DNA of 64,000 bases from contig QIAU01000137.1 of NCBI GenBank assembly GCA_003225055.1, positions 1 through 64,000 on the forward strand. Direction: 5' to 3'. Positions 1 through 64,000 of this stretch are shown one piece after another (within the stretch, counting starts at the first letter, position 1; each line of letters opens with the position of its first letter). Origin of the DNA: Acidobacteriota bacterium. GTDB taxonomy: Bacteria; Acidobacteriota; Terriglobia; Terriglobales; Acidobacteriaceae. The notes below the pieces were generated by a model, which was not told the DNA's origin, ran no database searches, and worked only from the letters and a program-made list of their open reading frames with translations. Both the position numbers and the translations under genes were made by a program.

Positions 1-814
1 GCCCGAGAAACGGGGAGCCCGTGGCCTTGGATTGCAGACCCAATCCTGCGGCAATACAAGTTTACAAATATGCATCGCGAAAACGACCGGGTGACCCGAT
101 AGGTCGCGAATAACTGGCGGACGCTTCATGCCAGCGACCCGGACCTGTGCTTCGCACTTACAGTATTCCGCCGGGGATTCAATTGGCCAGAGACAGCGTC
201 AGAACTTGGTTATCCAGCCCCATGGAATCCGGCCCACTACGTGGCTGTTTTGCCACCAGAGGAAACATCGCGGCGAGCCTGTATTCGAATCCGGTGCCTA
301 CAAAAGTGATGGTCAGCCACGCGCTATCGAAGAAGCTGGTACCGCCGACGAGTGATGCTGCAGAGCAGCAGGTGCGGTGCATCTTCAAGTCCCTTTGGGC
401 GCAACGCGATTACTACCGCCCAAAGGCAACTGACACGCTTACCACCTTTCACGCTCGACTAATGGCGGCAGACGGCATGGGCTCGTTTCAGGCGGGGCAA
501 GTGTTGCAGATCTTAAATACGTGCAACTCGAATCTGCTGTCGATTGGTGGACTTTTGCTGCCAGTGGACCGGGTCGTCGTCGCGGGCTGAACCGGGTTTT
601 GGGGCGTACCGCAGAAGCCGAATGGGATGAGGCCGAATGGTTCGCGACCCTTCGCTGGTTGCAAACTACGATTGATCCGCTTATCGCAGCAGCCGGGATT
701 CTGCGCTTCTATGCACAGGACGCGCAAAACGCCCTTTGTGAATTTGACAAGTACGAGCGCGTGCGCCTAGGTCAAGGCAGGGTTCGGCCCTACACGCCTC
801 CGCAACCGCGGTAA
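1..814 (+). pseudogene. Relic of a phage-type DNA base-hypermodification gene (HMUDK-helical-like)
   Basis: No single frame is open, but switching frames recovers one protein. Frame 1 from the window edge reads PWIADPIL and FTNMHRENDRVTR, meets a TAG at 100-102 where a Trp codon would fit, then gives RGFNWPETASELGYPAPWN. Around 287 the sense moves to frame 2 (PVFESGAYK), around 310 to frame 3 (DGMGSFQAGQV), and near 510 back to frame 2 (DWWTFAASGPGRRRGLNRV, then CEFDKYERVRLG up to the stop at 814). I recognise this pattern from the helical-domain family associated with 5-hydroxymethyl-uracil DNA kinases and alpha-glutamyl/putrescinyl thymine pyrophosphorylases of phages and prophages. That assignment is from memory of motifs. 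With one stop and at least three frame changes it cannot make a full protein. It is probably a prophage remnant; the 5' end lies outside the window. Confidence 0.6.
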
Positions 815-925
815 GTTTAGCCGGTTTTGTGGTGCATTCCAGGGGTACACGGCACGGACCCAGGGAACCGATGATCGAGCTTTGCCAAAACTGTCCCCTC
901 TTAAACCATCCTCAAAGGAGCTGTT

Positions 926-1255
926 ATGAGTGACAACACAAATGCAAAAACGTCGACCACGTCCCCACACTATCCTCGGTTAGAAGCATTGTTGGCAGAG
1001 AAGGGCCGTGATATTTTTGCCTACAAATGGCTACAGGGGCACCCGACAGACTATCTCATTTTCAAAGCACCTGTGGCACAAGGACCTCAAAACAACTCTT
1101 CGTTGCTACAGTTCCAAATTCGACACTTCGCATGCGACGTGTCATGTCAGGTGGAAGCATGGCTTGACGACGTGAAGCCACTCCCAACCACAGCTAGCAA
1201 GCGCAGACACATTTATGAACACAACTCACCGGGCCGTTCGCAGAGCATCAGCTAA
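926..1255 (+). CDS. Small protein of unknown function
   Basis: A 109-residue open frame starting with ATG behind a good ribosome binding site (AAAGGAG, about 5 bases upstream). The protein is hydrophilic and has no signal peptide or membrane segment. The N-terminal 15 residues are rich in Ser, Thr and Asn. A middle stretch (LEALLAEKGRDIFAYKWLQ) looks like an amphipathic helix, and two Cys lie close together near residue 72. I do not recognise a family. It sits between a phage-gene relic and a 600-base gap, so it may belong to the same remnant. The start signal is the best evidence that it is real. Confidence 0.45.
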   Translation: MSDNTNAKTSTTSPHYPRLEALLAEKGRDIFAYKWLQGHPTDYLIFKAPVAQGPQNNSSLLQFQIRHFACDVSCQVEAWLDDVKPLPTTASKRRHIYEHNSPGRSQSIS

Positions 1256-1884
1256 TATTCTTCTGGCAGCAGGAACGTAGTCACCGAACGGTCCGCTTCC
1301 CTGATGCACCAAACTGTCACTCCGCTATTCAGCCGATAAGATGAAAGTAACGGGGCGCAATCTTTTCCCTCATGTTGTCAGATTCACGCGTGGCCGGTTT
1401 CTCAGATTCTTTTCCCTCGAAAGGGTAGGATGGGATACTCGGTTGTGTAGGCACGATCAGTATCCCGAGCGCGAGCCATTTCCTTCTTGGCACACTGTTT
1501 CCGAACGGACCTCGCCGTCAAGGTTGGCTTCGCATATCCGTCCGCTGAACGCGCCCATGAACCGAAGAAGTTCGTCGCAAATGTCGTCCAACCTCTGCTC
1601 CGGACTAGTAGGCTCCTTCAAGACTCAAGTCTTTCCCGTATTCGAAATACAGTAAGGACCGGATTTGCGAAATTTTCCGATTGCCATCATATGCAAGTCT
1701 ACGAATTCTAGCGGCGGGAACAGAAATCAACACGTTTGTCCCCCCGGTTGCGCCCCCCGCATTATTCGTTGGGCCTCGGCTATTCCTTCAACAGATTAGT
1801 GGTCGTCAGCAGTGCTGACAGTAATAGTTCTGCCAAGCAGGTGGTCGCTGGTGTAGCCAAAGACCGGCAGACCGGAGGCGAGCG
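1256..1884. other. Gap without a supported gene
   Basis: Only short frames without recognisable protein similarity occur here. The last bases carry a ribosome binding site (GGAGG at about 1874) for the following gene. I see no repeat, tRNA or clear terminator. Confidence 0.5.
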
Positions 1885-4221
1885 ATGAACCGCAAGATTC
1901 ATCTCGGCGGTGTCTTTGGAACTTCGATCCTTTTGGTGCTGATAGGCCTTGGGTTTCGACCGGGACCATTGGCGAAAGCGGCCGGGAATGGATCCGGGGA
2001 CATTCCGGAGGCAACCAAGCAACATCTGGTGGAAAACTACGGCAAACTGCCTCTCAGCTTTGAGGCGAACGTAGGGCAAACCAGCAGACAGGTAAAGTTC
2101 CTTTCGCGGGGCCAGGGCTACACGCTGTTTCTGACGCGGCGAGCCGAAGCCGTGCTGGTGTTGGGCAAGACAGCGCCCAAGAGCACTTCGGCACAACCAG
2201 CGGACACGCTGTCGGCCTTCGTCAAGCCTGAACTCGAAGCCAGCCCACCGGCCGTCCTTCGGATGAAACTGATGGGTGCCAAGCCAACACCACAGGTCGA
2301 AGGCCTCGACGAGTTTCCGGGCAAGGCCAACTACTTCGTCGGTAACGACCCCAAGAAGTGGCGCACGAATGTGCGGACGTACGCAAAGGTGCGTTATCGC
2401 GAAGTGTATCCCGGCGTGGATCTGGTTTACTACGGCAAGCAGCGGCAACTGGAACATGATTTCGTCATCGTTCCCGGCGCCGACCCCGGTTCCATCACGA
2501 TGGCGGTTGAAGGCGCTGAGAGATTGTCCGTCGACGTGCAGGGTGATCTCGTACTAGCGTTGAAAGGTGGGGAGGTGCGATTCCAAAAGCCGGTGGTCTA
2601 CCAGGAAGTGGAGGGGGTCCGACGGGAAATCCCGAGCAGTTACATGCTCAAAGGTGCGCGTCAGGTCGGCTTTCAGGTAGCCGCTTATGATGCGAGCCAA
2701 CCGCTAATCATCGATCCGGTCCTATCTTACTCCACGTACCTCGGGGGCAGTGGCGGTAACGTCGGCTACGGCATCGCCGTGGACGCCACTGGTAACACCT
2801 ACGTGACAGGCTTCACCACCGGCAGCTTTCCGACGACGGCGGGGGCCTACCAAACGACCTTCGGCGGCGGCACCGACGCCTTCGTGACAGTGCTCAATGC
2901 CCTCGGTTCCGCCCTCCTCTATTCCACGTACCTCGGAGGGAGTGGCTTTGACGTCGGCAATGGTATCGCCGTGGACGCCACTGGCAACGCCTACGTGACA
3001 GGCTACACCACCGGCAGCTTTCCGACGACGGCGGGGGCCTACCAAACGACCTTCGGCGGCGGCACCGACGCCTTCGTGACAGTGCTCAATGCCCTCGGTT
3101 CCGCCCCCCTCTACTCCACGTACCTCGGGGGGAGTGGCTACGACGACGGCTACGGCATCGCCGTGGACACCACTGGCAACGCTTATGTAACGGGCTCCAC
3201 CACTGGCAGCTTTCCTACCACGGTGGGGGCCTACCAAACGACCTACGGCGGCGGCGGCACCGGCGCCTTCGTGACGAAGCTCAATGCCCTCGCTTCCCCC
3301 CTCTACTCCACGTACCTCGGAGGCAGTGGCGGTAACGCCGGCTACGGCATCGCCGTGGACGCCACTGGCAACGCCTACGTGACAGGCTTCACCACCGGCA
3401 GCTTTCCGACGACGGCGGGGGCCTACCAAACGACCTTCGGCGGCGGCACCGACGCCTTCGTGACAGTGCTCAATGCCCTCGGTTCCGCCCCCCTCTACTC
3501 CACGTACCTTGGGGGGAGTGGCTACGACGTCGGCTACGGCCTCGCCGTGGACGCCACCGGCAACGCCTACGTGACTGGCTACACCGGCGGCAGCTTTCCG
3601 ACGACGGCGGGGGCCTACCAAACGACCTTCGGCGGCGGCGCCACCGACGCCTTCGTGACGAAGCTCAATCCCCTCGGTTCCCTCCTCTACTCCACGTACC
3701 TCGGGGGCGGTGGCGATAACGTCGGCTACGGCATCGCCGTGGACGCCACTGGCAACGCTTACCTAACGGGCTACACCAATGGAAGCTTTCCTACCACGGC
3801 GGGGGCCTACCAAACGACCTACGGTGGCGGCGGCACCGACGCGTTCGTGACAGTGCTCAATGCCCTCGGTTCCGCCCTCCTCTACTCCACCTACCTCGGG
3901 GGGAGTGGCTATGACGTCGGCAAGGGTATCGCCGTGGGTGCCACTGGCAACGCCTACGTGACAGGCTACACCACCGGCAGCTTTCCGACGACGGCAAGGG
4001 CCTACCAAACGACCTACGGTGGCGGCTATTACGACCCCTTCGTGACCAAGATCGCCGGATTGCCGACCTGCAAGCCGGAGAAGGACGACATGACATTGAA
4101 GGTAACGGCCACGAGAAAGGTGACGACGGGCGTGAGGCCGAGTTCCACTTTTGCAAGAGTTCCGGCGAGATGGATTTTGACCAACGTGACAGCGACGGAA
4201 ACATCGTCAGCCAACCAATGA
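1885..4221 (+). CDS. Secreted SBBP-repeat (beta-propeller-like) protein, 3' end out of frame
   Basis: 778 residues. An N-terminal hydrophobic segment (about residues 8-30) acts as signal peptide or anchor. Residues about 45-280 match the domain that usually precedes SBBP repeats (SFEANVGQTSRQVKFLSRG, then KANYFVGNDPKKWRTNV and YPGVDLVYYG). Residues about 282-720 are seven repeats of 64-65 residues with the pattern YSTYLGGSG...GIAVDATGNAYVTG...FPTTAGAYQTT...DAFVTVLN, typical of SBBP blades. Such proteins are exported and thought to be surface or adhesive; no activity is known to me. After residue about 730 the frame reads a low-sense tail (TATRKVTTGVRPSS) while the frame two bases away continues sensibly to 4451, so a frameshift near 4075-4095 is likely. 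Start chosen at the ATG behind GGAGG. Confidence 0.85.
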   Translation: MNRKIHLGGVFGTSILLVLIGLGFRPGPLAKAAGNGSGDIPEATKQHLVENYGKLPLSFEANVGQTSRQVKFLSRGQGYTLFLTRRAEAVLVLGKTAPKSTSAQPADTLSAFVKPELEASPPAVLRMKLMGAKPTPQVEGLDEFPGKANYFVGNDPKKWRTNVRTYAKVRYREVYPGVDLVYYGKQRQLEHDFVIVPGADPGSITMAVEGAERLSVDVQGDLVLALKGGEVRFQKPVVYQEVEGVRREIPSSYMLKGARQVGFQVAAYDASQPLIIDPVLSYSTYLGGSGGNVGYGIAVDATGNTYVTGFTTGSFPTTAGAYQTTFGGGTDAFVTVLNALGSALLYSTYLGGSGFDVGNGIAVDATGNAYVTGYTTGSFPTTAGAYQTTFGGGTDAFVTVLNALGSAPLYSTYLGGSGYDDGYGIAVDTTGNAYVTGSTTGSFPTTVGAYQTTYGGGGTGAFVTKLNALASPLYSTYLGGSGGNAGYGIAVDATGNAYVTGFTTGSFPTTAGAYQTTFGGGTDAFVTVLNALGSAPLYSTYLGGSGYDVGYGLAVDATGNAYVTGYTGGSFPTTAGAYQTTFGGGATDAFVTKLNPLGSLLYSTYLGGGGDNVGYGIAVDATGNAYLTGYTNGSFPTTAGAYQTTYGGGGTDAFVTVLNALGSALLYSTYLGGSGYDVGKGIAVGATGNAYVTGYTTGSFPTTARAYQTTYGGGYYDPFVTKIAGLPTCKPEKDDMTLKVTATRKVTTGVRPSSTFARVPARWILTNVTATETSSANQ
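2728..4056 (+). repeat. Seven in-frame tandem repeats of 192-195 bp
   Basis: The motif TACTCCACGTACCTCGG (with small changes) starts at 2728, 2920, 3112, 3304, 3496, 3688 and 3883. The spacing is 192 bases five times and 195 once. The copies are very similar at DNA level, much more than protein selection alone needs, which points to recent duplication or gene conversion. Confidence 0.9.
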
Positions 4222-4451
4222 GGGGCAAGAGCAAGATGAATGCTGTTACCGTCTCAGGAAGCCAAGCCACTATCACCGGATCGCGTACCCTGGCCGACGG
4301 TACTCCCGTCAATTACACCGCAGTTGTTCTCGGCAACGAGTCGGTCATCGGTGCGAACCATTTCGCGATTAGCTGGATTACCGCGAACGGCTCGGTGTTC
4401 CAGACATCGGGACCGTTGACGGACGGTTCTATTGTGGTTCAACCGCAGTAA
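4092..4451 (+). pseudogene. Out-of-frame C-terminal domain of the SBBP protein
   Basis: In the frame shifted relative to the upstream gene, 4092-4451 reads a continuous domain: DIEGNGHEKGDDG, EAEFHFCKSSGEMDFDQ, NAVTVSGSQATITGS, then a C-terminal DGSIVVQPQ. It resembles the beta-rich post-repeat domain often found at the end of acidobacterial repeat proteins. An ATG at 4170 lies inside it, but there is no good ribosome binding site, so independent translation is unlikely. I read it as the true C-terminus of the upstream gene, separated by a one- or two-base indel. Confidence 0.6.
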
Positions 4452-5281
4452 GATGCTCAACGGGAGGTTCAGGGGCGGAATCGCCAAGGTGAAAATCTCA
4501 GGGATAGCGTGTACACGCCAAACCTTCCCCACAAAGCTGCTTTGTTCTGTGGCAGGCGGGACCTCGCAGCCCTACCACCAGCAGCGCAAGTCTCCAGGGT
4601 ACGTGCACGAGCAAACCGCGCCTTTACGGCGCGCCCTTGACCGCTATGGGTCGTTCGGAAGAAAAACCCCCCGCCAAGAGGGAATGGCCCAGGATGAATC
4701 GGTTCCAACACTTACTTGTTCCATTCCAACGTGCCGCGCCAAGGAACCTGAGAAACCGACCTAAAAATAGCAGAACTGAATTTGAGAAAGTTCTGGCGAG
4801 AATCGTGAGACGTTACAATGTTCTTCAGGATTCGGAACATCCATGCGCGCTGAAACGACCCGAAACTGAGCAAAGCCTCGCATCGCAATCTGACGCGCCG
4901 GGCGATCCCACCCCGAAGATCCTTCTCGGTCTCCACCGCCCGTTTCCGGTCCGTCCTGCTCCGAATCCATCGCAACGGTCATGCGGCGCTCAGCACGCCT
5001 TCACCTACACAGTGCGCGAACTCTGGATCTGGAGTTCTTAACAAAGAACGCCGAGCGCGTGATGTTCGGCGTCTGCATCATCGCCCTCACCGGGCACTTG
5101 GGCGGTTTCTTGAGCGGCGTGAATGGACCTGGTTAGATGTCCTAGTGTTTCTCCATTTTGAGGAAGTCGGCATCGCTCAAGGGGAGTACAGAAAATTTTG
5201 CTCTCTCTTTAGATTTTGTTGGGAATAAAAGGGGCCCCGTATCAGTTATGAGTACAGAACGTTACAGATCACGGAGTGCAA
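4452..5281. other. Mostly empty region with one membrane-protein relic
   Basis: Frames here lack family similarity. The one meaningful stretch is the short frame at 4981-5136, listed separately. The ribosome binding site of the next gene (CGGAG) is at 5272-5276. Confidence 0.5.
4981..5136 (+). pseudogene. C-terminal relic of a membrane protein
   Basis: A 51-residue frame ending in a hydrophobic segment, VMFGVCIIALTGHLGGFLSG, then VNGPG and a stop. The helix with a GHLGG core resembles the last transmembrane segment of membrane-anchored cytochrome-type proteins, but this rests on memory of that motif only. The first 20 residues make no clear sense and no start signal is visible, so it is probably the end of a deleted gene. 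Confidence 0.35.
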
Positions 5282-6319
5282 ATGACAGACAAAAAGCAAA
5301 GTCTTATCGATCAGAATTTGCAAGACCTTAACAACGACGGCGTCGACCGCCGTGGATTTCTGAAGTGCATGGCATGGGCGGGCACCGGCTTGGTCTGGAC
5401 GATGAGCGGTGGCATCCCTGGGTCTCGGGCCTTCGCCAAGATCTATGGCAAGGATTCCGGCGATGGCGGGGACTTCAGCTTTGTGCAGATCAGCGACAGC
5501 CACATCGGCTTTAACAAACCGGCCAATCCGGACGTCATCGCGACTTTGCAAACAGCGATCAACAAGATCAATGCCATGCCGCACAAGCCCGATTTCATCA
5601 TTCACACCGGCGATCTGAGTCAGCTCTCGAAGCCGAGTGAATTCGACACGCTGGAACAGAAATTAAAAGGAGCCTCCGCGAAACAGATCTACTTTGTGCC
5701 CGGTGAGCATGACATGCTGACCGACAACGGCGAGCAATATCTCCAGCGCTTTGGGAAGGGCACAAAAGGCGCTGGGTGGTACAGCTTCGATCACCAGGGT
5801 GTGCATTTCGTCGGTCTCGTAAATGTAGCCAATTTGAAAGCTGGTGGCATGGGGTCACTCGGTCACGAGCAGTTGCAGTGGCTGGAGGACGATCTCAAGG
5901 GCCGCTCTGCCAGTAGTCCGATTGTGCTCTTTGCACACATTCCACTGTGGACTATCTATCCCGATTGGGGTTGGGGAACCGACGACAGTGAGCAAGCCTT
6001 GTCCTACGTCAAGCGTTTTGGTTCGGTGACTGTGTTGAACGGCCACATTCACCAGATCATGCAGAAGATCGAAGGTAAAGTTTCGTTCCACACCGCGATG
6101 TCGACCGCCTTCCCTCAGCCTGCGCCCGGAACAGCTCCCTCAGCCGGACCCATGAAGGTGCCGGCCGACCAGTTGCAGCGGGTTTTGGGTATCACCGATG
6201 TGAACTATCTCGTCAGCGGTCGCAGCCTCGCAATCGTCGACTCGCCACTCGGGGACCCGGTCTCATCGGCTTCAGGGAATGGACGTGGCCTGGTAGAAGT
6301 TGACCCGGTCGTTGGGTAG
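5282..6319 (+). CDS. Tat-exported calcineurin-like metallophosphoesterase
   Basis: About 345 residues. A Tat signal is present (DRRGFLKCMAWAGTGLVW, about residues 20-40), so the enzyme should act in the periplasm. The metal-binding motifs of the calcineurin-like phosphoesterase family occur in order: QISDSHIGF (D-x-H), HTGDLSQ (GD), GEHD (the family's usual GNHD with Glu for Asn), FAHIPLW and NGHIHQ (GHxH). The Asn-to-Glu change in the third motif is unusual. Substrate is unknown; the family cleaves phosphomono- or diesters. ATG at 5282 is preferred to the GTG at 5276 because GGAG lies at a good distance from it. The cupredoxin gene 71 bases downstream is probably cotranscribed. Confidence 0.85.
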   Translation: MTDKKQSLIDQNLQDLNNDGVDRRGFLKCMAWAGTGLVWTMSGGIPGSRAFAKIYGKDSGDGGDFSFVQISDSHIGFNKPANPDVIATLQTAINKINAMPHKPDFIIHTGDLSQLSKPSEFDTLEQKLKGASAKQIYFVPGEHDMLTDNGEQYLQRFGKGTKGAGWYSFDHQGVHFVGLVNVANLKAGGMGSLGHEQLQWLEDDLKGRSASSPIVLFAHIPLWTIYPDWGWGTDDSEQALSYVKRFGSVTVLNGHIHQIMQKIEGKVSFHTAMSTAFPQPAPGTAPSAGPMKVPADQLQRVLGITDVNYLVSGRSLAIVDSPLGDPVSSASGNGRGLVEVDPVVG

Positions 6320-6390
6320 ACCGGTAAAGATCCGGTCCAGACAAATGAAGATCAAGTAAGAAAATAAAACTAGAAAGAGGAAACAGAACA

Positions 6391-6747
6391 ATGACAACGA
6401 AAAATGTATGGATTGCAGGTTTGGCGGTGCCGGTCATGATCGCGATGCTGCTGCTAGCGGGATCACCGAGCGTCACGGCGAATGACCAGCCATCAGCGGC
6501 AAACGCAGAGGTAAAAATTGACAATTTCAGCTTTGGGCCGCAGACGCTGACGGTATCTGTCGGAACGACGGTCGTCTGGACCAACCGTGATGACATTCCC
6601 CATACGGTGGTCAGCACAGACGGCGTGTTCAAGTCCAAGGTTCGAGATACGGACGAAAAGTTCTCCTACACATTTACCAAGGCGGGAACATATCCCTATT
6701 TTTGTTCGGTCCACCCGAAGATGACGGGTAAGGTCGTAGTGCAGTGA
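6391..6747 (+). CDS. Exported cupredoxin (plastocyanin/amicyanin-like)
   Basis: 118 residues with a signal peptide (AVPVMIAMLLLAG, cleavage probably after VTANDQ). The rest is one cupredoxin domain. The copper ligands are visible: the first His in DIPHTVVS, then Cys and His in PYFCSVHPKMTG, with the final Met. This is a type-1 blue-copper electron carrier of the periplasm. Its ribosome binding site (AGAGG) is slightly far from the ATG. It follows the metallophosphoesterase, a pairing I have seen in other bacteria, but the functional link is not known. Confidence 0.85.
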   Translation: MTTKNVWIAGLAVPVMIAMLLLAGSPSVTANDQPSAANAEVKIDNFSFGPQTLTVSVGTTVVWTNRDDIPHTVVSTDGVFKSKVRDTDEKFSYTFTKAGTYPYFCSVHPKMTGKVVVQ

Positions 6748-7261
6748 GACCGCAGTACTGCTAGATGGGCATGCAACGAAAGCGGCATTCAGTTCTTGGC
6801 AGTAGGTCCCCAGAGAGAAACGATTCCTCCGGTTAGGACGTTTGAGTCGAGGAAAAGGCGGATTCTGCGTTGTCCAGTCACTTCCCGCAATAGCTTCGAG
6901 ACATCGCGAGCCGGATCAAGGCGCGTGGTGGCACCTGGCCGCCGACGGTCACGATCGCCTTTGCCGCATACGCGTTCCAATCCAGCACCCCCATTTAGTC
7001 TCACCAGCGAAGCGATTTATGACACGGGTCGAAACTTCCGCGGTCCAACCTGTCGGAGTGGGCATCACCATCCGTTATAGATGGCGTCGACGCGCACGGA
7101 GCTGTTACCCTCGGTGTGCGCCAGGGACCTGATTCTGCTGCAGCTCGCAATGCGGCTACGAAGCTTTGGCCGGCAGATGCTGTTTATTAGGCCGGGAGCT
7201 TGACCGAGCTTGGCGGCCTGTCTTTGAGCACGTGGTCGCCGCTTTCTCGCGCCGTGGTCAG
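6748..7261. other. Gap with a possible PIN-domain relic
   Basis: No intact gene. On the minus strand, about 6798-6880 reads RIRLFLDSNVLTGGIVSLWG and then stops. This is the typical start of a PIN-domain ribonuclease (VapC-like toxin), including the first catalytic Asp, cut after about 25 residues. Frames on both sides show nothing recognisable. Confidence 0.4.
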
Positions 7262-8503
7262 CTAAATTTGCGACATAGCCCGCGCCTCTTCCAGCGTGAC
7301 CCGGCGCTTGCTCCGATAGGCAAGGTTTGCCATATGGGCAGCGATGGCTGAGCGATAGCCGATCTCCACCGGCGCATTGGGCTGCTTGCGGCTGCGGACG
7401 CACTCAATGAAGTTCGCGTAGTGGTTTTGCCCCTGCGACTCCCCGTTCAAGGCTTCACCGTTGGAGCGGTTCACCTTTTCGGGCATGTAGCGGATGCGTT
7501 CCTTCGACCTGCCGGTGACCATGTCGGTCGCGCCAGCGACATGCTCGATCGTGCCATCACTGCCCAGGATGCGTTCACCCAATCCGTAGCGGCTGTTGCT
7601 GAATGTCGACTGCCAGGTCACCACCGTCTCGGCAGGAAAATCGAGGGTGACAGCAATCGTGTCCGGCACTTCCCGGCCATCCTTCTCCGAGAAGACGCCG
7701 CCGCTCATGTATGCCGCCGTCGGTAACGGCAGATCGAGAGCGCTGATGATCCAGGCGATCTGGTGAACCATGTTCTCGGTCACGTTGCCTCCGGAAAACT
7801 CCCAGAACAACCTCCAGTTAATGAACTTGTAGGGATCGAATTTCGGCTCCTTGCGACCATTGAGAAAGGCGTCCCACACGACGTTTTGCGACGTGCAATC
7901 TGCCGGTACCGGGCGCACCCACTGGCCTTTCCCGTGGGGTGTGTTGCGGCTCATCCAGGATTCCACCTGGGTGACTTTTCCCGTCAAACCCTGCTGGATC
8001 CATTGGCGTGCATCGGCCAGCGGGCCTCCACTCTCATGCTGCAGACCGACTCCGATCACCCGCTCGGGATGCGCTTGAGCCGCGGAATAACACTCCTCTG
8101 CCTCAGCAATCGACCACGTCATGGTCTTTTCGCAATAGAGGTCCTTGCCGGCGGCCACTACGTCGAGGAAGTGGCGCGCATGCAAGTGCAGGGGACTGGC
8201 GACCAGGACGGCATCGACATCATTGCGATCTAGCAGTTTGCGATGGTCCTGAACATACTGCACGTTAGGTGCAAGCCGCCGTACCTCGTCGTGGCGGCGC
8301 GTATAGACGTCGGCCATCGCCACGAGCTCGACGTTCGGCACCGCGAGCATCTCGTGTAGCACCTCCTGCCCTCGTGCCCCGGCGCCGATGATGCCCAGGC
8401 GCACTCGATCGTTCGCCGCTAACAGCTGCGAGGGCGCGAGCAGCATGGCAGCTGATCCCATCGCCACTTGACTCAGAAACTCTCGTCGGGTGTGGTTGAT
8501 CAT
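7262..8503 (-). CDS. Gfo/Idh/MocA-family sugar oxidoreductase, Tat-exported
   Basis: About 413 residues. A Tat signal is present (RREFLSQVAMGSAAML). A Rossmann fold follows (RLGIIGAGARGQEVL), and the family motif EKTMTW occupies the place of the usual EKP. Glycosyl-hydrolase-like members of this exported group act on sugars with tightly bound NAD; the exact substrate cannot be read here. ATG at 8503 chosen because GGAGG precedes it closely. It is the last gene of a minus-strand operon with two TIM-barrel proteins and a TonB receptor, which suggests uptake and oxidation of a sugar or inositol-like compound. Confidence 0.85.
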   Translation of the reverse strand: MINHTRREFLSQVAMGSAAMLLAPSQLLAANDRVRLGIIGAGARGQEVLHEMLAVPNVELVAMADVYTRRHDEVRRLAPNVQYVQDHRKLLDRNDVDAVLVASPLHLHARHFLDVVAAGKDLYCEKTMTWSIAEAEECYSAAQAHPERVIGVGLQHESGGPLADARQWIQQGLTGKVTQVESWMSRNTPHGKGQWVRPVPADCTSQNVVWDAFLNGRKEPKFDPYKFINWRLFWEFSGGNVTENMVHQIAWIISALDLPLPTAAYMSGGVFSEKDGREVPDTIAVTLDFPAETVVTWQSTFSNSRYGLGERILGSDGTIEHVAGATDMVTGRSKERIRYMPEKVNRSNGEALNGESQGQNHYANFIECVRSRKQPNAPVEIGYRSAIAAHMANLAYRSKRRVTLEEARAMSQI

Positions 8504-8540
8504 CGTTCCTCCGTGCGACTGGCCCAGCACCGCTCACTAA

Positions 8541-9422
8541 CTATAATGCACCCGCCCTCTGCAATTGGTCGCGCATGCCGTGCCAGCTCTCGCGCGAACT
8601 CTGCTCCGGCGATCCGGCCCCCCGCCAGTGCGTCTCCAGGCTCACGGCAAAGTGATAGTTGGCGTTCTTCAGGGCGCGGAACTGTCCTACCCAATCGATC
8701 ACCCCACCTCCCATTGCAGCCCATTCAACGCCTTTGCCGTCCGACTTACGCTGAGAGTCTTTGCAGTGCACATGGCCAATTCGATGATGCGGCAGTTTAT
8801 TGAACCCATCGGGAAATGGCGTCTCCCCAAGCATGGTTGCGTTACCGGGATCCCAATTGAGCATGAAGTTCGGAGCTTTCACAGCGTTCAGGGTTCGCGC
8901 CGCCTCTGCCCCTGTCCCGGTGTTGCATTCGTGTTCGTTTTCGAGCAGCAGGATAATATCTCTCCTGGCAGCCTTCTCGGCGGCTTTGCGTAACTTATCG
9001 TCAATAGCGGCGCGATAGGGAGCTGGATCCTCAAGCCGCCAGAAATCAAAAAGTCGTACACGGTCCGTGTTGAACGCCCGAGCCAGTTCAAGACAACGGT
9101 CCAGAACCTCGTCCTGTTGTTCGAAGGTGAAGTCTGCGTTGAAAGTGTCGCGTTTCTTCGGGCTGAACTTTGACTGGGGAGCCCCCGGCCAGTCCACTTT
9201 GAACAAGGGACTGGCGATGTCGGTGACACGCAATCTCGCGCGCTCCAGAAGGCGACGGGCCTCAGCAACTTCGTTGCTGTCGAGTCTCACAATATTTTTG
9301 TTCCACATGCTGCGGAGTTCGATCCACTCGAGACCGAACTCCTTTGAGACGATTTCCACCGCCCGCGCAAAGTCCTGGGAAATCTCATCGTTGATGACTG
9401 CGATTCGGAAGGGGGAGTTCAT
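8541..9422 (-). CDS. Sugar phosphate isomerase/epimerase-like TIM-barrel protein
   Basis: About 293 residues with no export signal. The AP-endonuclease-2/xylose-isomerase-like TIM barrel is visible from ITDE-type strands: RIAVINDEISQDF, LLENEHECNTG (metal-binding Glu), LNWDPGNA, HVHCKDS and VSLETHW. The ATG at 9422 overlaps the TGA of the upstream gene by four bases, so the two are translationally coupled. Many relatives act as epimerases or isomerases on free sugars or inositols. Probably cytoplasmic and part of the same pathway as the neighbouring exported paralogue. Confidence 0.85.
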   Translation of the reverse strand: MNSPFRIAVINDEISQDFARAVEIVSKEFGLEWIELRSMWNKNIVRLDSNEVAEARRLLERARLRVTDIASPLFKVDWPGAPQSKFSPKKRDTFNADFTFEQQDEVLDRCLELARAFNTDRVRLFDFWRLEDPAPYRAAIDDKLRKAAEKAARRDIILLLENEHECNTGTGAEAARTLNAVKAPNFMLNWDPGNATMLGETPFPDGFNKLPHHRIGHVHCKDSQRKSDGKGVEWAAMGGGVIDWVGQFRALKNANYHFAVSLETHWRGAGSPEQSSRESWHGMRDQLQRAGAL

Positions 9423-10381
9423 ATCGAGATCCCCAGTCGTTCGCAAAGATAGTTCTTGCTTATCCGGGCTGATTCGGTTGGCGATCGTGAAGGATCGGGA
9501 ACACTATCCAGTTCCACGACTGCCCATCCGCGATACCGGACGTCTTGGAGAGCTTTGAACACGGCCGGTAGATCGACGCGTCCGCGCCCGAGCTCCACAA
9601 AGCGAAAGCCGTTGCCGTCCGCCGAGTCCCGATTGGGTGTGCTCTCCACATCTTTAATATGCAAGAACAAAAGTCGGTCATGATACTGCTGGATGGCCTT
9701 GGCCGGATCGCCTCCGCCCTGTAAGTAGTGAGCGATGTCCAGTTCGAGCTTCACGTAACGAGGATCCGCCGCATCCAGCACGCGATCGACTTCTTCCGGA
9801 CTCTGGCCCATCGATCCCATATGATTGTGATATCCGAGCCTTACTCCGAGATCCGCGGAGCGTTTGCCGATTTCAGTCAGCAAGCGTCCTAGTTTCTTGT
9901 AGCCATTGTTAACGGAACCCTTGGGTTTCTTATCCGTAACCTGAAGATACAAGCCCCCGGCAGAGTGCGTGTATTTGGCGTTCTGCACATGCCTGTCGAT
10001 CTCGGAGGTGTCATCTGAACCTTCGATCCGCACGCCACCGCTGGAAAGGGCAACCATCGTGAGATGGTGCTGCTCGAGAAGATTCCGCACATCCGTGGGA
10101 TTCGGAAACTCGCTTAAAAGATTGGAGCGCAGCTGAATGCCGCTAAACCCTAGGGCCGCGATGTCCTCGATTGCCCGCCGGTCGTTTCCTCCCCAGGTTA
10201 TTGCCGCATAACCGATCTTAATTTCAGCGGGGGCTGCCGAGATGGGAGTATCGAAGTGTGACAGATCCATCGGTGGGTACAATGGCTCCAGAGACGAAAA
10301 TGCAGCCGGAGGAATTGCCCAGCTCCCGGCAACAGCCGTCAGTCCTGCTATGAATTCCCTGCGAGATGATTTCGAACTCAT
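9419..10381 (-). CDS. Tat-exported sugar isomerase/epimerase-like TIM-barrel protein
   Basis: About 320 residues. It starts MSSKSSRREFIAGLTAVAGS, a Tat signal, so unlike its neighbour it should be periplasmic. TIM-barrel motifs follow: KIGYAAITWGG, GIQLRSNL, LGYHNHMGSM, LELDIAHYLQGG, LLFLHIKDV and WAVVELDSV, with the metal-binding Glu/Asp/His pattern of the family. ATG at 10381 is preferred to the upstream TTG because GAGAGG precedes it. It lies just after the receptor gene and before the second TIM-barrel gene, so all four genes form one transcript. Confidence 0.85.
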   Translation of the reverse strand: MSSKSSRREFIAGLTAVAGSWAIPPAAFSSLEPLYPPMDLSHFDTPISAAPAEIKIGYAAITWGGNDRRAIEDIAALGFSGIQLRSNLLSEFPNPTDVRNLLEQHHLTMVALSSGGVRIEGSDDTSEIDRHVQNAKYTHSAGGLYLQVTDKKPKGSVNNGYKKLGRLLTEIGKRSADLGVRLGYHNHMGSMGQSPEEVDRVLDAADPRYVKLELDIAHYLQGGGDPAKAIQQYHDRLLFLHIKDVESTPNRDSADGNGFRFVELGRGRVDLPAVFKALQDVRYRGWAVVELDSVPDPSRSPTESARISKNYLCERLGISI

Positions 10382-10414
10382 GGATAAGAGAAACCTCTCT
10401 GGATATGCACTCAA

Positions 10415-13400
10415 TCAGAATGTCACTTTGGCGCTCAGTTCAATGCTCCGGTTGCCGCCGCCAATGCCCCCGGCGGTATCCACACTTGTGACGTGGCCAA
10501 AATCCGGGCTGGTGCGACTTGCGTTGGGATTCGAGAACTGTGGCGTGTTGGTGATGCTAAAGGCCTCGGCCCGGAGCTCTAGCCCTGCCCGCTCTCCGAT
10601 GGGAAAATTGCGAAAGAAAGCGGCGTCAAGATTAAAGAAGCCGGGGCCAGTAAAGGCATAACGGCTCATATTGCCGAGAGCGCCAGGAGTCGTGGGCTGG
10701 ACAAATGAGGAGGGGTCAAACCACAAGTTGGTATCAATACCACCCAGTCTCCGGAAGGGCGCGATCTGGATTGGCGTCTGTGTTGTTCCAGAAGCGCTCA
10801 ACAGCTTTCCGTCGGCGATAAAATGAAGCGGAGTACCGCTCATGCGGGTCAACACTCCGCTAACCCCCCAGCCGCCCAAAATCCAGCTCGCCCAACCTGT
10901 CGCCAGAAAGGGCTTCTGCTTGCCGAACGGCAGCTCATACACGAAGCTCTGGACGAAAGTGTGAAGCCGGTTTCGGCTCTCGATGGAATAGTTGCGCCGG
11001 AAATCGAGATAAATGGACGGGGCGCCATCGTCGGCGCCTATGTCGGAGCGGTAGGCGAGTGCTTTCCCCCAGGTATAGCTGGTTGTCAGCAAAAAGCCAT
11101 TCTTCCACTTGTGGTCAAATTTTACCTGCAGGGAGTTGTAGTTCGACGTCGTCGGCCTAAACAAAAACATCGTATTTCCGCTCCGCCCGAACCGATTGCA
11201 CAGTGGCCTGGTGCTGTTGCCCTGAACACAATTGTTGGCCTGAATGCTCCCGTCTGGATTCAGGGATGGAGCGGTTGCGGCGTTCAAGTCGTATGCCACC
11301 GGGATTTTCACGCCGTGATTGCCCACGTAGGCTAAGTCGAGTACGAAATTCCAGGGCAGGGCGTGCTGCATTGCGAAGTTCCAAGATTCCACGTACGGCT
11401 GCTGAAACTGCTTGTCCACAACCGTGTACGTCTCGCTGGAATTCGGCGTAACCGTCCCGCCGGGCGATATCGCTATGGGAGTTGGCGGGGGGAACCCGGT
11501 AGCCATGGTTGCCACTTGCCCGTTCAGAACCGGCAAAGCAAAGCTGTTAGCTTGCTTGAAATCCTGGTTCTGCCGGATGGGGAAGTTGAAGGCGTACTGG
11601 TTATTGGTAAAGGGCTCGTAGCTTATGCCGAAACCGCCGCGGAACACAGTTTTTTCTCTTAGCCGGTAAGCCAGCCCGAAGCGCGGAGCGAAGTACTTGT
11701 AATAGGTTTTGCGCCCCAAGTTAATGGGATTCCCACCAATCCCGGCAATCACCAGCACATTGTTGATGGGATCATAGTTCGAATAGCCTCCACTATGGCT
11801 GGGAGTCGGAGGCAAGTACAGCTCCCACCTCAAACCTCCTGTGACCGTCAGCTTGCTGCTCGCGTGCCAAGCATCCTGGCCATAGAAGAAAGCCTCCGTT
11901 TCGCGCCAGGAACCGGAAACAATGGAGACGTCGCGGCCGACTTCCGTGGGCCGGTCGATGAGGAATGCTGCGAAATTGTTGGCAATGCCTGTGGGCAGAC
12001 TTTTGCAGCCTTTCGGGGACCCTGCAGGACAATTATTGAGGGCCGTAGTCCCCGTGCCAAAGTCGAACCGGCCGCGTGGTGAGAAGGTTTGAGCCTGTAC
12101 CAGATCGTCGCGCAACCGGCGGATATCAGCGCCCCATTTGATAACGTGGTTGCCTTGGATCTTCGTCAAGTTGCTCACGAAATTGATATTGGTCTCACCG
12201 CGGTCCCAGGGCAGCGAAGCGGAATATCCAACCAGCGGGTTGGGCGGATCCCCGTTGATTCCCAAGATGCGGATTCCCGTGAGGCCGCTGGTGAAATCGC
12301 TCAGATTGACGCCAGGGATGCCGAGAGCGTCGGAAGCCTTGGAACCAAAGTCCGCATTGTGGGCGAGGTTGCGGTAGTGGCCGATCCCAGCCCGCGTCTC
12401 GAGCAGCAGGGTGGGAGAAAAAATATGTGTCTCATTCAGGGCGCCACTCTGCTCGTGTTGCACGCCTGTACCTTGGAAGGCGCCGTTCGCAGGACCGCCC
12501 GCCAAGCCGAAGATCGGTTGTTGAAACACGTTCTGCACGGCCCGACTGTAGCGGAAAGCCAGGCGATCACTGGCGCTCCAGTTGTGATCGAGTTTGACGT
12601 CGAAAGAATTCGGGGTTTTGCGCAGTTGCGTGTTCTGCTCGTAATTGTTGGTAACGCCCTGCAGGTTTGCATGGGGCACCAGCGCCAGGATCTTTTGCGA
12701 AATGGGATCAATGTTGCAGATCACGTTTAAAACGCCATTACAGGAGAACTGCTGCCGGCCCGTACCGTCAGGGTTCCCCGTGTTCGGATCGTAGATGTTG
12801 GTGCCGCCTGCCGCCGGCGACAGCCTGAGATCTCCGCTGCGGAAAGCATCGGTAGGAACGGTAACCCGATTGTACTGTCCGCGGATGTCGCTGATGCGAA
12901 GGAAGTCAAAGAAGAAGAATGTCTTCCCCTTGAGAATGGGGCCGCCGATCGTGGCCCCATAGTAGTTATAGGTCGAGCCGGGGAAGGGCTTTGGGGGTCT
13001 GTTGAAGTAGCTGCGTGCTGCAAAGGCGCTTACACGGTTGTACTCATAAGCCGATCCGTGGAACTGGTTGGTGCCAGACTTGAGGGTTACATTGGTCACC
13101 GCACCCCCGGCCCGCCCGAACTCCGCATCGTAGTTGCTTGTGGTTACATCAACCGTCTGGATGGCTTCGGCAGGCGGCACATAGATTTGCAGCAGGCCGG
13201 TCCGCTCGTCGTCGTTGACGCCTTCAATCATCAATTGGTTGTATTCACGCGATTGGCCATTCACCTCGGTCGAAAGCGTGTCTTGGGCATTGAAGAATTC
13301 CGAGTGATCGCGGTGCGGGCGCACGGTACCGGGAATCAAGGCCATGAGGCCCTGGAAATTACGATTGGCGCCGCCTACAGGCAGTTCCTGTACCTGGACC

Positions 13401-13831
13401 GTCTCGATCTTGTCGCCGACATCGGAGCGATCGGTCTTGAGAGCGGGAGGCGCTGCGGTTATTTCGACAGTCTCGTTTACCGCCCCGGGTTGCAGCGCGA
13501 GGTCAACTCGAACCGTGCTGTTCACCGCAACCTCGACGTTCGGTCGAACCTCTTTCTTAAAACCTGGCATTTCCGCGGTGACGGAATAGGTGCCGGGCGG
13601 TAGGTTCGGAAATGTGTAATTGCCGCTTGAATTCGTGGTTGTCACCCGGCCTATTCCTGTAGAGGTCTCTTGGATGGAGACTGTAGCGCCGCCAATCATG
13701 GCGCCCGAGGAATCGGTGATATTGCCTACCAGGGTCGCATTCACAGCTTGTGCGTGCCCATTGGGTTTTGCGAAAACAATCAGAAAGGCAGTGGCAATTA
13801 GAACTGCACAAGCTCTCGCCCGGGTGGACAT
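10415..13831 (-). CDS. Oar-type TonB-dependent receptor 1
   Basis: About 1138 residues. Signal peptide (CAVLIATAFLIVFAKPNGHAQA), then a carboxypeptidase-regulatory-like domain (about residues 30-115, LVGNITDSSGAMIGGATV and LPPGTYSVTAEMPGF), a plug region (VQELPVGGANRNFQGLMALIPG), and a long beta-barrel ending in KVTF. The C-terminal Phe is the usual outer-membrane assembly signal. Such receptors in Acidobacteria are thought to take up glycans or other large substrates, in the manner of SusC. ATG at 13831 fits the GAGGTG binding site better than the GTG at 13843. It is the first gene of the operon with the TIM-barrel and oxidoreductase genes. Confidence 0.9.
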   Translation of the reverse strand: MSTRARACAVLIATAFLIVFAKPNGHAQAVNATLVGNITDSSGAMIGGATVSIQETSTGIGRVTTTNSSGNYTFPNLPPGTYSVTAEMPGFKKEVRPNVEVAVNSTVRVDLALQPGAVNETVEITAAPPALKTDRSDVGDKIETVQVQELPVGGANRNFQGLMALIPGTVRPHRDHSEFFNAQDTLSTEVNGQSREYNQLMIEGVNDDERTGLLQIYVPPAEAIQTVDVTTSNYDAEFGRAGGAVTNVTLKSGTNQFHGSAYEYNRVSAFAARSYFNRPPKPFPGSTYNYYGATIGGPILKGKTFFFFDFLRISDIRGQYNRVTVPTDAFRSGDLRLSPAAGGTNIYDPNTGNPDGTGRQQFSCNGVLNVICNIDPISQKILALVPHANLQGVTNNYEQNTQLRKTPNSFDVKLDHNWSASDRLAFRYSRAVQNVFQQPIFGLAGGPANGAFQGTGVQHEQSGALNETHIFSPTLLLETRAGIGHYRNLAHNADFGSKASDALGIPGVNLSDFTSGLTGIRILGINGDPPNPLVGYSASLPWDRGETNINFVSNLTKIQGNHVIKWGADIRRLRDDLVQAQTFSPRGRFDFGTGTTALNNCPAGSPKGCKSLPTGIANNFAAFLIDRPTEVGRDVSIVSGSWRETEAFFYGQDAWHASSKLTVTGGLRWELYLPPTPSHSGGYSNYDPINNVLVIAGIGGNPINLGRKTYYKYFAPRFGLAYRLREKTVFRGGFGISYEPFTNNQYAFNFPIRQNQDFKQANSFALPVLNGQVATMATGFPPPTPIAISPGGTVTPNSSETYTVVDKQFQQPYVESWNFAMQHALPWNFVLDLAYVGNHGVKIPVAYDLNAATAPSLNPDGSIQANNCVQGNSTRPLCNRFGRSGNTMFLFRPTTSNYNSLQVKFDHKWKNGFLLTTSYTWGKALAYRSDIGADDGAPSIYLDFRRNYSIESRNRLHTFVQSFVYELPFGKQKPFLATGWASWILGGWGVSGVLTRMSGTPLHFIADGKLLSASGTTQTPIQIAPFRRLGGIDTNLWFDPSSFVQPTTPGALGNMSRYAFTGPGFFNLDAAFFRNFPIGERAGLELRAEAFSITNTPQFSNPNASRTSPDFGHVTSVDTAGGIGGGNRSIELSAKVTF

Positions 13832-14230
13832 TTTGCACCTCACAACCCGATCTGTATTAGGACTGGCTTCCTAATCTAGAAGGGAAATCGGTCCTCACTT
13901 CCCACAACGGATAGCAATCGATATGATCGTCCGGTCTCCTCAACCCTTCGCCTAATCACTAGGATTTGGGGCGGCCATCAACCCTGCCGGGTGCCGAGGG
14001 AGGCTTGATTCCGCGAAGTTGGGTGAGAAGTCACAACCTCGCGGGGCGCACGATACGCTGACGATCTGTCCGTGTACATACAGTGATTCATGTATCAAGA
14101 TAGAAAATTACGCGTGTATCGGAAAAACGTCGGCTCCGAGGATCAAATTTGTGCTTTCCTGTAGGGGCTTCGGATCGTGGTCCGCGCGTTCAACGGGACG
14201 GGTCTTGGCGCGTATAAGCGGAGTGTAGCA
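13832..14230. promoter_or_regulatory. Divergent promoter region with a dyad
   Basis: Intergenic space between the minus-strand receptor operon and the plus-strand uronate operon, so it must carry both promoters. A dyad TGATTCATGTATCA lies at 14084-14097 (symmetric except for one pair), flanked by TACAT on the left. It could be an operator for the LarA-like gene. I could not place convincing -35/-10 pairs. Confidence 0.35.
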
Positions 14231-15514
14231 GTGAATGAACGGCTGGTTGTCGGAAGGGAATCTACAGACGGTTATTTAGGGCCGGACGAGATCTACGAGA
14301 TTGTCGCTGAATCGGTGGAGTCGGTCGCGCTCGGCGGCAAGCGGGTACTGGTGATCATCCCCGACGGCACTCGCACGATGCCCATGCCGCTGATGTTTGA
14401 GATCTTGCAGAAGCTACTCCGGCCGCGCGTAAAGAAGCTGGATTACCTGGTAGCTTTGGGGACGCATCCGCTGATGTCGGACGCGCAGCTGAGCAAGCTG
14501 ATCGGGCGCACCGTGGTGGATGGCAGGGTTGGCGATACCCACATTTTCAATCACCACTGGGAAGACCGAGCAACGTTTCTAACCTTGGGTACTATTGCCG
14601 CCGCCGAGATCTCCAGGTTAACCCATGGGCTGATGTCCAGGGACGTGCCTGTCACACTGAACCGGTTGATAGTCGAATATGACCACCTCATCATCTGCGG
14701 GCCGGTTTTTCCCCATGAGGTGGTAGGTTTTTCTGGGGGGAATAAGTACTTCTTCCCCGGTATTGGCGGAGCGGAGATCATCGATTTCACTCACTGGCTA
14801 GGCGCGGTAATCACAAACTACGACGTTATTGGCGCAGGGTACACCCCCGTTCGCGCCGTAATTGACCGTGCCGCGAGCCTTGTTCCTCGGCCGACTTCGT
14901 GTTTCGCGCTGGTGGTAACTAAGGAGGGAACCGCCGGGTTGTTCTTCGGAGCGCCGGAGGACGCATGGAAAGCAGCCTCTGCTGTTTCCGCCAAGAAGCA
15001 TATTGTTTGGCTCGACAAGCCGTTTCGCCGCGTGCTGTCGGTTCTGCCTGAACTATATGACGATCTCTGGACGGGTGCCAAAGGGATGTACAAGCTGGAG
15101 CCGGCCCTGGCGGACGGAGGGGAAATCGTTATTTACAACCCCGCAATGACCGAGATCAGCTACACACATGGGAAGCTGATCGATGAGGTTGGCTATCACT
15201 GCCGCGATTACTTCCTCAAGCAATGGCACCGATTCAAGCATTACCCCGGTGGTGTGCTGGCGCATTCCACGCACGTCAAGGGACTGGGCGTGTACGACGA
15301 GAAGACCGGAATCGAGTCGCCCCGGATCCAGGTGACGCTTGCTACAGGCATATCGGAAGAACGTTGCCGGAGGGTCAATCTTGGGTATCTAAATTCGGCG
15401 GTGGTCAACCTCGATGATTGGCGAGGCCGCGAGAGTCAGGGAGTCGTCCTGATCCCGAGGGCGGGGGAGACCCTGTACCGTCTGAAGCAGCCCAGCGCCG
15501 CGCGAGCTTCTTAG
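14231..15514 (+). CDS. LarA-like nickel-pincer hydroxyacid racemase/epimerase homologue
   Basis: About 427 residues. Motifs of the LarA superfamily are in order: PDGTRTMPM (Asp and Arg of the substrate site), LGTHP (His), FPHEVVGFSGGNKYFFPG (the His and the Lys that in LarA carries or contacts the nickel-pincer cofactor). LarA itself racemises lactate; relatives act on malate, gluconate and other 2-hydroxyacids. As the first gene of a uronate operon, this one may epimerise an aldonic or aldaric acid; that is inference. No larB, larC or larE cofactor genes are in the window, so they must lie elsewhere if the enzyme is active. GTG at 14231 (with GGAG eight bases upstream) is preferred to the earlier in-frame start at 14177. 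Confidence 0.8.
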   Translation: MNERLVVGRESTDGYLGPDEIYEIVAESVESVALGGKRVLVIIPDGTRTMPMPLMFEILQKLLRPRVKKLDYLVALGTHPLMSDAQLSKLIGRTVVDGRVGDTHIFNHHWEDRATFLTLGTIAAAEISRLTHGLMSRDVPVTLNRLIVEYDHLIICGPVFPHEVVGFSGGNKYFFPGIGGAEIIDFTHWLGAVITNYDVIGAGYTPVRAVIDRAASLVPRPTSCFALVVTKEGTAGLFFGAPEDAWKAASAVSAKKHIVWLDKPFRRVLSVLPELYDDLWTGAKGMYKLEPALADGGEIVIYNPAMTEISYTHGKLIDEVGYHCRDYFLKQWHRFKHYPGGVLAHSTHVKGLGVYDEKTGIESPRIQVTLATGISEERCRRVNLGYLNSAVVNLDDWRGRESQGVVLIPRAGETLYRLKQPSAARAS

Positions 15515-15538
15515 CGGAAGCTATTTGGCTAGCCCCGC

Positions 15539-15570
15539 GGCCGAAAAACTTAATGGCCGAAAAACTTAAT
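15539..15570. repeat. 16-bp tandem direct repeat
   Basis: GGCCGAAAAACTTAAT occurs twice head to tail (15539-15554 and 15555-15570). It lies between the LarA-like gene and the IclR gene, directly before a TTGACA at 15570-15575 that could be a -35 box, although no good -10 follows. Confidence 0.8.
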
Positions 15571-15615
15571 TGACAACCGAGCGGAACGGTGACAGGCTTG
15601 GAGCCGGGAATTCAT

Positions 15616-15638
15616 CTATTGCAACGATGTTGCAATAG
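15616..15638. promoter_or_regulatory. Perfect palindrome, likely IclR operator
   Basis: CTATTGCAAC, the spacer GAT, then GTTGCAATAG: two perfect 10-base arms around three bases, ending 7 bases before the ATG of the IclR gene at 15646. Family knowledge: IclR proteins bind short palindromes and often repress their own gene. Position over the ribosome binding region supports autoregulation and control of the downstream operon. Confidence 0.75.
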
Positions 15639-15645
15639 GCAAAAC

Positions 15646-16449
15646 ATGAAAATAGCACGAACAACATCCGGAAAATACGTAGTGGATGCCGTTTCGAAGG
15701 CTCTCGACATTCTCGAGGCATTTCAAGCTCCCGAAGGGCTGACGTTGAATGCGGTGAGCCGGCAGGTAGGGCTTAATAAGAGCCGCACGTTCAGGCTCCT
15801 TCACACACTTGCTGAACGTGGATACGTAGAGCGAAGCGCTGACGGTAGTTGTTATCGGCTGGGTACCAAGATTGTGGAGCGGGCGACCCACGTGCGCCGC
15901 GATATCAGGGACGTCGCTCGTCCTTTAATGATAGGACTGCGCGAACGTTTCAATGAGATGGTAAACCTGAGTGTTCTCGATGGAGAACACGTTCTTTACC
16001 TCCACATCCTGGAGAGTACGCGTCCGTTCCGAATGAGCGCGACGGTCGGGTGCCGAATGACGTCACATAAGACCTCGATGGGTAAAGCGATGCTTGCTTT
16101 TCACCTTGCTGACGATGCGCGGTCTCCATATTTCTTCCACCTGGCCAAGCTGCCGCGCAGTTCGCGGCAGAGGATGCGCAAAGAACTCGAGCGAGTACGA
16201 CAGATTGGATACGCGATGGATAACGAAGAGAATGAACCCGGTGTGGCGTGCATCGGCGCCCCGATCTTCGACGAAACACAACCCATTGGTGCAATGAGCG
16301 TATCTGGACCTGTGCATCGAATTCTGCAGAACAAGACAAAGATTGCCGAGGCGCTAATGGCCGCCTGCAAACAAGTTTCGAGAAATCTTGGACACGCCTC
16401 CGAGACGGACAGCTTACCGCAGCGGCAATCTATGAGTGCAAAAGCGTAG
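15646..16449 (+). CDS. IclR-family transcriptional regulator
   Basis: About 267 residues. The N-terminal winged helix-turn-helix is clear (VSKALDILEAF, then LTLNAVSRQVGLNKSRTFRLL and LAERGYVER). The C-terminal IclR effector domain follows (VLDGEHVLYLHILESTRPFRM, MGKAMLAF, GVACIGAPIFD, GAMSVSGPV). Such regulators bind KDG or related acids in pectin and uronate degraders (KdgR). The neighbours (hexuronate transporter, KDG kinase, KduD, KDPG aldolase) make the same role likely. ATG at 15646 is chosen because conserved IclR sequence starts there and the palindrome lies just upstream. Confidence 0.9.
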   Translation: MKIARTTSGKYVVDAVSKALDILEAFQAPEGLTLNAVSRQVGLNKSRTFRLLHTLAERGYVERSADGSCYRLGTKIVERATHVRRDIRDVARPLMIGLRERFNEMVNLSVLDGEHVLYLHILESTRPFRMSATVGCRMTSHKTSMGKAMLAFHLADDARSPYFFHLAKLPRSSRQRMRKELERVRQIGYAMDNEENEPGVACIGAPIFDETQPIGAMSVSGPVHRILQNKTKIAEALMAACKQVSRNLGHASETDSLPQRQSMSAKA

Positions 16450-16499
16450 CTCTTCCCCAGTCCTATGCGCCTGCTCTCATAGGAGCCAGAAAGCGGTTT

Positions 16500-17816
16500 A
16501 TGGCCGAGATGGTTAACGAAGTCAGTGTCCCGAACATTCCGATCGAACCGCCCGCGCCAGTTCCGGCGGCAGGACACTGCCGCTGGGTGGTCTGCGGTCT
16601 GCTCTTCTTCGCGGCTACGGTCAATTATATCGACCGGCAGGTAATTGGCCTGCTGAAGCCCACGCTCCAAGCGGAACTCCACTGGAACGAGATCGATTAC
16701 AGCAACATCGTTTTTGCCTTCCAGGTAGCTTATGCGGCCGGGCTGTTGCTCGTCGGGCGAGTCATGGATTGGTTGGGAACGCGCCGGGGATTTTCCCTGT
16801 CGGTATTTTTGTGGAGCCTGGCGGCCATGGCCCACGCTCTTGTCCGAAGCGTCTTCGGCTTCGGTGCCGCGCGGTTTGCCCTGGGGTGGGGTGAATCGGG
16901 CAGCTTTCCGGCCTCGATCAAAGCCGTGGCCGAATGGTTTCCGAAGAAAGAGAGAGCCTTGGCCACGGGCATCTTCAACTCGGGAACGAATCTTGGCGCA
17001 ATTGTAGCGCCGCTCGTAGTGCCGTGGCTAACCCTCAAGTATGGGTGGCCGGCGGCGTTTGTTGCAACTGGAGCAATCGGACTGGTGTGGATCGTTCTTT
17101 GGCTGGCCGTCTACCGCACGCCTGAAAAGCACACGACAGTTACCGCTGCGGAACTGGCCTATATCCGAAGCGATCCCGGCGAATCCGCGGTGCCGATCAA
17201 GGGGAGGCAGCTGATTCGACATCGTCAGATGTGGGCATTCGCCATAGGCAAGTTTCTGACCGATCCGGTCTGGTGGCTGTACTTGTTCTGGCTCCCCGAT
17301 TTCTTGTATCGCAATCATCACGTGAACCTGCAGGGAATGATTCTGCCATTGATCGTGATCTATAACGCGGCCACGGTGGGGAGCGTAGCCGGCGGATGGC
17401 TTTCGTCGGCACTCATACGTCGCGGATGGAGCGTGAACAAGGGCCGGAAAACCGCGATGCTGGTGTGCGCGCTTTGCGTGGTTCCCATTGTCCTGGCGTC
17501 GAGAGTTTCAGGACTGTGGCCAGCCGTGGCGCTGATCGGTCTGGCCACCGCCGCCCACCAGGGATGGTCGGCAAACATTTTTACCACGGCTTCGGATATG
17601 TTTCCGCGGCGAGCGATCGGATCGGTTGTGGGCTTCGGTGGCATGGCCGGTGCCGTAGGTGGAATGTTGATCGCGAAGGTAGTGGGATACCTCCTCGAAT
17701 GGACGGGTTCTTATTTCCTGGTGTTCTTAATGTCGGGGTCGGCATATCTCATCGCACTGCTCTCGATCCATGTTCTCGCGCCAAAGCTGAGCCCTGTTGA
17801 ATTCGAGGCAGCGTGA
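16500..17816 (+). CDS. MFS transporter of the hexuronate (ExuT/ACS) type
   Basis: About 438 residues with twelve predicted membrane helices. The first helix (VVCGLLFFAATVNYIDRQV) carries the N-Y-x-D-R motif of the anion:cation symporter family. Further motifs are GRVMDWLGTRRG after helix 2 and FALGWGESGSFPASIKAVAEWF, which matches ExuT- and galacturonate/glucarate-type carriers. Inner membrane; probably proton symport of a hexuronate or its oxidised product. ATG at 16500 is used; longer readings add sequence overlapping the IclR gene. It lies 50 bases after the regulator in the uronate operon. Confidence 0.88.
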   Translation: MAEMVNEVSVPNIPIEPPAPVPAAGHCRWVVCGLLFFAATVNYIDRQVIGLLKPTLQAELHWNEIDYSNIVFAFQVAYAAGLLLVGRVMDWLGTRRGFSLSVFLWSLAAMAHALVRSVFGFGAARFALGWGESGSFPASIKAVAEWFPKKERALATGIFNSGTNLGAIVAPLVVPWLTLKYGWPAAFVATGAIGLVWIVLWLAVYRTPEKHTTVTAAELAYIRSDPGESAVPIKGRQLIRHRQMWAFAIGKFLTDPVWWLYLFWLPDFLYRNHHVNLQGMILPLIVIYNAATVGSVAGGWLSSALIRRGWSVNKGRKTAMLVCALCVVPIVLASRVSGLWPAVALIGLATAAHQGWSANIFTTASDMFPRRAIGSVVGFGGMAGAVGGMLIAKVVGYLLEWTGSYFLVFLMSGSAYLIALLSIHVLAPKLSPVEFEAA

Positions 17817-17894
17817 TCGAGCCGCAGGGAGCAAGGCAAATGAGGGATGCCGGCTAGCCTCCCTCCCTGCCTGGGAAGAAACCGGAACGCAGCG

Positions 17895-18989
17895 ATGCTG
17901 AAAATCCGCTCCAAGGCTGAGTGCAAGTGGGACCTGATCAGCTTGGGCGAAGTCATGCTACGGCTCGATCCTGGCGACGATCGTATTCATACCGCGCGCT
18001 CATTTCGCGCGTGGGAGGGCGGTGGCGAGTACAACGTCGCTCGCGGCCTGAGGCGCTGCTTCGGGATGGAGACAGCAATCGTGACTGCGTTTGCCGATAA
18101 TTCTGTCGGCAGACTCGTTCAAGATCTGATTTACCAGGGGGGAGTGGACCAGTCGCATGTGAGGTGGGTGCCTTACGACGGGGTTGGGCGAAGTGTCCGC
18201 AACGGACTGAATTTTACAGAGCGAGGTTTCGGTGTTCGCCCTGCTCTCGGTTGCTCGGATCGCGGGCACACTGCCGTTTCACAACTGAAGACAGGGGACG
18301 TCGATTGGAACACGATTTTCGACCAGGAAGGCGCCCGCTGGTTTCACACCGGCGGAATTTTTGCGGCGCTATCTGAAACGACGCCGCTCGTGGCCCAAGA
18401 AGCTATGGCAGCCGCGAAGCAGAGCGGCACGGTTATTTCTTACGATCTCAATTACCGCGAATCGCTATGGAAGGGCTCCGGTGGCAAGAAGCGGGCGCAG
18501 GAAGTTAACCGGGACTTGGCGTCATACGTGGACGTGATGATCGGAAATGAGGAGGACTTCACAGCCGCGCTCGGTTTCGCAGTCGAGGGGGTGGACGAGA
18601 ACCTGTCCAATCTCGACCCGGATAACTTCCGTCGCATGATTCAAACGGTGGTGGCGGCGTTCCCGAATCTTCAGGTGGTGGCGACCACGCTGCGAAATGT
18701 GAAGTCCGCTACAGTAAACGATTGGAGTGCGCTGTGCTTTTGCGATGGAAAGCTGTACCAGGCGGCCAGGCGGGAGAATCTGGCAATCTTCGACCGCATT
18801 GGCGGAGGCGATTCATTCGCGTCGGGTCTCATCTATGGATTTCTTACGGGCCGGGAGCCGCAATGGGCTGTGGAATGCGGTGCCGCACATGGCGCTCTGG
18901 CCATGACCACCCCGGGCGACACCTCCATGGCCACGCTGTCGGAAGTGGAAAAGGTGATGAAAGGAATCAGCGCAAGGGTTGCGCGATAA
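17895..18989 (+). CDS. kdgK: PfkB-family sugar kinase, probable 2-keto-3-deoxygluconate kinase
   Basis: About 364 residues. The PfkB fold is shown by LISLGEVMLRLDPGD at the N-terminus, FRAWEGGGEYNVARGLRR (first ribokinase signature), GGIFAALSE, ISYDLNYRESLW, and the C-terminal signature FDRIGGGDSFASGLIYG with the catalytic Asp. KDG kinase makes 2-keto-3-deoxy-6-phosphogluconate from KDG with ATP. The identification leans on context: KduD and the KDPG aldolase flank it in the same operon. Fructokinase activity cannot be excluded from sequence alone. ATG at 17895; an upstream in-frame start has no conserved sequence. Confidence 0.8.
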   Translation: MLKIRSKAECKWDLISLGEVMLRLDPGDDRIHTARSFRAWEGGGEYNVARGLRRCFGMETAIVTAFADNSVGRLVQDLIYQGGVDQSHVRWVPYDGVGRSVRNGLNFTERGFGVRPALGCSDRGHTAVSQLKTGDVDWNTIFDQEGARWFHTGGIFAALSETTPLVAQEAMAAAKQSGTVISYDLNYRESLWKGSGGKKRAQEVNRDLASYVDVMIGNEEDFTAALGFAVEGVDENLSNLDPDNFRRMIQTVVAAFPNLQVVATTLRNVKSATVNDWSALCFCDGKLYQAARRENLAIFDRIGGGDSFASGLIYGFLTGREPQWAVECGAAHGALAMTTPGDTSMATLSEVEKVMKGISARVAR

Positions 18990-19011
18990 CGTGGAGGAAA
19001 ATCGTTGCCCT

Positions 19012-19851
19012 ATGAGTACGAGCACAATTGCCCTGCCTTCCATCGATAAGATGGTTTTCCGCAAGACTAATAGCCGCCTGGGAAGGGTGGTTTCCGTTAC
19101 GCCCGAGAACAGCACTAACAAACACCTTTGCTACGGGCGCATCATTCTCAATGCCAAGCACAACTCGGTTTCCTTTGCTAATCAGGATCATGAGGCTGGG
19201 TTCATTGTGCTCTCAGGTGCCGCGCGGGTTGAGACAGCGGGACAAGGTATCGATTTGAACCAATATGACGCTTTGTACGTCCCGCGGGATTCGAGCATCA
19301 AGGTTTCTGCGAATAGGTCGGTCGATATCGCAGAGTTCTCGGCCGGAGTTTCGTGCCGATACCCATTGCAAATTGTTCGCTTTGAGGAACTGAAGAAGGA
19401 TCCGGGATTGTATTTCAGCGCGGGAACAGGAACCGGCGCAGCGCGCCAGCTACACATGTCGTTGGCCAAGAACATTACTGCCGGACGAATCGTAGCCGGA
19501 TTTACATTCTCCGATCCCGGCAATTGGACCAGTTGGCCTCCCCATGAGCACGCGAAAATGCTGGAAGAGATGTACGTGTATTTCAATATGCCAGATCCCG
19601 CGTTCGGTATTCAGCTCGTATATAACGACACTGAATATCCCGAATTGGTGACGGTGGTACGGGAGGGCGATGCGGTCCTGATGCCGAGCGGCTACCATCC
19701 GAATGTTGCCGTGCCCGGACACCGAATCTGCTTCCTCTGGGCGATGGCTGCACATCGCGAAGTCGAGGACCGCCAGTTTGGCGTGGTGAACGTGCAGCCT
19801 GGCTTTGACAAGGGGAGTACCGGTCTGGAGTCGGGACGCGCTCAGAAATAG
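19012..19851 (+). CDS. IolB/KduI-family isomerase, probably 5-keto-4-deoxyuronate isomerase
   Basis: About 279 residues forming a bicupin. The motif FTFSDPGNWTSWPPHEH with LEEMYVYFN carries the metal-binding His and Glu of the family, and MPSGYHPNVAVPGHRICFLW gives the last His. The sequence looks closer to IolB (5-deoxyglucuronate isomerase) than to E. coli-type KduI. Since KduD, KdgK and Eda surround it and no inositol genes are present, I infer that it converts 5-keto-4-deoxyuronate to DKII. ATG at 19012 is used; GGAGG lies 13 bases upstream, rather far, so a start a few codons earlier at GTG is possible. Confidence 0.8.
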   Translation: MSTSTIALPSIDKMVFRKTNSRLGRVVSVTPENSTNKHLCYGRIILNAKHNSVSFANQDHEAGFIVLSGAARVETAGQGIDLNQYDALYVPRDSSIKVSANRSVDIAEFSAGVSCRYPLQIVRFEELKKDPGLYFSAGTGTGAARQLHMSLAKNITAGRIVAGFTFSDPGNWTSWPPHEHAKMLEEMYVYFNMPDPAFGIQLVYNDTEYPELVTVVREGDAVLMPSGYHPNVAVPGHRICFLWAMAAHREVEDRQFGVVNVQPGFDKGSTGLESGRAQK

Positions 19852-19870
19852 TTTGTTGAAACCCGAGAAG

Positions 19871-20632
19871 ATGATTCTCGACAGCTTCAGGCTGGATGGA
19901 AAAAACGCGCTGGTTACCGGTTCTCAATCGGGACTGGGGTCAGGCATCGCACGCGCGCTAGCGGAAGCGGGCGCGAACGTTGGAATTCACGGGCTCAACA
20001 CGAAGGACTGCGGAATCTGCAGCGAGATTGCTCGACTCGGCCGGAAGACGTTCTTCCAGGCCGGGGATGTCGCCGATGCGAAGATGTGCGAGGGGCTAAT
20101 TCAGCGCACTATTGACGAGTTTGGCTCCGTCGACATTCTCATTAACAATGCCGGGGTGATCCGTCGGGCACCAGCCGCGGAATTTCCACCGGGTTACTGG
20201 GATGAGGTCATTGCCGTGAATCTCACCTCGGTTTTCCGGTTGGCGCAGCTCGCGGGAGGCCACATGCTGAAAAGGGGCTGCGGAAAGGTTGTCAATATCG
20301 CATCGCTATTGTCGTTTCAAGGAGGAGTGTTTGTGCCCTCGTATGCGGCAGCGAAATCCGGGGTAGCCGGCCTGACCCGTGCTCTGGCCAACGAGTGGGC
20401 GTCCAAGGGTATTAACGTCAACGCCATTGCACCAGGCTACATGATAACGGCCAATACCGAGGCGCTTCGCCAGGACCCTACAAGATCGCGGCAGATTCTT
20501 GAGCGAATCCCGGCGGGGCGATGGGGAGACCCTTCGGATTTGGCGGGGGCTGCCGTTTTTCTCAGCTCTGCAGCCAGCAACTACGTCAACGGTCACATAC
20601 TGGTAGTAGACGGCGGATGGATGGGACGATGA
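19871..20632 (+). CDS. kduD: 2-keto-3-deoxygluconate 5-dehydrogenase (SDR)
   Basis: About 253 residues. Short-chain dehydrogenase with the N-terminal MILDSFRLDGKNALVTG that is typical of KduD, the glycine-rich SGLGSGIARALAEAGA, NNAG, a catalytic Ser in NIASLLSF, Tyr and Lys in YAAAKSG, and the late VDGGWMGR. KduD reduces 2,5-diketo-3-deoxygluconate (DKII) to KDG with NADH. It follows the isomerase by 19 bases. The TGA overlaps an ATG (ATGA at 20629), the typical coupling to a next gene. That next gene was probably the KDPG aldolase before the IS element came in. Confidence 0.92.
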   Translation: MILDSFRLDGKNALVTGSQSGLGSGIARALAEAGANVGIHGLNTKDCGICSEIARLGRKTFFQAGDVADAKMCEGLIQRTIDEFGSVDILINNAGVIRRAPAAEFPPGYWDEVIAVNLTSVFRLAQLAGGHMLKRGCGKVVNIASLLSFQGGVFVPSYAAAKSGVAGLTRALANEWASKGINVNAIAPGYMITANTEALRQDPTRSRQILERIPAGRWGDPSDLAGAAVFLSSAASNYVNGHILVVDGGWMGR

Positions 20633-20709
20633 ACACTGCAAAAATCGGCAAAGCGGGGGTGGCCAGCGAGTGGCGCAAGCCACGGAATTCAGGCCGGAGT
20701 AAGCCACGA

Positions 20710-21017
20710 CTATGGCGGTATCGCTTGCCCTTCGATGTAGCGTTTGATCACGTCGAGCGGTGCGCCGCCACAGGATGCGGCCAGGTAAGAAGGCGACGAC
20801 AGTACATTCTTCCGGTAGTTGGCGATAGGAGGCAACTGGCGTCCTAGAAGGTAGCTCGAAGCGCCCTTTAAGGAGTTCACCAGCGATGAGACAGTTGCAA
20901 TTTCTCAACAGCCTCGCGGTCGAGGATACAGCAGCGGTATTTGGTTACCAAGACCAGATGAATATGCATTCGAAACACGCGGTGTCTACCGTGCCGAAGG
21001 TCCTTGCTTTTGTCCAT
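20710..21017 (-). pseudogene. tnpA: IS200/IS605 tnpA with central deletion
   Basis: The start is clear on the minus strand (KDLRHGRHRVFRMHIHLVLV, then TKYR), and the C-terminal end is also clear (NYRKNVLSSPSYLAASCGG, then PLDVIKRYIEGQ with the catalytic Tyr). They are joined in different frames at LVNSLKGASS, and roughly 45 residues are missing. The lost part contains the His-hydrophobic-His metal motif of Y1 transposases. The first frame stops after SHRW. The product cannot cut DNA. Confidence 0.75.
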
Positions 21018-21038
21018 ACACCAGATCATCATGCCCGC

Positions 21039-22121
21039 ATGGAACGTCGGCAAGCGTTCCGATTCGAGTTGATGCCTAACGGCGAACCGCAACGGCGGAT
21101 GAGCCGTTTGGCGGGTTGTGCCCGTTACGTCTACAACCAGGCGTTGGCGCTCAAGCAAGAGCGATACGAGAAGAAAGAGAAGCTCACCCGCTTCCAACTG
21201 GACAAGCTGCTGGTAGAGAAGGGCATAGGGGATTCCCTCCGAGAGTCGGACCCGAGGTGTATCAAACTAGACCAAGTCAACCGCCGCATTCAGTTGCCCA
21301 AGCTGGGTTGGGTGCGTTATCGCAACAGCCGTGAGGTGCTGGGGGAGATTCCGAGTGCCACGGTCAGCTTATCGGCTGGCCAATGGTTCGTCAGTATCAG
21401 CACGCGGCGCGAAGTCGAGCCGCCGGTGCATCCTTCCAGATCGTCGGTCGGTCTGGATTGGGGAGTGGCTCGTTTCTATACCCTGTCCGACGGTGAGTAC
21501 CAAGACCAGTTGCAGCCGCTTAAACGGTTCTTGCCGAAGCTGGCGAAACTCGAACGACGGCTAGCTGGTAAGAAAAAGTTCTCCGGCAACTGGAAGAAGG
21601 CGAAAGCCAAAATCACCAAGTTGCACAGCAAGATTACCCATATCAGAAAGGACTTCGTACATAAGGCTTCGAACGACATCAGCAAAAACCACGCCGTCGT
21701 GTTTGTCGAAGACCTTCCAGGAAAGAATATGTCTACGTCCGCCCAGGGCACGAAGGCAAAGCCGGGGAAGGGGGTTCGCCAGAAGTCGGGACTCAACCGT
21801 TCTATTCTGGACGCAAGCCGGTTCGAGTTGCGCCGCCAGCTGGCGTACAAGACGCAGTGGAACGGCGTTCTTCTCGTACCCGTGCCGCCCCAGAACACCA
21901 GCCGCAGGTGTCCTCGGTGCCGGCACACCTCAACGGAGAACCGCCAGACGCAAGCCAAGTTCGTGTGCGTCAAGTGCGGCTTCTCAGCCCCTGCGGATTG
22001 GGTTGCTGCTATCAACATCAAAGAGGCGGGACTCGCCTCGTTAGCCTGTTCGTCGTCTTGGCATGCTCGAAGTGCGTCGTGTCAGGAACCCACCGAGGAC
22101 ATGGTATGCGCGAGCGTATAG
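21039..22121 (+). CDS. tnpB: TnpB RNA-guided nuclease of IS605, shortened
   Basis: About 360 residues, where relatives I know have about 400. RuvC-like catalytic parts are present: Asp in SVGLDWGVARF, Glu in VVFVEDLP, and Asp in SAPADWVAAINI. The zinc ribbon is complete (CPRC, then CVKC). Between LTRFQLDKLL and IGDSLRESDP about 40 residues of the helical region appear deleted. TnpB is guided by an RNA from the right end of the element and cuts the empty donor site; whether this shortened form works is open. ATG at 21039 is chosen because TnpB-like sequence begins there. tnpA starts 21 bases away on the other strand. Confidence 0.8.
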   Translation: MERRQAFRFELMPNGEPQRRMSRLAGCARYVYNQALALKQERYEKKEKLTRFQLDKLLVEKGIGDSLRESDPRCIKLDQVNRRIQLPKLGWVRYRNSREVLGEIPSATVSLSAGQWFVSISTRREVEPPVHPSRSSVGLDWGVARFYTLSDGEYQDQLQPLKRFLPKLAKLERRLAGKKKFSGNWKKAKAKITKLHSKITHIRKDFVHKASNDISKNHAVVFVEDLPGKNMSTSAQGTKAKPGKGVRQKSGLNRSILDASRFELRRQLAYKTQWNGVLLVPVPPQNTSRRCPRCRHTSTENRQTQAKFVCVKCGFSAPADWVAAINIKEAGLASLACSSSWHARSASCQEPTEDMVCASV

Positions 22122-22166
22122 AGCCGGTAGGAATCCCCTCCCTTCACCGAGGGGAGGAGGTCAAAA
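22100..22166 (+). ncRNA. Probable omega-RNA (reRNA) 3' scaffold at the IS right end
   Basis: Right-end sequence following tnpB: GGAATCCCCTCCC, loop, GAGGGGAGGAGG, TCAA. The hairpin CCCCTC/GAGGGG and the position over the end of tnpB match the scaffold of TnpB guide RNAs. The guide would begin right after the element, at about 22167, inside the aldolase gene. The call depends on family knowledge; transcription is not shown. Confidence 0.5.
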
Positions 22167-22810
22167 AACAGCAAGTTCGGGAACGCATCCTGAGCGTGGG
22201 CGTCATTCCGGTTATCCGTGCGACGTCGGCGCGGCACGCCATGGCGGGAATTGAGGCAATTTGCGAAGGTGGAATTCCGATCGCCGAAATCACGATGACG
22301 GTTCCCGGGGCGATATCGCTCATCGAAGAGGTCGCGAAGAGAATGGGACCGTCGGTACTGGTCGGTGCCGGCACTGTGCTTGACGCGTCCACAGCCCGCC
22401 AGTGTGCCGATGCGGGGGCTCAATTCCTGGTGAGCCCAGGGTTTGACCTGGCAACGGTAGAATTCGCCCGAGGCAAAGAGGTTTTGATGATGGCTGGAGC
22501 CCTTACTCCCACCGAAGTGATGGCGGTCTGGAAGTCAGGAGCGGACTTCGTCAAGGTCTTTCCTTGTGGTGAGGTGGGCGGGGCGAAGTACATTCGCGCG
22601 CTTCGCGGGCCATTCCCGCAAATCCCCATGGTTCCGACCGGGGGAGTCAGCCTGAAAACCGCCGCCGAATTTATTCGGGCGGGGGCGAGCGCTCTCGGAG
22701 TTGGGGGCGAACTGGTGTCAGCAGCCGCCCTGGAGTCCGGCGATGCCCGGACGATCAGCGACAATGCTCGGGCATTTGTGGCTGCCGTGCAAGAAGCCAG
22801 GACGAGTTGA
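22106..22810 (+). CDS. eda: KHG/KDPG aldolase
   Basis: The aldolase proper starts near residue 20 (VRERILSVGVIPVIRA). Motifs: GGIPIAEITMTVPGA (catalytic Glu), VGAGTVLD, FLVSPGFD, FVKVFPCGEVGG (Schiff-base Lys) and VPTGGVSLKTAAEF. It splits KDPG into pyruvate and glyceraldehyde-3-phosphate, the last step of the operon's pathway. The first 20 residues (MRERIEPVGIPSLHRGEEVK) are encoded by the IS605 right end, so the insertion replaced the native start. No start codon with a good binding site lies between the hairpin and the conserved sequence, so translation through the IS end from ATG 22106 is the best reading, or GTG at about 22196 with loss of N-terminal residues. Confidence 0.88.
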   Translation: MRERIEPVGIPSLHRGEEVKKQQVRERILSVGVIPVIRATSARHAMAGIEAICEGGIPIAEITMTVPGAISLIEEVAKRMGPSVLVGAGTVLDASTARQCADAGAQFLVSPGFDLATVEFARGKEVLMMAGALTPTEVMAVWKSGADFVKVFPCGEVGGAKYIRALRGPFPQIPMVPTGGVSLKTAAEFIRAGASALGVGGELVSAAALESGDARTISDNARAFVAAVQEARTS

Positions 22811-22825
22811 TTTCCACCGCTTGGG

Positions 22826-24334
22826 CTAACGTTGTACCCGCAACAAGACGACGCTGTGACCGGGGATGGTTGTGGAGTAAATGGCTGTTGAAGAAGTGAA
22901 ATCTCGATGAGTCCAGAGGTCGCGAAGTCTTAATTGCTGAGAATGGGTGTATATTCCAAGCTTGGCCCAGTTGACACTGATGTCCGAATCTTTAGCTGAG
23001 CGGTTGAATAATCCGACCGCTTTCGCTCCCCCGTCGAGGTCACGAACCCAGATCTCCTGCTCTCCCGACTGCCAGACACGCCTGGCCTGCTGACCGAGTT
23101 TGTCCTGATCGATGGCGATGACGTCCTGGTTGGTAAGAATGTCGTGGATCGCGGGATCCATGTGACGAAGATCGTTTCCAGCCAGGAGAGGGGCGGCAAG
23201 CAACGACCAGAGGCTCAGATGAGTTTTGTACTCCGTCTCGGTCATGCCACCATTGCCGACTTCGAGCATGTCCGGATCGTTCCAATGACCGGGCTGTGCC
23301 CATGGCGCAAGATCGCTTTGTGCAAAGCCGATACGGGTCATCGAATCCCATGAGTCGCGAATATCACCGGTAGAGCGCCAGAGATTACCGCCGACCTGGG
23401 CGCCCCACTTCCAGACATCGTTGCGGCCGTATTGGCAGAGGCTATAAACGACGGGCCGACCGCTCGCTGACAGAGCATCACCCATCTTCTGATAAACCGC
23501 CTGCATTTCTTCGTCGGTATAGAGATTGCGCGCACCGCACCAGTCGTACTTCAGGTAATCGATGCCCCAGGCGGCGAACGTACGGGCGTCTTGCTCTTCG
23601 TGGCCGTAACTACCTTCATAACCGGCGCATGTGTTAGGACCGGGAGAGGAGTAAATGCCAAGCTTCAGGCTCCTGCTGTGAACGTAATCGGCAAGGGCCT
23701 TCATGCTGGGGAACTTCTGGTTGGAGGTGATGTTCCCTTTGGCGTCTCGCTGACCTTCCCAGGTGTCATCAATGTTGATGTACGAATAACCGGCGTCTCT
23801 CATGCCGCTGCTTACCATGGCGTCGGCGATTTGGCGGACTACCTCATCGCTCACCTTATTCTTAAAGTTGTTCCAACTATTCCAGCCCATAGGCGGTGTT
23901 TTCGCCAGGCCGTTGTCAGGGACTCTGTGAAGGGCGGGGAGAGGAAGCCGGGAGGGCATCGCACCTTCGCCAGAGGGAGCACGACGAGCGGTTAATTCAG
24001 TCAAAGGGGAGTCAGGCCCCCGCCGCGTAGCGAGATGCAATTGATCGCCAGCCAGCCTGCCCTCATAAGTAATGTGGCGCTCGCTGTTGCCGTCCTTCAT
24101 GCTTCCGATAAGCGTGAAGTGTTCGGGAGTGCCGCTGCCATCAGAAATGGTGTAGAAGAATTGCGTCACGCGAATCGTTCCGGTGATGCGAGACGCCTCT
24201 TGCTTGAGATTGAAGTAAGACCTATCGACGGTGCCGTCTCCCCTGTGTTTCTCAACAACCCAGTTTCCAGTTAGGTCAGCACCGAAACAGCTGGCTGCCA
24301 GAAAAAAGGAAAATAATCGGAGTGCGCGCCTCAT
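22826..24334 (-). CDS. GH27 alpha-galactosidase-like hydrolase
   Basis: 502 residues. Signal peptide (LRLFSFFLAASCFGA). Residues about 20-115 form a small beta-rich domain (LTGNWVVEKHRGDG). From residue about 145 the GH27 catalytic domain is clear: KTPPMGWNSWNNF, YINIDDTWEG, GIDYLKYDWCG (nucleophile Asp), DIRDSWDSM (acid/base Asp), PGHWNDPDMLEVG, and a C-terminal beta domain. It removes terminal alpha-galactose (or alpha-N-acetylgalactosamine) from glycans, outside the cytoplasm. It is the last gene of the minus-strand glycan locus and converges on the aldolase gene. Confidence 0.92.
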   Translation of the reverse strand: MRRALRLFSFFLAASCFGADLTGNWVVEKHRGDGTVDRSYFNLKQEASRITGTIRVTQFFYTISDGSGTPEHFTLIGSMKDGNSERHITYEGRLAGDQLHLATRRGPDSPLTELTARRAPSGEGAMPSRLPLPALHRVPDNGLAKTPPMGWNSWNNFKNKVSDEVVRQIADAMVSSGMRDAGYSYINIDDTWEGQRDAKGNITSNQKFPSMKALADYVHSRSLKLGIYSSPGPNTCAGYEGSYGHEEQDARTFAAWGIDYLKYDWCGARNLYTDEEMQAVYQKMGDALSASGRPVVYSLCQYGRNDVWKWGAQVGGNLWRSTGDIRDSWDSMTRIGFAQSDLAPWAQPGHWNDPDMLEVGNGGMTETEYKTHLSLWSLLAAPLLAGNDLRHMDPAIHDILTNQDVIAIDQDKLGQQARRVWQSGEQEIWVRDLDGGAKAVGLFNRSAKDSDISVNWAKLGIYTHSQQLRLRDLWTHRDFTSSTAIYSTTIPGHSVVLLRVQR

Positions 24335-24437
24335 GCAGGAGTCCTCCTGGAAGATCTACTCTCGCCCTGCAACTAGGTGGCTGGGGACGAGATCGCAGGG
24401 CCACCGCGCTCGAGCAAGAGAGAGACTGCAACGTAGT

Positions 24438-25444
24438 TCAGTTTCTAATCGGTCCTGTCACATTATTCATGACCAGGTTGGAGAAAATCATGTTCTCAAA
24501 GCGCGATCCGGGGCCGCAGCACATTTTGATCGGAGAACCAAAGGTTTGAGTGGTCAGGCAATCGGAAACCGTGATGTTCTCTGCGACTCCGCCGCCATAG
24601 GGGAAGACAGACCAGCGAGTGCTAAAAGTACAATTCGAGAGTGTCACAAACCTGCAACTGCCGAACAGTGCGCAGGCGTCATCCTGGCAGATAACATCAC
24701 AGTTGCTGATATGCACGTATTCGCAGTTGATGAAATGGAATCCGTCGTTATTGTGGTTCACCCGGTTGTGAATGTCGAGACCTTCCATTTTTACAAAGCT
24801 CGATTGGATGACCCGGATAGAATGAACTCGCCTCCAGAGTGATGTCACGCACGAAAAGATTTTTGCAACGATAAAACAGAAGATGGTAGGGGCGTTGGCT
24901 TCCACCCCGTCCCGAGGGCGTTTGAACGCCGCGTAGCGGGCTGCGAAACTGCGCGCCTTGGCCATCAATTCTTCCTGGTCCCCGGAGAGCGGTGTTTTCA
25001 CCGCTAACAGCGAAAATCAGTGCGACGTTGCCGTCGTTGAGCATCGAATTGCCAGTGAGCGGGATGGCGTCGGCCGCGTGGTATTGGCTGCCCTTTGCGC
25101 TTCCCAGCAACGTGGCAGAAGCCGCCAGGTGCAGAGTCACGTTGCTCTTCAATTCGTTAGTGCCAATAACGTAGGTGCCCGAGGATACAAGAACTGCTTC
25201 GCCTCGATCGCTGGGACACGTGTCGGTCGCTTTTGCAGCGCCGCGGTGTCGAGCGTGGTCCCATCGCCCCTGGCTCGAAATCGCGAACGTTGTAAGTGCG
25301 GGCGCCCGGTATCGTGATCACCAACAGATTTGTGGTTGTGGGCGACGGCTGTGCGGGCGAACAGCTCGATCCCACGGAGGCAGCCGTGGCAGCGGCGCCC
25401 AGCCACCTGCGTCGAGAAATAACGGCATCGTTGCCAGTCTTCAT
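24438..25444 (-). pseudogene. Broken GH28 (polygalacturonase-like) gene
   Basis: Three or more frames are needed. The start reads a Tat-like signal (ISRRRWLGAAATAASVG), then TYNVRDFEPGAMG. It shifts to GDGTTLDTAALQK near 25240, to LKSNVTLHLAASATLLGSA near 25150, and to VKMEGLDIHNRVNHNNDGFH with ICQDDACALFGS from about 24990. These are parallel-beta-helix GH28 motifs (NxDG, DDA). The gene ends early after NVTGPIRN, losing the usual last third. The intact GH28 gene 31 bases upstream looks like its paralogue. Confidence 0.8.
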
Positions 25445-25475
25445 CGTTTTTCAGAATGCTATTCCTCGCAAGTCG

Positions 25476-27119
25476 TCAAGACCGAGGAGGTAACTCCTGG
25501 AACTGAACTTTATCGAGATCGGTATCCTTCACCTCTCTACTGCCAAGCACCCTGAAGTTCGTCACATCGTTGAGGTGAAACACCGGAGCACCGGCGGTTC
25601 TGGGCGACTTGACGCGGAAGTAATCCGCACCATCGACGTCGCTGAGCCAGAAAGCGGGCCTGAGGTCGGGTTTCTCAGTTGCGACTTCAACATTGGAGAA
25701 CTCGACGTTCTTCGAGTGGCGAAGGAAGAACCCGGTAGCAGGCAGTGGCCCGAACATGGTTGGCTCGGGATAGGCATCTTCTTTTTCCGGTGGTTGCAGG
25801 CTGGCCATCTCCCGTGTGCCACCGCCGCGTTGGTGAAGATAGATGTTGCTGATCTTCAGGTCTTCGATGAGGTGGCCGGGTACTCCGCTGATGATGGAGC
25901 AGAGTTCCGGAAGCGCCCCGCAGCTGGTGACATTGCTGATGAGGATGCGCTTCATGCTACCGACGGCGGCGTCCTTCGGACCCCGCATACGTGTTCCAAG
26001 GCGAAGGAACATAGGGGAGCTGGTCAGATCGCGCATGGTAATTCCGACGAAGCTAAGGTCTTCACACAAAGCCCCATCCACTGCTTCCAACGCGAGTCCG
26101 CGGCATCCATCGAAAACACAATTCGAGACCGTGATGTTCTTGAATCCCCCGTTTGACTCCGTGCCGAACTTGATGCGTCCGGTGTTGTGGTTTTTGAATT
26201 CGGGACCAAACTTCTTGAAGCTTCCATCCAGCATCGTGCCGAGTTCATAGTTGCCTGTCACATAGCAATTCGTGATGGTGACATTCTCCGTAGCTCGCGC
26301 GTAGCCAAGGGCAAATGAGCTCTTTGCACAGATTCCATCGTCCCATGGCGAATTGACGCTGCAATTTGAAACGCGAACATTCTTACAGCAGTCGATGTCC
26401 ATGCCATCACGATTGGTGTCGATCTTGAGGTTGTCGACAGTGAGGTTGTCGACGCCGGTGGCGAGAATCGCGAACCAGCCGCCCTGGAGGATAGAGAAGT
26501 CGCGAAGAATAACGTTGTGACAATTTTTCAGGGCGATTGCTTTGTTTCCCACGCCGGGGTTCTTGGTCGAGGGCAAGTCCTTATCGCGCCCCAGCCCTCG
26601 GCTTAAGCCCCTTCCCCAAATCAATCCTGGGCCGACGATCGCAACGTCGTGCAGGTTTTCACCCCACATCAGACTGTTGTGCCAGTGATTATGGCCGAAG
26701 TCTTGGTACATTTCCCACGGACCTTGCGGCTCCGCTGGATCGTATCCATCCCTTGTGCCTTCGAGCGGAACGGCAGCGGCGAGGATGACTGCTCCGGAGT
26801 CGAGGTAAAGGCCGACATGACTCTTGAGATGAAGCGAATAACTGGCATAGATACCCGCGGGGAACAGTACGGTTCCTCCACCGGTAGCGGCGGCAGCATC
26901 AATTGCACTATTTATGGCGGCCGTATCGATGGTTTTACCGTCTCCTTTGGCGCCATACTTGCGAACATCGAATGTGCTGCTCTGGCCGACGCCGGAAGCC
27001 GAGGGAGCCACCTGCTCTCCCGCTTCGCGGCCCAAGGCTCCTGCGGTTGTCACGGCGGTTAAGCCCGCCCCTGCCAGCCTCAGAAAGTCTCTACGGCGAC
27101 CCATGCCTTGCCCATCCAT
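25476..27119 (-). CDS. Tat-exported GH28 polygalacturonase-like hydrolase
   Basis: 547 residues. Tat signal (RRRDFLRLAGAGLTAVT). Pectate-lyase-3-type start (FDVRKYGAKGDGKTIDTAAI), then right-handed beta-helix with GH28 active-site motifs in slightly altered form: TNRDGMDID (for NTDG), SPWDDGICAKSS (for DDC-AIKSG) and GRIKFGTESNGG (RIK). It should cleave alpha-1,4-linked galacturonic acid or a related pectic bond in the periplasm or outside. ATG 27119 is supported by AGGAGG upstream. In the minus-strand operon between GH29 and the broken GH28 copy. Confidence 0.9.
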   Translation of the reverse strand: MDGQGMGRRRDFLRLAGAGLTAVTTAGALGREAGEQVAPSASGVGQSSTFDVRKYGAKGDGKTIDTAAINSAIDAAAATGGGTVLFPAGIYASYSLHLKSHVGLYLDSGAVILAAAVPLEGTRDGYDPAEPQGPWEMYQDFGHNHWHNSLMWGENLHDVAIVGPGLIWGRGLSRGLGRDKDLPSTKNPGVGNKAIALKNCHNVILRDFSILQGGWFAILATGVDNLTVDNLKIDTNRDGMDIDCCKNVRVSNCSVNSPWDDGICAKSSFALGYARATENVTITNCYVTGNYELGTMLDGSFKKFGPEFKNHNTGRIKFGTESNGGFKNITVSNCVFDGCRGLALEAVDGALCEDLSFVGITMRDLTSSPMFLRLGTRMRGPKDAAVGSMKRILISNVTSCGALPELCSIISGVPGHLIEDLKISNIYLHQRGGGTREMASLQPPEKEDAYPEPTMFGPLPATGFFLRHSKNVEFSNVEVATEKPDLRPAFWLSDVDGADYFRVKSPRTAGAPVFHLNDVTNFRVLGSREVKDTDLDKVQFQELPPRS

Positions 27120-27229
27120 TCCTAGCCCTCCTAAATGAGCCTAATTCGTATGAGAATCGGAACCATCTGGCATTCTTTCCTGGTCTAGATCCACGTCCCG
27201 TTTGAGAGAGGAGCGTGTCGTTATCTGGA

Positions 27230-28576
27230 TCAGATTCCGTCGCGCGGCTTTTCCTTGCGCACCAAGATGCTGTCCTGCGTTGGCTCTGATTCGCATTCGA
27301 TGGCGATCGTGGCGACGGGATGGTCCGGAGCTTCAACGGGCAATCCGGTGAACCGGACGCGGAACTTGTCCTGCTGGACTTGGACTTTTCTGTCCGAAGC
27401 CAGCAAACGGGCCCCTTTAACTCCCGTCATGAGGCCGCTCAGGGCGACGGTTTCACCCGGCCAGAAGTGCACGTGCATGTAAAGCGTGTTGCCCTTGCGG
27501 GTAAAGCTGGCGTAATTGCTGCGGCGGACCTGGCACGGATCGGAGCCGTATATGGTCGGTCCGTTTCGATCCATCCAGTGGCCGACTTCGGAGAGAATAC
27601 GCACTGATTCTTCGGGAATGGATCCGTCCGGCTTGGGGCCGATATTCAAAAGATAGTTGCCGGTGTCGCGAGTGCAGGCGACCAGGTTGCGAATCACCTG
27701 TTTCGGAGTCTTCCAGGCATCGTCGGCACGCTGGTATCCCCAGCTGTCGTTCAGCGTCATGCAGGTTTCCCATGCGCGACCGTTGGTCTCGGCAGTGATG
27801 TGTTGCTCAGGAGTGGAAAAGTCTCCGGGGAGTTTGTTCCGATTGTTGACGATGATGTCCGGCTGTAATTCGAAGACCATCTTGTTCATGCGCTCAGACT
27901 CCCACTGATCAGCGCTGAGCGGCCAAGCTACGTCATACCAGAGAACATCAACCTTACCGTAGTTGGTCATCAGCTCGCGTATGAGGCCATGTGTGTACTC
28001 GACGAAGCGTTTGCGAGCGTCTTCATCCTGAGCACAGCGGGCACCATCAGGATGATGCCAATCCATTAGCGAATAGTAGAAGCCCACCCGCAGACCTTCG
28101 GAACGGGCGGCCTCGACATACTCGGCAACCAAGTCGCGACCCGGGCCCTGCTTGGGTGCGCAGTAGTCGGTGAGCTTCGTATTGAAGTTGCAGAACCCCT
28201 CGTGATGTTTGGTAGTCATCACCATGTATTTCTGCCCCGCTTGCTTGGCGAGCCTTGCCCAAGCGCGCGCCGCGTGAGGTGTCGGTTGAAATTTCTTGGC
28301 CAGAGGAGCGTATTCACTCACCGGAATTCCTTCGTTCTCCATTACCCACTCGTGCCGCCCGAGAACACTGTAAAGACCCCAATGGACGAACATGCCGAAC
28401 CGTGCTTCGTGCCACCATTGCATACGCCGGGCGCGATCAGCGTCCTGGGGGGCAGAAGCGGGAGGCTGTGCCGGCTGTGGCGCCTGTGTTTGCGCTGTCC
28501 GAGGCGTTAACGCGCCGGCGGCAAGCAAGGAGGCCGAACTTTTGAGCCACGTACGGCGAGTAAAGAGATTATTCAT
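27230..28576 (-). CDS. GH29 alpha-L-fucosidase
   Basis: 448 residues. Tat-like signal (RRTWLKSSASLLAAGAL). The GH29 TIM barrel shows MQWWHEARFGMFVHWGLYS, QKYMVMTTKHHEGFCNF, GFYYSLMDWHHP, KVDVLWYDVAWP (nucleophile Asp) and NYLLNIGPKPDGSIP. A short C-terminal beta domain follows. It releases alpha-linked L-fucose from glycans outside the cytoplasm. The operon around it carries the genes to oxidise L-fucose, which supports the specificity. Confidence 0.93.
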   Translation of the reverse strand: MNNLFTRRTWLKSSASLLAAGALTPRTAQTQAPQPAQPPASAPQDADRARRMQWWHEARFGMFVHWGLYSVLGRHEWVMENEGIPVSEYAPLAKKFQPTPHAARAWARLAKQAGQKYMVMTTKHHEGFCNFNTKLTDYCAPKQGPGRDLVAEYVEAARSEGLRVGFYYSLMDWHHPDGARCAQDEDARKRFVEYTHGLIRELMTNYGKVDVLWYDVAWPLSADQWESERMNKMVFELQPDIIVNNRNKLPGDFSTPEQHITAETNGRAWETCMTLNDSWGYQRADDAWKTPKQVIRNLVACTRDTGNYLLNIGPKPDGSIPEESVRILSEVGHWMDRNGPTIYGSDPCQVRRSNYASFTRKGNTLYMHVHFWPGETVALSGLMTGVKGARLLASDRKVQVQQDKFRVRFTGLPVEAPDHPVATIAIECESEPTQDSILVRKEKPRDGI

Positions 28577-28606
28577 TTCGAAGATGTGCTCCTTAGCGCA
28601 AGTCGT

Positions 28607-28942
28607 TTAAGGCGCGAGTTTGAAAATTTTGTCCATCAGCATGCACTTTTCTCCGGGCTTGGCCTGTGGAAGCGGCCGTTGGAATTTCCACATCAACTGC
28701 TCCCACTCCTGCACCCTGGGATTTTTGCGGTCAGCCTGCGCTTTCTGGTCAAAGCTGAAGCGGTCGTTGGCTTCGATAATCATGAAGAGCCGAGTACCGA
28801 GAAGATAGATTTCGAGGTCCTCAATGCCGGAGTCTCGAAGGCTCTGGAGTATCTCGGGCCAAACGTTTTCATGATGCCGCTTGTATTCACGAATGAGCTG
28901 CGGATCGTCGGCGAGATCGAGCGCGAGACAGTAACGTTTCAT
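28607..28942 (-). CDS. L-rhamnose/L-fucose mutarotase (RhaM family)
   Basis: 111 residues, cytoplasmic. Family signature: RYCLALDLADDPQLIREYKRHH, VWPEIL, and MWKFQRPLP. RhaM-type proteins interconvert alpha and beta anomers of 6-deoxy sugars. In this L-fucose context it probably supplies the beta-anomer to L-fucose dehydrogenase. The ATG overlaps the stop codon of the upstream gene (ATGA), so it is translationally coupled to it. Confidence 0.9.
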   Translation of the reverse strand: MKRYCLALDLADDPQLIREYKRHHENVWPEILQSLRDSGIEDLEIYLLGTRLFMIIEANDRFSFDQKAQADRKNPRVQEWEQLMWKFQRPLPQAKPGEKCMLMDKIFKLAP

Positions 28943-30192
28943 CGGGCTTCGACTCCCAACCTGACCGTTCCGCCTGCCTGTTCAACAGTAACGGGGCGAT
29001 ATCCACGCAATGCGAAGTACAAGACGTACACATAGCAGGCCAGCGGAACGATGAAAGCTCGCTGAATACTGCTCGCATCGAAGATGTAGCCTATGAGAGC
29101 GGGAATCATTGCGCCGCCAATAATCGACATCACCAGCAGGGAAGAGCCGCGTTTGGTGTAGCTGCCCAGTCCCTTTACGCTCAGAGCAAAAATCGTTGGG
29201 AGCATAATGGAATGGAAGAAGCCGATGAAGACGAGGGCCCAGATGGGAGCAAGCCCGGAGGTACTGATAACCACCAGAAGGGAAATGAGAGCTCCGGCAG
29301 CAAAGATCAAAAGCAGGCGCGGCGCGGCAATGACCTTCATTACGGCGGATCCGGCGAAGCGTTCGATCATGAATCCGAGTAAATGGAATTTCAGATAATT
29401 TGCCGCCAATTTCTCGGAAGTGCCGGGTGAAGTGTGCTGCACAAAAACGACGAAAACATGCTGTCCTGTGATGTGGCTCGTCTTATCCGAAATGAGAAAA
29501 GCTGCCATGGCAGAGATTTCTGCGGCCGTGGTCATGCGTTTTCCGAGCGGAATCTTGGAGACCGTTTCCTGAAGTTTCTGCTCAGGATTTTGGAATGTGC
29601 TGAGCCACTGCTGATAGAGGGGCGTCATGACCTCAGCCGGAGCAATCGCGCTCACTCGAATCCCACAAGGGAGCAGTTCAACGGCCCACTCGCGGGTGAG
29701 GGCGAGAATCGCGCCTTTAGCAGACGCGCATCCAGAAGTTCCGCCCCGGCCTGTAAGAGCTGTCTTGGATGCGATATTAAGAATGCAGGCTGGCGAATTT
29801 CTTAAGGCGGACAAAGCAAAATGCGCCATTTCGTAATAGTGAAGAAGATTGCGTCGCAGCGACGCGCAGTAGCCTTCGGGCGATGCGTGCTCGAGTCCGA
29901 CCTTGTCGTTTACCCCGGCGTTATTGACGAGCGCATCGATCTGCTTAAAAGCTTCAAGGGTTCGGGCCACAGCCTCACGCGAGCGCGGCGCATCGGCGAG
30001 TTCCAGTGCAATATGTTTCGCTTGGGCTCCCTGCCGGAGGAGTTTACATTCGAGCTCCTGCCCTGAGTTCTGGTCCTTGTCGACGATAACGGGGATGGCG
30101 CCTTCTTCCGCGACGGTTCTGCCAATCTGAGCCCCGATGCCTTTGGCCCCGCCAGTTATGGGTACAACCTTGTCTTTCAGGGTGAGGTCCAT
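28939..30192 (-). CDS. Chimera: L-fucose-dehydrogenase-like SDR fused to the C-terminal half of a FucP-type permease
   Basis: 417 residues in one open frame. Residues 1-248 are an SDR (KDKVVPITGGAKGIGAQIG, ALVNNAGVNDK, ILNIASKTALTG, up to ITGQHVFV) resembling L-fucose dehydrogenases. Directly after VFV the sequence is the second half of an L-fucose:H+ symporter (FVQHTSPGTSEKLAANYLKF, HLLGFMIERF, then about five membrane helices). The SDR end (normally DGGY...), the intergenic space and the permease's first six helices are missing, so one in-frame deletion made the fusion at about 29450. In the SDR active site, YxxxK is changed: GCASAKGA has Cys in place of Tyr. Both halves are therefore probably dead. 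RhaM remains coupled to its stop codon. Confidence 0.8.
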   Translation of the reverse strand: MDLTLKDKVVPITGGAKGIGAQIGRTVAEEGAIPVIVDKDQNSGQELECKLLRQGAQAKHIALELADAPRSREAVARTLEAFKQIDALVNNAGVNDKVGLEHASPEGYCASLRRNLLHYYEMAHFALSALRNSPACILNIASKTALTGRGGTSGCASAKGAILALTREWAVELLPCGIRVSAIAPAEVMTPLYQQWLSTFQNPEQKLQETVSKIPLGKRMTTAAEISAMAAFLISDKTSHITGQHVFVVFVQHTSPGTSEKLAANYLKFHLLGFMIERFAGSAVMKVIAAPRLLLIFAAGALISLLVVISTSGLAPIWALVFIGFFHSIMLPTIFALSVKGLGSYTKRGSSLLVMSIIGGAMIPALIGYIFDASSIQRAFIVPLACYVYVLYFALRGYRPVTVEQAGGTVRLGVEAR

Positions 30193-30205
30193 CCAAAAAC
30201 TTTTC

Positions 30206-31033
30206 CTAAAGTCCGTAAAAACGCGCTGCGTTTAGACCAAAAATGTTGGCCCGATCGGTTTCGGAAAACGATTCCGCATAGCTGCTGATTAAATCGACCA
30301 CCCGTGAGTAACTTCCCGCTAGCAGGCAGACTGGCCAATCCGACCCGAACATCACACGGTAGACCCCGAATGCGTCGAAGACGATGTCGAGATAGGGCAC
30401 GATGTCCTGGTCCGACCAGTTCTGCCAGTCGGCTTCCGTGATCAGGCCAGAGATTTTGCAATACACGTTTTGATGTTTTGCAATTTCGCGGATGTGTTGG
30501 CGCCAAGGGGATATCTTCTTATTTCTAATTTCAGGTTTGGCTATGTGGTCAACGACAAAGAGCTGGTCGGGAAACTTGGCTACCAATTCCGCTGCAGCAG
30601 GGAGTTGGCGTGCATAAACCAAAATGTCGTAGGTAAGACCGAAATGGCCCAGCCAGGAAATACCGCGGACGAATGCTTCGCGGAGCAGGAAGCGGTCGTC
30701 GGGTTCAGCCTGCACAATATGACGAATTCCGCGAAGCTTTCTGCAATTAGCGTAGACTTGCAATGATTCGTGGACGCCGGGAGAGCAGAGGTCCACCCAG
30801 CCTACGACGCCGAGAATCTGTGGAAATTTTGAAGCTAAATCCAGCAGAAATCTGGTCTCGGCCTCCGATTGGTCGGCTTGTACAGCGATAGAACCATCTA
30901 TGTTGTGGGATTCGAGTTCGGGGATTAGGTCGTGAGGCAAGAAATCACGATGCAGCACAGCCATGTTGTCCGTGATCCAGCTGTCACGAGTCCGATTAAA
31001 CTTCCAAAAATGCTGATGAGAGTCGATTCTCAT
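30206..31033 (-). CDS. Amidohydrolase, probable L-fuconolactonase
   Basis: About 275 residues. Amidohydrolase-2 TIM barrel: MRIDSHQHFWKF with the HxH-type start, DGSIAVQADQSEAETRFLLDLA, VGWVDLCSP, LRGIRHIVQAEPD, FVVDHIAKPEIR, NVYCKISGLITEADW, and VMFGSDWPVC. This matches lactonases of L-fucose and L-rhamnose breakdown. It would hydrolyse L-fucono-1,5-lactone to L-fuconate, the step after L-fucose dehydrogenase. Start at the ATG of MRIDSH because family members begin there. Thirteen bases separate it from the next gene in the operon. Confidence 0.88.
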   Translation of the reverse strand: MRIDSHQHFWKFNRTRDSWITDNMAVLHRDFLPHDLIPELESHNIDGSIAVQADQSEAETRFLLDLASKFPQILGVVGWVDLCSPGVHESLQVYANCRKLRGIRHIVQAEPDDRFLLREAFVRGISWLGHFGLTYDILVYARQLPAAAELVAKFPDQLFVVDHIAKPEIRNKKISPWRQHIREIAKHQNVYCKISGLITEADWQNWSDQDIVPYLDIVFDAFGVYRVMFGSDWPVCLLAGSYSRVVDLISSYAESFSETDRANIFGLNAARFYGL

Positions 31034-31082
31034 GCGAAAAGGTTCGGTGTCCCCACATCGATCGCGAACCAAAATAGTTCAA

Positions 31083-31915
31083 TCAGCGGATGTTAATGAA
31101 TCCGCCATTAATCGGATAATCCACCCCGGTGATGAACGAGGCTTCGTCCGAACATAAGAACAGCGCGAGCAATGCCACCTCGCGAGGTTCAGCTATTCGC
31201 CCGATAGGCTGCGATTGCGAGAGCCTGCCGATGATCTCGCGCTCGCGGCCGGGATAGTTTTGTTCGACAAATCCGGCCACACAAGGGCGTGAACACTCGT
31301 GCCGGCGAGATGCAGTTACAACGTATGTTGTGACTGATATAGTCACGTGCAACGGAATAGGTCATGGCCAGAACGGCGCCCTTGCCCATCGAATAGGCAA
31401 AGCGGTCGGGCAGTCCCGCCGAACTGGCAATCGACGCCATATTCAGAACTACTCCCGTCCGCCGCTTCTTCATTGCCGGCAGCGCCGCGGACAGACAGTT
31501 GTATACGCCTTTCACGTTCACCCTATAAATACGGTCGAAGTCCTCGTCCGACGTGCCCTCGAGGTTGCCTACTTTGTGCAATTCCTGCATTATTCACGAG
31601 AATGTCGATGGGCGACTCGCGCAGCATCTCCTGAAACGCTTGACGCACTTCCGAGTGAGAGGGGACGTCGCAGCGGCGGGCACTGGCCGAACCTCTGCCC
31701 TTCGCCATCGAGGCGGAAACCTGCTCGGCTCAATCGAGGTCCGGATCGATGAGTCTGACGCAGGCCCCATGGCCAGCAAACGTTTCTGCAATCGCTCGCC
31801 CGATTCCACTTGCACCGCCGGTAATCACAGCGACCTTGCCGTGAAGACGAAATAAGCCGTTATCTATGGATACGGTCAGTATGGATACGGTCAGAGGGAT
31901 ACTCCTCTCTTCCAC
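31083..31915 (-). pseudogene. Broken SDR, probably 2-keto-3-deoxy-L-fuconate dehydrogenase
   Basis: At least three frames make one SDR: LHGKVAVITGGASGIGRAIA (31900-31740) ending in a stop after DPDLD; then ASARRCDVPSHSEVRQAF with IDILVNNAGIA; then VGNLEGTSDEDFDRIYRVN, NMASIASSAG and RFAYSMGKGA (Tyr-Lys kept); and, after a last shift near 31280, QPIGRIAEPREVALLALFLC with GGFINIR at the end. The position in the fucose operon, between the UxaA-type dehydratase and the lactonase, suggests it once oxidised 2-keto-3-deoxy-L-fuconate. Confidence 0.8.
31865..31894. repeat. 15-bp tandem duplication at a gene junction
   Basis: TATGGATACGGTCAG occurs twice head to tail (31865-31879, 31880-31894), exactly over the stop codon of the UxaA-type gene and the start of the broken SDR. 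It adds the residues LTVSI twice in the SDR frame. It looks like a recent slippage event. Confidence 0.85.
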
Positions 31916-33555
31916 GGAATGAAATCGTCCTGGTCGAGCCTTTCGGCTTTAGTTTTCACCTGACCGCTCGCTACGCGAAGCATGAGGTCGAGCAGAGCCT
32001 CGGACGACTCCTCCGCCGTGGATTGGCCGGAGATGATGGGGCCGCAATCGAAATCGATGATGTCAGGCATGCGCTGGGCCAGTGCAGTATTGCTCGAAAT
32101 CTTGATGACCGGAGCGATTGGATTCCCGGTTGGAGTTCCCAAACCCGTGGTAAACAGGACGATGTTGGCGCCGGAACCTACCTGTGCAGTTACTGCCTCC
32201 ACGTCATTACCTGGAGTACAAAGCAAATTAAGACCGGACTGGGTTGCGTATTCGGGATAGTCAAGAACGGCGGTGATAGGCGACGCCCCTCCTTTCCTGG
32301 CAGCGCCTGCCGATTTCATCGCGTCGGTGACGAGGCCATCGCGGATGTTTCCCGGCGATGGATTCATGTCGAAACCGGAACCGACGGCCTGTGCGCGGGA
32401 ATTGTAGGCCGTCATCAGCGACAGGAAACGATCAGCAGCTTCGTCAGAAATACAACGATTCACCAACTCCTGCTCAACGCCGCACAACTCAGGGAACTCG
32501 GACAGAATCGTTCGTCCGCCCATCGCTGCCAATTTGTCCGAAACCTGGCCCAAAGTCGGATTGGCGGAGATCCCCGAGAAACCGTCAGACCCGCCGCACT
32601 TTAAGCCGACAGTGAGGGATGTCAAAGAAGCAGAAGTCCGCTGCGCCTCATTGGCCCCTACCAATCCGAGAAAAGTTTCCTCTATCGCCTGCGACAACAG
32701 CTTTGACTCGGTTCCGAGCCGCTGTTGTTCGAGGACTACCACCTGCTTGCCGGTGCGAGGATCGCGCTTTGCCAATTCCTCACGCAGAATTTCGGTCTGA
32801 GCGTTTTGGCAGCCAAGGCTGAGAACGGTTGCACCCGCGACATTTGGATGATGGATGTATCCGGCCAATAACCCACACAGGGTGCGGGCATCGTCGCGGG
32901 TTCCACCACAACCACCCTGGTGAGTCAGGAACTTAATGCCGTCCACATTTGGGAACACACTCGATGACGGGGACGACTCCAAGGTTTCCTGCACTTGAGA
33001 GCCGACAATCCGGCCCGAATGCCCCTCCTGGTATAGCTGCACAAGCCGCTTCACCATTGCCCGATATTTCTGGGGTGGCGCGAAACCGAGCTCTTCGACA
33101 AACGCCTGCCGCATGGTGTCAATGTTGCGGTTCTCGCAGAACACGAGGGGAATCACAATCCAGTAATTTCTTGTGCCAACTTGACCGTCTTCGCGGTAGT
33201 ATCCCGACCACCGTTTTTTGCGCCAGCGGCCGACCTCGGGAGCAACCCAGGGGGAAGAGGCGGTTCGCGGCTTGACCGCCATCGAGTCGTGCCGCGTGTT
33301 GAGGGTGGTAATCGGTTCGCCTGCAGCAATCGGCTTCCGTGCCCTACCGACCGGGATTCCATACATGACGATTGGAGCGCCTGCAGCCAAGTCTCGGGTT
33401 GTCACTTTGTGCTTAGGCGGGACGTCAGACACCAATGTAAATGTGCCCGCGCTGTCCGCAATCTGTTCACCGGCCCGCAAAGGCACAAGCGCCACGAGCA
33501 CGTTGTCATCCGGGTGGATCTTCAAGACTCTCTCCGCGATGGATTCCGCTTTCAT
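31891..33555 (-). CDS. UxaA-family dehydratase (altronate dehydratase-like)
   Basis: 554 residues. An N-terminal SAF domain (about 1-95, VLKIHPDDNVLVALVPLRAGE) is joined to the dehydratase domain: GYYREDGQVGTRNYWIVIP, FLTHQGGCGG (metal or Fe-S Cys), VLSLGCQNAQ, VGLKCGGSDGFSGISANP and LNLLCTPGNDVEAVTAQ. UxaA removes water from D-altronate. As no enolase-type L-fuconate dehydratase is seen in this fucose operon, this protein may do that step; this is inference. Full length and intact. Upstream at 33574-33588 there is a small dyad, GTTTC-AACCG-GAAAC. Confidence 0.88.
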   Translation of the reverse strand: MKAESIAERVLKIHPDDNVLVALVPLRAGEQIADSAGTFTLVSDVPPKHKVTTRDLAAGAPIVMYGIPVGRARKPIAAGEPITTLNTRHDSMAVKPRTASSPWVAPEVGRWRKKRWSGYYREDGQVGTRNYWIVIPLVFCENRNIDTMRQAFVEELGFAPPQKYRAMVKRLVQLYQEGHSGRIVGSQVQETLESSPSSSVFPNVDGIKFLTHQGGCGGTRDDARTLCGLLAGYIHHPNVAGATVLSLGCQNAQTEILREELAKRDPRTGKQVVVLEQQRLGTESKLLSQAIEETFLGLVGANEAQRTSASLTSLTVGLKCGGSDGFSGISANPTLGQVSDKLAAMGGRTILSEFPELCGVEQELVNRCISDEAADRFLSLMTAYNSRAQAVGSGFDMNPSPGNIRDGLVTDAMKSAGAARKGGASPITAVLDYPEYATQSGLNLLCTPGNDVEAVTAQVGSGANIVLFTTGLGTPTGNPIAPVIKISSNTALAQRMPDIIDFDCGPIISGQSTAEESSEALLDLMLRVASGQVKTKAERLDQDDFIPWKRGVSL

Positions 33556-33707
33556 ATTGCCAGCTGGGGCTAGGTTTCAACCGGAAACGCTGCCGAGCCT
33601 GTCGTTTCGCATGCTAGAACAAGTGTTTTATCAGTATTGCCATGCAGGTTGTCACGAACTCTCTTCGGTGTCAACCTGGCACGCCTTCAGTGCCTTCAGT
33701 CCTTCAG

Positions 33708-35042
33708 TCAGGCGCCAGCCTTCAGTTCCAGTGTTGTTTTGGCCTTGCGATCTCTGTGGACGATCACCGGAACTCGAGATGGGACGCGAAGAGTCACCCG
33801 GCCCGATTGGATCCGAAAGTCGGCATTTGTCGATTGGTCGACCGACAAACGGGTAGCGATCATCTCGCTCGGCGTCCAGCCCTCCGGAAGAGGAAAGCTC
33901 AGCTCGCGCGCCTTGACGCTATAGAAGACAATGCGCTCTTTGTCGAGTGACACATGTGCCTCCCGTACTTGCAATCTCCAGATCGTCGACCTTGATGCTG
34001 TACGTGTGGTTTTCCCAATCGAGATCGACCGTGGCGTCGCCATCCAGACCGATGATGGTGCGATTGCCATCGCGCTGAAATGTTGTATTGTAATGCCCCG
34101 TCGGTGGAGTTTCGACCAGGGAAGCCGTACCAGGTAAAACGAATCCAACACCGAGGCGAAGTCTACCTCAGTGCCGACCATTGCGTGGGGAGAATTGCTG
34201 GAGAAAAGACAATTCAGCACGCGATCCGGTCGGCTCGTGCCCCATTCTCCCCAAACGGCGCTATGACGGTGAATCGCCGCCATTAAAGGAATCGGCTTTC
34301 CGCCAAATGGACAGGGTGCGGGCCGCGGCATATGCCAGAATAGACTGACCGTGCCGATGAACGTATAACGTATCGCCTCGGAACTGACGTCAACACCGCG
34401 TCGCGCAAACTCCTCCAACATCTTGTACCGGCCATCAACCAGGTTCTTTACGCCACCTGCGGGGTGGGCCGGCTCCCAGTCATTGCGGATGGGAAAGTAG
34501 GAGAGCACATCGATGTGTGTGGTATCCCTCAGCTTGTAGCGATCGCAGGTGTACTGGACTCGCCGTCGTCCAGGTTCTGTCATGTTCTTGGCGAGGCCAA
34601 CAATATAGGAATTTTCCCCGGCCCAGTTGCCTCTTTCCCACAGTTTACCGTCCGGACGGCGAGCAATGATGCCTGGATCCCATGCCGGACTGGAACGGTA
34701 AGCGTCATCGCAGTTATCGGAGAAGGTGATATTCGCATTGAGTTCACGGCCGCGATGCATCAACTGCTGCAAGCGGTCATATCCTCCAAGCCTTTCGTTT
34801 ACCTGCGCCACCGCAGGATAGCCCGTGTCTTTGCCTCGATATTGCCATCCCCAGAGATGAACCACTTGTGGGTAGCCCGCGGTGACGTCCGTCACGGTCC
34901 GCACAAGCTCACACTGCTTGAACGTAGCCCTTGGTTTGTCGTACTTCGGCTCGTCGCAATGGATGCCCTGCACAAATTTGTCATCATAGGTAGTTAGTTC
35001 TCGTTCTTGGCCTGCGGTTGCGCACGAGCTTGGCGGCAGCAA
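33708..35042 (-). pseudogene. GH101-like glycosidase, truncated and doubly frameshifted
   Basis: The sequence resembles endo-alpha-N-acetylgalactosaminidase-type hydrolases: VHLWGWQYRGKDTGYPAV, NITFSDNCDDAY, SPAWDPGIIARRPDGK, DTTHIDVLSYFP and VDVSSEAI. The first part of the catalytic domain and a signal peptide are missing; the frame opens with a TTG and no binding site. After GITIQHF the frame reads nonsense for about 40 codons, while the adjacent frame keeps sense (DGNRTIIGLDGDATVDLDW, KVDDLEIA). It returns at HVSLDKERIVFYS. So two compensating shifts lie at about 34085 and 33960. Substrate in soil bacteria is not known to me. Confidence 0.7.
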
Positions 35043-35090
35043 GCCATGAATCGAGCCTCGATTTCCTGCCTGCTTCGACTCAGCCTGGAG

Positions 35091-38000
35091 TTAGAACATC
35101 AGTCGCAAACCAAACTGTAGCTGACGCGGATTTCCCTGTAGTCCGGTTACTTGGCCTGCGGTTTTGCTGATCAGAGTTCCCGAATTGATGGTGACATTTG
35201 ACGGTCCGCTCCAATTCTGGATATTGAAGACGTTGAACGCTTCGAAACGCATTTGCAAGCTGAGGCGCTCTCTTACGGGAACTGTTTTGAATAGTGAAAA
35301 ATCCAGGTTCGTAACATGCGGGAAGCGGAACGCATTCCGGCCCGAATCGCCGAAGGAGCCTGATGGCACCGAGAACGCGCAGGGATTGAACCAATTGGTG
35401 GCGTTGTGCACCGCGTCAGCAGCTTTTCCCCCATTCGAAACCGTGCTTGCACAACCGGGATCGGGATTCGATGGCACCGGTCCAGCCTTGAAGGGATCGG
35501 CGATGAGGTTAGGACGCGCGTAGTTTCCGATGTTCGGCGCGCTTCCCTTGAGATTGGCTATGTCGCCGGTCACCTGCAAGCTATAGGGCTGCCCGGAGCG
35601 AATCTGGAAAATGTAATTCGCCTGCCAATTCCCGAGAAACCACGATCCGGGTCCGCTCGAAAGCCATTTCTTTCCCATGCCAAACGGCAAGTCGTACACA
35701 GTGGCCCAGGAGAGGAAGTGGGCGATGTCATAGCTGGAGAGACCGCGAGCGGTGTTGGGATCATAAAAGTTTTGGACGGTTGAACCACCCCCAGTCCCGT
35801 TTTCGACGTTGAAGTATCCGCTGCTGACGTCGGTCGACTTGCTCCAAGTATAGGACACCAACGAGCTGAGTCCGTTGGTAAAGCGGCGCTGCATACGGGT
35901 CTCGAGAGCGTTGTAATGAGAGAAACCAATGCTACGGGAATAGGTAATGTTTGCATTTACCCAGGGCATCGGACGAAGAGCGTCGATTGCGGAAGGGGCC
36001 GTTCCGTTCGGCGAGGCTTGCCCAGCAGCGTTCGCGAGTCCGGTGTAAGGGAGTCTTCCATTCTTGCTTCCCACGTACGCCGCCGATAGCATCACGCTCG
36101 CCGACAGTTCTCTCTGAATCTCAAAATTCCACTGCTGCGAATACCCGTCTTTATATTTGGGATCGTCGCCGAAGGTGTTATTAGGCCTCCAGGGGTTGGT
36201 GGTTGGAAGAGGGGTAGGAAAGTGTCCTTCGAGATCGGTGATCAGTTTTTGTGTTCCGCCAGTAAAGTCGGCACTGGTGTTGACGTTGCCGGCAAACGCC
36301 GTCGTGCTCGGCCATACCGCCAACTCAAGATCGTTCTGCGCATACTGGCTTCTCGCCGGGACCGCGTCCCAATACAAGCCATAACCCCCGCGAGCAACTG
36401 TTTTTGGCGTGACGGCCCAAGCGATACCCAGCCGGGGCCCCCAATTGTCTTTAACCGGTCCCGGTGCGAAAAATCTCTTGCCGGCGAGCACCACGTTGCT
36501 GAGGTGGGGATCGGCCCAGAAAGCATCGGGAATACATGGCGATCGGCCGGCCAGACTGCAAAGTTCCGGCATCTTGTCGGCGCCTATGATCCACCGCTGG
36601 TTCGGGATATCGAGGGCGTTCCAGAGACGGCCGTCCAAGGTTTGCGGCTGAGTCAGATAGTCGTAACGCAGACCAAAGGTGAGCGTGACAGAAGGCTTGA
36701 CTCTCCATTCGTCTTGCAGATACGCCGCCCAGGCGGCGTACTTAAACTTGACTGGTCCCCCGTTCAACTGTGGCAGCTCGCCGCTGAAGGAAGTTGGAAG
36801 TCCTATTAAAGCGGAAGCCAAAGATAGCCCCGTGGTTCCGGAAGCCGCTGATGGATTGCCGGTCTGGTCGTCGGCAAACGTATAACGCTGGTAGGTGTTC
36901 TGCTGGATTCGCTTGGCATCAATGAACCAGAAGCCGTTTTTGATGTTGTGGCGACCTGTGAGCCAACTCACATTTGGAGTAATGCTCCAGTTCGGATTCT
37001 CACGAGGTGCGGCTCCTCGGATGCCGAAATCGTTGTTGCCACCGTTGGTCCATTCGGTGGTTGCCAGTCTGACCAGCATGCCGTTGTACTTGGAAATATC
37101 GCCAAACCCGGCGGCCGTCATCGGGTTGAGACCGGCGGGGTGTTGATTCTGCTGGGCAGCGTCGACCCCCGGCCTGCCGGCATAGCCGGCACGCACATCG
37201 AGCACCACCGATTGCCCGAAGGTGTGAGTCCATCCACCGCCGTAATTTCTCCCCTGTGATCCGCCGCCGGTGTAAGCCACTTCACCTATGGGGGTTAGGA
37301 CGGAGACGCGTTGTTCGGTGTAGCGGAAGAAAACGGTGTCGCTTCCCCGAAGGCGATGGTCAACACGAATTTGAAGACTATTCGAGTTATTCGTCGTCGA
37401 ACGGTTCTGGATAAAATTGTTGGTCAGATCGCCCGCCAGGTTTGGAGTAGCCGAGTAGGTCTGAAAGAACTTCTGCATCGGCGTGAATATCAATCCCTGC
37501 GGAAGCTTGTTGCATGGCGCCCCCGTGGTCTGATCCTGCTGGTTGCTGGCGTTTATGGGCAGCGGATTCCCGCCAGCATCGCAACGGAACTGATCGCGGA
37601 CAAATTTGCCGCTGACCAGCCGGGTGGAGTAGGGGTTGAACAGATTGTGCTGTACGGCGCTGCTGGTGGACTGAGTAAAGTCTCCGGTGAGCTCGGTGGC
37701 CGTGGGGGTGTAGGAAAAATACTGACTTGGCTGGCTGAACCTCCACCCGTCGTACCCGGCGGAGAAAAAAGTCTTTTGCCTGATGATCGGCCCGGTAATA
37801 GTTGCCCCAAACTGATTTTGCCGAAAGGGTGCGGGGCCACTGCTATTCTTGTCTGCAAAGCTGTCGCGAGCGTCGAAGAAATTGTTGCGTACGTACTCAA
37901 AGCCGCTGCCATGAAAGCTGTTGGTTCCTGAACTGGAAACCATGTTCACCACACCACCAGTTGCGCCCCCGAATTCAGTCTTGGAATCGTGACCGACGAC

Positions 38001-38696
38001 CTTGAACTCCTGAATGAGGTCGATATTCGGAATCACGATATATGTCGGCCCGCGAATGTTTGAGTTGATAATTCCGTCGAAGAAATAAAGCTTCGAGCGA
38101 TTCTCCTGTCCATGAAAAGATGCGTCCGAAAAACCTGATCCGGGAAGCCCGACATTGCCCTCGCAACAGCCGATGCTCCGGTTTTGCGCCGTTGAGACCG
38201 GTGTCACGCCCGGGGCAAGGGTCAGAAGCTGCGTGAAGTTTCTGCCATTCAGCGGCAGGTCGTTGACGACTCTCTGGGGGATTACCGTTCCGAGTTCGGT
38301 CGTCGTGCTGTCGACCAGCTGAGACTCGGCTTCGACTTCGACAACTTCAGTGCTGCCGCCGACACCCAGGCGCAGGTTCTGAGTAAGGGTCTGGTTGACA
38401 TTGACCAGTAAGTTGGGAACATCAATTTGCTTGAATCCCTCACGGGTTACGCGAAGCGCATATTCCCCGGGCGGAACATTGATGAACAGAAAGAAGCCAC
38501 TAAGACTCGTCGCTGTTTGACGGCCAATGTTGGTCTTCTGATTGGACAGCGTGACCCTGGCGCCGCTGACCACTGCCCCCGATTGATCCGTCACCGTTCC
38601 GTTCACAGCTCCGGTGGCGGTCTGGGCGAGTGAATCGCCGGTGGACAAAATTAGAACGATAACCAACGAAAGGACGTGAAACCTGCCGGCTCGCAT
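35091..38696 (-). CDS. Oar-type TonB-dependent receptor 2
   Basis: About 1201 residues. Signal peptide (FHVLSLVIVLILSTGDSLAQ), carboxypeptidase-regulatory-like domain (AVNGTVTDQSGAVVSGARV, VPPGEYALRVTREGF), plug (VVNDLPLNGRNFTQLLTLAPG), long barrel, and C-terminal QFGLRLMF. Outer membrane, substrate uptake with TonB energy. ATG 38696 is chosen because the signal peptide begins there. As first gene of the minus-strand glycan locus it probably imports the fucose- and galacturonate-containing glycan pieces made by the hydrolases downstream. Confidence 0.9.
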   Translation of the reverse strand: MRAGRFHVLSLVIVLILSTGDSLAQTATGAVNGTVTDQSGAVVSGARVTLSNQKTNIGRQTATSLSGFFLFINVPPGEYALRVTREGFKQIDVPNLLVNVNQTLTQNLRLGVGGSTEVVEVEAESQLVDSTTTELGTVIPQRVVNDLPLNGRNFTQLLTLAPGVTPVSTAQNRSIGCCEGNVGLPGSGFSDASFHGQENRSKLYFFDGIINSNIRGPTYIVIPNIDLIQEFKVVGHDSKTEFGGATGGVVNMVSSSGTNSFHGSGFEYVRNNFFDARDSFADKNSSGPAPFRQNQFGATITGPIIRQKTFFSAGYDGWRFSQPSQYFSYTPTATELTGDFTQSTSSAVQHNLFNPYSTRLVSGKFVRDQFRCDAGGNPLPINASNQQDQTTGAPCNKLPQGLIFTPMQKFFQTYSATPNLAGDLTNNFIQNRSTTNNSNSLQIRVDHRLRGSDTVFFRYTEQRVSVLTPIGEVAYTGGGSQGRNYGGGWTHTFGQSVVLDVRAGYAGRPGVDAAQQNQHPAGLNPMTAAGFGDISKYNGMLVRLATTEWTNGGNNDFGIRGAAPRENPNWSITPNVSWLTGRHNIKNGFWFIDAKRIQQNTYQRYTFADDQTGNPSAASGTTGLSLASALIGLPTSFSGELPQLNGGPVKFKYAAWAAYLQDEWRVKPSVTLTFGLRYDYLTQPQTLDGRLWNALDIPNQRWIIGADKMPELCSLAGRSPCIPDAFWADPHLSNVVLAGKRFFAPGPVKDNWGPRLGIAWAVTPKTVARGGYGLYWDAVPARSQYAQNDLELAVWPSTTAFAGNVNTSADFTGGTQKLITDLEGHFPTPLPTTNPWRPNNTFGDDPKYKDGYSQQWNFEIQRELSASVMLSAAYVGSKNGRLPYTGLANAAGQASPNGTAPSAIDALRPMPWVNANITYSRSIGFSHYNALETRMQRRFTNGLSSLVSYTWSKSTDVSSGYFNVENGTGGGSTVQNFYDPNTARGLSSYDIAHFLSWATVYDLPFGMGKKWLSSGPGSWFLGNWQANYIFQIRSGQPYSLQVTGDIANLKGSAPNIGNYARPNLIADPFKAGPVPSNPDPGCASTVSNGGKAADAVHNATNWFNPCAFSVPSGSFGDSGRNAFRFPHVTNLDFSLFKTVPVRERLSLQMRFEAFNVFNIQNWSGPSNVTINSGTLISKTAGQVTGLQGNPRQLQFGLRLMF

Positions 38697-38843
38697 GTTC
38701 TTTGCCTCAGTCGAAGTTCCTGGGGCACTACGGCTACATCTTGCAACTTCGGATCTGGGAACGGGCCCCAGGGTCACTGTAGAAAATAACGCGATGGGCA
38801 CCTATATCATGTGAAGAAGCCGTATTCAACATTGAAAATTATA

Positions 38844-38860
38844 GTTTCATCATGTAAAAC
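38844..38860. promoter_or_regulatory. Dyad GTTTCA-N5-TaAAAC, operator candidate
   Basis: GTTTCATCATGTAAAAC, one mismatch from a perfect 6-5-6 dyad, 148 bases upstream of receptor 2 and before the plus-strand IclR relic. A second dyad of the same form lies at 44450-44466. Just left of it, TGAAA-N7-TTTCA forms another dyad sharing the GTTTCA half. Confidence 0.45.
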
Positions 38861-38918
38861 AACTGGCAAGTCAAAGCCCCCGGCCTCCAGGCCAAGTGCG
38901 CAAAAGGAAGGCGCAATT

Positions 38919-39150
38919 GTGATCCGAACCCGTGAATCAAAGTCAGCTCCCGTGGGTGTGGTGATGAAAGTCCTCAGAATTCTGGGAACTCTTCACCGCT
39001 CGCCCAGCGGACTTCAGCGAAACAAACTTCAATCAACAAGAGCACAGCCTACCGTTTTCTGGCGCATCTTGAGAGTGACGACGTTGGAGAAGAACGCGGA
39101 TGACCTCCACGGACTCGGTGCATTTCTAATCATGAACGAACAAAGAATTA
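38919..39150 (+). pseudogene. IclR-type regulator, only the DNA-binding part left
   Basis: GTG at 38919 behind AAGGAAGG starts VIRTRESKSAPVGVVMKVL, then RILGTLHRSPSGL, an IclR N-terminus. At about 39010 sense moves to another frame: SAKQTSINKSTAYRFLAHLE, the recognition helix of IclR proteins. After that the sequence degenerates and stops. The whole effector domain (about 180 residues) is missing. Its site between receptor 2 and the GH88 gene suggests it once controlled both. Confidence 0.65.
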
Positions 39151-39345
39151 CGAGCCGATCTACGGTGCAATTGATCCCCTGAGTCACCTGCAGTGACAAC
39201 GACTTTGGGGTTCACACCGGAGACCGTATCGTCGTCCGAGGGTCGAACATCGCGGCGCCAGCATGGGACGACTGAAGAGCGATTGACGTCTTCACAAGAT
39301 ATGGCCAGAACCACTTGCAAACTGAGAATCTCCCGGGAGAGAAAA

Positions 39346-41880
39346 ATGCACGTTTTCTGGGCGGGCGCCGCGATGACGCTCGTGGCGACCTCGACTTGGG
39401 CGAACCCACATCTGTTCGGGATCAAGTTGGCGATTACCAATCCGAGCGCCCAGATGCGCCCGGCGGAAGAAATCGTCGTACCCCTTGCGCAAATTCGCAG
39501 GGTCGTGCCATCACTGAATGCGGGCTCTCTGATCGTAACCGCTACGAATGCATCAACCCTAGAAGAAGACAGCGCCACATTAGAGGCCACGGAATTGCCT
39601 TCGCAAGTCGACGATCTCGATAGTGACCATACGGCTGACGAACTCGCCTTCGAGATTGACCTGGGACCGAAACAGACACGGATTGTCACGGTCAGCTACG
39701 GTGAGCCCACTCGCATATTCCGGCTGCGCCGCGAATATCCCATGAGAACCGACGCGCTTTTTGCCAGCAAGATCGAAGGCGTCGGCTGGGAATCCGAAGT
39801 GAATGCGTGGCGGTTGTACTTCGATTCGAGAAATGCCATTGATCTCTACGGCAAGAGTAGGGAATCACTTTTGCTTCGTATGTTCGCCACCCCTGAGTAC
39901 GATTACCACGCCGAGTCTCCGTATGGACGGGACATATACAAGATCGGTGACGCGCTCGGCATTGGGGCGGTCGGAGCTTGGATCGACGGAAAGCTGGTGA
40001 AGGTATCCGACGTTGCGAGCCGCAAGTACCGAGTGGTTTCTACGGGTCCAGTTCGTGCCATTGTGGAAATGACGTACAGCGGATGGAAAGTGGGCAGTGG
40101 GAGCGTTACCCTGCAATCGCGGATCACGCAGTGGGCTGGAGATCGCGGCTTCTATCACACGATCGTGGCGCAAGGCGCCGACGGAGTTGAGTTCGCAACC
40201 GGGTTGCCGCTCAAAAAGGACGTGCCCGGATTCCGATCCGCGCCAAATTCGCTCCCACCGTGGATCGCAACCTATGGTGAGCAGGTGCTCATGCCTGGAA
40301 AGACTGCGACCGAAGCGCTCAAGGGCACGAATCTCGGCTTAGAGGTCATTCTCGTGGGCGTAAATGGATCCGTGCGGGAGGACGCTGCCAATCGGCTTCT
40401 AACATTCCCGCTATCTGGTTCAACGGCAACAGCCACGTGGTATGTCGCTGCGGCTTGGGACCAGGAGAGAACAGGTGATCTTGCTGCTCTGGCGAAACCG
40501 GATGATATGCGGCGGTTCGTGCAGGTGCCGAAATCGCCCTCCCTGATCGAGTCAAAAGATGCTTTTCTCGATTTGGTCAGGCAGACAGCCGTGCGCCTGA
40601 ACCAGCCATCCACGGCAAGAGTGCTTTCAACCGCGGCAGCGCCGCAATCTGCCCCCTCCGACACACTGACCCCAGGATCGCGTAAATCTTACCGAAGAGC
40701 CATCGAACTCCTGCGCCAGGAGATTGATCGCACGGCGACAAAATGGGAACCGATTCTGAAAATGAGAAATGAACCAATTACCGCCCGGGCAGGCGAGGGA
40801 TTCTTCACGGAAGGCGACAACACATCCGGCGAATGGCGTAAACAACGTGGCTACTTCTGGACCGGAAGCTTTTGGACCGGTGAATTGTGGAAGATGTACC
40901 GAGTAACCAACGATCCCAAGTATCGCCACTGGGCGGAGTTGGGGACCTCAATCCTACTGGGCCAAGAGAGTAGCCAGAATCACGACGCCGGCTTTCTTTA
41001 TTTCTATGCTTCGGTTCCCGCATTTGAAGCGACCGGGGATCCGAGGTACAAACAGAGCGCGCTGCGTGCCGCTCAACGACTGGTCGAGCTTTACAACCCG
41101 AACACCGGAATGATTGCCGCCTGGGAGGTCGGTGGCGACGACACCATTATCGACACGATGATGAACTTGCAGCTCTTATGGTGGGCATGGAACGAGACCG
41201 GCGACTCCAAATGGAAGGACATCGCTCTGAGCCATGCGTTGCGATCATCGCAGTTGCTGGTGCGCGTGGACGGATCGGTTTGCCAGTCGGTACACTACAA
41301 TCCGGGCGACAATCGCCAGAAGCTTCAGCTTCACGGCGGCGGCGACTCGGAAATCGTCTGGAAGAATTCAGCCGCGTCCGGACAGCCTTTGTTCTTTCAT
41401 ACACACCAGGGATTTTCGGCGGATAGCTCCTGGTCACGCGGGACGGCGTGGGCTCTCTACGGTTTCACCACGGCCTATAAGGCAACCGGCGATCAGCGGT
41501 TCTACGACACCGCGGAAAAGGTCGCGAACTACATCCTTGCTGAATTACCGCCTGACAGTGTTCCCTGGTACGACTTCGTGGATGAGGGTGTTCTGTTTCG
41601 CAATCGGGATAGTTCGGCCGCGGCAATAACCGCTGGAGGGCTGTTACAGCTTTCTTCTCTCACTAACGATACGGAGAAGTCGCGGCAGTTCCGTGAAGCT
41701 GCCGAACGCATCACTCAGTCGCTTATCGATCATTATCTGACTCCGGTCGCCAAGGACGATCCAACCCCTCCCGGAGTGCTTCGGCACGGATCGTCAACTC
41801 GCCCATCGGACACTCCGCTGATCTATGGACAGTATTACCTCCTGGAGACACTAATGACATTAGATGGAAGGAGCAATTAG
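39346..41880 (+). CDS. DUF4861-GH88 fusion: exported unsaturated-uronyl hydrolase
   Basis: About 844 residues. Signal peptide [19 protein letters not shown] behind GGGAGAGAAAA. Residues about 20-430 look like the DUF4861 domain ([48 protein letters not shown]-type strands, [13 protein letters not shown]). Residues about 480-840 are a GH88 (alpha/alpha)6 barrel: [32 protein letters not shown] and [17 protein letters not shown] with the two catalytic Asp, [19 protein letters not shown]88 removes the unsaturated uronic acid left by lyases, giving 5-keto-4-deoxyuronate. DUF4861 often occurs near uronate lyases; having both in one chain is unusual. Confidence 0.85.
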
Positions 41881-41928
41881 CGCGCCGATGGTTTTCGGTA
41901 CTGATGTTCGTGGTTTCTTACAGGACTG

Positions 41929-43000
41929 CTTCTTCCGTTGTTCCCACAAACACGAATCAGAAGTTGGAGGCAACGGCAATTTTCGGTGATCGAGAAGCAG
42001 ATCGTATCGCCAACCGGAGACAAGCATGATTACATGAGCCAGACCCCACATTGGTGGCCCAATCGGAAAACTGCGAATGGCCTGCCTTATATTCGACGCG
42101 ATGGCGAGCCGAATCCGGAGATTTGCAAGATCAGTGATCACGACCAGATGGGACGGATGTCCCCCACTGTGCGCACTGGCCCTGGGTTGGTACTTTATGG
42201 GCAACCAACCATGTGCGGAACGGGCGACCCTGCTGTTACGCATGTGATTCCTCGAGCCGGCCACTCGCATGAATCCGAACCTCTCAATTTCGCCCAAGGT
42301 ATTCCAGGAATCAACTACGGTCGCAAGAGCTGAATCATTGAGAGCCATGTTTTGGTGGCGGTCGTCGACGCTGTGGGAGTGCTTTCCGGTCCGAAAGTCT
42401 GGCCAGAGAAAGATCAGCAAGGTATGGAGAAGTGGTTCGGCAGCTTTCTCGAGTGGCTGCAGCAGAGCCCGAGTGGCCGCGGCGAAGCAGCGTCCGCCAA
42501 TAACCACACACTACCATGTTCAGGTGCCGGATTGCGCGCTCTTCGTCGGCAAGCAGGATTGGGCGCGGAAGACCATGGAAGAGGCAAAGAGCAAACGAAT
42601 CGCAGCACAGATCGAAGCTGACGGCCGTCAATCCCTGGAGTTACAGAGAACCAAAGCGTTCAGTTACAGCTGCATGAATCTGCGCGGGCTGATCGAACTG
42701 GCACAGCTTGGTGATGTGGTCGGAGGTGATCTCTGGCACTACCAGTCCTCCGATGCCCGAAGCATCCGCCGAGCGGTTGACTACTTGCTTCCGTGTGCCA
42801 CCGGCGAAAAGAAATGGGAGTACAAGCAGCTTGTCGGCCTCGATCCCACCGAACTGACTTCCGGCCTCCTTCAGGCCTCGGTTGGGTACGGCGACGCAGT
42901 TTATGAGAGGGCCGCCGAAACGATTGGAACCAAAAGCGGCGAGTCAGTCCTTCGGCTGGCCATCCGCATTCGGAAAGAAGCCAGCCCGGGAGGCAATTGA
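41929..43000 (+). pseudogene. Shattered alginate-lyase-family gene
   Basis: Pieces in three frames rebuild a PF05426-type lyase: DYMSQTPHWWPNRKTANGLP with YIRRDGEPN (about 42030-42120); LNFAQGIPGINYGR (about 42285-42325); VLVAVVDAVGVLSGPKVWPE up to SANNH (42350-42510); HYHVQVPDCALFVGKQDWAR and SLELQRTKAFSYSCMNLRGL (42515-42690) to the end. The N-terminus with signal peptide is not seen. The intact downstream gene has the same order of motifs, so this is a decayed paralogue. Confidence 0.8.
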
Positions 43001-43092
43001 TGGGCTTGCGATTCATTCGCAGTCAAGCTGACGGGCCGTGCCTGCAACCCCGACAAAGATTACGCGCATTATCAACCGAGGACGGATAGCTC

Positions 43093-44396
43093 GTGCGGAT
43101 TTCGCGCCGGGAATTCTGTGGTAAGAGCGCTTCGATGATGGCCTGTCTTGCCTCTTCGCGTCTGAGTTTCGGGCGGGGCACCCTAGGAGTGTGACCGAGT
43201 AATCAGTTTTGCGTTCATATGTTGCGGTACTCGGCGCGTTGGACCACAACTGCTTGTGGTTGCGAGCCGCGATTTTCCATTATTCGGACACGCTCCTAGT
43301 TGCTGTGCCTGACGTTGCGGCCATAGATCGAAACCGGATTCTCAGCGCCGCCAACCGATACTTGAAAGAGCACCCGGTTACGATCACTGCGTATTCCACT
43401 CCGCGCAGTTCCGGCGGCAGGCACGATTACTTCTCGGAGGGAGATTACTGGTGGCCCGACCCCAAAAATCCCGGCGGGCCGTACATCCAACGCGACGGCT
43501 TTTCGAATCCGGACAATTTCAGCGAGCACCGGCGGGCGCTGATTCGATTGAGCCTGCAGGTTCCCGCACTGACCGCGGCATGGAAGATTACGCGCGATAA
43601 ACGATACGCTCGACATGCGATCAGACACTTGCGTGCCTGGTTTCTGGATCCGGCGACGTTGATGAATCCTAGCTTGCAGTATGCCCAAGCCATTCATGGA
43701 CGCACGACGGGGCGAGGCACCGGGATCATTGATACTGTCCACCTCGTCGAGGTGGTCCGGGCTGCATCGGTTCTGGAGGATTCGCAACAAATCGAGCCGC
43801 GCGACCTAGACGGACTTCGGAGATGGTGTGTCGACTACTTGGCTTGGATGATCACGTCAGAAAACGGAAAGCAAGAGCGCGACGCTAAGAATAACCACGG
43901 CACCTGCTGGGTGGCACAGGTGGCCGAGTTCGCTAGATTTACAGAGAATCACACGGCCACATCGTTCTGCCGGACCCGATTTCAAGAAGTGCTGGTGCCG
44001 AACCAAGTTGCCGATGACGGCAGTTTTCCGCTGGAATTACGTCGCACCAAGCCATACGGGTACTGCCTATTCAACCTCGATGTGATGGCAACTGTATGCC
44101 AGATCCTCTCCACGCCCAGTGAGAATCTATTTCGCTTTGTGTTGCCCGACGGCCGTGGTTTCGCCAAGGCGATTGCGTACATGCTTCCTTACATTGCCAA
44201 CAAGAATGCTTGGCCGCATCGTCACGATGTCGAGCACTGGAACAACTGGCCGGTGCGTCAACCTAGCCTCGTGTTCGCCGGAATTGCTTTGGGGAGAACT
44301 GACTGCTTTCTAATCTGGCGACGCCTGAACCCTGATCCATCTGTGCCCGAGATCATTCGCAATTATCCAATCCGCCAACCTCTGCTGTGGATGTGA
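43093..44396 (+). CDS. Alginate-lyase-family polysaccharide lyase, signal peptide out of frame
   Basis: The main open frame (43209-44396) holds the whole catalytic domain: HDYFSEGDYWWPDPKNPGGP, WKITRDKRYARHAIRHLRAW, LQYAQAIHGRTTGRGTG, AKNNHGTCWVAQVAEFARF (active-site Asn-His), LELRRTKPYGYCLFNLD and NWPVRQPSLVFAG. The family (PF05426) contains alginate and glucuronan lyases, which cut by beta-elimination. The open frame begins with a poor TTG and an N-terminus unlike a signal. In another frame, 43093-43194 reads a Tat signal (ISRREFCGKSASMMACLA) ending in TGA. So the secretion signal has been cut off by an indel, and the gene is probably silent or non-exported. Confidence 0.75.
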
Positions 44397-45028
44397 GCAG
44401 CCACGGACCTTCCCCAGAGGCATTTTTCGGCTGAAGCCAAAAAAGGGTCGTTTCACGATTTGAAACATACGTCTTTTATGGTGAATTTACATTTCTCGCG
44501 GTATAAATGCAGCCTGCCCCGCCCGGGCGTGCCACAGGAGAGCACCCCGGTTCAGGCTGAACGCACTTCAGAGATTCCCTCAACGAATCACACTGCCGGG
44601 AGAGATCTTGATGATGAATCACCGCTTCGTTTTTCTACGTTCGTCTCCTCGCGGCAGCTGCCTGCCTCAGTGGTGGCAGCGCCGTGGCTCAGACCTCCAG
44701 TGGTCAGGATTTGGGTAGGAATACGCCTAATCGGGCGCAAGTGCAATATTGATGCCCTAGGGACCTGGGTCCGGTGGACGGTCAGAAGCGCTCACGGCTA
44801 GTTAAAGACAGCGGGCGACAGCTTCCTCTTCAGCCATGATCCACGCTTCGTGCTCGGTTTTGGCACAGCCAAAAAAGTGGGATTTCCTGGAGATACAGCA
44901 GCCCAAACCATCAGGCAAGATCGAGCACGTCAGCGATGTTCCCATTTTGTTGTCCAACTTCATTATGCAAAAGGAGGGGCGCGCCGCCATGGTTGTTATT
45001 TAATGAGCGCTGATCCAGAGCATAGCAG
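44397..45028. other. Gap with an operator-like dyad and a secreted-protein relic
   Basis: A perfect dyad GTTTCA-CGATT-TGAAAC lies at 44450-44466. About 44610-44750 reads a signal-peptide-like piece in two frames (MNHRFVFL, then RLLAAAACLSGGSAVAQT) followed by GQDLGRNTPNRAQVQY and a stop: the start of a lost exported protein. On the minus strand 44802-44990 a 62-codon frame is open, but it has no start signal and no family I know. Confidence 0.5.
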
Positions 45029-47680
45029 CTATTCCGGTAATTGTTGTTCACCGCGAATGCTGAACGAGTCCTGGGCAGTAGAGGCTCCGGTGCCCGGCTG
45101 TCCGCCGCCTACCGTCACGCGATAGCTGCCCGCGGTAATGACGCGGTCGCCAGCTTCGTTGACGCGGCTGAGATCTTGCGGCGGCAGGTCGAAACTCACC
45201 TGGCGCGATTCTCCCGGGCCTAGGTGAATGCGAGTGAACGCGCGAAGCGCGCGAATTGGCGCTCCCGGCATATTGGCAAAGTCCAGGTATAGTTCGACGA
45301 CTTCGTCACCCTCCCTCTGGCTGACATTCTTCACATCGACTTGCACTCCCAGCGGATCGCCAGCATCGAGTTCCTTCTTGGAGAGCTTAAGGTTGCCGTA
45401 CTCGAATTTCGAATAGCTCAGCCCATAACCGAAAGGATAGAGCGGCTGGCCCTGGAAATACCGGTAAGTCCGGTTTTTCATCGAGTAGTCTTCAAACGGA
45501 GGCAGCTGATCGATTCCCGTGTAAAAAGTGACGGGCAACCGGCCGGCGGGATTGTTTACGCCAGCCAGCGTCTGGGCGATGGCGGTCCCACCCTCCTCGC
45601 CTGAATACCAGGCGTCGAGAATGGCGTTGGCGTGCTGATTGGCCCAGTTCACCGAGAGCGCGCTGCCATTCATGAGAACGATCACCACTGGCTTGCCGCT
45701 GCTCGTCAGCGCCTCGACAAGATCTTCTTCTTCCTTTGGCAGGTCGAGGCTGGTGCGGTCTCCCCCCTTGAAACCGGGCAAGTCGACTTTCATCTCCTCG
45801 CCTTCAAGCCGGGATGTGATGCCCACCACCGCAACCACGACGTCGGCCTCCTTGGCAGCCATTACCGCGTCGCCGATGGGGTCCGCGATGAGGGGAAGCC
45901 AAACCAGGCGGGTGCCAAAACCGCCGCGCGCGTATTCAACCTTCACTGAGTATCGGCGCCCTTTCTCCAGCCGCATGGCGGTTGTGCTGGCGATGGGATC
46001 GTGCAACGCGAGATCATCCACGATCAGGTTGCCATCGACCCATAACCGGTTCATAGAACCAAGCAGGCCCATCTTATAGGTGCCCGACTCGGCGGGCGTG
46101 AGGAAGCCTGTCCAGCGGGCCGAAAAGTCAGTCAGGCCTTTTGGGACTTTGAGTGCCGATCTGTCGGGATGGAATCGTTGGAGATCGACATATGTGTCAA
46201 TGCGAACGACTGTAGGTTTTCCGGCGAAATCTGTGCCGGAAAAGTATTCCGCCCTGAGCCCCGGTTTGCCATCTGGCGTGGCCAGCACCAAAGTCGGGAT
46301 GAGATGCTCTTCCCGCAGGAAATTCATGCCGGGCACGAAAGTAACGGCCGCGGCGGCAAACTGCTGCTGAATGCCTTCAAACGCGGTCGTTGATCGCGAC
46401 GGCGTACCGTTATAGTTGCCATACAAAACCTCTGCGTTTTGCGCCAACGGTCCGACGACCAGAATCCTTTTTACGTCTTCGCGCAAGGGCACCACGCCAT
46501 CATTTTTTAAGAGCACCATAGATTCACGCGCCGTCTTGAGCGCCAGTTCCCGATGCGCTGGGCTGTCGATCTCGGAGTCTGGTGTCTGCGCATATGCCAC
46601 CATCCGCGGCGGATCGAACATGCCCAGGCGGAAGCGCGCAGTGAACAAGCGCTTTACCGCCGTATCGATGTCCTTTTCCGTTATCAGACCCTGCTTAACC
46701 GCGTCCAAATACTTCACGTAATCGGAGTTCCCAGTCGCTTTGGTAAAGAAATCGGCACACTCGTTGTCTACTCCCGTCTTGAGCGCGACTGCAGCGGCTC
46801 CCGCCATGTTTTTGGTGTAGTGATGCCCGCTGAAAATGTCGACGACGGCGTCGCAGTCGGAGACAACATATCCGTTGAACTTCCATGCCCCGCGCAATTG
46901 ATCCTGGAGTAGGAAAGTATTGGCGCACGCCGGCTCGCCATTGACCCGATTGTAGGCACACATGACTGACCCCGCCTGGCCTTCCATCACCGTCGCGCGA
47001 AAGGCCGCCAGGTAGGTATCTTCCATGTCATGTTTTGACGCGGGAACGTCCATGCTGTGCCGCGCCGGTTCAGGGCCGCTGTGCACGGCAAAATGTTTGG
47101 GAGTGGAGATGACGCGATAGTATTTCGGGTCATCGCCCTGCATCCCGGTGACGAAAGCGGTTCCCATTTTGGCGGTCAGGAACGGGTCCTCGCCATAAGT
47201 CTCCTGGCCACGCCCCCAGCGGGGATCCCGAAAAATGTTAATGTTCGGAGACCAGAAGTCCAACCCTTCCATGATGTCGCTGTGGCCAGCACGCACCGCC
47301 TGGTTATGCTTGGCGCGTGCTTCAGTGCCGATCACAACCGCCATGTCGTGAATGAGAGGGGCGTCGAAAGTTGCCGCCAGACCAATCGGCTCGGGAAACA
47401 CGGTAGCCGTACCAGCTCGGGCTACGCCATGCAGGGCCTCACTCCACCAGTCATAGGCAGGCACTTGGAGGCGTGGAATGGCGCGAGCCTGGTTGACCAG
47501 CTGCGAGGTTTTCTCCTCCAGTGTCATCCGCGACACCAGGTCATCAACGCGCTTGTCAACGGTTTGGGAAGTATCCAGGTAGAGGGAAATGGCAGCCTTG
47601 GTAGTCTGCGAGTAAGCGGCGAGAGCGGTACAAAGCGAAACCATCAGAACCGTGAGGGCACTGGGAATGCGTAAACGCAT
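45029..47680 (-). CDS. GH3 beta-glucosidase/xylosidase with PA14 insert
   Basis: About 883 residues. Signal peptide (IPSALTVLMVSLCTALAAYS). GH3 N-domain: RVDDLVSRMTLEEKTSQL, YDWWSEALHGVARAG, RDPRWGRGQETYGEDP, KHFAVHSG, and GYVVSDCDAVVDI with the nucleophile Asp. A PA14 domain sits inside the C-domain (about residues 460-600, GLRAEYFSGTDFAGKPTV), then VVAVVGITSRLEGEEMKV and a fibronectin-III-like end (VQVDVKNVSQREGDEVVELY). Such enzymes release beta-linked glucose or xylose outside the cytoplasm; the YDWW/EALHG start is common in xylosidase-type members. An operator-like palindrome lies 81 bases upstream of the ATG. Confidence 0.92.
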   Translation of the reverse strand: MRLRIPSALTVLMVSLCTALAAYSQTTKAAISLYLDTSQTVDKRVDDLVSRMTLEEKTSQLVNQARAIPRLQVPAYDWWSEALHGVARAGTATVFPEPIGLAATFDAPLIHDMAVVIGTEARAKHNQAVRAGHSDIMEGLDFWSPNINIFRDPRWGRGQETYGEDPFLTAKMGTAFVTGMQGDDPKYYRVISTPKHFAVHSGPEPARHSMDVPASKHDMEDTYLAAFRATVMEGQAGSVMCAYNRVNGEPACANTFLLQDQLRGAWKFNGYVVSDCDAVVDIFSGHHYTKNMAGAAAVALKTGVDNECADFFTKATGNSDYVKYLDAVKQGLITEKDIDTAVKRLFTARFRLGMFDPPRMVAYAQTPDSEIDSPAHRELALKTARESMVLLKNDGVVPLREDVKRILVVGPLAQNAEVLYGNYNGTPSRSTTAFEGIQQQFAAAAVTFVPGMNFLREEHLIPTLVLATPDGKPGLRAEYFSGTDFAGKPTVVRIDTYVDLQRFHPDRSALKVPKGLTDFSARWTGFLTPAESGTYKMGLLGSMNRLWVDGNLIVDDLALHDPIASTTAMRLEKGRRYSVKVEYARGGFGTRLVWLPLIADPIGDAVMAAKEADVVVAVVGITSRLEGEEMKVDLPGFKGGDRTSLDLPKEEEDLVEALTSSGKPVVIVLMNGSALSVNWANQHANAILDAWYSGEEGGTAIAQTLAGVNNPAGRLPVTFYTGIDQLPPFEDYSMKNRTYRYFQGQPLYPFGYGLSYSKFEYGNLKLSKKELDAGDPLGVQVDVKNVSQREGDEVVELYLDFANMPGAPIRALRAFTRIHLGPGESRQVSFDLPPQDLSRVNEAGDRVITAGSYRVTVGGGQPGTGASTAQDSFSIRGEQQLPE

Positions 47681-47760
47681 AGAAGGTCTCCTGCGCAGCG
47701 AAAGGCAACGATGAACACCGATGGTCCCGGACGGCCGCAGCCTCCGCTTGCGGTAATACT

Positions 47761-47777
47761 GTCTAAATCGTTTTAGA
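47761..47777. promoter_or_regulatory. LacI-type operator upstream of the GH3 gene
   Basis: GTCTAAATCGTTTTAGA contains the dyad CTAAA-N4-TTTAG with a CG near the centre, as LacI-family operators have. It matches 15 of 17 bases of the element at 49078-49094 in front of the LacI gene and receptor 3. Confidence 0.65.
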
Positions 47778-47898
47778 GGTGAGCTTGTAACATGGTCGCC
47801 AGATGGCGTCAAGACCAAACCATCGAATCGCCCAGGAAAAGATCATCGAAAAACCAGAAAGAGTATCCCCGCGACTCGCCGGCGTGGGGGCTCGCTGC

Positions 47899-49005
47899 CT
47901 AGCTCAGCTGTAGAGCTCTTTTGGAGTTTGTTTTATGCGAAGGCGCGGCCGCGGTGGTGCCGCGAACGATGAGTTCAGGTTCCACGATGATTTTGGCGGC
48001 GATACGAGATAATTCGTCCTCAGGCCGCGAAATACGACGCAGGACAGTTTCCGCCGCCATTTTTCCCATCTTGCGCAGCGGCTGCTCTACCGTAGTGAGC
48101 CCGGGAATGTGATACGCAGCCGTCTCGATGTTATCGAAGCCGATCACAGAGACGTCTTTGGGCACGCGCCAGCCAAATTCGTCGAGGGCGCGCATCGCAC
48201 CCAGCGCGGAAATATCATTGAAGGCAAACAGCGCCGTGAATGGTTCGCCGGAGGCCAGCAGTTCCTGAGTGACGCGGTATCCCAGCTCCGGTGACGGGGA
48301 GTTTCGCTCAATTTGGACGGTCAGCTTCAGGGAGATAGGAACTCCCAATTCCTGAGCCACCGCCGCGATGGCATTCCATCGAACCTCAGTATCCGGAACG
48401 AAGTCCTGCCCTTTGATAACCGCGATTTTTCTGTGGCCGAGTTCGACCAGGTGGCGCAGTGCAAGTTCGGCGGCACGGCGGTGATCGAGCACGATATTGG
48501 TGACACCCTTCACCTCCTCATGAGTCGAAACCGTGGCCACTGGGATCGGTAAGGGACGGCGCCAGCTGGTGTTGACGACGATCAAACCGTCACAAGAACG
48601 ATGCAGGAACATCTGCGGGTATTCGTCTACCAGATCCTGCCGGAAGCGATGACTGGCGACGAAATAAAAGTATCCTTCCTGCAGGAGGTGATCTTCGATT
48701 CCGCTCAGCACCGTGGCGTTGTACCCCTGGCTTACCTCCGGCACCATCACGCCAATGGTGAAGCTGCGCCCCGTCCGCAGAGAGCGCGCCAGGAAATTTG
48801 GTTTGTAATTAAGTTTGCGCGCGCCTTCGTAGATCAGGTCCTTGGTCTGTTGCGCAATCGTATCGGCGACGGCAGCCCCGTTCATGACCAGCGAAACCGT
48901 CGCGGGAGCCAGTCCCAGGTAATCGGCCAGTTCTTTAAGCCCAGTAGCCTTCCCCTTTTTCGTATGAGCGGCCCTGCCGGTTCTTCGATTCCTATCGATC
49001 CCCAT
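47899..49005 (-). CDS. LacI-family transcriptional regulator
   Basis: 368 residues. The N-terminal helix-turn-helix is GLKELADYLGLAPATVSLVMNG, with hinge KLNYKPNFLARSLRTGRS. The periplasmic-binding-protein-like effector domain follows (FTIGVMVPEVSQGYNATVL, CDGLIVVNTSWR, FAFNDISALGAMRALDEFG, VSVIGFDNIETAAYHIPGLTTV). It should bind a sugar released by the adjacent GH3 enzyme. It lies between the GH3 gene (same strand) and receptor 3 (opposite strand), each with a matching operator-like site, so local repression of all three genes is likely. Confidence 0.92.
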   Translation of the reverse strand: MGIDRNRRTGRAAHTKKGKATGLKELADYLGLAPATVSLVMNGAAVADTIAQQTKDLIYEGARKLNYKPNFLARSLRTGRSFTIGVMVPEVSQGYNATVLSGIEDHLLQEGYFYFVASHRFRQDLVDEYPQMFLHRSCDGLIVVNTSWRRPLPIPVATVSTHEEVKGVTNIVLDHRRAAELALRHLVELGHRKIAVIKGQDFVPDTEVRWNAIAAVAQELGVPISLKLTVQIERNSPSPELGYRVTQELLASGEPFTALFAFNDISALGAMRALDEFGWRVPKDVSVIGFDNIETAAYHIPGLTTVEQPLRKMGKMAAETVLRRISRPEDELSRIAAKIIVEPELIVRGTTAAAPSHKTNSKRALQLS

Positions 49006-49077
49006 TTGGCTGAGAGTCTCGCACAGGCAATTTACAAGATCAAGGATGCTCCGCAGTTCCGCTATGAGTTTTCATAG

Positions 49078-49094
49078 GTCTAAATCGATATAGA
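49078..49094. promoter_or_regulatory. LacI-type operator between lacI-like gene and receptor 3
   Basis: GTCTAAATCGATATAGA with the dyad TCTA-AATCGAT-ATAGA centred on CG; near-copy of the site at 47761-47777. It lies 73 bases before the regulator's start and 26 bases before the -35 box of receptor 3, so it can serve both directions. Confidence 0.65.
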
Positions 49095-49119
49095 TCGTGC
49101 TTACCGTGCTACTTATTTC

Positions 49120-49148
49120 TTGACAAGCGGAGCAGACGACGATACAAG
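49120..49148 (+). promoter_or_regulatory. Sigma-70-type promoter of receptor 3
   Basis: TTGACA at 49120-49125, 17-base spacer, TACAAG at 49143-49148. The perfect -35 box and spacing make it the best promoter seen in the window. The receptor's ATG is at 49220 with GAGGAAAC before it. Confidence 0.65.
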
Positions 49149-49219
49149 GCTCGGAACGGTCCCGCTTCGGTGGGAGCCCTATTGAGTCGCGCGTTCGGAA
49201 TCCGTCGTGGAGGAAACTT

Positions 49220-52200
49220 ATGAAGTCTCTCTCGTTTTGGTTTGCCGGGAGTGGCGGCCTCGCAGTGCGCCGTTGGAGGTCATCGCGCTTCGCGGCGTTG
49301 TGCGCACTCTTCATCTGTAGCTTTTCGCTTCTAACTTTGGCTCAGGAAGGAACCATCGTCGGCACGGTTACCGATCCCACGGGCTCTGTGGTACCGAACG
49401 CGACCATCACCATCACCAGCATCAAAACCGGCCAGAGTCGTACGCTGAAGACTAATGAATCCGGTCAATATGTGGCTCCGGATCTGGCCATTGGCGAATA
49501 CAACATTCAGGCCCACGCCCCGGGGTTCAAGATCGTCGAGAGGAAGAACGTAGTCCTGAACGTCGCCGACCGTGCCCGCATTGATTTCGCGATGCAGATG
49601 GGCGCAGCCCAGGAAACAGTCACAGTCGAAGCCAATGCGGTCCGAGTCCAGACCGACAGCGGCGAGGTTAGCGACGTCATCACCGGGCAACAGGTTTCAC
49701 AGCTGACCACCAATGGCCGGAGCATTTATACGTTGGTGAATCTGACGCCGGGCGCATCCAGCCTGCAGGCAGATTTTCAAACACCCACTCCGGTCGGCGG
49801 TGATGCCAATGTGAGCTTCAATGGCCAACGCCCCGGACATACGATCTATCTCATGGACGGTGGCGAGAACCTGGACCGTGGCGGCTCTGGAACGTTCAGC
49901 GTGATGCCGTCAATCGAGTCGCTCGCCGAATTTCGCGTCCTGAGTTCCAACTACAGTGCCGAATATGGCCTCTCATCTTCGGCCACGATGACGACAGTGC
50001 TGAAGTCAGGAACGAAGACGCTGCATGCGTCCGCGTGGGAATTTCTACGAAACGATGCCCTCGATGCCCGCAACTACTTCAACCGGCGACCTCAGAAAGT
50101 TGCCGAGCTGCGATTCAATACCTACGGCTTTAACGTGGGTGGCCCGGTTGACTTCTGGAAGAGCGATCACAAGACCTTCTTCTTTTACAACATGGAATGG
50201 CGCAGCTTGATTCAAGGGCAGACGCTGAATCAGACGGTCCCTGTTGCTAGTGAGTATCCGGACGCAAATGGCGCTGGAACTGGTGCGGTAATACCCCTAA
50301 CGAAACCCAACGGTAAGCCAAACATCATCACGGTCCCGACCGGAATTGCGAACTTGGGGGCAAATTGTCCGGGCGGCGTTCCTCCGGCGGGCATTGTGTC
50401 AGGAGCGCCCTTTCCCAACAACACGATTCCATCCTGCATGATCGATCCCAATGCGGCGGCTCTGCTGGCGGCGAAGATTTTCCCGCTGCCCACATCCGGC
50501 AATCAATTCCAGGGCGGCAACAATGCGCCTACGAACGTGCGCGAAGAGGTAGCCAGGGCCGACCACCAATTCAATGACAAGGTCTCGATCTTCGGACACT
50601 GGGTGTCGGAGCAGATTAATCAGACGTTCGGAACCACCATGTGGAGTGGTGACAACGTACCCACGATCGGCAACACGTTTGGCAATCCCTCGTACAGCGC
50701 TGTAGTCCACCTTACGCATACGATCAGCTCGTCGCTGTTGAATGAGGTAGCCTTCAACTATAACGGCAACCGCATCAATATTCTGCCCAAGTCCAGCTTT
50801 GGGGCTCCGCTGGCGGCCCCCTCGGGCTTCACATTCAACCGGATCTTCACGGGTCCGAATGCGGACAACCGCATTCCGACGATCAAGCTCCAGGAGTCTA
50901 CGGGAACGCAATACACCGCAAACTGGACGCCCTGGGTCAACAAAGCCGACGACTACCAAATTCGGGACGACATCTCCTGGACCAGGGGTGCGCACCAGTT
51001 CAAGATCGGTGCGAGCTGGGCAGTCTACAAGAAGATTCAGGACGTGTTCGCCAGCACCCAAGGTAACTTTGGTTTTAATGGCGCCTACACTGGATTCGAT
51101 TTCGCCGATTTCCTGCTTGGCTACACCCAGAATTACTCGGAAGACGCTGTGCATGACAAGGGGCACTGGAATAACGCTTCCTGGGCGGCATACTTCCAGG
51201 ACAACTGGCGCTTCAACCAACGGCTAACTTTGAACCTTGGACTACGTTGGGACGGAGTGCCGCACACTTACGAGGCAAACCACCGTTCCTCGAATTTTTA
51301 TCCCAATCTCTACAATCCAGCAGACGCAGCTCTGTTCGATGCGAACGGCCACATTTCTCCTCTCAGCCCCGGCCTGGGCACCAGTCCTAATCCCATTCTG
51401 GCTGGGTACCAATTCTATTTGAATGGCATCGGTATCGACGGCAAGGGCGGAATCCCGAAAGGCCTCGTAGACAACCACTGGGCGGCGTTCGGTCCTCGCA
51501 TCGGTTTCGCCTATGACCTGACCGGTTCAGGAAAGACTGTTCTCCGCGGCGGATTTGGAACCATGTACGAGCGCATCCAGGGTAACGACATGTACAACGG
51601 CGGCACCAACGTTCCATTTAGTGCCACCGCAAGCTTCAATAATGTTTCCCTGTCCGATCCTCATACCAACATCACCACTGGTAGCAAGCAGACCGTGCCG
51701 ATCGTTGTGCCGAGCATCACTGGTCTAGCTTCCAACAATTACAATCTTCCGGTAAGTTACCAGTACAGTTTTGGTGTTCAGCAAGCGCTCGGAGCCAAGT
51801 CTGTGCTATCCGTGTCTTATGTGGGAAACCAAACCCGCCATCAGAATTACTACGCAGAGACGAACCTTGTGCCCTTCTCCGATCTGCCCGGGCTGGTGGC
51901 ATCCAAGGGCGCCGGTTACAACCAGTTGGTCCAATTCCCGGGTTTCCGCTCGATCCGACTAGCGGAAAACGGCGCAAATGGCCATTACAACTCGCTCCAA
52001 CTCGATCTTCATGCCAACGTCCGCCGCGACCTTATGGCGCAATTTGGCTACACGTACTCGCAGGCCATTGACGCCGCGAGCGGCAATAATGGCAGCGGTC
52101 AGGATCTCAACGTCATCACTAATCCGTATGTAGGCTGGCGATACGACAGTGGACCCTCGGTTTTCGACCGCACCAACGTCGCTTTCGTCAACTTCGTCTA

Positions 52201-52750
52201 TGACATCCCGGCTTTCAAGGGCAGCAGCAACCGCCTGCTCAAGACAAGCTTGGGTGGCTGGCAATTGTCCGGGATTGTCACTATGCAATCAGGGGCTCCG
52301 CTGAATGTCACGGTAGGCGGCAGCAACGACCTCAGCAGCATTCTTCCCACGTCGGGTGCGGGGAACATCGGAAACGGCAACCGACCGGATCTGGTTGGGA
52401 AGATCAGCTACCCGAAGACTAAGGTGCCGGCGGGAATCCAGTGGTTTGATCCCACCGTGTTCGCTGCTCCTGCTCCCGGGACCTTTGGCACGCTTCCCCA
52501 TAACGCTCTGCGTGGTCCTGGTCGCGACAACTGGAACATGGCTCTTCACAAGATGTTTGTGTTCAGCGAAAGCCGCGGCAGCAGCTTGGAGTTCCGCGCC
52601 GAGGCCTACAACATGTGGAACCACACCCAGTTTAGAGCCGATGTAATAAGCGGCAACTACGGAGCGGCTCTCACGGGTAGCAACTTCGGCGTGATCACCC
52701 AAGCTTACGATCCGAGAGTTTTCCAACTCGGTCTGAAACTAACCTTCTAG
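49220..52750 (+). CDS. Oar-type TonB-dependent receptor 3
   Basis: 1176 residues. Signal peptide near residues 20-42 (FAALCALFICSFSLLTLAQ), carboxypeptidase-regulatory-like domain (TIVGTVTDPTGSVVPNATI, LAIGEYNIQAHAPGF), plug (VSQLTTNGRSIYTLVNLTPG), long barrel and C-terminal QLGLKLTF. Outer membrane importer. It faces away from the LacI and GH3 genes and shares their operator-like element, so it probably takes up the oligosaccharide that the GH3 enzyme splits. The start is supported by GAGGAAAC. Confidence 0.92.
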   Translation: MKSLSFWFAGSGGLAVRRWRSSRFAALCALFICSFSLLTLAQEGTIVGTVTDPTGSVVPNATITITSIKTGQSRTLKTNESGQYVAPDLAIGEYNIQAHAPGFKIVERKNVVLNVADRARIDFAMQMGAAQETVTVEANAVRVQTDSGEVSDVITGQQVSQLTTNGRSIYTLVNLTPGASSLQADFQTPTPVGGDANVSFNGQRPGHTIYLMDGGENLDRGGSGTFSVMPSIESLAEFRVLSSNYSAEYGLSSSATMTTVLKSGTKTLHASAWEFLRNDALDARNYFNRRPQKVAELRFNTYGFNVGGPVDFWKSDHKTFFFYNMEWRSLIQGQTLNQTVPVASEYPDANGAGTGAVIPLTKPNGKPNIITVPTGIANLGANCPGGVPPAGIVSGAPFPNNTIPSCMIDPNAAALLAAKIFPLPTSGNQFQGGNNAPTNVREEVARADHQFNDKVSIFGHWVSEQINQTFGTTMWSGDNVPTIGNTFGNPSYSAVVHLTHTISSSLLNEVAFNYNGNRINILPKSSFGAPLAAPSGFTFNRIFTGPNADNRIPTIKLQESTGTQYTANWTPWVNKADDYQIRDDISWTRGAHQFKIGASWAVYKKIQDVFASTQGNFGFNGAYTGFDFADFLLGYTQNYSEDAVHDKGHWNNASWAAYFQDNWRFNQRLTLNLGLRWDGVPHTYEANHRSSNFYPNLYNPADAALFDANGHISPLSPGLGTSPNPILAGYQFYLNGIGIDGKGGIPKGLVDNHWAAFGPRIGFAYDLTGSGKTVLRGGFGTMYERIQGNDMYNGGTNVPFSATASFNNVSLSDPHTNITTGSKQTVPIVVPSITGLASNNYNLPVSYQYSFGVQQALGAKSVLSVSYVGNQTRHQNYYAETNLVPFSDLPGLVASKGAGYNQLVQFPGFRSIRLAENGANGHYNSLQLDLHANVRRDLMAQFGYTYSQAIDAASGNNGSGQDLNVITNPYVGWRYDSGPSVFDRTNVAFVNFVYDIPAFKGSSNRLLKTSLGGWQLSGIVTMQSGAPLNVTVGGSNDLSSILPTSGAGNIGNGNRPDLVGKISYPKTKVPAGIQWFDPTVFAAPAPGTFGTLPHNALRGPGRDNWNMALHKMFVFSESRGSSLEFRAEAYNMWNHTQFRADVISGNYGAALTGSNFGVITQAYDPRVFQLGLKLTF

Positions 52751-52888
52751 AGGGGTTTCCGGAGAACGCCATCGGCCCCGCTCCCACCCGTGCCGCGAGC
52801 CGGGTTTTTCTTGCCAAGCCGGTTATAGAATGGCACCGCAAGACAGATTCTCTCCTCTAGAATTGGCTTTGGGCACTCGGTTTGTAGC

Positions 52889-54016
52889 ATGAACCACTGG
52901 AAGATGCTGCTGGCGACGGTGGCGTTGTGTTTGTCGAACTTCTCACACGCACAATCGGTCGGTCCAGCCGACGCGCAGGCTCTGGAGCAAGCAGGAAAGT
53001 TAGCGGAAGCTGCCCAGGTGTGGCGTACCATTACAAAACAGAATCCCAGCGATGCTGGGGCCTTCGCGAGCCTGGGAGTGGTTCTCTCGAAAGAAGAGAG
53101 ATATCAGGAAGCCGCCTCGGCCTACCGGCGAGCGATTGCCCTCAATCCCAAATTGCCGGGAGTACAACTGAACCTCGGACTGGCGGAATTCAAACAAGGA
53201 CATTTCAACTCGGCTATCGCTCCGCTGAAAGCCGCGTTAGACTCGCAGCCGACCAGCACGCAGGCGCGCACGTTGCTGGGAATCAGTTGTTATGGAGCCA
53301 GGCGGTTTGCCGACGCCGTCCAGTATCTCGCGCCGGTTGCCAAGGCCGATCCGGACAACACGCAACTCCATCAGACCTTGGCCCAGAGTTGCCTTTGGGC
53401 CAAACAGTACAACTGTGCGCTCCAAGAGTTCCTCCACATACTGCAGAAAGCGCCTGACTCCCCCGCCGCCCACATCCTAATGGGAGAGGCCTTGGATGGG
53501 CTGGGGCGAACCCCGGAGGCAATTGCGGAGTTCGAAGCAGCAGCCAAAATCTCTCCTCGCGAACCGAATGTCTACTTCGGGCTGGGCTATCTCTACTGGA
53601 GATCACATCAGTACGAACAGGCGGCCCGCGAGTTTCAGAACCAGCTGTCTGCAGATCCCGGAAATGCCCAGGCACTGGCTTACCTTGGCGACATTGAGAT
53701 GAAGAAAAACAATCCCGGGAAAGCGCTCTCCTATTTGCGCCGGGCGGTCGAAGCACGAAACGACCTACGGATCGCCTATGTCGACCTCGGTGCTGTGTTG
53801 GCCGGCCAGAAGCAGTATCAAGATGCTATAGCTCCTTTGAAGCGTGCTGTGGATTTGGACCCCAGTCAGCCTGATGCTCATTACCGGCTCGGACGTGTTT
53901 ACCAGGCAATGGGCAACCGGGCCGCAGCCCGGCAGGAATTCAAGAAGGTTCAGGAACTTCATCAGAAAGCCGATGAAGACATCGCGTCGAAGATGGCCGC
54001 GGCCTCCGCCAAGTGA
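52889..54016 (+). CDS. Exported TPR-repeat protein
   Basis: 375 residues. Signal peptide (MLLATVALCLSNFSHAQ), then about ten tetratricopeptide repeats, for example NPSDAGAFASLGVVLSKEER, YQEAASAYRRAIALNPK, DNTQLHQTLAQSCLWAKQYN and YQDAIAPLKRAVDLDPSQPD. TPRs bind other proteins; no enzymatic domain is present. It follows receptor 3 by 138 bases on the same strand and could be cotranscribed, but similar TPR proteins occur in many acidobacterial contexts. ATG 52889 fits the signal peptide. Confidence 0.88.
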   Translation: MNHWKMLLATVALCLSNFSHAQSVGPADAQALEQAGKLAEAAQVWRTITKQNPSDAGAFASLGVVLSKEERYQEAASAYRRAIALNPKLPGVQLNLGLAEFKQGHFNSAIAPLKAALDSQPTSTQARTLLGISCYGARRFADAVQYLAPVAKADPDNTQLHQTLAQSCLWAKQYNCALQEFLHILQKAPDSPAAHILMGEALDGLGRTPEAIAEFEAAAKISPREPNVYFGLGYLYWRSHQYEQAAREFQNQLSADPGNAQALAYLGDIEMKKNNPGKALSYLRRAVEARNDLRIAYVDLGAVLAGQKQYQDAIAPLKRAVDLDPSQPDAHYRLGRVYQAMGNRAAARQEFKKVQELHQKADEDIASKMAAASAK

Positions 54017-54475
54017 TGTTCGTTGACTCCGCTGCCCGGCTGCCCGAGTGGCGACACCTCTGTGTTCCCTTCGTCCATTGCCAACATTGCCGGGATTGCC
54101 AATGTGGCAGTGGTCAAAGCAGGGCGAAGATGCTGTCATTCCGTTTGTTTTGTTTAACCAAGCCTGGACTTGGTACGAGAAGAGTGTAAGCCGGTGGATG
54201 CAGATCCCAAATTCATCCAAGATCAGTGGGAACGGGCAAGCGGCGACCACGGATCAGAAAGAGCTCGGGCTGCGCTTTGGCAAGTCTCTCCAGCACTTTC
54301 AACCCTGGCCGGTAACCTGGTCAGAACCACTGGTTTATGAAAAATCTTGCTGTGGCTGCGCGGTGCCGCTCCAGCGTGCGCTCGTTGCTTACGTGGCCTT
54401 CCTCCGCTTGTACATCGTCCTAACAACACTCTGAACCTGCCCTTCCGGCGGTTGTGCGCGCACACTTGTCAGGCG
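54017..54475. other. Gap without a supported gene
   Basis: Short frames only, none with recognisable similarity, and no obvious hairpin terminator. The next gene's start is near 54476. Confidence 0.5.
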
Positions 54476-55786
54476 ATGATGAGCGAGAGAGTTTTGATGA
54501 TGCTCAGGTTGATGATCGCGGTGATTCCGGCGTTTCTGTCTTTCCTCATGGGCTGCGGCGGAGCTACGACCAATACCAATAATGGCGGAGGCGGTATTCC
54601 AGGCGGCGGGGGAGGTGTTGGCGGAAACGGGGGCGGTGGCGGCAACAGTTCGTGCAGCCAGATCGCAATCGGCCAGGCAGCAACCCTGAACGGGTTTGTA
54701 CCTTTTGCGCCCGACAACCTGTGGAATCAGGACGTCTCAGCCCAACCGGTCGATCCCAACTCAACCGCCATCATCAACTACATCGGCCCAAACACCCAGG
54801 TCCATCCCGACTTTGGAGCGGGTCTTTACAACGGCAGCATCATGGGAATTCCCTACGTTGTAGTCGGTCGAGGGCAGCCTCCTGTGAGCATCAATTTCAC
54901 TGCCTATGGCAATGAGAGCGATCCCGGGCCAATGCCGATTCCGGCAAACGCTCCTATCGAAGGCGATCCCAACCCCAGCGGAGACCAGCACGTGCTGGTG
55001 ATTGATCAGAACCAGTGCTGGATCTACGAACTCTATCTTGCTTCTCCGGCAAGCGCCGGAGCGTGGAACGCCGGCTCCGCCGCAGTCTGGGACATGCTCT
55101 CCAATGAGCAGCGTCCCTACAGCTGGACCTCTGCCGATGCTGCCGGGCTGCCCATCTTCCCCGGCTTGCTGCGTTACGATGAGGTGGCCGCCGGCTCCAT
55201 CCGGCACGCCATCCGTTTCACGTTGCAGCACACCCGCGCGGCGTTCACCCCACCGGCCTCGCATTGGGCAGCGAATTCGACCGATCCCAATGCCGCCCCA
55301 ATGGGCATGCGCATGCGCCTGAAGGCCAGCTTCGACATCTCAGGGTTTTCGCAGAAGAACCTGGTCATTCTTCAGGCATTGAAGAAGTACGGCATCATCC
55401 TGGCAGACAATGGCAGTTCAATGTACCTGAGCGGAGCACCGGATGATCGCTGGGATAACAGCGATCTACACAACCTCTCGACGCTGCAGGCTTCCGACTT
55501 CGATGTGATTCAGATGAACTCCGTCTACACTTCGGCTAACCTGCCCAAGGGCAATCCACCACAGATCGCGAGCTTCACGGCGTCGCCCACTTCCATCGCC
55601 GCAGGCGAAGCACTTACTCTGAACTGGAGCGTAAGCGGCGCTTCCTACCTGATCATTTCACCGGACGTCGCCGCTGTGCGAGGAAGCAGCCTATCGGTCA
55701 AACCGTCCGAGACCACAACCTACACGCTGTACGCGACTGGTCCCTTTGGCCGATCGCAAGCCACCGCGACCGTAACCGTACGCTAG
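54476..55786 (+). CDS. Lipoprotein of unknown function with an Ig-like C-terminus
   Basis: About 436 residues. Lipoprotein signal with lipobox LMGC, then a Gly/Asn-rich linker (residues about 27-60), a central domain of about 280 residues (FVPFAPDNLWNQDVSAQPVD, DQHVLVIDQNQCWIYELY, WDMLSNEQRPYSWTSADAAG) and a C-terminal Ig-like fold (ASFTASPTSIAAGEALTLNW, ETTTYTLYATGPFG). I have no function for the central domain; its conserved Trp, Asp and Asn suggest carbohydrate contact, but that is a guess. ATG at 54476 or 54479. Probably anchored in the outer membrane. Confidence 0.8.
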   Translation: MMSERVLMMLRLMIAVIPAFLSFLMGCGGATTNTNNGGGGIPGGGGGVGGNGGGGGNSSCSQIAIGQAATLNGFVPFAPDNLWNQDVSAQPVDPNSTAIINYIGPNTQVHPDFGAGLYNGSIMGIPYVVVGRGQPPVSINFTAYGNESDPGPMPIPANAPIEGDPNPSGDQHVLVIDQNQCWIYELYLASPASAGAWNAGSAAVWDMLSNEQRPYSWTSADAAGLPIFPGLLRYDEVAAGSIRHAIRFTLQHTRAAFTPPASHWAANSTDPNAAPMGMRMRLKASFDISGFSQKNLVILQALKKYGIILADNGSSMYLSGAPDDRWDNSDLHNLSTLQASDFDVIQMNSVYTSANLPKGNPPQIASFTASPTSIAAGEALTLNWSVSGASYLIISPDVAAVRGSSLSVKPSETTTYTLYATGPFGRSQATATVTVR

Positions 55787-55903
55787 CGGGGCGGGAGTAT
55801 CACTCCTCAGGAACCAGAGGTGTCTCAGGCGCGCGCCTACGGACATAGGGTGCTGGAGCGGCTGTCCGGGCCCTTGTTTTGAACCCCGTGAAAATGTCTC
55901 CCT

Positions 55904-57547
55904 TCAAGTCGCCTGTGTTGGCCGTTGCCGTTCTCGCAGCTTGAATCGTTGCAGCTTGCCCGTGGCAGTTTTCGGCAACTCGGATAGGAATTCGACCCAT
56001 CGCGGCCTCTTGTACTCGCCCAGCTTCTCACCTACCCAATCCTGCAATTCCCAGACGAGCCCATCGCTCCGGCTGCATTCTGGATTGAGGACAACATATG
56101 CGGCTGGCTTAAGTAATCCATCCCCATCCTCGCCCGCCACCACTGCTGCTTCCAGCACTGAAGGATGGGAGATTAGCGCTGCCTCCACCTCTGTCGGGCT
56201 CAGCCACTTGCCATTAACTTTGAAGAGATCGTCGGCGCGACCCGCGTACCAGAAGTACCCGTCCTCGTCCCGGTGATACTTGTCTCCTGTCCGAAACCAG
56301 TGACCGCAAAAGCTGCTTTTTGTTTTTTCATGCTGGTTCCAGTAACCGGCACAGGTTGCATCGCAGCTGATCAGCAAAGCTCCGATCTCCCCTGGCGGAA
56401 CGTCACGATCATTCTCATCGACGATACGCGCCTCGTAGCCAGGAATGATTTTGCCGCTTGATCCCGGTCGCACTTCGCCGGGGCGGTTGGAAATCACCAT
56501 ATGCAACATTTCAGTAGAGCCCAGTGCGTCGAGAATCTCGATGTCGAACCGGTCTTTGAATCTCCGGAACAACGCAGCCGGAAGCGGTTCTCCGGCCGAA
56601 ATTGCGTGCCGAATGCTGGAAAGATCAAAGTCACGACCTTCTCGTCGGTAGGCCAGCAGGGCGGCGTAGTTCGTTGGAACCGAATAGAAGAGCGTGGGTC
56701 GGTAGCGCTCGATATTAGCGTATATGACTTCTGGCGTGGGGCGGGCAGGCGAAAGAATGTTGCTGGCGCCGACCGCGAGGGGGAAATAACCTGCGTTGCC
56801 TAGCCCGTAAGCGAAGAACAGCTTGGCTACGCTGTAGCAGCGATCCCTTTCGTTGATTTGCAAGATGCCCCGAGCATAGCGCTCCGTTGCCACAACCATG
56901 TCGTGGTGCAGATGCACACAACCCTTTGGCGATCCCGTGCTGCCCGACGAGTACAGCCAAAATGCCGCCTCGTCTTTATGAGTTGCTGCAGGCGCCAGAT
57001 CCGGCGCGGCTCGTTCCAGTACTTCACGAAAGCTGGTGTAACCTGCCGGGGCTTCTCCCACGATCAGGATGTGGTTCAGCCTGTCACGCTTGTCAAATAG
57101 GCTGTTTTGAATTTGCCCGAGCAAGGATTCGTCAACAATCACGACAGCTGCCCGAGTATCCCTGAGGATGTACTCGTACTCAGACGGGCGAAGCAGGGTG
57201 TTGACCGGTACCGCTATCGATCCTATTTTGATGGCGCCAAAAAACGAGTACAGGAATTCCGGCCTATCAGGGAGCAGGATGACAACCCGTTCCTCCGGCC
57301 GCACGCCGTACTCGCGAAGGGCATTGCCGACACGGTTAACGCGCTCCAGCAACTGCGCATAGGTAACCTTCTGCTCGCCGCACTCGATCGCTACGTTCTT
57401 ACCCCTGCCATCGAGCACATTTCGGTCAATGAAGTACGTGGCGACGTTAAATTCGCGGGGCAGTTGCAACACTCGGTCACCTGAAGGTTCTGGTTCTTTA
57501 AAACGAGCTTTGTTCCTCTTTGCGGTCTGTTGATTCGAAAAACTCAA
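55904..57547 (-). CDS. Benzoate-CoA ligase family protein
   Basis: 547 residues. ANL superfamily: FWLYSSGSTGSPKGCVHLHH (ATP loop), FFAYGLGNAGYFPLAVG, DALGSTEMLHMVISNRPGE, YWNQHEKTKSSFCGHWFRTG, YFWYAGRADDLFKVNGKWLS and the catalytic Lys in PKTATGKLQRFKLR. The N-terminus (REFNVATYFIDRNV) fits the benzoate-CoA ligase branch, which activates benzoate or hydroxybenzoates with ATP and CoA. The open frame begins with a TTG. An ATG overlapping the stop of the E1-beta relic (ATGA at 57551) is in another frame, so the original start may have been lost by a small indel; the catalytic part is intact. Confidence 0.88.
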   Translation of the reverse strand: MSFSNQQTAKRNKARFKEPEPSGDRVLQLPREFNVATYFIDRNVLDGRGKNVAIECGEQKVTYAQLLERVNRVGNALREYGVRPEERVVILLPDRPEFLYSFFGAIKIGSIAVPVNTLLRPSEYEYILRDTRAAVVIVDESLLGQIQNSLFDKRDRLNHILIVGEAPAGYTSFREVLERAAPDLAPAATHKDEAAFWLYSSGSTGSPKGCVHLHHDMVVATERYARGILQINERDRCYSVAKLFFAYGLGNAGYFPLAVGASNILSPARPTPEVIYANIERYRPTLFYSVPTNYAALLAYRREGRDFDLSSIRHAISAGEPLPAALFRRFKDRFDIEILDALGSTEMLHMVISNRPGEVRPGSSGKIIPGYEARIVDENDRDVPPGEIGALLISCDATCAGYWNQHEKTKSSFCGHWFRTGDKYHRDEDGYFWYAGRADDLFKVNGKWLSPTEVEAALISHPSVLEAAVVAGEDGDGLLKPAAYVVLNPECSRSDGLVWELQDWVGEKLGEYKRPRWVEFLSELPKTATGKLQRFKLRERQRPTQAT

Positions 57548-57550
57548 CGG

Positions 57551-57766
57551 TCATGCCGCGACTGCTTTTGGGCCGAGCAGGGACCTGGCTGCGGCGACGA
57601 TCCTCTCCTCATCGGGCAGCACGTATTTTCCGAATGGCTCACTGTACGGACTCGACGTATCTTGTGCGGTGACCATCTTGATCGGCGCCCTAAGGTATTC
57701 AAACCCCTGCTCAGCAACCTCGCCTTGCCGGCCGTCGCGAGGGCCTCGCCGGATGCGGGAGATGTC
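57551..57766 (-). pseudogene. C-terminal relic of a 2-oxoacid dehydrogenase E1-beta subunit
   Basis: The minus strand reads VAEQGFEYLRAPIKMVTAQD, then PYSEPFGKYVLPDEERIVAA and a stop: the last 70 residues of a transketolase-like E1-beta subunit (pyruvate or acetoin dehydrogenase type). Upstream the reading decays within 15 codons, and the region before it is AT-rich without a gene. The rest of the gene has been deleted. The stop codon forms an ATGA with the start of a frame at the ligase gene, so both once formed an operon. Confidence 0.7.
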
Positions 57767-57851
57767 ATCCTCACCAGAACATTGTTTTATTATAATTTCT
57801 TTGTTTTAGTCTTGGGTCGTGGAAACCCGCGATATTGCTGTGAGAAATACT

Positions 57852-57887
57852 CCGATAGAAATTCCGATAGAAATTCCGATAGAAATA
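57852..57887. repeat. Three tandem 12-bp repeats
   Basis: CCGATAGAAATT occurs three times in a row (the last ends ATA). It lies at the breakpoint between the E1-beta relic and receptor 4. Confidence 0.85.
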
Positions 57888-57975
57888 AATGATGCGCACC
57901 GCCATACAGCGCTTCCTGATCGAAAGCTTAAAGCCGGCTGACCCTCTCGAACGAGGATCAGCCGTGATTCAAATT

Positions 57976-60900
57976 CTAGAACGAGAACTTCGCCGCGAAC
58001 TGAAATTGTCGCGGATTCAACATGGTCCTGGCAGTACCGAAACCGTTACTGGGAAACGGCGGGGCGCCAATGCCGGCCGGACAACTCCCAACCCTACCCG
58101 CCTGAATGGCTAAGGTTGTCGCATCGCCGTAACCGTGCGGTATCTGGCCGTTACAGAAACCATAGGTCCCGTATACCGAGTTCACTTCGTCCACATTTTG
58201 GCGATTCAGCACGTTGAAAACATCGACCATCAGATCCATGGTCAAGTTCTCCTTCAGGTGGAAGGCGCGCGATAAACGCGTATCCCAAGAACGGAGATTG
58301 TCGCCCCAATAGGTGTTTCTCCCCTGATTGCCGACGCGATCCGTCACGGGATTCGTGTCGCCGTTGGCATCGAAACCTACAAACATGGTGAAGGGGCGCG
58401 GCGATTGAATCGTCACGATGTTGCTCAGCTCGAAGTTGCGTAGCAACGTGTTCTGAGGCCCATAGACGGTGAAGTTGGCCACAAAGCGGTGCCGGACGTC
58501 CTGGTTGGAATTGGCGCGTTCCAGATTTCTCCTGTACAGGTCCTGCGGCGTGCTAACAAATGTTGTAAAGGTACCGTCGTCCAACGTGTGCGAGAGAGTG
58601 TAGTTAGCATTGAAGCGGGCATAGCGCCCCGCGTTCTTCGCCGCCTGCAAGGTCAGACCGTGGTACGCAGAGCTGCCGGTGTTATCCGTGAAGTAGAGCA
58701 ATCCGGCATTGGTATAGAGCGGATTGCCGACCGCGGCCAGAACGGGTATGGGAGAAAAATAGTCCTTGCCGGCCGGCCAGCCAATTGGCGCCGGACCCGC
58801 GGGCGGACAGAAGGTGGTCGAGTCGTTGACACCACGGGTGGGACAGACGTTCAAGTTCTCCGCCCGCACCAGGTGATGGGCGGCCACGAACATGTACCCG
58901 GCGCTGATCGTAAAACCATTTCCAATCTCGCGATCGATTTCCAGATTCCCCTGCTCCGAGTAAGGAATTGGGCTCTGGTGGTCGACCCCGCCTAGACCCA
59001 CTGGCACAAGCGTTCCAGGAGGTCCCGTCAGGAAGGTCGGGGGGACTTGTCCCGTCAGGATCAAATTTTTCGCAGCGTCAGCGGGCAAGCCGGCGCCGCC
59101 GATGACTTGCGACCAGGGATCACCGCTGGGCGCCATTGCGCCAGGTGCTGCCACAAATTGGCTGAGCGCCCAAGTCGCCGTTCCCGCTCCCGTGCGCACA
59201 CCGGGCAAGTCCACACCAGGGATCACGACCGGGCGCTGCGGCTGCGTGATGAAGAAGAACGACAGGTTGTAACGGTCGTCGAAGATCCCAAATCCAGACC
59301 GAATCACCGTTTTGTTGTTCGGCGAATAGGCCAGCCCGATCCGAGGTTGGAAACCGTGGTAGTGGGTCGGAAAGACCTGCTTCGAGAGACCGCTCTCGAA
59401 ATCGTAGCGTAGCCCGTAATTGAAGGTCAGTTTTTGAGTGAGGCGCCATTGGTCCTGCGCAAAAAATCCCCAATAACTGTGGTTCAGGGTCTCAGAAAAG
59501 TTACTCGTTTGCGCAGCCAGGTATGCGTGTTGCCAATCGGTCGGAATGGGAGGAGGTAGAGTACCCTGAATCGCTGAGCTCGGACCTGAGCCTATTGGCG
59601 ATCCCCAGAAGACGATGGGAGTTCCGTTCAGGAATAGTGGCAGGGGACAGAAGCCGACCGGCACATTAGCGGCAGGATTTACGTAGTTGGCAAACTCGGC
59701 CAGGCACCCGACTCCCGGCAGTACGATGCGCATCGGCGTGAAACCCGGCCAAGTGACGTAGTCCATCACGTAATTACTGTCGAAGCCGAACTTGGCCGCG
59801 TGGGAACCTTTTACCCAGGAGACCGAGTCGGAGAGCTGAACACGACTTTCAAAGATGGCGTCGAGCACGCCGAAATTGTGTCCGGTCATGAATAGGTTCG
59901 GAATGTCGAGGTTGGGTTGGCCGCTGTCTCCTGGGAAGTCGTAGTGACGGCGTGCATATTGCACCAGGGCAGTATTGACCAAGTTCGACTTCAGCACAGA
60001 ATTGAGCGTGCCGACTAGCGACTGGTCACGAATGAGCGCGTCGTGCCCGCTGCTGGGCGCGCCAATCCCGCCTCCGTCGAGCGTGTTACCCACAAGCAGA
60101 TGCAGGTCTCGGCCGTCCTCGACGTTGTAGCGCACGGACAGCCGGTTCTGGTTGTTCAGCTGGTGATCGAGTTTGGCAATTCCGTAATCGTTGTCTTTTG
60201 TTTTGAGGATATTCAGGTCTTCGGGAGCGATGCCCATTGCGACCTTCGCCGCATTCAGCACAGCCAGGTTGTCGGTCAGGAAGCTCGGATAAGATGGAGA
60301 TTCTCCCCGGCGCTGCCCCTCGTAGTTCATGAACAAGAACGTTCGATCTTTGCGAATGGGTCCGCCCAGAGTCCCGCCGAATTGATTCTGGCGAAGCGCA
60401 AAGACTTGGGACCGAGGCTGCAGAAGGGAGCGCGAGTCGGTCGCACTGCTCTGCAAGTACTCATAGACCGAACCGTGCAGCGTATTGGTGCCCGACTTGG
60501 TCACAATGTTCACGATGCCGCCGAGCGCTCGTCCATATTCGGCGCCGAAATTGTTGTTCACCACGCGGAACTCGCTCACCGCTTCCTGCGGCGGCGTCGC
60601 GCGCTGCGAACCGGTCACCGTATTGATCGTATCCGCGCCATCGACAGTTACTATGTTGCTTAGGTCGCGCATACCTCCGAACGACACTCTCGTTACTTCG
60701 AATTCCGTGATGGTTGACTGCAAACTGGTCCGCCCAGTAGCAACTCCGGGCGTGAGCAGCGCGAAGTCGGTGAACAACCTGCCGCTGATCGGGAGAGACT
60801 CAATTTGTTTGGTGTCGATGACCTGGCTGAGTTCGGTCCGCGTGGGTTCGACCGGCGGCACCTCAGTCGTTACTTCGACCGTCTCGCGCACGGTAGCGAG

Positions 60901-61242
60901 CTTAAGGGTCAGGTTGACCGTCGCCGTCTGTCCCACACTCAGCACAATGCCGGAATTGGTGTACTTGCCCAGTCCGCTGTACTCAACCACTTCTTCGTAT
61001 CGGCCCGGCGGCAGGTTTGGTACGACGTAAAAACCGGCATCGTTGGTTACGGACTTGTACGTTTGGTTGGTGTCTAGGGAGCGTAGGAGAACGGAGGCTT
61101 TGGGCAGGACCCGGCCGCTTGCGTCCTGCACCGTGCCATTGAGCTGGGCGTAAGTGATGGTGGCCTGTCCGAAGCTTTCCACGCTGAGCAGCGCTGTCAA
61201 CATGCCAGCCAAAAATACGACCAGATAAAAAGGTGGTCTCAT
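57976..61242 (-). CDS. Oar-type TonB-dependent receptor 4
   Basis: About 1088 residues. Signal peptide (FYLVVFLAGMLTALLSVESFG), carboxypeptidase-regulatory-like domain (QLNGTVQDASGRVLPKASV, LPPGRYEEVVEYSGL), plug (IESLPISGRLFTDFALLTPG), barrel, and C-terminal QFAAKFSF. ATG 61242 is chosen because the signal peptide starts there, behind AAAGGG. Its neighbours are aromatic-degradation genes, so it could import an aromatic or lignin-derived compound, but that is inference from position. Confidence 0.9.
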   Translation of the reverse strand: MRPPFYLVVFLAGMLTALLSVESFGQATITYAQLNGTVQDASGRVLPKASVLLRSLDTNQTYKSVTNDAGFYVVPNLPPGRYEEVVEYSGLGKYTNSGIVLSVGQTATVNLTLKLATVRETVEVTTEVPPVEPTRTELSQVIDTKQIESLPISGRLFTDFALLTPGVATGRTSLQSTITEFEVTRVSFGGMRDLSNIVTVDGADTINTVTGSQRATPPQEAVSEFRVVNNNFGAEYGRALGGIVNIVTKSGTNTLHGSVYEYLQSSATDSRSLLQPRSQVFALRQNQFGGTLGGPIRKDRTFLFMNYEGQRRGESPSYPSFLTDNLAVLNAAKVAMGIAPEDLNILKTKDNDYGIAKLDHQLNNQNRLSVRYNVEDGRDLHLLVGNTLDGGGIGAPSSGHDALIRDQSLVGTLNSVLKSNLVNTALVQYARRHYDFPGDSGQPNLDIPNLFMTGHNFGVLDAIFESRVQLSDSVSWVKGSHAAKFGFDSNYVMDYVTWPGFTPMRIVLPGVGCLAEFANYVNPAANVPVGFCPLPLFLNGTPIVFWGSPIGSGPSSAIQGTLPPPIPTDWQHAYLAAQTSNFSETLNHSYWGFFAQDQWRLTQKLTFNYGLRYDFESGLSKQVFPTHYHGFQPRIGLAYSPNNKTVIRSGFGIFDDRYNLSFFFITQPQRPVVIPGVDLPGVRTGAGTATWALSQFVAAPGAMAPSGDPWSQVIGGAGLPADAAKNLILTGQVPPTFLTGPPGTLVPVGLGGVDHQSPIPYSEQGNLEIDREIGNGFTISAGYMFVAAHHLVRAENLNVCPTRGVNDSTTFCPPAGPAPIGWPAGKDYFSPIPVLAAVGNPLYTNAGLLYFTDNTGSSAYHGLTLQAAKNAGRYARFNANYTLSHTLDDGTFTTFVSTPQDLYRRNLERANSNQDVRHRFVANFTVYGPQNTLLRNFELSNIVTIQSPRPFTMFVGFDANGDTNPVTDRVGNQGRNTYWGDNLRSWDTRLSRAFHLKENLTMDLMVDVFNVLNRQNVDEVNSVYGTYGFCNGQIPHGYGDATTLAIQAGRVGSCPAGIGAPPFPSNGFGTARTMLNPRQFQFAAKFSF

Positions 61243-61680
61243 AGGGTTCCCTTTCGGAGCGAACGTACGTTCGACAAATTGCTTAAAAAAAGACCAATAC
61301 TCCACCCGCCGCAGCGTTCTCCTACGCGTGCCAGCTCCTCTCCGCTTGATCACTTCTAAACAGCTTCGGTCTGTGTTTTTTTTGTCGACCTCAACCGGTG
61401 CGAGAGCGGAATGCGGATCACGCTCTTCGCGAAGCCTGATTGCAGAGCACACGTTCTTACTGAACGTTTTTCATTTTCGCCTGTGGGGCAACTATTCTGC
61501 ACAACTTCACCACTCAGTCAAGCGTAATAACCAAATCCTGTGTTCTCAATCGGCCGACTGCGCGATCGGCACCGTTTTCCCCCACACCTCGCGGGCCGTT
61601 TCTGCCACCAACCGAAGTTTCGCTTCCTGATTGCAAAGACAGGCCCACACAGCGCATCCAGGGCCTTGGGATAGGACACC
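61243..61680. other. Gap upstream of receptor 4
   Basis: Should carry the promoter of receptor 4 on the minus strand. No convincing promoter pair, repeat or gene fragment recognised; about 61546-61680 is open on the minus strand as the meaningless end of the PQQ-dehydrogenase relic's frame. Confidence 0.4.
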
Positions 61681-62469
61681 GTGAAGGGAAAGCTGGTCGC
61701 CTGGGACCCCGTCCAACAAAAGGCTGCCTGGACTGTGCAGCGCCCGGGTCCGTGGAACGGCGGCACTCTCGCCACGGCCGGCAATCTGGTATTTGAGGGC
61801 ACTGCGGATGGCCACTTCGAAGCCGGCATCAATCTTCAGCTTCAGCAGTTCGCGGTCTGGACAACACAAGATATTTCCCTGTTGGGATTCCAGAGGGGCG
61901 TACATGCCTGGCGCGTTCTTGGGCGCATGCAACAAGACTTTGCGACTTTCCCTATCGAGGATGATCTGCTGGCACGCGGTGTAGTCCCACATCTCGCCGG
62001 GTGTTTCCTGGTAGTGCCATACGTATTCGCCCGTCTCTGGTTTCAGGGCGACAATGGAAGACAAGAACAGATTGTCGCCGCGATTCATCACGTCACAGCA
62101 AGCATTCACCGACGACTCGGGGGGAACCTTGGGATCGTAAGTCCACAGCACCGAACCGGTCGTTGCATCCAGCGCGACTACTTTGCTCCAGGCTGTTGTG
62201 AAGTAGATGTTTCCGTCAATGACGAGGGGTGTAGACTCCTGTCCGCGGTGGGTATCTAAATCGTAGTACCACGCCAGCCTAAGCTGGCGGATGTTATCGT
62301 CTCTGACCTCCTTGAGTGGACTGAAACGCTGTTCACTATATGTGCGGCCATGGGTTAGCCAGTTGCCCGGATCCTGGTCCGCTGCGAGAATCCTGGCGGC
62401 GGTGACCACCCCTGTCTGTGTTTTGGCCCCCGCAGTTGGTTGCTGATTGCAGCCCGCACCAGCAAGCAT
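61681..62469 (-). pseudogene. PQQ-dependent dehydrogenase broken by deletion and inversion
   Basis: On the minus strand (62469 downwards) the start of a PQQ alcohol dehydrogenase is clear: lipobox-like [75 protein letters not shown] (paired Cys). It jumps directly to [20 protein letters not shown] and [14 protein letters not shown], skipping about 100 residues. A later part of the same enzyme, [20 protein letters not shown] and [20 protein letters not shown], lies at 61681-61827 on the PLUS strand. So the 3' part has been inverted towards the 5' part. No functional protein is possible. Confidence 0.8.
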
Positions 62470-62529
62470 TACGAGAGCGACTCTAGTGATGCGAATCCAC
62501 GATCCGGCCCTATTCGCTCTTCCTAGCTG

Positions 62530-63708
62530 CTAGGTCCCCTGACTCGTTCCGGAAGCTTTCTCGAGTTCAGCAGTCGCTTCGTGAAAAGCAGTGTTCGCAG
62601 CGGGTACGCCCGCATAGATCGCGACCTGCAATAGAACTTCTTTTAAATCGCAGGGCTCGAGTTCGTGCTCCAGGCCGGAGCGAAGGTGAAGCCGGAATTC
62701 TTCCCACCGCCCGAGCGAGGCAGCGATAGCCAGGACCAGCAGACGGCGTATCCGCAAGCTCAGCCCGGGCCGCGTCCAGATGGAGCCCCAAGCGTAACGT
62801 GTAATTAAAGACTGGAAATCGCGGTTGAAATCGTTGCTGGCCGAAATCGACCGATCAACATGTCGATCCCCCAGGAGCGCACGGCGTATTGCAAAACCTC
62901 GCTCAAGCGGGTCCGAACTGTCGTTTCGCGCTTCAAGGAAATTGAGCACAGCACTGGTGAAGGAGCGTGGGCGCTCAAGGTTCGAAAGGTGGGCGGCCGG
63001 CAAATGTACCGCCTGCGCACCGGGGATGTCGCGGGCCAGAACTTCGCCGTGACCTGTCCATGGCGTCGACACGTCGCGGTCCCCCGAAATAACCAACGTT
63101 GGGATGCGAATATCAGCCAGCAACTTGCGGTTATCCATGTCGCGAATGGCGGAGCAGCATCCGGCGTACCCGACTGGACTGGTCCCCAGCAACAACGAAC
63201 GAATGGAAGCAGCATACGCATCCCCTCGGGCTAAAGTCTCCGGCGAGAAGAAGCGCTGCATGGCCATATCCGTAATCCCCGGCATGCCTTGCTCCAAAAC
63301 GATTTTCCTGCGGGTGTCCCAGTTCGAAGGTGGGGGATGGTGGGGTGAGCTATTCGCCAGAATGAGTGCAGTCACCCGGTTCGGATCTTTAGCGGCTAAC
63401 CATTGGCCAATCATGCCACCCAGCGACAACCCGCAAAACGCGAACTGAGGGATGCCGAGCGTATCGGCCAACGCCAGCACATCGTGTCCCAACTGCTCGA
63501 TGGAGTATTCGGCGGCAGGAGCATCGGAGGCGCCATGCCCGCGAGTGTCGTAACGCAAAACCTGGAAGCGCGAGAGCAGGTCCGGCATCTGCGGCTCCCA
63601 CATGCCGTGATCGGTTCCGATCGAGTGGGACAGAACAAGGACGGGCTTTCCGTCAATCCCCTCCAGACGATAGAACAAGCGGGTTTTGTCGACGGTAATA
63701 AACGGCAA
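62530..63708 (-). CDS. pcaL: PcaL: 3-oxoadipate enol-lactonase fused to 4-carboxymuconolactone decarboxylase
   Basis: 392 residues in two domains. Residues 1-255: alpha/beta hydrolase with PVLVLSHSIGTDHGMWEPQM, DTRGHGASDAP, CGLSLGGMIGQW (nucleophile Ser), ISGDRDVSTP (Asp) and PAAHLSNLE (His), the PcaD part. Residues about 265-385: carboxymuconolactone decarboxylase (PcaC) with YAWGSIWTRPGLSLRIRRLL, LEPCDLKEVLLQVAIYAGVP and AANTAFHEA. The two activities are successive steps of the protocatechuate branch of the beta-ketoadipate pathway. Directly upstream on the same strand is pcaB, which makes its substrate, so they form an operon. Confidence 0.93.
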   Translation of the reverse strand: MPFITVDKTRLFYRLEGIDGKPVLVLSHSIGTDHGMWEPQMPDLLSRFQVLRYDTRGHGASDAPAAEYSIEQLGHDVLALADTLGIPQFAFCGLSLGGMIGQWLAAKDPNRVTALILANSSPHHPPPSNWDTRRKIVLEQGMPGITDMAMQRFFSPETLARGDAYAASIRSLLLGTSPVGYAGCCSAIRDMDNRKLLADIRIPTLVISGDRDVSTPWTGHGEVLARDIPGAQAVHLPAAHLSNLERPRSFTSAVLNFLEARNDSSDPLERGFAIRRALLGDRHVDRSISASNDFNRDFQSLITRYAWGSIWTRPGLSLRIRRLLVLAIAASLGRWEEFRLHLRSGLEHELEPCDLKEVLLQVAIYAGVPAANTAFHEATAELEKASGTSQGT

Positions 63709-63722
63709 GGTGCTGGCTCCTT

Positions 63723-64000
63723 TTACTTTTTCGAATCGCGGCCTTGCGCGAGTAAGCGGGTACGGAACTCGTCTGCGACTCCAAGATATGCTTTGGGATC
63801 ATCGAGGCTGGCCAGTGTCGAGGCCTCGAGGACTTTCTTGACTTCAGGAATCTCGCGCAGCACTTCAGCGAGCGACTTCTTTTCCTCCACACTGCGGCGA
63901 GTGGCCTGCTCCACGAGTCTGTGTGCGGCATCGCGACCGAGAGCCGGGCCCAACAGGATCATGGCCCGCTCGGCAAAAACCAGCCCATTCGTCGCGTCAA
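63723..64000 (-). CDS. pcaB: PcaB, 3-carboxy-cis,cis-muconate cycloisomerase (C-terminal part, cut by window end)
   Basis: The last 92 codons of a gene that continues beyond the window: DATNGLVFAERAMILLGPAL, GRDAAHRLVEQATRRSVEE, then SLAEVLREIPEV and DDPKAYLGVADEFRTRLL. This is the C-terminal helical domain of the adenylosuccinate-lyase/cycloisomerase family in its PcaB form. It converts 3-carboxymuconate to 4-carboxymuconolactone, the substrate of PcaL 14 bases downstream. Confidence 0.85.
   Translation of the reverse strand, partial: DATNGLVFAERAMILLGPALGRDAAHRLVEQATRRSVEEKKSLAEVLREIPEVKKVLEASTLASLDDPKAYLGVADEFRTRLLAQGRDSKK

Follow-up and report, generated by a model that had tools for sequence, protein, structure and literature searches.

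An open frame of 417 codons in the window, a stretch of 64,000 nucleotides of DNA from an Acidobacteriota bacterium, is with a probability of about 0.85 a fusion pseudogene in a decaying and partly redundant L-fucose operon. The ancestral operon would have encoded a UxaA-type dehydratase, a second SDR (SDR2), a lactonase, an L-fucose dehydrogenase of the SDR family (FucosDh), the L-fucose symporter FucP, the mutarotase RhaM and a fucosidase. Comparison with relatives shows that a deletion of about 850 bp took away the last ~12 codons of FucosDh, the gap between the genes and the front half of fucP with almost the whole of TM7, leaving the two frames joined in phase. The catalytic Tyr of the dehydrogenase has become Cys and other invariant residues have changed, a decay that would be tolerated through other L-fucose genes present on two further contigs of the genome (C238 and C154), which presumably act as substitutes. 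That the frame is still open would be due to its in-phase join and to the short time elapsed.

Parts of the fused frame

The fused frame, its parts and the genes around it lie on the reverse strand, as follows:
27230-28576, minus strand: GH29 alpha-L-fucosidase, open frame at the 3' end of the cluster (Pfam Alpha_L_fucos, 302.9 bits)
28607-28942, minus strand: rhaM-type mutarotase (Pfam rhaM, 108.3 bits; ATGA overlap with the fused frame)
28939-30192, minus strand: fused open reading frame, 417 aa (list of open reading frames, family matches and homologues of each half)
28939-29448, minus strand: FucP remnant, end of TM7 and TM8-12 (TIGR01272 match, hydropathy)
29443-29451, minus strand: putative deletion junction, GTC GTT TTT, residues 248-250 (compared with the loci of 18 relatives)
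29449-30192, minus strand: FucosDh (SDR) part, residues 1-248 (NF052481 match, alignment with 8 relatives)
29728-29730, minus strand: Cys155 codon TGC replacing the catalytic Tyr (Tyr in the compared homologues)
30206-31072, minus strand: L-fucono-1,5-lactonase-like amidohydrolase, apparently intact (NF052480, 298.5 bits)
31083-31855, minus strand: second SDR (SDR2), pseudogene (three tblastn pieces in three frames)
31891-33555, minus strand: UxaA/galactarate-type dehydratase, open frame (Pfam GD_AH_C, 319.7 bits)

The frame starts with ATG, runs through its 417 codons without internal stops and places an L-fucose dehydrogenase-like SDR (residues 1-248) in front of the C-terminal part of a FucP (residues ~250-417). 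The first of these passes the curated cut-off of the NCBIfam model FucosDh, NF052481 (337.7 bits over residues 1-248, cut-off 300), and the best sequence match of the fusion in the PDB is 4gkb (1.2e-75). It belongs to the same NF052481 family as the bacterial L-fucose dehydrogenases 4gkb/4gvx of Burkholderia multivorans and FucX (6drr) of C. jejuni, from which it differs in having Cys for the catalytic Tyr, no C-terminal tail and added transporter helices. The last SDR residue is V248, beyond which all 8 aligned relatives go on, the full-length enzyme having a C-terminal V-D-G-G-Y-x-H-L-D-R; about 12 C-terminal residues, D-G-G-Y-V-H-L-D-R-A-L-T in relatives, are missing from the fusion.

The gluP-type MFS model TIGR01272 matches the second part with its positions 164-310 (fusion residues 248-393; 114.6 bits, below the whole-protein cut-off of 202.55), and this part is 61% identical across 155 C-terminal residues to the FucP of a same-family locus, L039. 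Where a FucP has twelve helices, a hydropathy scan gave five hydrophobic segments beyond residue 270, a method that undercounts, with just 10 segments in the intact FucP of L039. Compared with the L-fucose:H+ symporter FucP (TIGR00885), the remnant shares the C-terminal part, whereas TM1-6 and almost the whole of TM7 have gone. The original prediction of an in-frame fusion of an SDR with a fucose permease is therefore borne out by a single 417-residue frame matching both NF052481 and TIGR01272, although less than the proposed half of the permease is left.

Comparison with related loci

In the related loci FucosDh and fucP are separate, adjacent genes on the same strand, with the SDR first. The gene order of L039 (genome G019, same family) is that of the window, from the UxaA-type dehydratase through the second SDR, lactonase, FucosDh, fucP and rhaM to the fucosidase, and both genes of interest score there above their curated cut-offs (fucP 367.5 with TIGR00885, cut-off 280.4; SDR 404.9 with FucosDh, cut-off 300). 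The two genes are also separate in G001, the only other genome of the genus examined. Measured from the end of the F-V of the SDR to the F/L codon in the I-R-F/L of fucP, the join points lie 844-870 bp apart in relatives (14 of the 18 loci gave both points) and 3 bp apart in the window, so that a deletion of about 850 bp, which would have fused FucosDh to the tail of fucP, is supported.

A closer look at the join shows the codons TTC GTC GTT TTT GTG, at points where the SDR genes of relatives encode F-V-D-G-G and their fucP genes F-V/I-I-R-F/L. Since the I-R of fucP is missing, the shared F-V is not a simple crossover point, and the alignment is compatible with a microhomology of at most 1-2 bases, at a breakpoint whose exact position cannot be fixed at the divergence of these relatives (~60-65% protein identity). 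In this regard, the deletion put forward originally agrees with the separate genes found in the same order in relatives and with the ~850 bp gone from the window, but its placement between short similar sequences is weakly supported, as the join falls outside the F-V and the relatives allow at most 1-2 shared bases. Fusion pseudogenes arising from deletions between neighbouring operon genes are a known kind in bacteria. The present case resembles them in its adjacent same-strand genes, its one deletion and the presence of another dead gene in the operon; it differs from them in that the frame remains open and still overlaps the next gene.

The fusion was also sought beyond these loci. Among 398 genomes of the family, a query with the FucosDh fusion found a match at 1e-40 in 136, and among the matches listed (with up to 4 candidates scored in each genome, a fused relative being expected near the top) only the row of the window itself spans both halves. 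One row there (G383) covers query residues 1-271 with stops inside. Nor was the fusion seen in the genus (2 genomes) or in a set of 61 genomes (its own and 60 relatives), where a row reaching into the second half (G016, query residues 5-319, 30% identity, two stops) proved to be an unrelated SDR that no transporter follows, and the occurrence of relatives with the same fusion, which the original prediction had named as evidence against itself, thus found no example in the genus, the 61 genomes or the listed family matches. A limited literature search of open-licence papers returned no title on an SDR-FucP fusion.

Two other genes of these relatives show lesions of their own. The FucosDh of G001 (L038:2137-2877) seems frameshifted near residue 205, with its Tyr kept, which could be decay or an error in a fragmented assembly. 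In L039, the fucosidase at 4675-5352 lacks ~190 internal residues within a single open frame, the third in-frame internal deletion among such genes.

Replacements at invariant positions

The active-site motif of the fusion reads T-S-G-C-A-S-A-K, with Cys155 at the position of the catalytic Tyr, and the SDR part retains Ser142, Lys159, Asn115 and its glycine motif. Tyr occupies position 155 in each of 38 homologues from relatives (37 from the same family, one from the same order) and in all 20 named homologues with an identity of at least 45%, which confirms the loss of the catalytic residue; a conserved alternative active site, whose existence would have spoken against the original prediction, was looked for as well, and no close homologue has a replacement of the Tyr. 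Of the 78 weaker SDR matches (identity under 45%), Tyr fills that column in 65, and the 13 remaining ones include rows shifted by one through a gap and atypical SDRs. The single weaker row printed with Cys (L130) is of the former kind, an alignment gap moving its Tyr by one. According to PMC11293516, the Tyr154Phe variant of rabbit HSD17B14, an SDR L-fucose dehydrogenase, is inactive.

A different feature of the motif was observed in 11 of the 20 close FucosDh homologues (L086, L089, L090, L091, L093, L094, L095, L096, L098, L100 and L101), which carry Asn at the catalytic Lys of Tyr-x-x-x-Lys and keep the Asn, Ser and Tyr; the window keeps Lys159 at this position. In most of these homologues the match lies near 6001-6744, their records are named as Bacteroidota or Planctomycetota groups, and a lactonase homologue adjoins the SDR in 7 of the 11. 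A conserved Tyr-x-x-x-Asn SDR could merit attention.

To count replacements, a column was called invariant when identical in all other sequences. Beside the window, the sets held 38 SDR, 19 MFS, 11 rhaM, 13 lactonase and 7 UxaA sequences, after removal of 16 repeated or truncated loci and omission of matches with less than 80% coverage or under the identity limits; the SDR set includes the FucosDh of G001 (L038, apparently frameshifted after residue 205) and one sequence of another family (L051). The SDR part breaks 6 of 53 invariant columns (G103A, G135A, Q149R, Y155C, N181S and A227S) and the transporter part 3 of 42 (Gly277Glu, Met367Ile and Ser371Phe, fusion numbering). With a median of 0 broken columns in both comparison sets and maxima of 7 for the SDRs (L018, a distant homologue) and 3 for the MFS proteins (L044, equal to the window), the counts of the window are, in these alignments, unusual and not unique; at a conservation level of 95%, it breaks 8 of 78 SDR columns and L018 breaks 10.

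Branch length by itself does not account for the excess in the SDR part, because the lactonase, with a terminal branch as long (0.518 versus 0.479), breaks none of its 67 invariant columns (median of the others, 1). Coming from one strain whose nearest relatives are ~60-65% identical, these counts suggest relaxed constraint on the fusion. With its catalytic Tyr changed to Cys and other invariants altered, the SDR part is not expected to oxidise L-fucose, nor the transporter part to act as a transporter. This carries a warning for annotation, as the frame exceeds the curated cut-off for "L-fucose dehydrogenase" though it is very probably inactive.

The open frame within a probably decaying operon

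It speaks against a pseudogene that 417 codons are free of stops and frameshifts, next door to an SDR2 with three lesions and fewer broken invariants. Separate adjacent ancestral genes and the loss of needed residues, both expected of a fusion pseudogene, were found; a broken reading frame was not. The open frame had originally been called remarkable for a dead gene, a judgement that a simple calculation does not support well. Random single-base changes in the fused frame yield 0.040-0.048 nonsense per missense changes, the replacement of 9 of 95 invariants corresponds to ~42 missense and ~1.8 nonsense changes expected, and the chance of having none of the latter is ~0.16, or 0.10 and 0.07 at preset ratios of 0.055 and 0.065, all of them values that exclude small insertions and deletions, which would lower them. 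Moreover, about one third of deletions join in phase, and a frame that has stayed open is the kind to catch a reader's eye, so that openness is less remarkable than it seems.

Selection might still hold open the frame of a useless protein, if a stop or frameshift uncoupled or silenced rhaM and the fucosidase, a reading that we consider unlikely. In line with it, the TGA stop of the fusion overlaps the ATG of rhaM as ATGA at 28939-28942, as originally noted, and no stop has appeared in the 417 codons despite the 9 replaced invariants. SDR2, a gene with no overlap with the next one downstream, has three lesions in ~244 codons (TGA at 31730-31732 and frameshifts near 31576 and 31284); its combination of more frame lesions with fewer replaced invariants (2 of 41) leaves a small opening for frame selection. 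However, selection is not needed when the chance of no nonsense change is ~0.16, and coupling would not be essential, because fucP and rhaM do not overlap in the related locus L045. The rhaM gene itself, with 2 of 34 invariant sites changed (Trp100Cys and Glu65Asp; 12 sequences), may be relaxing as well. As fucP overlaps rhaM by ATGA also in L039 and L040, the overlap is ancestral, inherited from fucP, and is therefore no evidence of a new role.

Very improbable is a working membrane-tethered pseudoenzyme, catalytically dead and perhaps a sensor or scaffold, in which the SDR would fold and bind L-fucose or NAD(P) ahead of five helices, with the frame kept open and co-translated with rhaM. In its favour, FucX alone confers L-fucose chemotaxis on a C. 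jejuni strain, according to PMC6946681. An AlphaFold model of residues 2-417 (mean pLDDT 83.7, pTM 0.63) shows an SDR fold followed by helices that span model residues 257-395. Its mean pLDDT is at least 90 in 17 of the first 25 ten-residue blocks, and its best fold matches in the PDB are 4gkb and 6drr, both L-fucose dehydrogenase SDRs; the retained Ser142, Lys159, Asn115 and glycine motif fit such a protein as well. But a folded model is no demonstration of function, and in this one the join is poorly defined, with a pLDDT below 50 over model residues 251-255, and the value drops to 72 in the block that holds the active-site loop (141-150). Given the topology of MFS proteins, the loss of TM7 behind a cytoplasmic domain means that the remaining five helices would have to insert inverted. 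Both halves have replaced invariants, one of which (Gly277Glu) lies within a helix, and no relative with the fusion was found in the genomes searched. The membrane-anchored sugar-binding protein suggested earlier has no positive support. An assembly or sequencing artefact hiding separate intact genes is hardly credible, even in a draft of 301 contigs, because the two join points resemble each other in only a few bases, which makes a false collapse unlikely. The change of the Tyr, ~280 bases from the join, is an independent one, and the window has many other long open frames.

The fusion pseudogene would be tolerated because the genome has a further FucP, an L-fuconate dehydratase homologue, a Zn-type dehydrogenase and an open SDR2. 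Contig C238 carries the FucP (411 bits with TIGR00885, cut-off 280.4) and the dehydratase homologue (PDB 1yey, 1.1e-107), along with the Zn-type dehydrogenase, a rhaM-like gene and GH29 fucosidases; the Zn-type enzyme exceeds no curated cut-off, and that it substitutes for FucosDh is a guess from its position. The open copy of SDR2 lies on C154 (L170:2415-3233) and is 67.6% identical to that of L039. No intact FucosDh was found elsewhere in the 301 contigs of the genome. Its second FucosDh, on C215 (L047:6757-7332), is a relic as well, missing ~93 internal residues in frame, among them the greater part of the cofactor-binding region (the profile is matched over 108-257 of 257). The search of the genome for an L-fucose isomerase gave nothing over the cut-off, with one weak match of 23.1 bits (cut-off 28) to the N-terminal domain only. 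A group II intron maturase gene lies near the C215 FucosDh (L047:4046-5626, 339 bits, cut-off 300).

Redundancy alone does not force decay, since, among the matches listed, five relatives (G010, G134, G305, G076 and G283) have both an unbroken FucosDh match and a relative of the C238 dehydratase (74-79%); G001 has no match to that dehydratase, yet its FucosDh looks frameshifted. The operon can even exist without FucosDh, because G030 (L045) has an otherwise equal operon in which the fucP frame directly follows the lactonase (L045:7458-7462 and around), and no FucosDh was found elsewhere in that genome at 1e-40 among the matches listed.

The other genes of the cluster are in varied condition. 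The lactonase is the only NF052480 match in the genome and, like its relative in L039 (314.1 bits), scores below the cut-off of 400. The UxaA-type dehydratase, 66% identical across 546 aa to that of L045, breaks 18 of 227 invariants, the most among only 8 sequences, a set too small to read anything into. The fucosidase, for which a single relative was usable, is 78% identical to that of L045. Beyond the cluster, overlapping short frames at 24438-25444, of which 24438-25001 (minus strand) matches GH28 with 44 bits, look like the remains of a GH28-type gene, next to which lies an open frame of broadly similar type (25476-27119). An IS605-type OrfB/TnpB gene lies at 20829-22121, a few kb from the decaying region.

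Altogether, the fused frame is most likely a product of ordinary gene decay; nothing found points to a new function, and its open reading frame can be due to chance. It would capture one stage of the loss of a pathway, in which both dehydrogenases and the transporter of the operon are broken and the lactonase has no broken invariants. Because this lactonase, the sole match to its family in the genome, stands unbroken among broken dehydrogenases and transporter, the pattern suggests an operon undergoing piecewise loss or replacement by genes elsewhere, with the parts that have no substitute being kept.
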